Part shown: positions 1-31,824 of the stretch, one piece after another
Layout: each line of letters starts with the position of its first letter
Position numbering within the stretch: the first letter of the stretch is position 1
IMG/VR virus record: IMGVR_UViG_3300033571_002828
Coordinates: 1 to 31,824 of that record
Reading direction: 5' to 3' (one strand)
From: a virus
DNA length: 31,824 bases
Notes under the pieces: generated by a model
What the model was told of the DNA's origin: nothing
Databases searched by the model: none
What the model saw: the letters and a program-made list of their open reading frames with translations, nothing else
Position numbers and translations under genes: made by a program

Positions 1-87
1 TGCGCCGGCGCCGCCTGTGCCGCCATTTACTAGTCTACTAACAACCATGCTGGCACCCACAGCCACGATACTGCTGACCACAGTAAA
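1..87. repeat. Left copy of 87-bp terminal direct repeat
   Basis: These 87 bases are identical to 31738..31824. The J-like tail gene enters from the right end and continues in frame through this copy to a start codon at 153. The repeat therefore marks the closure point of a circular map of 31,737 bp. It may be an assembly overlap of a circular or permuted genome. A true short terminal repeat is less likely because it would lie inside a coding region. Confidence 0.97.
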
Positions 88-153
88 TGCCAGTGTGCCC
101 GCGGTTAAGAAAGCCCCTGCTACTGCTGCTCCAATCGCTGAAAAAATTGCCAT
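1..153 (-). CDS. Start of the J-like tail tip protein (5' part of gene crossing the circle junction)
   Basis: This is the 5' end of the gene that occupies 28867..31824. Reading down from ATG 153..151 gives a hydrophobic, Ala/Gly-rich start (MAIFSAIGAAVAGAFLTAG) that runs in frame into residues seen at the right end of the window. The first 24 codons (153..82) are unique to this side, and the rest lies in the terminal repeat. The full protein is 1007 residues. The preceding gene supplies an AAGGA ribosome site about 10 bases upstream, and only five bases separate its stop from this start. The apparent GTG start at 31818 is an internal valine. Confidence 0.93.
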   Translation of the reverse strand, partial: MAIFSAIGAAVAGAFLTAGTLAFTVVSSIVAVGASMVVSRLVNGGTGGAGA

Positions 154-158
154 ATCTT

Positions 159-608
159 TTAATCCTTTATATACAAGCGTTCTGCTAATCTAAAACCACG
201 CGACTCTAAATTTAGATTGCTGGTAGTTGACATTTCTGTCATGAAATATCCATCAATGCTGTTATTATTTAACAATTCCTGCGCTTGACGTTCGTAGGCA
301 ACAAATAACTTTGCCGCACCTACTCGGTGTCTATATTCTGGTTTTACATACCAAAACATTTCTCTCATACTAATTTTTTGTGGGAACCATATGTTAGGTT
401 CTCTTATTGCTGCCAATACTCCCACTACTTTATTGTCCGCTTCGTAAAGCCAAATGTAGCCCATGTGAGTTACGTTGAATAAAATCTTTGCGGCACGAGC
501 CCTATCAAAGCCATAGTCAATGTGATCTCCATATGCGCCTTCTCTAAAGTAATCTTCTAGTAAGTCACATATGGCTGCGAAGTCTGGTCGTTGTGCCTGT
601 CTAATCAT
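159..608 (-). CDS. GNAT-family N-acetyltransferase in the tail module
   Basis: A 149-residue protein with the look of a GNAT fold, which moves an acetyl group from acetyl-CoA to an amine. It starts MIRQAQRPDF and has the acidic helix ICDLLEDYF, a central strand with VVGVLAAI, the acetyl-CoA loop region around VKPEYRHRVGAAKL, and a C-terminal ESRGFRLAE segment. The substrate is unknown. The open frame extends upstream to 749, but those 47 residues only overlap the previous tail gene. ATG 608 is one base past that gene's stop (TAATATG), so coupled translation is likely. It lies between a minor tail gene and the J-like gene, a place where a structural or virion-modifying role is possible. Confidence 0.8.
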   Translation of the reverse strand: MIRQAQRPDFAAICDLLEDYFREGAYGDHIDYGFDRARAAKILFNVTHMGYIWLYEADNKVVGVLAAIREPNIWFPQKISMREMFWYVKPEYRHRVGAAKLFVAYERQAQELLNNNSIDGYFMTEMSTTSNLNLESRGFRLAERLYIKD

Positions 609-609
609 A

Positions 610-1416
610 TTAGTCGTATGGGTTGTAATTGTCTGCTGGAGGGTTTTTACTGCTGTCAGCACTGCCACCACCGCCGCTGCCTGCGCCACTGGTAGTGTTG
701 CCACCTGCGTCTTTACCAAAGTCAAACTGTGCGTTGTGTAGTGTTTCAATACGATTCATTGATTTGTCTGCGACAACACCCGAACCTAATACCAAATTAC
801 CCCAAACACCTTCGGCTGCGCTGAGTGTAATTTGTCTATCCAAATATCTATAGTTATAACTGCCGCGGTTTGTTCTACGACCACTTACACGATTTTCCAA
901 TACGCTTAATATGCTACTACAAGTCAGCGTAATGTTATGTGTAGTGCTGGGATTGGCGCTGTTTTGATCCATGTCTTCCTGCACAGCATAGTTATTGATA
1001 ATACCATTGAAACGTTGGAATATTTGTTTAATGCCACTTATTTCCTGCACTAATTGTGTAGTAGGATCAAAGAACACACGATAGACTTTGATGTTGCCAC
1101 CTTTAATCTGTGTGTCTAATATTAGATCCAAATAGCCTTCAGGAATAGCACTCAGCGTTATAGCCAATTCATCTACTGCGTTTTGTAAGTTGTTTTGTAT
1201 TTCACCTATGCTGAGAAAAGCACCGCAGGCAATAAATCTGTCTTCAAAAGCATCACCAGGATTTAGGTAAATGTCTTTGTAGCAATTACTGATGCGATAA
1301 GTGCGTTCTACTTTTGGGTTTGTATCGCCAGGTGCTTGCGGCTCTTGTGTAGTAAATTCTACAAGAGTGCCGTGCTCAATGACAATATCACCTAATGCTG
1401 GTATTGGTGTTGGCAT
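610..1416 (-). CDS. Minor tail protein, possible gpL-like hub or tip component
   Basis: A 268-residue protein between the 220-residue tail protein and the acetyltransferase, just before the J-like gene. In lambda-like tails this slot holds gpL-type tip assembly proteins, which is the basis of the call. The N-terminal half is mixed strand and helix with a short Cys-containing segment (RISNCYKDIY). After about residue 165 a second part carries RTNRGSYNYRYLD. The last 35 residues are low-complexity Gly/Ser/Asn. I do not recognise a catalytic motif. Its ATG overlaps the preceding stop in TAATG, so it is translationally coupled. Confidence 0.65.
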   Translation of the reverse strand: MPTPIPALGDIVIEHGTLVEFTTQEPQAPGDTNPKVERTYRISNCYKDIYLNPGDAFEDRFIACGAFLSIGEIQNNLQNAVDELAITLSAIPEGYLDLILDTQIKGGNIKVYRVFFDPTTQLVQEISGIKQIFQRFNGIINNYAVQEDMDQNSANPSTTHNITLTCSSILSVLENRVSGRRTNRGSYNYRYLDRQITLSAAEGVWGNLVLGSGVVADKSMNRIETLHNAQFDFGKDAGGNTTSGAGSGGGGSADSSKNPPADNYNPYD

Positions 1417-2078
1417 TATTCAATGACCTCCACTGCTTCAAATTCGCCGCCGAATTCCATTAGTTGGCCTGGTAAGATTCTATGCGTGGGCATCTTAGTT
1501 AAAACAACTTGCCATGTCACACCGCGGCCTACAATTACTTGTTGTGATGTAGGAGTATAGCTGGCTTGTTGAATATAACCTCTATCCACTATGGCTTTTT
1601 TAGTTGAATTAATGTATTGACTAACTACGTAAGGATACTTATGACCTACAGGCTGAAATATGTCTCCAGGACGCAACAAATCGTTGACTGCACCTGTGCC
1701 AGCAAATGTAAATTCATTACCGTTGACAGCACTGATTGTAACATTGTTTAATCTGTTATTCCCGGAGTTAAATGTGCCTAGGCCCATATAGCCCATGGCC
1801 CATGGTAAATTGTTTAGATTAATTTCGTGTATCTCTTGTCTATCACCATTAATCAATGGCTCTAGTCGCTGACGCCAGTCTGCCCATTTATAATAAGCCT
1901 GTGGCACTATGGTAAAGCGCCATGGACGCACCCAATTTCTGCCAGCAACAAACACACGGCCACTGCGAGCCATTGTGGTTGCTACTAGCTTTGATCTGTT
2001 AAATTCAATTGCCTGAGCATTGTTTACTATGTGTTGTAAACTGTTTGATGTTAAATTAAAAAATATGCTAAAAGCCAT
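1416..2078 (-). CDS. Tail protein following the tape measure, possibly distal-tail/gpM-like
   Basis: A 220-residue protein encoded directly after the tape measure gene. Stop and start overlap in TAATG, and GGAGAAGA serves as ribosome site inside the tape measure end. It begins MAFSIFFNLTSN and is rich in beta-strand-like segments, with no membrane segment or enzyme motif visible. The position is that of the small tip proteins that cap the tape measure and connect it to the baseplate (gpM or Dit types). The assignment rests on gene order, not on a recognised motif. Confidence 0.6.
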   Translation of the reverse strand: MAFSIFFNLTSNSLQHIVNNAQAIEFNRSKLVATTMARSGRVFVAGRNWVRPWRFTIVPQAYYKWADWRQRLEPLINGDRQEIHEINLNNLPWAMGYMGLGTFNSGNNRLNNVTISAVNGNEFTFAGTGAVNDLLRPGDIFQPVGHKYPYVVSQYINSTKKAIVDRGYIQQASYTPTSQQVIVGRGVTWQVVLTKMPTHRILPGQLMEFGGEFEAVEVIE

Positions 2079-5000
2079 TATCTTCTCCTACCTGCATTAG
2101 GCAAACCTTTACGTCCTTGTTCGGTGACGCTGTATATAAACTCTGGATCACGAGCAACCATACTTCTAAAACTGCTGGCATCAACTGCTTGTATGTTATA
2201 TGTAACCACAGTTTGATTGCTGCCACCTAGTGCTTCATTAGGCACTATTGTGCTGGCATTGCGAGGAATCATCAATTCTGGACCACGCTCGCCTACCAAT
2301 ATTGGTTTACCTATGCCAGGATTACCGCCATTAGCAAAGCCAAATATTTTACCTATGCCGCCGAAGATGCCGCCCAGGAAGCCACCGCCTCCTCCGCCGC
2401 CACCGCCAAATAGACCTGACAACATCTTCTTGGCTTGTATTCTAGCAAAGTCAGCGATAATGCTGTTAGCCAAATCTTTGAAACTTATCTTGCCTGTTTG
2501 AACAAACTTGACAAACGCATCTTCAAAGCCTTTGGTAAATGTTTCAAAGTATGTTCTACTTTGGTTGGCTGCGTTGAGTGCGTCTTCTGCGTATTTGCTA
2601 AAAGCATTTTCCCAACCAAATTCAAAACTATCACGTATTGCTTGGTCTTCTGCCACTGACTTTTGTTTAAGTTCAATTAACTTATTGATACCTGCGGTAG
2701 CATCATCTATTTCACGTTGACGACTTTGACGCAGTTCTTCACTGAGTTTCTTTTCATCACCATAACGATCCGCAATTTCACGTAGTTTGCCCTGTAGTTG
2801 ATTGCGTCCATCGATTTCAATGCTGATTCTACGACGAGCACTTTCGCCAATAGCACGATCCAAATTAAGTTGTTCTCTAACACCCGCAGTAAAGTCTTCA
2901 CCTTGACGTTGTAAGTCACGAGCAAATGCCAATGCGTTATACTTGGCTGTGGCTTCATCTAATGCCACTGCTTGCTGTCTTAGCGCATTTGTTTCAGCAT
3001 CTGTTTTACGTGCGAATGCTTCTGGGTTGCTGGTCTTTAACTGTTCTAGTTTTTCCAGTTCAGTAAACTGTCGGCCCAAGATACTTGTTTCCAAACCAAT
3101 TAATGTTGTATTGGTTTCTCTGGCAATGCGTTCTGCTGTTAGCGTGCCTGTTAGTCTATCACGCTCCACAGCCTGTGCTCGTAGTTGTTCAATCTCGGCT
3201 GCTGTTTTATTTCTAAAGTCACCTGCTGCCTGCGCTTGGTTAAACTTTTCTTGTTCTGTTGTGCTGTAACCTAAAACTTGTGCGCGGAGATTTTCCAAGT
3301 CTACTAACTGCTTTAGGTTTTGTAGTTCAATGCGATCCTGTGCCGCACGATCTTGTTTAGCCTGTAGAGCAGCAATGACACCTGACACTTCTGCTTCTGT
3401 TCTGTCTTCTATGGCCTTAATCTGTTGATTGTATATAGGTATTAGATATTGTTCATCCTTGCCCAAACTGGCACGCTTTTGTTTCAATTGGTCAATAGTG
3501 TCTGCCACTTGTTGACGAACTTCATTGGTAGTTCTAAGAACTTCTGCTTCTGTATCACTTAGGCCAATGGCTTGACGATCCAAGTTAAGTTGTTCTCTAC
3601 GCTTTTGTAAGTTGTCCTGTAGTGCCAAGCCTATTTCTTGTATTTGTTTAATGGCATTGCTACGTGCTGTGGTATCTACATCTCTGCCTGCGTTTGCGGG
3701 GCTTGAATCCATGCCACCACCGACAACGCCAGCACCTGTGGCCACTGCTACGCCTTCGCCGGGCATGGCTAATCTATTCTTGTTTAGTTGATCCAGTTTG
3801 GCAATGCGTTCTCGCTCTTCACGAGCATCACGAAGTTTCTTAACTAAATCATCAGCACCTAGGACATCTGCTAATTTGTCACCGGCAAAGCCGCCGGCTA
3901 GTCCACCCAATAACGTGCCCAATGGCCCTAATGCGCTGCCTAATGCTGCACCTAGGCCTGCTCCACCCAGTGATCCTATCAGTGATATCACGCCCTCTGT
4001 GACTCTACTTAATATATTCATGGCAGCATCGCCAAAGTTGTCAAATAATTGGCTTGCTGTATAGATACCAGCGCCGATACTACCAATTAATACAACCATG
4101 CCACGTAATGCGGTTAAAAATCCGCCGGATACTCTAAATGCGCTGGTTAATGCCTGTCCCCATGTTCTAGTCTTGGCTGCTACTTGGCCGGCAGCATCGG
4201 CCGTGGCTGCTATCGGCGCTCTAAATTTACCTAAGGCTGTTATTATAGCGGCAGCACCTCTACCAATAACGCCAATGTATCTTACTACTAACAATAAGCC
4301 GCCCACTGCGCCCACAGCAGCCAAGGCCACTGCCAATAATTTAACTGTGGTTATTAGACTATCAATTTCTTCTTTGCTACGGCTCAGTGTGTCAGCAAAC
4401 TTACTAAACTGTTCAATAATGGGCGCAAAGCCACTTAACAATGCTAGACGTAGATTGGCAAATGCCTTTTCCAGTTTACCATTTAGTTCTGCGGCTTTAG
4501 CAACACTGGCTGCGTAAGCGTCACCTTCACCACGTGTGGCTTTTAATTCATCTAATAACTGTCTAGGATTAACTGTTCTAAAACTCTTACCAAAGAACTC
4601 TACCATTAAGGCTGTGCGCTGTGCGCCTGCTTCCATTTTGGCCAGTTCTTCCAGCGTAGAGATCATGAACTGCTCATCGCTTTGTGTGCGTAATTGTTCT
4701 AACGTTAAACCTAGGCCTAGGAATTTGTTCTGTGCTTGTATGCTGCCTTCAGCGGCATCATTAATTGCCTGTGTAAACTTAATGATACCTGTTGTAGCAT
4801 CTGTAGGTGCGCCACCACTTTGCTCCAATGCTGTTCTAAATTCTACAAGTCTGCCCACAGCAATACCAGTGCTGTTGCTTAGATCATCTAATTCATCTGC
4901 TAGAGCAAATACACTACGACCAATGGCAGCAAATGCGGCACCTGCCAATACTGTTTTTAATCTACCAAATTGCTTGCTAACGCCATCAATAGTCTTGTCC

Positions 5001-5122
5001 AGTTTATTGATACTGCGTTCACTTGACTCGGCAAATTGCTTAGTGGCTCGTTCCGCTGTTTTGACATCATTAAGGTATTTTTTGTTGTCTACTTCTAAAA
5101 CAACACGGATATTACTTGCCAT
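2078..5122 (-). CDS. Tail tape measure protein
   Basis: A 1014-residue protein and the longest gene after the tail chaperones, as expected for the ruler that sets tail length and exits with the DNA. The N-terminal part is helical (around KKYLNDVKTAERATKQFAES). Hydrophobic segments lie at about 250-300 and 335-420 and could insert in the host membrane. A long coiled-coil region rich in Gln, Glu and Arg occupies about 485-850. The C-terminus has a helix-Gly patch (LSGLFGGGGGGGGG) followed by the typical ending with PILVGERGPELMIP. In lambda-like phages the C-terminal part is cleaved; no cleavage can be shown here. Confidence 0.95.
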   Translation of the reverse strand: MASNIRVVLEVDNKKYLNDVKTAERATKQFAESSERSINKLDKTIDGVSKQFGRLKTVLAGAAFAAIGRSVFALADELDDLSNSTGIAVGRLVEFRTALEQSGGAPTDATTGIIKFTQAINDAAEGSIQAQNKFLGLGLTLEQLRTQSDEQFMISTLEELAKMEAGAQRTALMVEFFGKSFRTVNPRQLLDELKATRGEGDAYAASVAKAAELNGKLEKAFANLRLALLSGFAPIIEQFSKFADTLSRSKEEIDSLITTVKLLAVALAAVGAVGGLLLVVRYIGVIGRGAAAIITALGKFRAPIAATADAAGQVAAKTRTWGQALTSAFRVSGGFLTALRGMVVLIGSIGAGIYTASQLFDNFGDAAMNILSRVTEGVISLIGSLGGAGLGAALGSALGPLGTLLGGLAGGFAGDKLADVLGADDLVKKLRDAREERERIAKLDQLNKNRLAMPGEGVAVATGAGVVGGGMDSSPANAGRDVDTTARSNAIKQIQEIGLALQDNLQKRREQLNLDRQAIGLSDTEAEVLRTTNEVRQQVADTIDQLKQKRASLGKDEQYLIPIYNQQIKAIEDRTEAEVSGVIAALQAKQDRAAQDRIELQNLKQLVDLENLRAQVLGYSTTEQEKFNQAQAAGDFRNKTAAEIEQLRAQAVERDRLTGTLTAERIARETNTTLIGLETSILGRQFTELEKLEQLKTSNPEAFARKTDAETNALRQQAVALDEATAKYNALAFARDLQRQGEDFTAGVREQLNLDRAIGESARRRISIEIDGRNQLQGKLREIADRYGDEKKLSEELRQSRQREIDDATAGINKLIELKQKSVAEDQAIRDSFEFGWENAFSKYAEDALNAANQSRTYFETFTKGFEDAFVKFVQTGKISFKDLANSIIADFARIQAKKMLSGLFGGGGGGGGGFLGGIFGGIGKIFGFANGGNPGIGKPILVGERGPELMIPRNASTIVPNEALGGSNQTVVTYNIQAVDASSFRSMVARDPEFIYSVTEQGRKGLPNAGRRR

Positions 5123-5123
5123 A

Positions 5124-5408
5124 TCACAACCCCTTTAATCTACGATCCACTTCTTTTTGGATCCATTGTTCTGTGGGCCCTGTCATTCCTTGACGAGCCT
5201 GCTTACTACGACCATCATCTAACTGCTGACTGTAGGCATAATCAGCAATAATTTTTGTGTCTCTTAATACTGTATTTCTGCGAGCATTGCCACTACGCAC
5301 AGGTGTATTCTTAACAAACTCTGCGTGTGCGTCTTCAGGTAGACTGTCAAATCTTTTAACAAGACTCTGCATCTGTTTATTAAAACTGCGTAGGTCAATC
5401 TTTGCCAT
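5124..5408 (-). CDS. Small minor tail protein, HK97 gp10-like in appearance
   Basis: A 94-residue basic protein between the chaperone extension and the tape measure gene. Its first 14 bases overlap the end of the preceding frame, and its stop abuts the tape measure start (TGATATG). The segment TPVRSGNARRNT followed by IIADYAYSQQLDDGRS and QARQGMTGPTEQWI resembles the tail completion proteins of the HK97 gp10 type, which have a similar RTG/RSGN motif and a Tyr-rich strand. That family usually sits before the tail tube gene, so this position is a little unusual. The role is inferred from look and neighbourhood. Confidence 0.6.
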   Translation of the reverse strand: MAKIDLRSFNKQMQSLVKRFDSLPEDAHAEFVKNTPVRSGNARRNTVLRDTKIIADYAYSQQLDDGRSKQARQGMTGPTEQWIQKEVDRRLKGL

Positions 5409-5607
5409 GTAGTATATTCAATAAATCGTCCTGAGTATAATCTGTGGGATTGTATGCTGTGTTTTTACCGCTTGCTTTATCATTTAAGTAATTACGATAG
5501 CCTATAGCAGTATCGGCAACAAAGATATCAAAAGTAGTAGCATTACGCATAACTTCACTTGGTAATTGTCCATATCTTTCTGCCATTGTATCAATCAATA
5601 TAATCAT
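5395..5607 (-). CDS. Downstream (T) part of the tail assembly chaperone, read by -1 frameshift
   Basis: Seventy codons from the ATG at 5607, but this frame is open without a stop back to the GGGAAAG slip site at 5655..5649. Slippage there joins the 100-residue upstream protein to VTQEQVPEGS and onward, giving a 184-residue fusion. This mirrors lambda G and GT, where the fused form binds the tape measure through the T part and recruits tail tube subunits. Starting at the internal ATG is possible, but I see no convincing ribosome site for it. The frame ends inside the start of the next gene. Confidence 0.82.
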   Translation of the reverse strand: MIILIDTMAERYGQLPSEVMRNATTFDIFVADTAIGYRNYLNDKASGKNTAYNPTDYTQDDLLNILHGKD

Positions 5608-5645
5608 ACTCAGTTCAGCAGACCCCTCTGGGACCTGCTCTTGCG

Positions 5646-5948
5646 TTACTTTCCCAGGCGTTCTACCACAGCACCAATAACTGTAATCATTACATCGTTG
5701 GGTAGTGCTTCGCCTTCTTTGACAACTTTAGTGCCATCTTCATTTAGAATCAAGTCATTGACCATGCGGATCATTTCCCCATAGTTATCTGTGCCTGTAG
5801 TTGCCATTTTAATAAACTGGTCAATGGGCTGACGATCCCAAATCCAAAATTCTAGTTCGTCTCCATAGACTTCAACAATCTCAGGTTTGTCTATAGTGAC
5901 TTTAATTAGTTGCGGCTTGCTAGCCAATTGTGTAAGTTTCAATGCCAT
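5646..5948 (-). CDS. Tail assembly chaperone (gpG-like)
   Basis: A 100-residue acidic protein between the tail tube and tape measure genes, the standard slot for the chaperone that coats the tape measure during tail assembly. It begins MALKLTQLAS, contains ELEFWIWDRQPIDQFIK, and ends VVERLGK just before TAA. The last codons CTG GGA AAG carry a lambda-type slippery heptamer, so a fraction of ribosomes should make the longer GT form. The family is assigned from length, position and frameshift rather than from a catalytic motif. Confidence 0.82.
   Translation of the reverse strand: MALKLTQLASKPQLIKVTIDKPEIVEVYGDELEFWIWDRQPIDQFIKMATTGTDNYGEMIRMVNDLILNEDGTKVVKEGEALPNDVMITVIGAVVERLGK
5649..5655 (-). 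other. Programmed -1 frameshift site GGGAAAG
   Basis: On the minus strand the last sense codons of the gpG-like gene read CTG GGA AAG before TAA, placing a G GGA AAG heptamer in the correct phase for tandem slippage. The same heptamer is used in lambda G/GT. The -1 frame beyond it is open and continues into the frame ending at 5395. Rate and any stimulatory structure cannot be judged by eye. Confidence 0.88.
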
Positions 5949-5951
5949 ATC

Positions 5952-6122
5952 TTATTCTCCAATCTTATCTTTTAAGTGATGTATTACGCTTAATAGAAAG
6001 CGTAAGCGAGCGTCTGCTTGTTCTAGATCTTTTCTAGCGCATTTTACTTCTGCTATAGCTTTGGCTGCTTCAGCCTCCATACTGCGGAGAAGTTGCTCTG
6101 TGTTTAACGTATCAAAAATCAT
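5952..6122 (-). CDS. Small helical protein of unknown function after the tail tube gene
   Basis: A 56-residue protein, mostly one long helix with coiled-coil character (SMEAEAAKAIAEVKCARKDL), ending DKIGE. The frame is open to 6155, but that start would sit on the U-tract of the terminator. ATG 6122 has a GGAGGA ribosome site six bases upstream and is chosen instead. It follows the terminator after the tail tube gene, so it would be made from read-through or an unseen promoter. No family is recognised. Confidence 0.7.
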   Translation of the reverse strand: MIFDTLNTEQLLRSMEAEAAKAIAEVKCARKDLEQADARLRFLLSVIHHLKDKIGE

Positions 6123-6155
6123 AATCAGTCCTCCAGGACATGAATATTTAGCCAT

Positions 6156-6178
6156 AAAAAAGGCACCCGAAGGTGCCT
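6156..6178 (-). terminator. Intrinsic terminator after the tail tube gene
   Basis: On the minus strand a 7-bp perfect stem AGGCACC/GGTGCCT closes a TTCG tetraloop (UUCG in RNA) and is followed by TTTTT. It lies 21 bases past the stop of the major tail gene and before the chaperone and tape measure genes. It probably limits how much of the highly expressed head and tail tube transcript continues downstream. Confidence 0.93.
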
Positions 6179-6198
6179 AGGCCACTTGTCTCCTAATA

Positions 6199-6750
6199 TT
6201 AGGATGCTAGTGTAGAAGTGAACTTGATGTAATCGCCGTTAACTTCAACAGTGATTGGACTTACCCAAACTGGGCTGTCCGCACTTACTGTAGGTGCTAG
6301 AGCACTGATAAAACCTGTGCCCATGAGCACGTTTTTATCAATAACACCTTCTGGAGCGATTAAGAATGCAATCGCTGTTCTGTCGTTGGACAGTTTGAAG
6401 ATGCCGTCATCGTCTGCTAGAGCGCCACCACCGGTTCCCCAGAATGTGGTTGGATCTAGAACGAAGTTGCCGCTTAGACTGTTAGTGGCGTTAGTTGTAA
6501 TAACGTTTTCACCACTCTGGTCAAGCTGCTTCCAGCGGAATGAACCGTTGGCGTTGTTGATGGTTACGTCTTGTAACCCGGGCACTACGATTGGACCATT
6601 TGCTGTTGTTAATGTAATTGCACCAGTAGATGCGTTTACAGCAGTATAAAAGTCTGCTTCAACAGGAGTTCCAGGAGTAGTAGCATCCGCGTCTTTGATA
6701 ATGAACAACTTTACGCGGTTTAATGCGCTTGATGCGTTAATATAAGCCAT
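6199..6750 (-). CDS. Major tail tube protein
   Basis: A 183-residue acidic, Thr/Asn/Gly-rich, strand-rich protein beginning MAYINASSAL and ending FTSTLAS. It lies after the head-tail connector genes and before the gpG/GT chaperones, the standard position of the tail tube subunit. A good AAGGAAAAA ribosome site precedes ATG 6750, and a strong terminator follows the stop, both fitting an abundant structural protein. Family assignment is from order, size and composition. Confidence 0.78.
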   Translation of the reverse strand: MAYINASSALNRVKLFIIKDADATTPGTPVEADFYTAVNASTGAITLTTANGPIVVPGLQDVTINNANGSFRWKQLDQSGENVITTNATNSLSGNFVLDPTTFWGTGGGALADDDGIFKLSNDRTAIAFLIAPEGVIDKNVLMGTGFISALAPTVSADSPVWVSPITVEVNGDYIKFTSTLAS

Positions 6751-6761
6751 GTGCTTTTTCC

Positions 6762-7157
6762 TTATGCTATTTGGTAATATCTATACTCAAACTCATAGAC
6801 AACTCTGTCGTCATCTATTGTAGTGGTATAGTCAAACTCTTTTCTAAAAGAATTTGTAATGTCTGCTTGCTTTAGTGCGGCACTGATTGTAGTAAGTGCC
6901 GCGTCTAAATCCGGATTGCGGTTCTTTGCGTCCACTGCTAGGTAGCCACGAACGTAGGTAATCTGTTGATTTACATCGCTGGATTCATCCAGTGTGTTGA
7001 TGAGAATATCCTGCTCTGTGAAAGGTTCATCGAGATAAACCTTACGCATGTTGCGAATATAGTTAGCACTACCGCCTTGTTCAAACGGCAACTCTTGACT
7101 AGTCTTTATGGAACCGGTTAAGTTTGCTGTTAAAAAATTAAGTAATTGTGCTCTCAT
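6762..7157 (-). CDS. Tail terminator or tail completion protein
   Basis: A 131-residue protein between the connector and the tail tube gene. It contains VYLDEPFTEQD, a middle stretch with VRGYLAVDAKNRNP, and a C-terminal strand pattern ending VVYEFEYRYYQIA. This position and size match tail terminator proteins that cap the tube next to the head. It overlaps the preceding gene by four bases (ATGA), so translation is coupled. The identification is by position; no diagnostic residue is known to me. Confidence 0.6.
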   Translation of the reverse strand: MRAQLLNFLTANLTGSIKTSQELPFEQGGSANYIRNMRKVYLDEPFTEQDILINTLDESSDVNQQITYVRGYLAVDAKNRNPDLDAALTTISAALKQADITNSFRKEFDYTTTIDDDRVVYEFEYRYYQIA

Positions 7158-7654
7158 CTTACTCTCACTAGGTTAACACGATTGGGCTGCTTTTCGGCAG
7201 TTTCAACTGTGCCATCTGCGTCATAATCATACCAGGATCCATCTTCAACTAATTCTTTAAACAAAGCCATGAACTGGTCCTTGTTAAAGTTAATCTTAGC
7301 AACATCTGCTTCGTTACTCCAGTCTGCTACACGTGGTAACAAGTATTCTGCCATAACAAAGTAAATGTTTAGATCTTTGAAATCTTGCTCGCTGCCTTTG
7401 ATTCTCAATGGGTTAACATCTGGAAGCAGTCTTAGGTCGCGCTGCAAACTATTGTCTCTTTTGAATTGATAGTCTGCCCACCAGCCAGTGGATTTTAGTT
7501 TTGATAAAATCCTATCACTGGCCTGTGCAAGAAGGTCGTTTACCTGTAATTCAGTGATGCCTTCATTGGCTTCAAAGAAACGCTGGTCCCTAGCAGTTAC
7601 TTCACTGTAAACTGCGAAACTTACAAATGCGTTATTAACAATATTAAATGCCAT
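7154..7654 (-). CDS. Head-tail connector (adaptor) protein
   Basis: A 166-residue, mainly helical protein encoded right after the capsid gene. Helices with LLAQASDRILSKL and YFVMAEYLLPRVADW, plus a C-terminal acidic stretch DYDADGTVETAEK, are visible. The first gene after the capsid usually encodes the adaptor that binds under the portal, which is the basis of this call. AAGGAAGGA lies upstream of ATG 7654. No enzyme motif is seen. Confidence 0.6.
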   Translation of the reverse strand: MAFNIVNNAFVSFAVYSEVTARDQRFFEANEGITELQVNDLLAQASDRILSKLKSTGWWADYQFKRDNSLQRDLRLLPDVNPLRIKGSEQDFKDLNIYFVMAEYLLPRVADWSNEADVAKINFNKDQFMALFKELVEDGSWYDYDADGTVETAEKQPNRVNLVRVR

Positions 7655-7674
7655 CTGCTAGGGTCCTTCCTTAA

Positions 7675-8559
7675 TTAGTCTGTTGCAGAACCAACAATTT
7701 TCACACCATGGCTATTTTGTAGAATAACCTGGCCTGTAACAGCAGTCATCATTACATCTGTAGCGCGAGCCGCTGCTTGGCGTTGTGTTTCCATGCTGAT
7801 ACCACCACGCATCGCGTGACCAATAGCAGTAGGAGCAAAAACTGCACCAACCATATTCAATTCACTGTCAGCATCACCGTCTAGATCGCTCTTGACCAAT
7901 GTGCTTTCAAAGATTGTGCATCCACCGATTGTGCCGATGAAGCCACGCTCTAATACGCCGCTGCCCAATGTGCTAGCAGTAGCAACAGTGCCACCTGCGT
8001 TGTAAAGTGCCTTCTTCAATTGTAGTGCTTGACGAGGACCAACAACAGCAACTAGAGGACCAGTTACTTTGGCTTGACGCAAAGTAGCGATAGCGTCAAA
8101 AATGTTGTCAACAGTGATTGCACTGTCTTGTGTGCCCACGCTGGCGCTGAAACTATTGAACAAGTTGAACACGTCAGCGTCCATCTTTTCTGCCATAGCG
8201 CGACCTGCGTTTAAGCCTAGGTCAGCGATAACATCACGTTGTGCGCTGTCACGTAGGAAGTCACTGACTTGAACGTAAACACCGATTTCACCCAATGTTA
8301 GGTTAACGCTTTGTGCGTTGCTGTTTTGTGGAGCATTAGGAGCAGTTCCTTCAGTTAAACCAGCGGCTGTTAGGCTGCTGTAAACTGGGATCTGCAATAC
8401 TTTACCAGCGTTTGCTGGATAGTCAAATGCTGTGACGATTTGACGAGCAATACTGTTTTCAAATGCTGCGAATTGAGCATCGCCCAATAGTGCTGTGAAA
8501 ACATCGCTCATGCCGCCTGGGTTAGACTGGGCGTTATATGCACCGGAATTGTGTGCCAT
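7675..8559 (-). CDS. Major capsid protein
   Basis: A 294-residue protein following the scaffold gene. It starts MAHNSGAYNAQSNPGG and contains segments common in HK97-fold coats: an N-terminal arm, a long helix with VIADLGLNAGRAMAEKMD that corresponds to a spine helix, then alternating strands and an Ala/Gly-rich A-domain. The C-terminal part has AVFAPTAIGHAMRGG and ARATDVMMTAVTG. A strong AAGGAAAT ribosome site precedes it. It lacks the long N-terminal delta domain of HK97 itself, consistent with a separate scaffold gene upstream. Codon and base use look like its neighbours. Confidence 0.88.
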   Translation of the reverse strand: MAHNSGAYNAQSNPGGMSDVFTALLGDAQFAAFENSIARQIVTAFDYPANAGKVLQIPVYSSLTAAGLTEGTAPNAPQNSNAQSVNLTLGEIGVYVQVSDFLRDSAQRDVIADLGLNAGRAMAEKMDADVFNLFNSFSASVGTQDSAITVDNIFDAIATLRQAKVTGPLVAVVGPRQALQLKKALYNAGGTVATASTLGSGVLERGFIGTIGGCTIFESTLVKSDLDGDADSELNMVGAVFAPTAIGHAMRGGISMETQRQAAARATDVMMTAVTGQVILQNSHGVKIVGSATD

Positions 8560-8578
8560 GTTATATTTCCTTTATAAA

Positions 8579-9241
8579 TTACTTGCGAAGACCTCTGTGG
8601 TCCGCATACATTTTTCTATGTTCAGGATTCTTGAAATCTAATTGTGATACATCTAGTTTGTCTTGTGTAAATCCAACGTTGCTACGAGTTGCCGTAGTGC
8701 TAGGGGTTGGTTGAACGAAATGAGGATTCTCACTTAACCAAGACTGCACGAATGTGTCTACGGTTAGTCGTTGACCTTTATCATCGTATTTGACTTGTCC
8801 GTCTTTATCCAAAACTTCTACTTCGCCGTCAGCACTCAAACGAATGTTGTTGCGAATTAGTGCTTTGACTTGATCCGGATTTACTGCGCGATAACGAGCA
8901 GCGGCATCTACGATAGGAGTGTTTAAACGGAATTCCTCTATTAGTCTATCACGCTTTTGAATTTCCATGTCTTTCGCAGACAGTTTTTCCTGAAGCACTT
9001 TTTCAAATTCACCACGCTTGAGTTGATAGTCCTCTTTACTTTTGCGATGTTGTTGAACAATGTCGCGCAGTTCGTCTGGATCACCTAGGTCTTCGTAACG
9101 ACTAGAATATTTTTTCTCTAATTGAGATTTAGTTCTTGCCATTAGCGCATTGACCTCATCTTGCGTAAATGTCTTTGTAGCCTGATTGTTGTCTATAGAG
9201 TTATCAGTATTCTCTGTTGTAGCCGATGTATTGTCGGTCAT
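8579..9241 (-). CDS. Capsid scaffold protein
   Basis: A 220-residue, highly charged helical protein between portal and capsid genes. The N-terminal 25 residues are Asn/Thr-rich and disordered-looking. A Lys/Glu coiled coil spans about 27-110 (EVNALMARTKSQLEKKYSS onward). The C-terminus is short and basic (KMYADHRGLRK), as expected for a segment that docks on the coat. No serine protease motif is visible, so a plain scaffold is more likely than a protease-scaffold. GAGG precedes ATG 9241, and two palindromes lie in the leader. Confidence 0.85.
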   Translation of the reverse strand: MTDNTSATTENTDNSIDNNQATKTFTQDEVNALMARTKSQLEKKYSSRYEDLGDPDELRDIVQQHRKSKEDYQLKRGEFEKVLQEKLSAKDMEIQKRDRLIEEFRLNTPIVDAAARYRAVNPDQVKALIRNNIRLSADGEVEVLDKDGQVKYDDKGQRLTVDTFVQSWLSENPHFVQPTPSTTATRSNVGFTQDKLDVSQLDFKNPEHRKMYADHRGLRK

Positions 9242-9252
9242 CGTAACCTCGC

Positions 9253-9291
9253 CTTCTTAAGAAGTTAAAAATTATGACATATCAATATGTC
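9253..9291. promoter_or_regulatory. Two palindromes in the leader of the scaffold-capsid genes
   Basis: The 69-base gap between portal and scaffold genes holds a perfect 12-bp palindrome CTTCTTAAGAAG (9253..9264). A second one, GACATAT-CA-ATATGTC, lies at 9276..9291. No convincing -35/-10 pair goes with them. They could be operators, mRNA hairpins or processing sites for the capsid transcript. The ribosome site of the scaffold gene overlaps the first palindrome. Confidence 0.45.
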
Positions 9292-9310
9292 TATATGTTA
9301 TTTAGTTTAA

Positions 9311-10864
9311 TTATTCCACTATTATTGGCACCCACTTGGCGCACCAATATTCGGGTCTAACTACTGCGTTATTCCATACGCTACATTGTTTATTGGCAGG
9401 ATTGTATGCCGCACAATTGTCACAGCGTTCGCTGCCTTTAGCCAAGTCATATGCGTCAGGCAAATCTAGAGGAATAAGTTCTCCATCCGGATACGCATAC
9501 TGCTCGTTTTCTTGCTCGCCTTCTGGACTGCCCACATACTCTAACAGTTCTTCTTCGTCAATGTCCACAAGTTCCAATAACTCATGGTCAATAGCACGTT
9601 GAGCAGCAAGATCTGTGACCACTGATTTGACTTTGAGTAAGTTATCCAATTCTCTGCCGGTATCACGCATACTGAAACTATCTGGATATTCAACGGTGCC
9701 TGTCCATGGCATACCCAAATATACACCAACCCATTGCCATATTGATTCCTCGGCCAATTCCAAATTATCTGCTAGATTGCTTAGGCGTGCGTTTAGTAAT
9801 TGAAATTCTGTTTCCAACGCAACACCTGATATGTCACGTGTCTCTGTAGCACGAACTGATCCCACGTTAGCCATGCTGTCAATCATCTTTTTGTGTTCAT
9901 TGATACTGTTGTATATTTTATCAATAGGAGCACCACTGAACTCTAAAATATAGGGTTTTAATTCCGGTGCCAAGTTATCTGGCAAGCGGATTAGACTTCC
10001 AGCGCCTGTGCCAATATCAGTGTCAGCAGTGGCAGCAAGACTGGGATGAGTATCCAATCTAATGCTTTCATAAACTTCGCTTTGTTCATTATAAATGGCA
10101 CGTTGTTGATCGGCAATGTCGTCAATGATACTAATGCCAATACCGCGAACAGGACTGCGCTCTGCGTATACTAATACAAACGGCACTCGACCTAGTTCAT
10201 TGATTTCTTCTGTGACATCAACGGCTTCTGCCTTCTTACTGTTGATAGTTGTTTTGATGATAACGTCTTGGCTGTATTCTGTGACAACTTGTAGTGTGTC
10301 ATTAATCTCTTCCAGAAACTTAACCATTGTTAGTTCATAACTGCCGTTGGGTTGACGTTGCCATGTCCAATCTGTGACTGCTAAAGGGCTGTAAACACTT
10401 AGATATGGTCTCACGCCCTGTGCCAATTCATCGGCAAGTGTTACAGCATTGGCGCTGGGCTTTGAAACAGCCACCCAGCAGTGTCCAAATACTTCACTCC
10501 AAGTGCTGACGTCTTTCATGAATTGGTCCATGTTGCGTCCATCCAAGTCAGCATCTTCCAACATGGCTTCTACTCTAGGATCATCTTCAAATGTGCCCAG
10601 TTCACGCTTTGCTGGAACTCTAAATAGAAAACTGTTGTATAAACTTACAATGCTTTTACATTGATTGTCTAAGGGAGTGCTGATTAATCTGCGACCGTAT
10701 TCGCTGTCGCTTTCCAGTGCGTAACGATGTAGGTAAGCACCTTTACGGTATTCTTCGCCACCCATGTATGAGTGAAGTAAGTAGGTCCAACGGTCTCTGT
10801 TTCTGTTCCAAAGATAATTGGAAGTTGTAGCCCTTGCGTAGGCTTCTGTTAAAATAGTCTGCAT
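9311..10864 (-). CDS. Portal protein with a C-terminal four-cysteine extension
   Basis: A 517-residue portal, the ring through which DNA enters and leaves the head. It follows the large terminase and precedes the scaffold gene. Visible portal-like parts are the N-terminal helices (RDRWTYLLHSYMGGEEY), the conserved TPLDNQCKSIVSLYNSFLF strand-helix, the central region, and the stem helices around QRAIYNEQSEVYESIRLD. After about residue 470 there is an unusual tail with C481-x2-C484-x9-C494-x13-C508 and Trp/Tyr between the last two. This spacing is like a small metal or iron-sulfur site. AAGGAAC lies upstream of ATG 10864. Confidence 0.9.
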   Translation of the reverse strand: MQTILTEAYARATTSNYLWNRNRDRWTYLLHSYMGGEEYRKGAYLHRYALESDSEYGRRLISTPLDNQCKSIVSLYNSFLFRVPAKRELGTFEDDPRVEAMLEDADLDGRNMDQFMKDVSTWSEVFGHCWVAVSKPSANAVTLADELAQGVRPYLSVYSPLAVTDWTWQRQPNGSYELTMVKFLEEINDTLQVVTEYSQDVIIKTTINSKKAEAVDVTEEINELGRVPFVLVYAERSPVRGIGISIIDDIADQQRAIYNEQSEVYESIRLDTHPSLAATADTDIGTGAGSLIRLPDNLAPELKPYILEFSGAPIDKIYNSINEHKKMIDSMANVGSVRATETRDISGVALETEFQLLNARLSNLADNLELAEESIWQWVGVYLGMPWTGTVEYPDSFSMRDTGRELDNLLKVKSVVTDLAAQRAIDHELLELVDIDEEELLEYVGSPEGEQENEQYAYPDGELIPLDLPDAYDLAKGSERCDNCAAYNPANKQCSVWNNAVVRPEYWCAKWVPIIVE

Positions 10865-10894
10865 AGGTGTTCCTTGCTAATGATATATTTAGCG

Positions 10895-12118
10895 TTATCG
10901 CACCGTCCATCTTTGCGGCGCTTGTGGTATTACAGGTTTTACTATTGGGAAAACAAACTGTATTAGATAAGTTAGGGCATCAAACATGTGATCCCAGCCA
11001 CTGTCCTTATCTGGCTGACTGCTTTCTTCTTTATATGAATAGTTTTGTAGACTCTTAACTGTGTGCTTACATTTAGGGTCTATATAGAATTTAGTAGTTG
11101 CGTCATCTTTGACATGAAACAAACTATTGGCAGCATTTATTCTGTCTTTGATTTGCGGATGCTGTCTATGGTAAAGGCATTTGAAGCCAGCCATTTCCAA
11201 TAGCTTTATGTCGGTGTTTCCATTGGCCGATGTTTTACGTTGAACACCCGCAGGATCCGGATATACTGTGATAGGATTTTTAGCATAACGACTTTTTATC
11301 TCTGCTATCATTTCTTCTGTGTTGGTATTCTGCATGTAGATTTCATCTATTTGATGTAAGCCATCTTTAGTTCTAACGCATATGGCTGCTGTGCCTGGAC
11401 TTACGTTAAAGTCCATGCCAATATGTAGTGGAGTGTGTGCTTCTATTTGTGGGGCAGTTTTAAAGTTGTGCTCACCGAATGCGTAACTGACAATACCTTT
11501 ATACTGTTCAAATGTAGCAAGGAACTCTTGTGCGAATGTTCTAGCATCCAAATCCTGACGAGCAGCCTCAACTTCTTCCTCAGGAACATTACCGCCATCA
11601 ATAGTAGTAAACTGGAAACTTACCCAGTCCTTTTTACTCTTGCCATTGTCATACAAATCTTTGGCCCAGTTAAAGCCCTTGGGTGTGCCTAGAAATAAAC
11701 AATCTCCAGCGGTGTCTGCTAGAGTAGGGCGTAATACTTCATACCATGCTTCTGGATCAATGTCCGCAAACTCGTCCATACAGATAAAGTTAAGTCCCAC
11801 GCCTCGTAGACTATCATAGTTGTCTGCTCCACGCAAACTTATTTCGCTGCCATTTACTAACTCCAAGGTGAGATCTTGCTCATTTACTTTTTTTACCCAA
11901 TTAATGGACAATAACTTCTTTTTAAGTTTTTTCCAAACAATCTGTTTCGCCATACGGTAAGTTGGAGCGATATACCAACACTTTTGATTGGGATAACGAG
12001 CATATTTTGCCAGTTCGCGTATTGCTAGGTGTGTTTTACCAAAACGGCGGCCACATACAGCAACACGGAATCTAAATGGTGCGTCTGCGATAAGTTTTTG
12101 TGCTTTACTCAGTGCCAT
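10895..12118 (-). CDS. Terminase large subunit
   Basis: A 407-residue packaging motor and nuclease. The ATPase part has Walker A CGRRFGKT at residues 22-29, Walker B FICMDE at about 111-116, and the coupling motif LGTPKG at about 143-148. The nuclease part has the expected acidic residues: D236 in HIGMDFN, D288 in YPDPAG, and D376/D380 in WDHMFDALTY. It is a compact member of its family. It overlaps the small subunit by 14 bases. No insertion or frameshift is seen. Confidence 0.96.
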   Translation of the reverse strand: MALSKAQKLIADAPFRFRVAVCGRRFGKTHLAIRELAKYARYPNQKCWYIAPTYRMAKQIVWKKLKKKLLSINWVKKVNEQDLTLELVNGSEISLRGADNYDSLRGVGLNFICMDEFADIDPEAWYEVLRPTLADTAGDCLFLGTPKGFNWAKDLYDNGKSKKDWVSFQFTTIDGGNVPEEEVEAARQDLDARTFAQEFLATFEQYKGIVSYAFGEHNFKTAPQIEAHTPLHIGMDFNVSPGTAAICVRTKDGLHQIDEIYMQNTNTEEMIAEIKSRYAKNPITVYPDPAGVQRKTSANGNTDIKLLEMAGFKCLYHRQHPQIKDRINAANSLFHVKDDATTKFYIDPKCKHTVKSLQNYSYKEESSQPDKDSGWDHMFDALTYLIQFVFPIVKPVIPQAPQRWTVR

Positions 12119-12536
12119 CTAATTGTTTTAATTCATCACGCATATCCGCCATCTGTTCTTCAGTGGGTTTTTCATCTTCATCATCTGTGAAAGGTAGAAC
12201 TTTGTTGTTGTCTGTAGTCATACCCGTGTCACTCATGCCCAGCATGTTCTTAGCTAGGAAGATTTGAACTGCGGCATTCAAATTAACACAAGCATTTTTA
12301 AGCATGGCTCTGCGTAAACTGATCTTCAGCGTTTCTCGGCCCTTTATTAAATTTTCGCTGAAGTTATATCTAATGGCTTGTTCTGTGACTCCAAACCAAT
12401 TGGCTATGTCAGTGTTGGTGCAACCTAATGCGGCCAAGTCTTCAACTTCTTGAGGTGGTATAACAACATTGTTACGCCCAACAATTTTACCTTCAACGGT
12501 TTTTTCACCCCAAGCGTTGGCTTTACCCTGTGACAT
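12105..12536 (-). CDS. Terminase small subunit
   Basis: A 143-residue protein that recognises phage DNA for packaging. Residues about 33-58 form a helix-turn-helix (LAALGCTNTDIANWFGVTEQ). A helical oligomerisation region (MLKNACVNLNAAVQIFLAKN) follows, then an acidic C-terminus ending LKQLDGTE that probably contacts the large subunit. Its ATG overlaps the stop of the preceding small membrane gene (TAATG), and its end overlaps the large subunit start. Together these show one transcript. Confidence 0.9.
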   Translation of the reverse strand: MSQGKANAWGEKTVEGKIVGRNNVVIPPQEVEDLAALGCTNTDIANWFGVTEQAIRYNFSENLIKGRETLKISLRRAMLKNACVNLNAAVQIFLAKNMLGMSDTGMTTDNNKVLPFTDDEDEKPTEEQMADMRDELKQLDGTE

Positions 12537-12682
12537 TAAATGAATAATCCTAGTATTTTATAGACTGCGTAGGCACAGCCTAGGATCAGTGCCATGGACA
12601 GCAATCCATTTACTAACTTAAAACAGCGAATCTTTTCGTCCATGATCTGCTGTTCTTTTACTAATTGTGAATCTAATTTCAT
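12536..12682 (-). CDS. Small single-span membrane protein
   Basis: A 48-residue protein. The first 19 residues are charged (MKLDSQLVKEQQIMDEKIR) and are followed by one membrane segment LLSMALILGCAYAVYKILG. It starts inside an ATGA overlap with the gene before it and ends in a TAATG overlap with the small terminase gene. The double coupling is the main evidence that it is real. The function is unknown; a holin-like or host-membrane role is possible. Confidence 0.65.
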   Translation of the reverse strand: MKLDSQLVKEQQIMDEKIRCFKLVNGLLSMALILGCAYAVYKILGLFI

Positions 12683-12864
12683 AGTATGTCCTTTAACTTT
12701 TTGATTTCCTCATGAGTAAGGAACATTTCAAATTTGCTGTCTAATACACTTTGACTTAGAAACTCTAAGTGCCATTGATTAGTTGCTTGAATCCAAGTCT
12801 TTGAGACTCTTAACTTATAATCTTCTGTGTTGATTATATCTTTGCTTAACTTGTCTTGTGTCAT
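12679..12864 (-). CDS. Small protein of unknown function
   Basis: A 61-residue protein with a Lys-rich beginning (MTQDKLSKDII), aromatic residues in the middle (TWIQATNQWHLEFL), and a charged helical end (THEEIKKLKDIL). It is coupled to the small membrane protein gene by ATGA. The leader has only AGGG about 11 bases before the start. No family is recognised; membership in the operon that leads into the terminase genes is clear. Confidence 0.55.
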   Translation of the reverse strand: MTQDKLSKDIINTEDYKLRVSKTWIQATNQWHLEFLSQSVLDSKFEMFLTHEEIKKLKDIL

Positions 12865-12877
12865 TTTATATTTACCC

Positions 12878-13141
12878 TTATAAAACTTTAACTACTGTAA
12901 AGTCTTCGCACATAAAATATTCATTTAGCTTATTAGCTAAATTTCTTGCTGGGGCTGCACTTACATAAGTTGTTCTCATGTATTTGAAGTCTTCGCCATG
13001 AACGTTTAGTCTCAGTCTTTTGACATTTATTGCTTGTTCTTTATACAACACTGACCATAAGCCCGGTGCTGTAAGTATTTCTATGGTCAAGTAATCGTCT
13101 ACGTTTATTCTATCAATTAAATTTGCTTTTGGGCGTGCCAT
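12878..13141 (-). CDS. Hypothetical protein after the methyltransferase
   Basis: An 87-residue protein beginning MARPKANLIDRINVDDY. It has a central basic segment (VKRLRLNVHGEDFKYMRTTY) and ends FTVVKVL. Its ATG overlaps the methyltransferase stop (TAATG), so the two are made together. The size and mixed strand/helix pattern would suit a small DNA- or protein-binding partner, but nothing in the sequence shows this. I do not recognise it. Confidence 0.55.
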   Translation of the reverse strand: MARPKANLIDRINVDDYLTIEILTAPGLWSVLYKEQAINVKRLRLNVHGEDFKYMRTTYVSAAPARNLANKLNEYFMCEDFTVVKVL

Positions 13142-13929
13142 TAATAATTCCTTATAACGAGTTCTGTGCCTCGTTGTTTGTTTGTTCTGCTACTATTCTG
13201 TTTGCTAATAGTATAAGTTGTTCTGCGAAACCGGTCTGTGGGAAACCAATCATTTAGTTCATCAAAATCATAATAACTTAATGCAAACTGCCCTTGTATG
13301 TTGTTTAGACATTTAGCAAGTTCTTCATGCTTTTCTTTACCAAATGCCTGTGTGTAGTAATGTTCTTTTTCATAGTAAGGAGGATCAATGTAAAAGAATG
13401 TGTCATGGCTGTCGTATTTCTTTATTACTGCTATACAATCCAAGTTCTCCACTGTAAGTCGGCCGAGTCTATTTGTTATTTTTGGATCACTGAGTTTCTT
13501 TAGTAATGGATTCAGTCCATGTATGTTTTTCTTATCAAAATATATGCTGCTGTTTAATCCCAGTGTGTTGCCTGTGAAACTTTGAACTTCCAAGTATAGA
13601 TATTTGGCTGCTGTCTCCAAATTTAGTTCTGGCTTAACATCACCAAATATGTCCTGTTGAAATTGTCTGTATAGTTCAGCGTTTTGTTGCGGCCATGCCA
13701 TTAGTTGCTGTTTTACTTGTTCTGGATCTTTACTAAACTCTGTAAAGATATTAGCCAAATAGGGATTGTAGTCGTTATACACATTCTTCATTGCTCTTTG
13801 TGCTGTTTGACTTTTAACTGACACCCATCCTGCTCCACCAAATACATCTACAAATGTTGTAAACATAAATGGAAATAGTTTATCAAGATGTTTGATGTGA
13901 TGTGCTTTGCCACCTATATATGGAAACAT
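13141..13929 (-). CDS. DNA adenine-N6 methyltransferase, D12 (Dam-like) class, no partner nuclease seen
   Basis: A 262-residue enzyme that should methylate adenine using S-adenosylmethionine. It has the D12-class N-terminus FPYIGGK, motif I FVDVFGGAG at residues 26-34 (cofactor binding), and the catalytic DPPY at 182-185 inside FFYIDPPYYE. Length matches Dam-type enzymes. No restriction enzyme gene is next to it, so it likely protects phage DNA or alters its regulation. The target is not readable; GATC is common in this genome, so a GATC enzyme would have many sites. Start and stop are each coupled to neighbours by TAATG. Confidence 0.92.
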   Translation of the reverse strand: MFPYIGGKAHHIKHLDKLFPFMFTTFVDVFGGAGWVSVKSQTAQRAMKNVYNDYNPYLANIFTEFSKDPEQVKQQLMAWPQQNAELYRQFQQDIFGDVKPELNLETAAKYLYLEVQSFTGNTLGLNSSIYFDKKNIHGLNPLLKKLSDPKITNRLGRLTVENLDCIAVIKKYDSHDTFFYIDPPYYEKEHYYTQAFGKEKHEELAKCLNNIQGQFALSYYDFDELNDWFPTDRFRRTTYTISKQNSSRTNKQRGTELVIRNY

Positions 13930-14141
13930 TAGGGCATCCTTGTTAATATGCTTTTGAGATCTGGCATAACAATATTTGCCAATGCCCAGTTTTGCTCTTC
14001 CCAGTATATGCTGTAGTAATCAAATTCCATGTTAAATGTCATACTACGAGCAAATCTTTTACAAACTGTTTGTAGTTCGTCGTCTGTTTCTTCATCCAAA
14101 TCAGCAAATGCGTAAGTGGCTATTCTAGTTTCAATAATCAT
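13929..14141 (-). CDS. Hypothetical 70-residue acidic protein
   Basis: The frame is open to 14165, but the better start is ATG 14141. That ATG overlaps the stop of the HNH-like gene (ATGA) and has a GGAGA ribosome site eight bases upstream. The protein begins MIIETRIATYAF, has an acidic DLDEETDDELQ stretch, and is followed by aromatic residues (FDYYSIYWEEQNWAL). No known domain is apparent. It is expressed in one run with the HNH-like gene and the methyltransferase. Confidence 0.55.
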   Translation of the reverse strand: MIIETRIATYAFADLDEETDDELQTVCKRFARSMTFNMEFDYYSIYWEEQNWALANIVMPDLKSILTRMP

Positions 14142-14494
14142 AAGTCTTCTCCAAACATAGCCCATCTAACTTTTCTGTTATTTCTTTTTAGTTCAAAGTG
14201 ATTGGGATTACAACATTCTTGATTATGACAACTCAGTGTAATAGCGTAAGGACTAACATCTTCATTGGTATGACTCATATAAACTAATCTACGTGCCTGT
14301 GTCATTTGCTGTTTACCATTTTTCCAAGCACCCATAAGTGCTCCAGTAGGACTCATCGCTCCGTGATATCGCCAACATTCATTGATATCCAAACTGACTT
14401 CAATCTTTGACCATAGTCTAGCATCATCCCAGCCCCAGACACCAATTTCTTTATAGCCAGGTTTAGTTTTATGAACTTGTCCCAGTGCTGGCAT
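14138..14494 (-). CDS. HNH-type nuclease-like protein (divergent)
   Basis: A 118-residue protein with the shape of a phage HNH protein: CWRYHGAMSPTGALMG near residues 41-56, a basic helix around ARRLVYMSH, then SCHNQECCNPNHFEL near 88-102. In classical members the middle element carries a His (HR) and the end reads CxNPxHL. Here the first is ARR and the second is CCNPNHF, so catalysis is uncertain. Such proteins are free-standing homing or nicking nucleases, or DNA-binding derivatives. It is coupled on both sides. Confidence 0.7.
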   Translation of the reverse strand: MPALGQVHKTKPGYKEIGVWGWDDARLWSKIEVSLDINECWRYHGAMSPTGALMGAWKNGKQQMTQARRLVYMSHTNEDVSPYAITLSCHNQECCNPNHFELKRNNRKVRWAMFGEDL

Positions 14495-14781
14495 TATTGT
14501 TGTTCCTTGATCATGGTCATTAGTTGGGGATTTTCATGTAAGCAATGAACTAGGGCCGCGGCCATTGTGTCCACTTGCTGTTCTGTGAGGCATTGATTCA
14601 TAGTCATTTCCCAAATATGAAATATCTCGTGAAATATTGTTTGAAGACGAACCCATCCAGTGAGATCTGGATCAATGATAATAGTATTTGTTTTTGGATC
14701 GCATAAGCCAAGGCAATCCACTAGTTCTCGTGGCTCGGCATTTCTTATTTCCCATGTTTGCGACATAAATTTAATCTGCAT
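14494..14781 (-). CDS. Small zinc metallopeptidase-like protein with HEIFH motif
   Basis: A 95-residue protein with IFHEIFHIWE, an HExxH zinc motif, and a downstream helix (LTEQQVDTMAAALVHCLHEN) that could supply the third ligand. This is like the small IrrE/ImmA-type peptidases of phages. Before it lies GLCDPKTNTIIIDPDL, typical of this group. The substrate is unknown; it might cut a host regulator. An AAGGAA ribosome site precedes ATG 14781. The gene stands at the 3' edge of the structured RNA candidate. Confidence 0.8.
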   Translation of the reverse strand: MQIKFMSQTWEIRNAEPRELVDCLGLCDPKTNTIIIDPDLTGWVRLQTIFHEIFHIWEMTMNQCLTEQQVDTMAAALVHCLHENPQLMTMIKEQQ

Positions 14782-14837
14782 GTGTTTGTTCCTTTGTAGT
14801 ATTTACCTATTTCGTCATTAAATGCTTATCTACAGGA

Positions 14838-15216
14838 AACTTATAAAGTCCTAAAGGACTTAAAACTCATCAATCACTACGCTATCGCTTCGTTCTTTGA
14901 TTTCGTTTTGCTTATAAGTTCTTTCTTTCAAAGGGAGATTATTGATTTAACTAACCAATGTTAATTAGATATGACTGGTGGTTGATTCGTAGTGATGGCT
15001 AATGTAGTGCGGGTCTAAAAAACCAGGCACCAAATTAACTATCCTTCGCTACCAGCTTAACTAACATTGGTTAGTCTCATCTTAATTAGCGACCGCAATA
15101 ACAACTTTTCAGCGGGAGACGCTTGACTATGTAACTCCCCAGGAAGATGAATCCTGTGTTCTGGCATGCCGTTGTTATCGTAAGTTGTATCGCCTTTAGA
15201 GCAATAACTATTGCGG
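14838..15216 (-). ncRNA. Candidate large structured RNA in a 553-base gene gap
   Basis: The gap 14782..15334 has no credible gene but many nested complementary segments. Domain 1: an 8-bp stem 15093..15100/15209..15216 encloses a second 8-bp stem 15098..15105/15171..15178, which overlaps it by three bases and so competes for them. It also encloses hairpins 15114..15118/15135..15139, 15140..15144/15152..15156 and 15183..15193/15201..15209; the last uses a G-U pair only on the minus strand. Domain 2: a perfect 14-bp stem 14950..14963/15062..15075, with further pairing inside. Domain 3: 14838..14846/14912..14920 around hairpin 14846..14851/14856..14861. Ends are approximate and no known class is recognised. 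Confidence 0.5.
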
Positions 15217-15334
15217 GATCTTACGCAACGCCCAATTCTTTAGCCATCATATTGTAACTGGGATTTTTCCGTTGTTTTTGTTTGGTGTGGACTCCACCGT
15301 GCCTAAATTATGCCTGAATTTGTTTGCCTGTATT

Positions 15335-15805
15335 TTACTTAGTTTCTAGATATACTTTTTTTACTTCTGCTTTATACTTAATATACTCATCTCTGCCATT
15401 ACCGATTCCCTGACGACGAATGCCTCTTAGGTATAGTCGTTCTGCTCGCTTAACCGAATTATTAATTTTTTCTAAATGGATTTTGGTAAGACTTTGTCTG
15501 CGTATAATTACTCGTTCTTCTAATGCACCTAACATTGAGATATCACTGCTGTCAAAATAATCATAGACGCAACTTAATCTAATGTCTTGAAATAACTTTA
15601 CATCATCGGGACTAGGATGATTCAATAATAATTCTTCTGTTAGATTATTTTTGAACAACCAATCTTTAACTTTAAGTTTATGCTGTTTTTGTTTTTTAGT
15701 ATCAGTTTTAGCTATTTGCCAAGTGCCACCGATATCTTTATGCTGTCGTTGCTCGGCAGCTTTACGCCAAGCACCATCTTCAAATCTTTGCCATACATTT
15801 GTCAT
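15335..15805 (-). CDS. Hypothetical basic protein upstream of the RNA candidate
   Basis: A 156-residue, strongly basic and helical protein. It starts MTNVWQRFEDGAWRKAA and has Lys/Gln-rich stretches (TKKQKQHKLKVKDWL). Its C-terminal helix is rich in Arg (SVKRAERLYLRGIRRQG). The charge suggests nucleic-acid binding, and it is the gene directly upstream of the RNA candidate, but no known domain is visible. Its ATG overlaps the stop of the preceding 49-residue gene (ATGA). Confidence 0.65.
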   Translation of the reverse strand: MTNVWQRFEDGAWRKAAEQRQHKDIGGTWQIAKTDTKKQKQHKLKVKDWLFKNNLTEELLLNHPSPDDVKLFQDIRLSCVYDYFDSSDISMLGALEERVIIRRQSLTKIHLEKINNSVKRAERLYLRGIRRQGIGNGRDEYIKYKAEVKKVYLETK

Positions 15806-15951
15806 AGTGTATTACCTGTTAATATTAAAAACAATATTTGACTGTCTATAAGACCCTGAGTTGTTTCTGCGTCAGTGTCTTCAAACTCTGTTTCCAAAGA
15901 ATATTTCAAGCACCAAAGCAAACGTTCTTCATCTGTGTAATTGTAAATCAT
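15802..15951 (-). CDS. Small acidic protein (49 residues)
   Basis: A short gene between two longer ones: MIYNYTDEER at the start, acidic in the middle (TEFEDTDAETTQ), and ending LILTGNTL. GGAGAA inside the end of the upstream gene lies five bases before ATG 15951 (TAATATG), and the stop overlaps the next start (ATGA). This tight coupling supports it. The function is unknown. Confidence 0.6.
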   Translation of the reverse strand: MIYNYTDEERLLWCLKYSLETEFEDTDAETTQGLIDSQILFLILTGNTL

Positions 15952-15952
15952 A

Positions 15953-16294
15953 TTATTCTCCAAATAGTTTTTTGTATTGTTTATTTTGGCAATAACGGCT
16001 GTATGTTATTGGCCCTTGACTGGCCATTGGTGCCCAATCTAACACACTTTGTCCTAATTCACTGGCGGCAACTGGCGGGCAGTGTTCAACTTGATCCACT
16101 AACCAAACAAAGGTATTTTTCTTAATGCTGTTTATTTCAAAATGATTTTCATTGATTTGGTCTGCGGCTTTGACAACCCAGTCCCACCATTCAGCATAAC
16201 TTTTCTGTGTTAGGTGCTGTTTTTTGTAAGCATCGCAGGCTAATACGATGTCACGCATTTCATCTAAATGCGGAGTTGTTAAATGTAGTTCCAT
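15953..16294 (-). CDS. Hypothetical protein, first gene after a promoter
   Basis: A 113-residue protein beginning MELHLTTPHLDEMRDI. The frame is open to 16351, but that would run over the -10 box at 16343..16348. AAGGAAAC lies upstream of ATG 16294 and decides the start. The sequence has helical segments, a Trp-rich stretch (SYAEWWDWVVK), and a Cys-Pro-Pro turn (EHCPPVAASE). No family is recognised. It leads a run of three tightly coupled genes. Confidence 0.65.
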   Translation of the reverse strand: MELHLTTPHLDEMRDIVLACDAYKKQHLTQKSYAEWWDWVVKAADQINENHFEINSIKKNTFVWLVDQVEHCPPVAASELGQSVLDWAPMASQGPITYSRYCQNKQYKKLFGE

Positions 16295-16342
16295 TTTTGT
16301 TTCCTTTATATAAGAGGGATTTGCCTTCCTCATTGTATTTAT

Positions 16343-16371
16343 ATTATACAACAGTTTTCACTGTTTTACAA
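16343..16371 (-). promoter_or_regulatory. Promoter with palindrome between -35 and -10
   Basis: On the minus strand TTGTAA (16371..16366), a 17-base spacer and TATAAT (16348..16343). The spacer carries a 16-bp inverted repeat AACAGT-GAAA-ACTGTT (16350..16365), placed where a bound regulator would block polymerase. The first gene is 15953..16294. A terminator lies just upstream, so this starts a separate unit. Confidence 0.85.
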
Positions 16372-16390
16372 GTGAATTTTTGCCCAAAAT

Positions 16391-16423
16391 AAAACCCCAA
16401 ACCATATGCCGATTTGGGGTTTT
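16391..16423. terminator. Bidirectional-looking intrinsic terminator ending the early region
   Basis: A perfect 11-bp stem, AAAACCCCAAA/TTTGGGGTTTT, with an 11-base loop, followed on the minus strand by ATTTT. A-rich and T-rich flanks on both sides allow function in either direction. It lies after the lipoprotein gene and directly before the next promoter. Confidence 0.9.
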
Positions 16424-16512
16424 ACCAGACAGGACATTGCGTCTTGTCCTGTTAGAAGCGGCTCTTTTAACACACTTTGGCAAATACAATAAAGGAATAA
16501 TTTGCTTCTAAC
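16424..16512 (-). other. Stem-loop array before the terminator, candidate small RNA or 3' UTR structure
   Basis: On the minus strand a 9-bp long-range stem GTTAGAAGC/GCTTCTAAC (16512..16504 with 16459..16451) is followed by an 8-bp hairpin ACAGGACA/TGTCCTGT (16452..16445 with 16436..16429). The terminator comes next. The three-stem layout ending in a terminator resembles a small RNA. No good promoter of its own is visible, so it could be processed from the 3' end of the lipoprotein mRNA. Confidence 0.45.
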
Positions 16513-16534
16513 AATATTATTTATCACACTTTTC

Positions 16535-16714
16535 TTATTCTACTCTGCACCTATGTTGTGCTGGAAAACCAGGACATTGGAAACTTGAACACACTATCCA
16601 ATGTGTGCCTTCATCTGTGACGATTTTGGTTCTAGTGTTTGTGTCTGGACAATCACTACCACCTCCGCAGGCTGTGATTAGTAATGTGCTGGCGATTATA
16701 AGGATTGATTTCAT
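16535..16714 (-). CDS. Small cysteine-rich lipoprotein
   Basis: A 59-residue protein with a signal peptide (MKSILIIASTLLITA) and lipobox ITAC, giving a lipidated Cys16 followed by GGGSD. The mature part of 44 residues has four further cysteines (22, 42, 47, 56), enough for two disulfides outside the cytoplasm. Phage lipoproteins of this size serve as outer-membrane spanins or as superinfection exclusion factors. The low proline content argues against an Rz1-type spanin. The ATG overlaps the preceding stop (ATGA), and the two upstream genes also encode membrane proteins. Confidence 0.85.
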   Translation of the reverse strand: MKSILIIASTLLITACGGGSDCPDTNTRTKIVTDEGTHWIVCSSFQCPGFPAQHRCRVE

Positions 16715-16902
16715 TTGGCTGTTTCTTTACTGCTGAATTTAGAATGAATGTGGTCAATTGCCCAAGCGGCCATCCAGACAAAGACACAAACACCAGCGGC
16801 ATAAAATACTGCCCACATCAATACTGGATACATAAACATGCCCTGAAGAATGTATGCTATAGGAGCTCCAATAATTAAAAGTGCCAAAATTGTTTTTAAC
16901 AT
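16711..16902 (-). CDS. Small membrane protein with two spans
   Basis: A 63-residue protein with two hydrophobic stretches, ILALLIIGAPIAYILQGMF and VLMWAVFYAAGVCVFVWMAA, and a short basic C-terminus (HSKFSSKETAK) that should face the cytoplasm. It follows another two-span protein after one base (TAATATG) and overlaps the lipoprotein start. A holin-like or exclusion role is possible, but nothing specific is seen. Confidence 0.75.
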   Translation of the reverse strand: MLKTILALLIIGAPIAYILQGMFMYPVLMWAVFYAAGVCVFVWMAAWAIDHIHSKFSSKETAK

Positions 16903-16903
16903 A

Positions 16904-17074
16904 TTATTCCTTGACCAGTAGTGCTACCAAAATAAACTTCAGTGTTGCCAGCATCATTAATGCCACACCAGCAATCTCGTGAATGGCACCATTGGCTGTG
17001 GTCATAACAAATATGCCTGCGATGTAGGCAAGAATGCCTGTAATGCCAGTCGCTATACAAATAAAGTCTTTCAT
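16904..17074 (-). CDS. Small membrane protein with two spans (56 residues)
   Basis: It begins MKDFICIATGITG. It has two membrane segments, about residues 4-24 and 33-54, separated by a short TTANGAIHE loop, and ends LLVKE. The ATG overlaps the stop of the gene before it (TAATG). The partner membrane protein and the lipoprotein follow in the same unit. Its function is unknown. The gene is too short for common size cutoffs, but its coupling and composition make it credible. Confidence 0.75.
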   Translation of the reverse strand: MKDFICIATGITGILAYIAGIFVMTTANGAIHEIAGVALMMLATLKFILVALLVKE

Positions 17075-17247
17075 TATACTACCTCGCCTTGTTCATCACT
17101 GACTTCTTCTTCGCCAAAGAATTCAAAGGTTGCGTTTTTAACGCTGTCATAGATTTTGGTATTAGCAACATCAACAGCAGAATCTGCTGTGTCTGCTTCT
17201 ACTTCTATTTCAATTGCTACCACTGTGCGAACTTTAAATTTAGCCAT
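17074..17247 (-). CDS. Small acidic protein, early region
   Basis: A 57-residue protein starting MAKFKVRTVV at ATG 17247, which has GAGGAA upstream. The longer frame to 17283 would begin across the -10 box and is rejected. A strand-rich first half (VVAIEIEVEADT) and helix (TADSAVDVANTKI) are followed by an acidic end (EEEVSDEQGEVV). It leads the unit with the two membrane proteins and lipoprotein. No family is recognised. Confidence 0.65.
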   Translation of the reverse strand: MAKFKVRTVVAIEIEVEADTADSAVDVANTKIYDSVKNATFEFFGEEEVSDEQGEVV

Positions 17248-17274
17248 AATTTCCTCTGTGTGTGTTAAAAGTAT

Positions 17275-17303
17275 ATTATACAATAAAAGTGAATTTATGC
17301 CAA
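17275..17303 (-). promoter_or_regulatory. Early promoter overlapping the end of the gene at 17295
   Basis: On the minus strand TTGGCA (17303..17298), a 17-base spacer, and TATAAT (17280..17275). The -35 is formed by the last two sense codons of the upstream gene (TTG GCA) before TAA. The leader contains TTAACACACACAGAGGA, shared with other early leaders. No clear palindrome is present here. Confidence 0.85.
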
Positions 17304-17564
17304 TTTAATTTTGAAATCTGCTTTTTCACGCATTGGATACTTGACCCATTCGTGTCCATTTACATCATCAAAACTTTCAACTTCAACTCCATTGGGATAA
17401 GTGATAAGTTCGGCACGATCCTCGTCCTTGAATGTAATGTGAAGTTTATCCCATTTAATGTAATAGGATTCAATAGCGTCGGGGTCAATACCAAGTTTGT
17501 CCAAGTCCCAAGTGCTTGAACCAGTAGTGTGCTTTTTGCTGTAGAATGCTGTGATAGTAGCCAT
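17295..17564 (-). CDS. Hypothetical early protein (89 residues)
   Basis: It starts MATITAFYSKKHTTG, contains a strand-rich middle (SYYIKWDKLHITFKDEDR), and ends KADFKIKLA. Acidic and basic residues are balanced, and no membrane segment is present. It has its own promoter with a downstream palindrome and GAGAGAG before the ATG. I do not recognise a family; it looks like one of the single-gene early cassettes. Confidence 0.65.
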   Translation of the reverse strand: MATITAFYSKKHTTGSSTWDLDKLGIDPDAIESYYIKWDKLHITFKDEDRAELITYPNGVEVESFDDVNGHEWVKYPMREKADFKIKLA

Positions 17565-17587
17565 TTTGAACTCTCTCTGTGTGTGTT

Positions 17588-17648
17588 ATGTAGCGAGCAC
17601 CTTACTCGCTACATTTACTATTATACGCCTTTTGGTGATTTGTGTCAA
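17588..17648 (-). promoter_or_regulatory. Early promoter with 10-bp-arm palindrome downstream of -10
   Basis: On the minus strand TTGACA (17648..17643) begins with the base after the TAA of the upstream gene. A 17-base spacer and TATAAT (17625..17620) follow. A palindrome, ATGTAGCGAG-7-CTCGCTACAT (17614..17588), covers the predicted start of transcription. It could be an operator or a 5' hairpin. Confidence 0.9.
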
Positions 17649-17873
17649 TTAAACGGGATTGATTTCATCTGTAATACTTTGTATTACTTTAACAATCTTA
17701 AACTGGTCAGCCAGCATCCAAGATTTGAATTGGTTGCCTTTGTAAGTGCCCTGACGATGTTCACCGAATAGAATCCTGGCGTCATCTACTGTGGCACAAT
17801 CTGGAATGTGGTTATAACGAAACCAAAGACCTTTGGAGGGGCTTAGACGCCACACTTGATAAAATGTTCTCAT
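17649..17873 (-). CDS. Hypothetical early protein (74 residues)
   Basis: It starts MRTFYQVWRLSPSKGLWFRY, is rich in aromatic residues, and has DDARILFGEHRQGTYKGNQF in the middle. It is coupled to the NUMOD3 gene by ATGA. Its stop codon abuts the -35 box of the next promoter. The Trp/Tyr-rich start resembles small phage modulators, but no family can be named. Confidence 0.6.
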   Translation of the reverse strand: MRTFYQVWRLSPSKGLWFRYNHIPDCATVDDARILFGEHRQGTYKGNQFKSWMLADQFKIVKVIQSITDEINPV

Positions 17874-18526
17874 GCTAGATCCTTCTTAATAATATAATAG
17901 TGTTCGGGCCACTTACGCATCCAGTAATGAACTGTATAATAACTAACACCTGCTACCCTGCTAACTTCCATAACACTGGGAAAAATACCATTTGGAGTCA
18001 TGATAGGTTTACCAGTTACATTAAGGTCTCGTTTACGCAGTTTAGCGGCTTCACGCATCTTAACACGAGTCTCTTCACTGACTACATAATCTTTGCGTTT
18101 GGTAGCCCAAGCCTTCTTACCTGCTTCACTTACTTTAGCACGAGTTTCGGCACTGGCCTTCTTACCACGATTTATCTCACGCAGTTTAGCACGAGTCTCC
18201 TCAGTGACAGTCTTACCTTTATGAACAGCACTAATCTTAGCACGAGTCTCGGCACTACGCACTCTGCCTTTATGTGCTTGGCCGATGCGTTCTATGATAG
18301 TAGGATCTTTAAGCCTAGCCAGTTTAACAGCATCGGCAATACGTTGCTTTAGTGTAGGGTCATTAGCATAAGTCTGTCTAACGATTACACTATGACGAGC
18401 CTTATACTCATCGTTAAACACGAACTTCTTACCAGTAAGATTAGCTTTAGCTTTAGAAGAAGCCCTTACGGGCTCCTCCGTAATCTTAGTCGTGTCTTTG
18501 GTTAGATAACGGTCACGCCAGCCCAT
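17870..18526 (-). CDS. NUMOD3-repeat DNA-binding protein without a visible nuclease domain
   Basis: A 218-residue, very basic protein. Residues about 84-165 hold four repeats of the type (S/T)-x-E-T-R-x-K beginning near 91, 108, 125 and 150. These match the NUMOD3 DNA-binding motif of homing endonucleases. Residues 182-212 form a helix-turn-helix-like end (FPSVMEVSRVAGVSYYTVHY). The N-terminal 80 residues are basic with no GIY-YIG or HNH motif, so cutting is doubtful. Its ATG overlaps the AAA+ gene stop (TAATG). This suggests the two proteins work together, one binding DNA and one using ATP. Confidence 0.85.
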   Translation of the reverse strand: MGWRDRYLTKDTTKITEEPVRASSKAKANLTGKKFVFNDEYKARHSVIVRQTYANDPTLKQRIADAVKLARLKDPTIIERIGQAHKGRVRSAETRAKISAVHKGKTVTEETRAKLREINRGKKASAETRAKVSEAGKKAWATKRKDYVVSEETRVKMREAAKLRKRDLNVTGKPIMTPNGIFPSVMEVSRVAGVSYYTVHYWMRKWPEHYYIIKKDLA

Positions 18527-19401
18527 TATGCTACCTCCAACTCATCTGCTGTCTTCAGCATAACACGACGAGCCAAGCGTGTCCAGTCTTTAAGAGCAGG
18601 ATCAGTGCGTAAGTCCATGAGTTCTAACATATGACGGATACTCATCTCCTTGAACTTACCCAAACGCTCTACTGCCCAAGTGAACACTTCTACAATCTGC
18701 TCATCTGTAGCATCTGGGAAAAGATTCTCATGCTCGGCCAAATCTAAGATATGAGCCATAACACTCTGTCTATCACCAGTGCCTACTGTAAAGCCCTGAG
18801 TGCGTGATTGGATACTCTTAAAGCGAGTAGCACGAACACCACCCAATCTTGCGTTATCACCAAATAAGTTGCTGACGATGATAATGCTGCCTTTGAAGGC
18901 AAACTGGTTAGGGATAACTACACCGTCATCTACGATGTTATTCATACGGTCACGAGTGACCATAGGGTTAGTAGTGTCCATGGCACTGTTCAGTGCTGTA
19001 AGACAATCTATGTCGTGCTCAGCATTACGACAGTCATCTAAGATGAGAATCTTACCAGGATGACGGTGATGGTATAACTGAACATGAAGTTTGGCTGATG
19101 TTAGACTACCTTTAATGATAGTGTAATCATAGCGACCACGGTCTTCTGTAGTGCCTTCACGCAGGCCTTTAGCCTTAAGCAAACCTCCTATGGTATAACT
19201 CTTACCAGTGCCAGGAGCACCTTTAACGATACCATGTCGCTGTCGCTTGCGAAGAATACGATTTATATAATCGTTAAAGTCATCACGCATGTCGCGAACA
19301 TCACGAACGGCTTGCTCTAACGGGGGACTCCAAACTGGATCGTTCTGGAGTGATTGGATAAGACCAGGGTTGGTCTTCTTAACTACTGCTACTTTAGCCA
19401 T
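18526..19401 (-). CDS. AAA+ ATPase, possible helicase loader or DNA-remodelling protein
   Basis: A 291-residue ATPase with Walker A GAPGTGKS (61-68), Walker B ILILDD (118-123), and sensor 1 segment IIIVSN (173-178). Arginines near 190-200 may act as the finger. The domain matches AAA+ proteins of MoxR or loader type in size, followed by a helical C-terminus (VMAHILDLAEHENLFP onward). The substrate is not shown. It is the only enzyme here that could serve replication, since no polymerase or helicase is seen. A strong AAAGGAGG lies upstream, along with its own promoter with a palindrome. Confidence 0.85.
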   Translation of the reverse strand: MAKVAVVKKTNPGLIQSLQNDPVWSPPLEQAVRDVRDMRDDFNDYINRILRKRQRHGIVKGAPGTGKSYTIGGLLKAKGLREGTTEDRGRYDYTIIKGSLTSAKLHVQLYHHRHPGKILILDDCRNAEHDIDCLTALNSAMDTTNPMVTRDRMNNIVDDGVVIPNQFAFKGSIIIVSNLFGDNARLGGVRATRFKSIQSRTQGFTVGTGDRQSVMAHILDLAEHENLFPDATDEQIVEVFTWAVERLGKFKEMSIRHMLELMDLRTDPALKDWTRLARRVMLKTADELEVA

Positions 19402-19462
19402 AATAGGCCTCCTTTAAGATATGAACTAACACTGATAGCCCGACATGGACTACCTTTTTTTT

Positions 19463-19504
19463 AGTTCATGTATGTATTATACATGAACTGGGAATTTATG
19501 TCAA
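19463..19504 (-). promoter_or_regulatory. Early promoter of the AAA+ ATPase gene with palindrome over the -10
   Basis: On the minus strand TTGACA (19504..19499) follows the TAA of the upstream gene with no gap. A 17-base spacer and TATAAT (19481..19476) follow. A palindrome AGTTCATGTA-7-TACATGAACT (19489..19463) encloses the -10 box, which would let a repressor shut it off. Confidence 0.92.
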
Positions 19505-19822
19505 TTAATGAAGCGTAGCATCTTCTTCTTCAGGATCATAAAAACCTAACACCATCACACTTCTCTTATCGCTGTCGGTTTTAGACAGCGTCCATGTAAG
19601 CAATCTATGCGATGAATCTTTAAGGGACTCATCCATATAGTATGTCTCTAATCCGTGCTTACTGGTAAGAGTAAGTAGTGTGCTGGGCGATGAGATATTT
19701 AGATTACCTAGACCTTCTACCTCTGTAGTAAGAATGTATTCACCGGTAGTAGCCCGATGAATCTCGTTATCAAAATCTTCACCGCCGTCGAATGTAAGAT
19801 CCACTGATGCTGTATATGTCAT
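19505..19822 (-). CDS. Hypothetical early protein (105 residues)
   Basis: It starts MTYTASVDLTFDGGEDF. It is acidic, strand-rich and soluble, with LGNLNISSPSTLLTLTSK in the middle and an acidic end (YDPEEEDATLH). A CAGGAG ribosome site lies upstream. It shares a unit with the gene at 19840..20157. No domain is recognised. Confidence 0.65.
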   Translation of the reverse strand: MTYTASVDLTFDGGEDFDNEIHRATTGEYILTTEVEGLGNLNISSPSTLLTLTSKHGLETYYMDESLKDSSHRLLTWTLSKTDSDKRSVMVLGFYDPEEEDATLH

Positions 19823-19839
19823 AATAGACTCCTGTTAAT

Positions 19840-20157
19840 TTACTGAGTTACTGCTTCGTAGCATGAATCTACGAATGGAGTAGACCTGCCGTTATTTAGG
19901 CCTTCACCTAATAGCACTGTAAGCACTACACGTGATTGCTGACTAACGATAAGCACTACTTTATTAGCACGGTCTTTACTAGCCCATGCCTCGACCATCT
20001 GGTCTGCGTTAGTATCGCGATATGTCTTCGCTTTGAAGAATGCTGAACTGATATCCACATCTGCCTCCGTAGGAACTTTAACTTTAAGACGCTCGGTCAT
20101 ACGCACTGCGGCGTGATAACTGAACATGACCTTTTTACTACCTTTTACCTGTGCCAT
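19840..20157 (-). CDS. Hypothetical early protein, faintly like DUF4258-type proteins
   Basis: A 105-residue protein starting MAQVKGSKKVMFSYHAAVRMTE. The early S-x-H-A-x-x-R-M-x-E-R pattern and later strands (NKVVLIVSQQSRVVLTVL) recall the small DUF4258/toxin-like fold, but similarity is short. It is preceded by two promoters and AAAGGAGGCCTATT, an identical leader end to that of the AAA+ gene. The role is unknown. Confidence 0.65.
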   Translation of the reverse strand: MAQVKGSKKVMFSYHAAVRMTERLKVKVPTEADVDISSAFFKAKTYRDTNADQMVEAWASKDRANKVVLIVSQQSRVVLTVLLGEGLNNGRSTPFVDSCYEAVTQ

Positions 20158-20189
20158 AATAGGCCTCCTTTTGCTGTTAACGATAAGTT

Positions 20190-20218
20190 ATTATAGCATC
20201 AAAATCATTTAGTGTCTA
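20190..20218 (-). promoter_or_regulatory. Second (proximal) promoter for the gene at 20157
   Basis: On the minus strand TAGACA (20218..20213), a 17-base spacer and TATAAT (20195..20190). It follows the upstream promoter in tandem, inside a non-coding gap, so the gene pair below can be driven from two starts. AATTAAATAGACA is shared with the promoter at 21009..21037. Confidence 0.85.
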
Positions 20219-20227
20219 TTTAATTTT

Positions 20228-20297
20228 GGTGCTATCATGTAGTGCCTAATTGCTTACTACATGTATGTATTGTAGCACCGAATTCAATTTGTGTCAA
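20228..20297 (-). promoter_or_regulatory. Distal early promoter with nested palindromes
   Basis: On the minus strand TTGACA (20297..20292) follows the TAA of the 54-residue gene directly. A 17-base spacer and TACAAT (20274..20269) follow. Two nested inverted repeats lie around and below the -10: GGTGCTA/TAGCACC (20279..20273 with 20234..20228) and CATGTAGT/ACTACATG within it. They share ATACATACATG with two other early promoters. Confidence 0.9.
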
Positions 20298-20462
20298 TTA
20301 AGCGGCTTTATGTAAAACCAAACGAGTGCGTGGATCTACTGACAAAACTTCTGTGTCCAATTTTGCCAACACTCGCGCCAATTCTGTGTAAAAGTCATCA
20401 CCATGTTTTTGGTGCTGTTCTCTTATGTAAACTTCCAGTCGTAGTTTTTCAGTTAGTGTCAT
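20298..20462 (-). CDS. Small early protein (54 residues)
   Basis: It begins MTLTEKLRLEVYIREQHQKH. It is helical and charged (YTELARVLAKLDTEV) and ends VLHKAA. A GGAG ribosome site is five bases before ATG 20462, just past the stop of the previous gene. The next promoter's -35 starts with the base after its stop codon. It looks like a small DNA- or protein-binding helical protein, but that is only an impression. Confidence 0.7.
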   Translation of the reverse strand: MTLTEKLRLEVYIREQHQKHGDDFYTELARVLAKLDTEVLSVDPRTRLVLHKAA

Positions 20463-20473
20463 GTTATCTCCAA

Positions 20474-20656
20474 TTACATGTTTTGGATACGGTCAATAAA
20501 ATACGCTTTAAGTGCCTGCGTATATGCTACAGTTTTTGCTGTTTGGTGCGCCTCAGTGGCAACAAATTGTAGTTGTTTTGCTACTTCAGTAATAGTAAGG
20601 TCAGCCATTTGGTAAATGATTTGATCCTCAAGTGTATGTGTTTTAGTATTTGCCAT
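20474..20656 (-). CDS. Small helical early protein (60 residues)
   Basis: The frame is open to 20743, but this would include the promoter. ATG 20656 has AAGGA about eight bases upstream. The protein starts MANTKTHTLEDQIIYQMADL, with a helix (ITEVAKQLQFVATEAHQTAK) suggestive of an oligomer. It is followed by the 54-residue gene after 11 bases. No family is recognised. Confidence 0.7.
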   Translation of the reverse strand: MANTKTHTLEDQIIYQMADLTITEVAKQLQFVATEAHQTAKTVAYTQALKAYFIDRIQNM

Positions 20657-20696
20657 TTTAAGTCCTTTGTGTGTTAAAAAATATGTAATAACTGAA

Positions 20697-20743
20697 CTGC
20701 TACTACATGTATGTATTGTAGCAGTTTGGTCATTTTGTGTCAA
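20697..20743 (-). promoter_or_regulatory. Early promoter with palindrome overlapping the -10
   Basis: On the minus strand TTGACA (20743..20738) is contiguous with the TAA stop of the upstream gene. A 17-base spacer and TACAAT (20720..20715) follow. An inverted repeat CTGCTAC/GTAGCAG (20703..20697 with 20724..20718) surrounds an ATACATACATG core. The leader to the ATG has TTAACACACAAAGGACTT. Confidence 0.92.
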
Positions 20744-20983
20744 TTAAACGGGCTGTAATAAATTAGTATACTGTGGGCAAACACTATAAAATAATAGTGC
20801 CTGTTCTGGTGACATAGCAACTTTCATAATACCATTTTCATTTGTCAAAGCAAAATCTTTATTTTGCTGATTCCAAAATGTTCCCAATTCATAGTATAAA
20901 TGGTAGCCACTAACATACGCAGGCTGTCCTGGCTTTGCGTTTATTACATTGTCTTGTTCTACATTAAATTCAATTCCTAGCAT
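20744..20983 (-). CDS. First gene of the early region (79 residues), unknown
   Basis: It starts MLGIEFNVEQDNVIN and has an aromatic stretch SGYHLYYELGTFWNQQ. It ends QYTNLLQPV. An AAAGGAG ribosome site and a good promoter precede it. It is the first gene behind the double terminator, and first early genes in phages often counter host functions. Nothing in the sequence shows which. Confidence 0.65.
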   Translation of the reverse strand: MLGIEFNVEQDNVINAKPGQPAYVSGYHLYYELGTFWNQQNKDFALTNENGIMKVAMSPEQALLFYSVCPQYTNLLQPV

Positions 20984-21008
20984 TTAAGCTCCTTTGTGTT
21001 AAAAACAT

Positions 21009-21037
21009 AGTATAGCAAATTTGGTATTTTATGTCTA
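21009..21037 (-). promoter_or_regulatory. First early promoter
   Basis: On the minus strand TAGACA (21037..21032), 17 bases and TATACT (21014..21009). A small hairpin GTTGTT-TTTT-AACAAC (21063..21048) lies just upstream. It starts the early unit after the two terminators. Confidence 0.82.
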
Positions 21038-21091
21038 TTTAATTTGTGTTGTTAAAAAACAACAAAATACCCCCCTATACTTTAGTATTAC

Positions 21092-21122
21092 AAAAGGAAA
21101 ACCCCACCTATATAGGCAGGGC
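21092..21122 (-). terminator. Second terminator between late and early regions
   Basis: On the minus strand an 8-bp stem CCCTGCCT-ATAT-AGGTGGGG (with two wobble pairs) is followed by TTTTCCTTTT. It lies 84 bases beyond the first terminator, and no gene is found between them. Double stops would keep late read-through out of the early genes. Confidence 0.7.
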
Positions 21123-21175
21123 TCCCAAGGATAAACCAGCAAACGGCCAAGTAAACTGGCAATAATATTTAGCCA

Positions 21176-21206
21176 CAAAAAAAGCCCCAGGTGTTACCCC
21201 AGGGCT
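21176..21206 (-). terminator. Main terminator of the late (tail/lysis) unit
   Basis: On the minus strand AGCCCTGGGGTAACACCTGGGGCT forms a nine-pair stem, two of them wobble, followed by TTTTTTT. It lies 40 bases after the stop of the last gene of the tail and lysis cluster. Confidence 0.92.
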
Positions 21207-21246
21207 ATCAATTACACTAACATACTAAAAAATATGACGGGTAAGT

Positions 21247-21825
21247 TTAGAACCCATCAAATTCGTTATCAACCTCTGGCTGATAACTTAGGACACTACC
21301 TCTTGGCGTGCCCACGACTTTGAAGAAAGCTTCATCGTCAAAATACTTAGTTCTTAACTTCTCGTAATAGCCCTGTTGCCATAAGCGTTCTTCTGTGCTA
21401 AAATTATCACCCTGACGATTTATGTAAGTGACTTCTCTGTTTACCAATTGGCGTTTTTCACGAATAAGTTTGGCATGCGGGTAACGCCAAACAGCCCATG
21501 GTTGTAATTTAAGTATTTCTCTGTTGAATAAGATTGTTTGTAATCGTTCTTCAGCGACATACAAACTCATCCAACCCTGATATTTTCTTCTACTAACTAT
21601 TTTATCAACGCGATAAAAACATTGGTCGGCAATGAATACTAAATCTATAGGCCTGTGGGTATAGATGGCTAAGTTGTAGTTGTCAGGTTCTGCACCTGTA
21701 TATGTTGATGGACCTGTGGGTAAAGTCCATTCAATGTGTTTGGTTACTGGCAGTCTAGGATCGGTTAGTTTTTCCACAGTTTGATCTATATACTGCCAGT
21801 AATCACTGGGGTTTTTACGCTTCAT
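21247..21825 (-). CDS. Hypothetical late protein (192 residues)
   Basis: The last gene before the terminators. It begins MKRKNPSDYWQYIDQTVEKL. It is rich in Tyr, Trp and Arg (FYRVDKIVSRRKYQGWMSLY) and ends in an acidic tail (EVDNEFDGF). There is no signal peptide, membrane segment, amidase or lysozyme motif. Being beside the holin-like gene it could be a lysis or late DNA-modifying protein, but this is position only. Confidence 0.65.
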   Translation of the reverse strand: MKRKNPSDYWQYIDQTVEKLTDPRLPVTKHIEWTLPTGPSTYTGAEPDNYNLAIYTHRPIDLVFIADQCFYRVDKIVSRRKYQGWMSLYVAEERLQTILFNREILKLQPWAVWRYPHAKLIREKRQLVNREVTYINRQGDNFSTEERLWQQGYYEKLRTKYFDDEAFFKVVGTPRGSVLSYQPEVDNEFDGF

Positions 21826-21849
21826 ATCTCTATTTAAGAGACCGATCCA

Positions 21850-22125
21850 TTAGTGTTTTACCAACCAATATCCTATGGCACTGATAACTGCCACTGCTAT
21901 AGTTCCCATGGTGGCAATAATTTGAACATCCCTTTTAGCTGAGGCTTTTTCAAGTGCCAATTCAATTCTAGCAAAGTTTGATTGGATCTCCTGACCAAGC
22001 GTATTGATTTTACTCTCAACTTTATCAAGTCTTTCTGTGAGGCCATCAATTTTCTCCTGTATGCCTTGGTAGCGAATCGCACATATCTCTACATGCGTTG
22101 CCAAATCAGTTTCTTCTTTACTCAT
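21850..22125 (-). CDS. Holin-like membrane protein (XhlA-like layout)
   Basis: A 91-residue protein starting MSKEETDLATHVEI. Residues 20-62 form a coiled coil (KIDGLTERLDKVESKINTL), then a short charged hinge, then one membrane segment about 67-88 (QIIATMGTIAVAVISAIGYW). This is the layout of XhlA-type and other small holin-like proteins. The frame is open to 22233, but that part overlaps a more convincing small gene, and ATG 22125 lies one base past its stop (TAATATG). Function as holin is a good guess. Confidence 0.75.
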   Translation of the reverse strand: MSKEETDLATHVEICAIRYQGIQEKIDGLTERLDKVESKINTLGQEIQSNFARIELALEKASAKRDVQIIATMGTIAVAVISAIGYWLVKH

Positions 22126-22126
22126 A

Positions 22127-22282
22127 TTACTTTTTCTTTTTTGCTCGCTGTTCGCTAAGGCGTATTGCCACGCCTTGCTTTTGCGCTTTAGCACGGCCTC
22201 CTGGCCCTGGGTAATAGTGTCCACTTGATCCATATTTGTATCCCGATCCGCCTCTAGGGCCTGTGACTTTTCTTACTGGCAT
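22127..22282 (-). CDS. Small Gly/Tyr-rich basic protein, phage MPVRKV family
   Basis: Fifty-one residues: MPVRKVTGPRGGSGYKYGSS at the start, then GHYYPGPGGR, and a very basic end (QRAKKKK). Short proteins with a VRKV start and a GY-KWG-S-GK-Y pattern are frequent in phages and carry no known function. It lies in another frame over the false N-terminal extension of the holin gene and is coupled by TGATATG and TAATATG. This supports both it and the revised holin start. Confidence 0.75.
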   Translation of the reverse strand: MPVRKVTGPRGGSGYKYGSSGHYYPGPGGRAKAQKQGVAIRLSEQRAKKKK

Positions 22283-22283
22283 A

Positions 22284-22355
22284 TCAACTTCTCTTAGGCG
22301 GCTTCTTGCCTCTGTTGGTTTTTGTTCTGCTGCCTCTTAATGGTAAGTTTCTCAT
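22284..22355 (-). CDS. Candidate 23-residue basic microprotein
   Basis: It starts at ATG 22355 with TAGGAG six bases upstream. The sequence is almost entirely basic and polar (MRNLPLRGSRTKTNRG followed by KKPPKRS) and ends at TGA, one base before the MPVRKV gene. A ribosome site and coupling support it, but length alone makes it uncertain. It may be a leader that opens the following genes for translation. Confidence 0.5.
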   Translation of the reverse strand: MRNLPLRGSRTKTNRGKKPPKRS

Positions 22356-22382
22356 AGTTAACTCCTAGTTTATTTAATATTA

Positions 22383-22415
22383 GACCAATCACTATCATCT
22401 TAAAAGTGATTGGTC
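22383..22415. other. Perfect 11-bp stem-loop after the fibre gene
   Basis: GACCAATCACT and AGTGATTGGTC enclose an 11-base loop, between the end of the second fibre gene and the 23-residue frame. No T-run follows on the minus strand, so it is not a typical terminator. It may protect or process the fibre mRNA. Confidence 0.65.
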
Positions 22416-22430
22416 CTATAATGTATAATA

Positions 22431-25184
22431 TCATGCCGCAGCCATAAATTCGCAGGATGCATAGTTGCCAACGAAATAAATGGTATACATTGCTCTTGCT
22501 CCGTCGGCTATAGTGTTGTGGTTGTCGCTGATCTGTGTGCCGTTGTTGCGAACACGTAAGTCACCATTACCAATTGCTGATCCGCTGTTGTTATAAACCA
22601 TGATAGCCAAGTGTCCGCCTTCTCCTGCTACAGTTAGGTTGTCCACATCAATGTAAGTTGGGTCAGTTCCTGTAGTTAGTGTAAGTTCAATAAAGTTATT
22701 TACACTTGCTGCCGGAGTGTAGGTTGTGCCACGTGCTTGGCTTACTGTAGTCAATGCACTACGGTGTGGACGACTGTTTAGAATCTTATCGTTGTTTATC
22801 ACCATGTAGTCAGTGCCGCTGGTGCTATCAAATACATAAGCATCACTTCTAAATGTAGTGCTGAGATTATCTGTGGTCATACGCTCTGTTAATGAGGTGC
22901 CACCTATATTTGTTGTTTCAATAGTAAAACGTGATCCTGCTCGTGCTGTGCTAAAGTCTTCTGCGGCACGAACCGTAAATCTACCACCAATATTACTATT
23001 AAGAACAAAACCAGTGGCGTCTCTAGTATTAACGCCACGCATAGTCATTGTGCCAAGGATATCATTATTCTTTAATGGCTGTCTTCTACCTGCTACACCA
23101 CTTTGTCTAGCACCCACGATTTGTAAATTATTAGCACCTGCTAATTGATAGTTATCAGGTCCAAGAGCCATTGTCACAGGGCTACCACTAGATCCTGTTA
23201 ATTGACTTTGACTTACTGTATAAGTTCCAGTGCCGCCGGCTGTGAAAAAGTTAATAGCTGTGGCACTTAATCCAGATGTTAGGTTGCGATTTAATGTTAC
23301 GGTTGTGACTCCAGCGTTAGTTACAATGTTAGTTACCAAAGTATCATTGGGCACGCCTGTGGCAATAACTAATTGACCCACAGCAATACCTGTAGCACTG
23401 GCCACTGTAATAGTTGGTGTGCCGTTTGTGCCTGTGGCAGTTGTTGTTGCTAGTGCGGCTGTGGCACTGGTTAATTGTGCTGTAATTCTTGTAAGTTGGC
23501 TAACACCTGTGCCATATACTTGTTGTCCCACTGATAATATGCCACTTACCACTGTTGATACTGTTAGTGTTGTGCCTGCACTGCCAGCACCATTGTCAAT
23601 ATAACCTGTGATGCCGGCTGTGTCCCCTGTAACGCTGCTAACTACCAATGCTCCGTTGATAAAATTAACATTATTCAAACCAATACGATTATATAATGTA
23701 TTTCCATCAGCACTGGTTAAGATATTTTCTGCGGAAGTAGAGTTATCACCTAATGTTAAACCCGGACTTACATTAATAGGAACTGTGACATTGGTGCCGC
23801 CTACATTTACCGTTTGTGTTGTAGCCACAGTTTGACTCAATGCCATGATACCTTGACGACTTGCTGAAGTTCCTGCTATGGAATTGAATTTTACGCCTGT
23901 TGGCTGATATTGCATAAGCCATCTAGAACCAGCATTTCTAGTTCCAGCACCTGTAAAACTACCTGGTGTTCCCGCACTAAACAATGTTTGGCTACGAGTA
24001 ACAGTATAAGTTCCAGTGCCGCCTGTGCCTGTTCCATAAGCACTAATAGCAGTGCCATCTAAAATACCTGTGGCTGATAACAATAATCCTGGATGGACAT
24101 TGGTGCCACTTGTAACTGTTAATGTAGTTCCACTGATATAACCATTAAAACTTGCTGTATCTGCGACAAAATCTTCTGTGGCTAAGCCTATGAGTTGTAA
24201 TGGATTACCACCACTGCCTGTGCCGCTGACAAAGTTTGTGCCATTAAAGCCACCTATTTGAAAAACACCCATAACAGCAGCGCTGGCTGTTTGTGTGCCG
24301 GCACCTGTGCTTGTGGGTGTGCCTCGCTTACCGTCAAGGGCTATAACTGGCACAGGGTTTGTGGTTGATGTTCCATTAGGTCTATTTTGACCATAATCAC
24401 GCAATGCTATAACGCCATTTCTACCTGCGTCGGTGTTATCTACGAATAAACTAGGACTTGACGGTGAACTAACATTGCTGGTAATAACGGGATATAATCC
24501 AGCACTATCAACACTGGCTCCACCTATACATACAGTGTCACCTAGGCTACTACCACCTAATGCACTAAATCTAGTATTGGCCACTGTTATACCATTGCCA
24601 GTAGGTGCTAGTATAATATTACCATCACCATTTAATGCTGAACTTGCCACTGTTTGACTTGGTCCGCTAACTGTCCAGGTAGAACCGCTACCGCTGGTAA
24701 TTACTGTTCCACTTAGAGTAGTTCCGCCTGTAACTGTTTGTCCAACTGCCACTGTGCCACTGGTTAAAGTTCCAATGGTTAGTGTATTACCGCTAATGCT
24801 TGAACCTGTTGAAGTAAAACTATTAGTGCTACTAACGGTGTTGCCGTTGATATTTAGATTATCTACATTTAATTGACTACTAACTGTAACAATACCAGTT
24901 GAGTTAGCAATGCTGGCGGCTGCTGTGCCATCTAAAGCACGAATGTTTGTAACATCTAAATTAGTGATATCTGCTGTGGTGATTGCAACCACACCAGTTG
25001 AATCAGCGATAGAGATTGCCGCAGTGCCATCTTTGGCTTTGATGTTTGTAACTTCCACATTGGTAGTGTCCACTGTGGTAGCACCTGTTATGCTAGCAAC
25101 GCCAGAGACTGCGCCTGCGTCTGTGATAGTGACACTGTCGCCAATGTCAATACCATTTTTTACTTTGAAATTTTTCGTTGTCAT
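22431..25184 (-). CDS. Second large tail fibre protein
   Basis: A 917-residue Thr/Gly/Ser/Asn-rich fibre with beta-repeat character. The first 75 residues have two copies of a unit of the type VTNIxAxDGTAAxSIAxSTG. A later part has several Gly-rich repeats ending GGTGTYTVxxSQ (about residues 385-400 and 645-660). The C-terminus, after about 740, is less repetitive (SRFTIETTNIGGTSL), ends SCEFMAAA, and probably folds as a receptor-facing tip. AGGGAAAA lies upstream of ATG 25184. No pectate lyase or endosialidase motif is clear. Confidence 0.85.
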   Translation of the reverse strand: MTTKNFKVKNGIDIGDSVTITDAGAVSGVASITGATTVDTTNVEVTNIKAKDGTAAISIADSTGVVAITTADITNLDVTNIRALDGTAAASIANSTGIVTVSSQLNVDNLNINGNTVSSTNSFTSTGSSISGNTLTIGTLTSGTVAVGQTVTGGTTLSGTVITSGSGSTWTVSGPSQTVASSALNGDGNIILAPTGNGITVANTRFSALGGSSLGDTVCIGGASVDSAGLYPVITSNVSSPSSPSLFVDNTDAGRNGVIALRDYGQNRPNGTSTTNPVPVIALDGKRGTPTSTGAGTQTASAAVMGVFQIGGFNGTNFVSGTGSGGNPLQLIGLATEDFVADTASFNGYISGTTLTVTSGTNVHPGLLLSATGILDGTAISAYGTGTGGTGTYTVTRSQTLFSAGTPGSFTGAGTRNAGSRWLMQYQPTGVKFNSIAGTSASRQGIMALSQTVATTQTVNVGGTNVTVPINVSPGLTLGDNSTSAENILTSADGNTLYNRIGLNNVNFINGALVVSSVTGDTAGITGYIDNGAGSAGTTLTVSTVVSGILSVGQQVYGTGVSQLTRITAQLTSATAALATTTATGTNGTPTITVASATGIAVGQLVIATGVPNDTLVTNIVTNAGVTTVTLNRNLTSGLSATAINFFTAGGTGTYTVSQSQLTGSSGSPVTMALGPDNYQLAGANNLQIVGARQSGVAGRRQPLKNNDILGTMTMRGVNTRDATGFVLNSNIGGRFTVRAAEDFSTARAGSRFTIETTNIGGTSLTERMTTDNLSTTFRSDAYVFDSTSGTDYMVINNDKILNSRPHRSALTTVSQARGTTYTPAASVNNFIELTLTTGTDPTYIDVDNLTVAGEGGHLAIMVYNNSGSAIGNGDLRVRNNGTQISDNHNTIADGARAMYTIYFVGNYASCEFMAAA

Positions 25185-25199
25185 AGTTCATTTTCCCTA

Positions 25200-28100
25200 T
25201 TAGAATAAACTGGTTCTTACCAATTTGAATGTTGTGCTGGTTGCACTTGTTGGAGTTGCTCTTAGGCGTAATTCGCTATTAGCATAGTCTGCTGTAAATG
25301 TAGCCAAAGCAGCACCGGTTTTCAATTCGCCATAAAGTGTAATTTGAGCACCACTAGGCTCGCCTGGGTCACGCATAATCATTGCTTCAACTGTGTGTAT
25401 GTCAGTGCCAGAACCAACCACAATCATTGCTTTCATAGCCAATCTAGTTGTGACAGTTAGTGTAACTATGTTTGTGCTAGTGGTTGTAACAGTTCTTGCT
25501 GTAAGCGCGCCAACTTCAACGCCTGCCAAATCTTTAATAAAATAAGCATTTGCGCTGGCTTCTAGAGAAGTTACTTTAGCAGTAGCATCTATATCACCTA
25601 CTACACTAACTATACCTGTGCCAGCAGGATCCAGTATAACGTTACCATTTGGATCTGTGCTACTGATTGTGTTGCCATTAATGTTAATGTTGTCAACTTG
25701 TAATTGTGGAGCAGTAGTTTTCTTGTTTAAGTTCCAACTGTCATCATCTGCTTCATATAAAATTGTGGCTGCTGTAGTGGGACCTTCTAATGTAATACCA
25801 CCACCATCTGCCGCGGCTGCGTTGGCTGCGCCTTTGGCAATGGTAATGTTCTTGTCATCTACATCCAGTGTAGTGCTGTTAATTGTAGTTGTTGTGCCGT
25901 TGACAGTTAAGTTGCCTGCCACAGTGACATTCGCGCCACTTAGGCTAATTGCTGTAGTGCCGCCGTTGCTCTTAATCGCATTGCCTGCGACAGTTAAATT
26001 ATTTTCCACAATAACATCAGTGCCACTAAAAGTAAGATTTCTATTACCGCCACTGCTGAAGATTTCATTACCTACAACAAACAAAGCGCCGGCTACCGTG
26101 ACATTTGCGTTACTTAAGGTAATTGCTGTAGTATCACTACTACTACGAATAGTATTACCATTAATACGTAGTTGGCCAGGCAATGCTGTATCTCCACTGC
26201 CGTTTAACAGCGTAAGTTCTCTAAAAGTAGTGCCTGTTAGTGGACTACCATTGTTATATTGACGCACATAAATTGGTTCTGTGCCATCATCGCCTGTGGC
26301 AATGACCATATAACCAGTGTTATTACTAGTAGTAGCGGCACCGCCCACAAACCAATAGTCATTACCGCTTACTGTGCCCATTACACCGCGGTTAGTAGTT
26401 GTGGCATTATCGTTGAATAAAATACTGCCAGTAACTTGACTGTTAACTGTTAGTATATCGCCACCGCTACTGCCAAGTGTTACGTTATTGTTGAATATTG
26501 AATTAGCGTTTACAGTTAATGAATCACTGGCAGCATTACCAATTACTACAGCAACGTCAGCGCTGGTGATGCCTATATTAACTTCACCACAGTTAATGTT
26601 TACTGTATCAATAGCACCAGTGCCCAATGTTGTATTGCCATTAACTGTTAAATTTTCAGTGACAATTAAATTATCATCTACTGTAACAGTTCCACTTGCT
26701 GAGTCAATAGTTAGGCCGCCTGTGCTGGTATCAATTTCGTTATCACCAGTCCAACCTACTTGAACGTTGCCGGCTTTAACGCCACCGAATGTTACGCTGC
26801 TACCAGTATCTAATTGTTGATTAGGTAATGGAATGTAGCCACTGCCGTTAGTAGTTGTTTCCCAACGGTCAATACTTTCATTCCAACGTATTGCTACAGT
26901 GCCGTCAGGACGACTTACTTGAATTGTAGCACTGGCTGCTGGGTTAGCATTATTCAATACAATGTTAGTGCCATCTAAGTATAAGTGGCCGCCACCTTCG
27001 GTAAACAAATCACCTATAACACTTAAACGTCCGTCAACTTGTGTTTGGTTATTAATAAACCATTGTGTGTCACTTTCATCCCACTTAATATAGGCATCTC
27101 CAGTGCCGCTAGTGCCGCGCTCTACTGTAATCTGTGCGTCATTGCCGCCAACACCGGTATTAAATGCATTTAAGATTAAATTGCTAGGCGCAATATACGC
27201 AGCAGTTTGATCTATAGCCAATAGTTTTTCAGTGCCCTTAGAAAAGTATAAATTTAAGCCTGTTCCGTTAATTAAGGTAACTATCGTGCCGCTGTATTGC
27301 ACATTAGTAAGTTTACATTGTGTAGTAGTTAATGAATCTGAGGCAACATAATATGTGCCATATAAAGCCAGGCCATTAGTTGATTTACCACCATAGAATA
27401 TTCTATCTCCAGCACTAAGTCCATGTGCTGTAGGAAAGACTAGCGTGCTATTATTAATAATGCTAGTAGCCAAAATAAAGTTAAAATTGTTTACGCTAGT
27501 GCTTAAACGAATTTGATGATTGCCATTTTCTCTTAAGATAGTGGATATACTACCAAATAACACAGGTTCTTGTCCATCGCTGACTAAACGCATCAACATA
27601 CCAGCGCCATCGGCATCAGTATAATTATTTGCGCCAGTATTAGTGCTAGTAACCAAGGCTGATTGGCTACGACCATATACGCCTGTATCGGATTCAAATG
27701 TAGGCCTATTAGATGTGCTACCAAATTGAACTACGTTATCGTTGACCCAATTGGTGCCATCATAATAAAACATGTCACCTCTAGTGAAACTGGTTGTTTC
27801 AACATTGTTTATGTCTGTTAAATTGCGAACGAATACACTGTTAACACCATCACCATTGTCAAAATACCAACGGTCTGTGGCATTGTCCCAGAATATCTTT
27901 TTATCTGTGAAACCCTTTAGAGTAATACCGCCACCATCTGCTGTGGTGTCACTGGGACTACCAGTAGCAGCCAATTCAATGTTTTTGTCATCTACTGTTA
28001 GTGTAGTGCTGTTAACAGTTGTAGTTGTGCCATTAACTGTTAAATTGCCTCCCACTACCAAGTCACGCTGAACGTTAACTGGTTGTCCGCTGGGTGTGTT

Positions 28101-28853
28101 TAAGTTTAGCGCACCAGTGCCTGTGGCAATTGTGTTACTACTAATGTAAGTGTCACCACGAGCAATGTTGTTATTAAAATCAAAAAAGTTAGTAGACCTG
28201 TTATAAGCAATAGCACCATTAGTGCCGTTAAAGTAAATGGTGCCATTGGCTGCACTGTTGTCACTGTTAATGCGTAGTGCTTCTGTGGTAATGTTTACAT
28301 CGCTACGGAATGTGCTGCCATTAGTGTTTAGCGTTAGAGGAGTTACATAGTTAGCACCGTCATCTAGCGTAGTAGAAAAATTAAGCGTAATGCCACCACT
28401 GGTGTTTATAGCAGTGATGCTAGCAATTTCATCTTCTCCTTGACTATCGCTTTTCAATTCAAACGCAAGGCCTACACCGTCGTTATTAGTGTAATTAGTA
28501 GGACCATAATTTTTACGAAGATACATGGCAAAACTAGAAGCATTGCTAGCGTTAACATATTCTGCGACTAATCTATTGTTGGCAGTAGCGGTAGCGATAA
28601 CATTATTGTTAATCCATTGTGTGCCATCATAAGTCAGCAAATCACCAGCAGTTCTAGATGTAATAACAACATCTGATAAGTCGTTCAAACTTTGTGTGGC
28701 GGCAACAATACCACCTGGTGTGCCAATCAAATCTCCAACCCATAATGCCGGCACTAGCGCAGTGGCGTGATCCGTAACAAATATCAGTTCACCCGGCATA
28801 GGTGTCATTGCCAAACGTTCTGCGTTGGTGCCTCGTCTTAATTGTAAAGCCAT
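25200..28853 (-). CDS. Large tail fibre protein with Mtd-like N-terminus
   Basis: A 1217-residue fibre. The N-terminus (MALQLRRGTNAERLAMTPMP) matches the short attachment domain found on the tropism determinant Mtd and other fibres. About residues 265-320 and 995-1040 carry copies of a repeat with VNGTTTTxNSTTLxVDDKNI and DGGGITL, a type I associate with fibres of marine phages. Many NGTTI/VAGNLTV strand repeats lie between them. The last about 110 residues form a different end (YFIKDLAGVEVGALTARTVT). No reverse transcriptase is present, so the Mtd link does not imply hypervariation. Confidence 0.88.
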   Translation of the reverse strand: MALQLRRGTNAERLAMTPMPGELIFVTDHATALVPALWVGDLIGTPGGIVAATQSLNDLSDVVITSRTAGDLLTYDGTQWINNNVIATATANNRLVAEYVNASNASSFAMYLRKNYGPTNYTNNDGVGLAFELKSDSQGEDEIASITAINTSGGITLNFSTTLDDGANYVTPLTLNTNGSTFRSDVNITTEALRINSDNSAANGTIYFNGTNGAIAYNRSTNFFDFNNNIARGDTYISSNTIATGTGALNLNTPSGQPVNVQRDLVVGGNLTVNGTTTTVNSTTLTVDDKNIELAATGSPSDTTADGGGITLKGFTDKKIFWDNATDRWYFDNGDGVNSVFVRNLTDINNVETTSFTRGDMFYYDGTNWVNDNVVQFGSTSNRPTFESDTGVYGRSQSALVTSTNTGANNYTDADGAGMLMRLVSDGQEPVLFGSISTILRENGNHQIRLSTSVNNFNFILATSIINNSTLVFPTAHGLSAGDRIFYGGKSTNGLALYGTYYVASDSLTTTQCKLTNVQYSGTIVTLINGTGLNLYFSKGTEKLLAIDQTAAYIAPSNLILNAFNTGVGGNDAQITVERGTSGTGDAYIKWDESDTQWFINNQTQVDGRLSVIGDLFTEGGGHLYLDGTNIVLNNANPAASATIQVSRPDGTVAIRWNESIDRWETTTNGSGYIPLPNQQLDTGSSVTFGGVKAGNVQVGWTGDNEIDTSTGGLTIDSASGTVTVDDNLIVTENLTVNGNTTLGTGAIDTVNINCGEVNIGITSADVAVVIGNAASDSLTVNANSIFNNNVTLGSSGGDILTVNSQVTGSILFNDNATTTNRGVMGTVSGNDYWFVGGAATTSNNTGYMVIATGDDGTEPIYVRQYNNGSPLTGTTFRELTLLNGSGDTALPGQLRINGNTIRSSSDTTAITLSNANVTVAGALFVVGNEIFSSGGNRNLTFSGTDVIVENNLTVAGNAIKSNGGTTAISLSGANVTVAGNLTVNGTTTTINSTTLDVDDKNITIAKGAANAAAADGGGITLEGPTTAATILYEADDDSWNLNKKTTAPQLQVDNININGNTISSTDPNGNVILDPAGTGIVSVVGDIDATAKVTSLEASANAYFIKDLAGVEVGALTARTVTTTSTNIVTLTVTTRLAMKAMIVVGSGTDIHTVEAMIMRDPGEPSGAQITLYGELKTGAALATFTADYANSELRLRATPTSATSTTFKLVRTSLF

Positions 28854-28866
28854 ATCTTAAAATCCT

Positions 28867-31824
28867 TTATGGTGTTGTCGGGTCTTCTTGCCAGACAAAA
28901 CTTTCAAAGTCAACATCTATATCAACTTCATTTTCTACTACGCTGGTGTAGCCTAAATCCAACTTGTAAGCAGGAATAACATCTAGACTACCAAAATCAA
29001 TGTTAGTCATTGTCTTCATAACCCAATAACCGTTGTTAGGTAAAACAAACTTACCAAAGTCTAACTTTAGCATCGCTTGTTTTATATTTAACACTTGTTC
29101 TTTGAGTTTGTTATTGTCCGGATCCCAAAAGAATGCTGGAACTTCCAAATCAACTTCACCTAAGTCGCTGAATGGACCATAAACGTTTGCTCCAGCAGCA
29201 TTAGTAGTTACCGTTCTAGCTCTTAAGAAATATTTCTTATCTGTGTTGTTAGCAGGTAAGCCTGTGATAATAACTTCACGCTGTTCATTGCGTGGTATTG
29301 TTTCGCCATTAACAGGACGTAGTTCTTCTACTTTGCTATAGTTCTTATCTATAGGATAAGGAAACTTCATAGTCAATGGTATGTTAGTCAATGTGCCCGA
29401 ATAGTTTTTACTTAAACGATAAGTTCCTGTTCGTCCTGTAGTGCCTGTAAGTTGTGCTGTAATTGTAGTGCCAGGAATCAATGCGTCAGCAGTCATTAAT
29501 ATTCTGCTGGCGTTGCTGCCAATAGACTGTGCTGTGCCTGCTTGATTAGTAACTATGTAAGTGCCTACGCCACCTGCTGTGCCACTTACTTGACTTTGTA
29601 TTCTTGTATTCTTTGCTACTACTGCTGTGCTGGTTTGACTTACACGCCCAATAATAGTTTGTCCAACACGCACTGTGCCTGTTATAATACTTTTTACTTC
29701 TAATAAACTTTGGCTGGTTGTGGCTCCATTACTGCCATTGCCTGCTACAAGGTAACCTTCAATAACACATTCTTCTGTGACTAAACTGATGCCTGTGATG
29801 TTGCCTGTGCCAAAAGCAATTGAATTTACTGTTAGTGTGTCACCTTGTATAGTGCCTGTAAACTTAGCACGATTCACTGTAGAGTAAAATGCTCTTACAC
29901 TCAGTGTTTGACTGTTGTTTACTGCGTAAGTGCCGTTACCACCATTGCCTTCTAAATAGCCTGTAATTTTGGTTTCATCTTGAATGCCCACAGCAAACAA
30001 TTCACTGCTATAGCCTGCGTTGCTGCCAGCGTCTAACCATAACTGCTGTCCAATATTGGTCTGCGGAAAATTGGTTGCTGTTAATTGAGTGCCAACAATT
30101 TGTCCTCTAAAATAAGCATCTGCGCCCAAGCCAGCAAAGTCATCACCTTCAGCGGCAAATATTTCCACTGCGGTAAATGGACCACCTGTGCTGGGTGTAG
30201 TTACGCGAATAACTGCTTTAGGAACGCTGCCGTTTGGATCTGTTTTGTCTCCGTCAATTTCAATGCCAGGAGGAGGTAAACTGCCACTACCATTAGTGTT
30301 GATAATACCAATGTTTTCACGTGGATAGAATTCGCTGATGTTTCTATCATCATAGACTTGTTCATTGTATTCTAAGGCAGTGATTTCTGCTCCAAGTCCG
30401 CCTTCATCGGTTTCTACTTCCTTAACACGCACAACTCTAAAAGGTTTGTAGCCTGTGGAATATGTGTTGACATCATCCCAGCCATATACGCAGGGCACGC
30501 CACTACGCACGCCTATAACATCTCCGGCTTGCACTTGTAGTCCATAGTGAGTAGTGCTAAAACTAACTACCAAATCATCGCGACTTTGTTCTAGCTCCAT
30601 GTTTAGAATACGCTCTGCTTGTATGTTGTCATTACAAAATTCTAACGTTAGATTAACTTGGTTAGCGGGCTCGTTGTAGTTTAACAAATGCGGTGCTGTA
30701 TCGCGTAGATATATCTTAGCATAAGACTGCTGGTCTTTGTTTTTGCCATCAAAATACTGTGCTTCACCTTCATTGAATAAATCTGTTAGACTACTGCTAC
30801 TCAGCGTGATGCCACTGATAATTTCATCGCCACCAAAATACCAAGCAGGACTTTCTGCCTTTTTAATAATTACACGCCACTGGCCTTGAGTCACATCATA
30901 ACTCATCCAAGCGCCTGCGTTTAACAATAAACTGTCAATGTTTTGTTTAACATCGTTATTGGTATTAACTAATCCATTTATGCGATAACGTGGGCGATTG
31001 GGTATAGGGTCACCTGCTTGATAATCAATTGGTTGCCATGGCACTGATTCATCACAGTAGTTAGCCCATGCTACAAAACTATCGTAATTAATTTCTGTGG
31101 GATTAACAGCACCACCATAACGCTCACTGGTCATGTAGTCTATCAATGCCACTGCTGGGTTACCTGCGTTGTTGCTCATTTCAAAGGTCATATTAGCTAA
31201 ACCTGTTAGACCCTTGTCACTGCTATACTTCATGGTCATAATGGCAAATATAAAACCCTGCATTTTATAGTCTGCGGCATTAGCCCATTGGTCTGCGTTT
31301 ATAATAGGACATTGAGCATATGCGGTAGTATTAGCATAGGCTGTGCTGTCACCAGTTCTACCTGCTACGGGCACCACTGTCTGCGTTTGGGCATCCCAAC
31401 GATAGACATGAAACGTGATAAGGTCTTTGTAGTTTTCATCTGTATGATCTTCTGGTTCGTCATAGGCTGCGTTGGCACGTTTTTTACCACGCTTAACAGT
31501 TGTGCCACCATCAAATTCTAAACGCAGGTCATTCCAATAAATGTTATCCAGTCTATAGGTTGTGCCAGTGACGTTGACTGTTTCTGCCAATATCATGGCA
31601 TAAGTCATTTTTTCATTTTCATCACTAATGTAAGCATCAATAATAATAGGGTTTACAAATGCTTTGCCATATAACACAGGCACTTTATTAGTAGTAGCGG
31701 GAGGCAATTGAATTCTAGTGCCTTGATTAGGTGCTTGTGCGCCGGCGCCGCCTGTGCCGCCATTTACTAGTCTACTAACAACCATGCTGGCACCCACAGC
31801 CACGATACTGCTGACCACAGTAAA
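28867..31824 (-). CDS. J-like tail tip / host specificity protein (3' part; continues at 153..1)
   Basis: The codons to the right edge are open and continue in frame at the left end, so the full protein has 1007 residues. The N-terminal 40 residues are hydrophobic and Ala-rich. A lambda J-like body follows: LPPATTNKVPVLYGKAF, VIIKKAESPAWYFGG, then strands with VGVRSG and ALEYNEQVYDD around residues 460-510. The C-terminal half has a run of Gly-Thr-Tyr repeats (GNGTYAV, GVGTYIV, GRTGTYRL) also found in the fibre at 22431..25184. It is the central tip protein and probably contacts the host receptor. Confidence 0.9.
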   Translation of the reverse strand, partial: FTVVSSIVAVGASMVVSRLVNGGTGGAGAQAPNQGTRIQLPPATTNKVPVLYGKAFVNPIIIDAYISDENEKMTYAMILAETVNVTGTTYRLDNIYWNDLRLEFDGGTTVKRGKKRANAAYDEPEDHTDENYKDLITFHVYRWDAQTQTVVPVAGRTGDSTAYANTTAYAQCPIINADQWANAADYKMQGFIFAIMTMKYSSDKGLTGLANMTFEMSNNAGNPAVALIDYMTSERYGGAVNPTEINYDSFVAWANYCDESVPWQPIDYQAGDPIPNRPRYRINGLVNTNNDVKQNIDSLLLNAGAWMSYDVTQGQWRVIIKKAESPAWYFGGDEIISGITLSSSSLTDLFNEGEAQYFDGKNKDQQSYAKIYLRDTAPHLLNYNEPANQVNLTLEFCNDNIQAERILNMELEQSRDDLVVSFSTTHYGLQVQAGDVIGVRSGVPCVYGWDDVNTYSTGYKPFRVVRVKEVETDEGGLGAEITALEYNEQVYDDRNISEFYPRENIGIINTNGSGSLPPPGIEIDGDKTDPNGSVPKAVIRVTTPSTGGPFTAVEIFAAEGDDFAGLGADAYFRGQIVGTQLTATNFPQTNIGQQLWLDAGSNAGYSSELFAVGIQDETKITGYLEGNGGNGTYAVNNSQTLSVRAFYSTVNRAKFTGTIQGDTLTVNSIAFGTGNITGISLVTEECVIEGYLVAGNGSNGATTSQSLLEVKSIITGTVRVGQTIIGRVSQTSTAVVAKNTRIQSQVSGTAGGVGTYIVTNQAGTAQSIGSNASRILMTADALIPGTTITAQLTGTTGRTGTYRLSKNYSGTLTNIPLTMKFPYPIDKNYSKVEELRPVNGETIPRNEQREVIITGLPANNTDKKYFLRARTVTTNAAGANVYGPFSDLGEVDLEVPAFFWDPDNNKLKEQVLNIKQAMLKLDFGKFVLPNNGYWVMKTMTNIDFGSLDVIPAYKLDLGYTSVVENEVDIDVDFESFVWQEDPTTP
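31738..31824. repeat. Right copy of 87-bp terminal direct repeat
   Basis: Identical to 1..87 and lying within the J-like gene. Removing one copy gives a circle of 31,737 bp with an unbroken frame. Confidence 0.97.

Follow-up and report, generated by a model that had tools for sequence, protein, structure and literature searches.

GOLLD (RF02032) is a large, pseudoknotted noncoding RNA encoded by phages, often longer than 800 nt and commonly, if not necessarily, located near tRNA genes; it assembles into a homo-oligomeric cage. Its 3′ region is constant and its 5′ region less conserved (PMC12286853). ROOL (RF03087) is a large, pseudoknotted RNA of phages and prophages with a size of about 600 nt, often found by a tRNA island, and HEARO (RF02033) is a structured RNA that lies near a gene for an HNH endonuclease. 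Plasmid ColE1 RNA II is a replication primer of about 550 nt that joins a structured 5′ part to a conserved 3′ part; it stays hybridized to the DNA, and RNase H cleavage of the hybrid primes synthesis at its own locus.

The RNA described here is encoded by a small tailed bacteriophage. It resembles GOLLD in being large, pseudoknotted and phage-encoded, and its constant and exchangeable modules follow the same division between 3′ and 5′ regions, as a likeness only. It is shorter, however, at approximately 500 nt, its conserved sequences differ, and no tRNA gene was found in the phage genome. The size is similar to that of ROOL, but there is no tRNA island, and an exchangeable 5′ body is not described for ROOL. 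An HNH gene lies near the RNA as with HEARO, but here the same gene also occurs in sister phages that lack the RNA. Any likeness to ColE1 RNA II would be one of function, proposed from the position of the RNA gene in a replication slot; in contrast to the plasmid system, a c28-like protein gene adjoins the RNA, and a primer-template hybrid is only hypothetical.

The preliminary description had placed the RNA close to the GOLLD/ROOL kind without assigning it to either, and had suggested that it could be a new class. The searches against Rfam that it proposed agree with both views. With Rfam 15 at the gathering score, there are 0 matches in the window and 0 in the loci of 14 relatives (tmRNA, introns, RNase P and others), and a low threshold adds chance-level matches only. 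With an E-value limit of 10, the GOLLD covariance model matches neither the window region nor any of eight genomes, most of which carry an RNA of type A or B (see below). For ROOL the main evidence is the absence of a cmscan match; a separate search was also empty, but left the control genomes unmatched too. The HEARO model gives no match, nor do the group I and group II intron models in the window, with nothing above the cut-off for RF01998 (a group II model). No description of such an RNA was found in the literature searched. The RNA is a new large structured phage noncoding RNA that matches no known RNA family.

The locus and its relatives

The window is the whole of IMGVR_UViG_3300033571_002828, a single virus record of 31,824 bases. 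Its two ends share an identical 87-base overlap, so that the record very probably covers a whole genome, either circularly permuted or assembled as a circle. The genes are on the minus strand, as are the parts of the RNA located below, and include recognizable terminase, portal, tape measure, and tail genes. The large terminase is ~50% identical to those of Pelagibacter phage HTVC111P and Vibrio phages. ARAGORN detects no tRNA gene in the window and neither tRNA nor tmRNA in the gap that holds the RNA. Two further gaps, 20158-20743 (586 bases) and 17565-17869 (305 bases), contain no chosen ORF on the coding strand. A leader motif, TAAATA followed a few bases later by AGG, has a copy at ~14800-14806 of the window and many in relatives; it stands ~21-25 bases ahead of many ORF starts, with per-genome counts almost all on the coding strand, and also marks the 5′ edge of several RNA genes.

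The gap at 14782-15334 spans 553 noncoding bases, the length given in the preliminary description. The longest ORF on either strand is at most 36 aa. Directly downstream lies a run of metalloprotease, HNH, terminase, and portal genes, all on the same strand. The metalloprotease-like gene (14494-14781; phrog_1233 and phrog_87) served as the anchor for finding homologous gaps and brought in 17 related contigs. Other queries were less productive: the 156-aa neighbor protein used alone found no relatives, scanning with the 14-bp arm gave nothing beyond chance matches, and blastn against annotated phages yielded short chance matches and no copies of the RNA. A scan with the 3′ core added the contigs of L161 and L163, the latter completed by profile searches with two flanking proteins as L170/L175; L170 is the contig first met as L163.

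Upstream of the metalloprotease gene, the relatives carry content of three kinds, namely a type A RNA, a type B RNA, or protein genes. The type A RNA of the window recurs in L020, L026, L161, and L170 with the same gene order, and in the distant L003. Type B RNAs (L024, L032-L036, and L166) share the last ~100 bases with type A and differ in the body. All of these come from environmental contigs, and they supply only six sequences of type A and two of type B that are clearly distinct. At the same locus, L031 has a 617-nt gap (L031:2384-3000) with a similar 5′ flank (TATAGGCAAAnnACGCTACCCAGC) and no folding signal. Its assignment as a third RNA type (type C) was dropped, as it is a single sequence with a z-score of −0.9 and without the 3′ module.

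The gene immediately upstream of the RNA (15335-15805) encodes a small helical protein of 156 aa, cluster c28, which adjoins five of five close type A loci. It accompanies type A RNAs only and is absent beside those of type B. No family scores above the cut-off in Pfam, PHROGs, NCBIfam, or PADLOC, and a fold search with the c28 model (pLDDT 72) returns no matches. In L003, a 121-aa ORF just upstream of the RNA resembles c28 weakly (hhalign E = 0.0014, probability 17%, 72 columns). We infer that c28 is a candidate protein partner of the type A RNA.

Structure of the type A RNA

It is nearly certain that the gap at 14782-15334 encodes a conserved structured RNA. The minus-strand fold of the gap is better than 100 of 100 dinucleotide shuffles (z = −3.6), and the plus-strand fold is weak (z = −1.7). 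Single type A sequences fold at z = −3.6, −4.5, and −5.35. The covariation among homologous gaps, which the preliminary description had named as a test of its large ornate RNA, bears that reading out. Two-sided changes that keep pairing occur at 32 of 52 helix pairs in five aligned sequences, compared with 5 to 13 when the partner is slid; the helices of this set were picked for pairing, so their 100% pairing is by construction and the evidential weight lies with the two-sided changes. A plain MAFFT alignment, counted independently, gives two-sided changes at 11 of 26 pairs, a value reached by 0 of 500 shuffles (mean 5.5). Alignment folding yields z = −6.3 for the 5′ body and z = −9.0 for the P8 domain, with 0 of 200 column shuffles as good.

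The RNA gene extends over 14830-15327, with approximate ends deduced from helices and flanking leader motifs, and corresponds to homologous gaps in L020, L026, L170, L161, and L003. It consists of a 5′ body, the P8 arm, a linker, and a 3′ module. The extent of 14838-15216 first put forward was too short, as conserved helices reach 15318 and the RNA measures ~500 nt rather than 379.

Helices P1, P3, P4a, P4b, P5, P6, and P8 and a pseudoknot are present in all five close type A sequences. In P1, the 5′ arm (UUC.GGC, 15312-15318) pairs with 15159-15165; the pairing is kept in five sequences with one compensatory pair. P3 is a 7-bp helix (15256-15262 with 15231-15237) closed by a conserved GAUAUGACGGCUAAAG-like loop. 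All of its alignment cells are paired and 5/7 pairs show two-sided changes, as illustrated by the variants CCCAGUU/AAUUGGG, CUCAAUC/GGUUGAG, UUCUGUU/AACAGAA, and CUCUAUC/GGUAGAG. The P4 5′ arms occupy 15221-15230 (P4a 15227-15230, P4b 15221-15225) and the 3′ arms 15170-15183 (P4b 15179-15183, P4a 15170-15173), with compensatory pairs at 2/4 positions of P4a and 3/5 of P4b. The P5 hairpin (15141-15155; 15152-15155 with 15141-15144) has compensatory changes at 3/4 pairs. The P6 hairpin (15114-15139) is GGGAG/CUCCC with the conserved loop UUACAUAGNCAANCGU, invariant in five sequences; L003 has UUGUAG/CUACAA and a related loop.

The pseudoknot joins the apical loop of P4b (15209-15216) to a strand 3′ of P6 (15093-15100) through 8 bp with a span of 124, and 7/8 pairs are compensatory. 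Its sequences differ widely among the five type A RNAs and are always perfectly complementary, as Watson-Crick helices of 8 to 10 bp. The P4b loop and the strand after P6 read CCGCAAUA/UAUUGCGG, CUCAAGCA/UGCUUGAG, UUAUACUUA/UAAGUAUAA, UUAUACUUAC/GUAAGUAUAA, and AUUUAUAGC/GCUAUAAAU. This is the 8-bp stem over about 124 bases of the preliminary description; the pairing is real, but it forms a pseudoknot rather than a stem that closes a domain.

The perfect 14-bp stem over 126 bases, also reported there, is the long P8 arm (15062-15075 with 14950-14963), where 11 of 13 aligned pairs are compensatory; the full complementarity covers 18 nt (14950-14967 with 15058-15075, 94%). The P8 domain contains an oligo-U run (15017-15022) that is six to eight U long in all six type A RNAs. 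It may contact the A-rich linker, which also occurs in all six. Ahead of the linker is a CUUUGA box (14928-14933), invariant in types A and B and present in L003. The 3′ module (14846-14909) comprises a stem-loop with GA-rich internal loops (14862-14909) and an AAGUCC/GGACUU hairpin (14846-14861). Other pairings in the gap are present by sequence (15098-15105 with 15171-15178, 14873-14881 with 14988-14996, and 14838-14846 with 14912-14920), but some shorten or are only partly kept among homologues. By eye, the 9-bp pairing of 14873-14881 is reduced to 5 bp in part of the relatives, and its formation would compete with the invariant 3′ module; that of 14838-14846 is kept in part.

Because the conserved helices read as minus-strand RNA contain 8 G-U and 0 A-C cells (the helices having been chosen for minus-strand pairing), and because of the single-sequence z-scores, the product is probably a minus-strand transcript of ~500 nt. 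The direction agrees with that proposed earlier, but as a weak call, since alignment folding scores the opposite strand alike and does not by itself separate the two.

A sixth type A copy was located in L003, whose terminase is 53% identical to that of the window. R2, a covariance model built on the 5′ body, matches L003:1511-1723 with E = 6e-5 over 460 kb, a rough value like all those from models built in this analysis. The helices can be followed through P3 (AGAAGA/UCUUCU), P4, P5 (CCUA/UAGG), P6, and a P8 of 12 bp to a U7 run, the CUUUGA box, a 7-bp A/U stem, and a 3′ hairpin (AAGUCAA/UUGACUU). The L003 pseudoknot has 8 bp including two G-U and is not significant alone. By itself the L003 RNA folds at z = −8.2. 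Its gene neighborhood differs from that of the other type A loci. The upstream 121-aa ORF shares its 3′-terminal stretch with the RNA at L003:1511-1572, such that these bases are both coding and part of the RNA structure.

Modular construction of the RNA

The RNA is built in two parts, a 5′ body (P1, P3, P4, the pseudoknot, P5, P6, and P8 with its oligo-U run) and a near-invariant 3′ module. In sister phages the same module follows a quite different structured 5′ body, which makes the body the exchangeable part. This modularity adds to the earlier reading. The 64-nt module hardly varies between types A and B; its 37-position core has 36 to 37 identities in RNAs of both types and at most 23 elsewhere. 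Model R1 scores above 120 bits in RNA-bearing phages only, and the body models R2 and R3 recover type A and no type B copies. The type B bodies are also structured, with z = −4.4 for L024, although L032 alone reaches only −0.65. A comparison of L024 with L032 shows 14 two-sided changes and 26 pairs that are not kept, and the type B structure is less firmly shown than that of type A.

The replication slot and possible roles of the RNA

In sister genomes G002, G004, and G009, the position upstream of the metalloprotease gene is filled by c33, a protein of 522-549 aa. Over residues 170-477, its predicted fold matches that of family A DNA polymerases (VIA Z 10.1, 268 residues, rmsd 5.2 Å). The model is poor outside this segment (mean pLDDT 49), and plain Foldseek E-values are weak (best 0.049). 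No family was found for c33 in Pfam, PHROGs, or NCBIfam. In the predicted structure, palm and fingers of the polymerase fold can be made out (for example, L023:1400-2968), with motifs like SIDIDVCSQ, RAKQIITAIGFG, and LLLVHDAV. It is possible that c33 represents a minimal polymerase or primase not described before. The slot is occupied by DUF5906 or primase-like proteins in L164, L027, and L171, by a helicase-like protein of 501 aa in L028, which has a Walker-A-like GEGKT and belongs to phrog_2467, a family without assigned function, and by a 249-aa protein of no recognized kind in L022. According to tblastn, neither of the two complete genomes with the RNA, the window and G006, encodes a homologue of c33, the DUF5906/primase-like proteins, or the 501-aa protein. 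G006 is complete (174-bp end overlap) and carries a type A RNA; apart from those for structure or packaging, its proteins longer than 200 aa comprise a single DNA methyltransferase-like protein and one without assigned function.

The RNA and the replication-type genes look like alternatives at one locus. We tentatively propose that the RNA is the working product. From its position, which is the sole support for such a role, it may serve replication of the phage together with the c28 protein encoded upstream; the likeliest form would be an origin or primer RNA that lets host enzymes begin phage DNA synthesis. The constant 3′ module could be the effector end that meets host machinery or template, and the exchangeable 5′ body might set specificity or control, like parts of plasmid ColE1 RNA II. 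Several observations speak against a replication role. Cassettes of any sort may enter at this hot spot, given the gap of L031 without a structure signal and the 249-aa protein of L022; the L003 RNA lies in another neighborhood; c28 is tied to the L003 ORF only weakly and is missing beside type B RNAs; the window and G012 retain an AAA ATPase; and neither GC skew nor AT skew gives an origin signal pointing to the RNA locus.

It is rather less probable that the RNA acts in trans in the manner of GOLLD or ROOL, as an abundant folded molecule, perhaps a homo-oligomer, at work in the infected cell and not at an origin. The size, the pseudoknot, the phage setting, and the combination of a constant 3′ with a variable 5′ region would all be in keeping with this, and the RNA and its neighbor protein recur in a second gene neighborhood in L003, as a free cassette would. 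However, the RNA has no sequence or structure match to either family, no tRNA genes, near which both are often found, were detected in the window, and a trans-acting role leaves the position in the replication slot unexplained.

An unlikely alternative is that of a cis-acting leader or antiterminator, which in the manner of the HK022 put RNA would allow host RNA polymerase to read into the downstream packaging and structural operon. The RNA does sit just before the metalloprotease-HNH-terminase-portal run on the same strand, and the nearest strong promoter-like site (16343-16371) is upstream, so that transcription may pass through it. Yet sister phages have the same downstream operon without the RNA, different genes follow it in L003, and the put-type elements known are far smaller than ~500 nt.

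The chance that the RNA is catalytic or mobile, either intron-like or linked to a homing endonuclease and inserted at this locus, seems very small. HNH and NUMOD3 homing-endonuclease genes are near, and only some of the sisters carry the RNA; against this, the intron models find no match (RF01998 stays below the cut-off), the RNA lies between genes and not within one, and the sisters that lack it have other genes instead of an empty site. Inverted repeats that act in the DNA, as a cruciform or as hairpins of a single-stranded origin with no role for the RNA, are scarcely credible: the helices are mostly Watson-Crick only, so that the strands look alike in alignment folding, but the G-U cells without A-C, the preference of the single-sequence z-scores for the minus strand, and the conserved single-stranded loops and pseudoknot are more typical of RNA.

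Returning to the role in replication, it is conceivable, if doubtful, that, within a lineage of small phages, the RNA gene displaced a polymerase, primase, or helicase gene of replication and assumed its function at that locus. This would be an exchange of protein for RNA in which a constant effector module fits different RNA bodies. The large structured RNAs known from phages form few classes, most of them without an established function; the new one has strong covariation and a modular design. Its natural swap with a replication-type gene in sister phages makes the function of the RNA testable. If the replication role is true, this would be an RNA standing in for a replication enzyme in a DNA phage.
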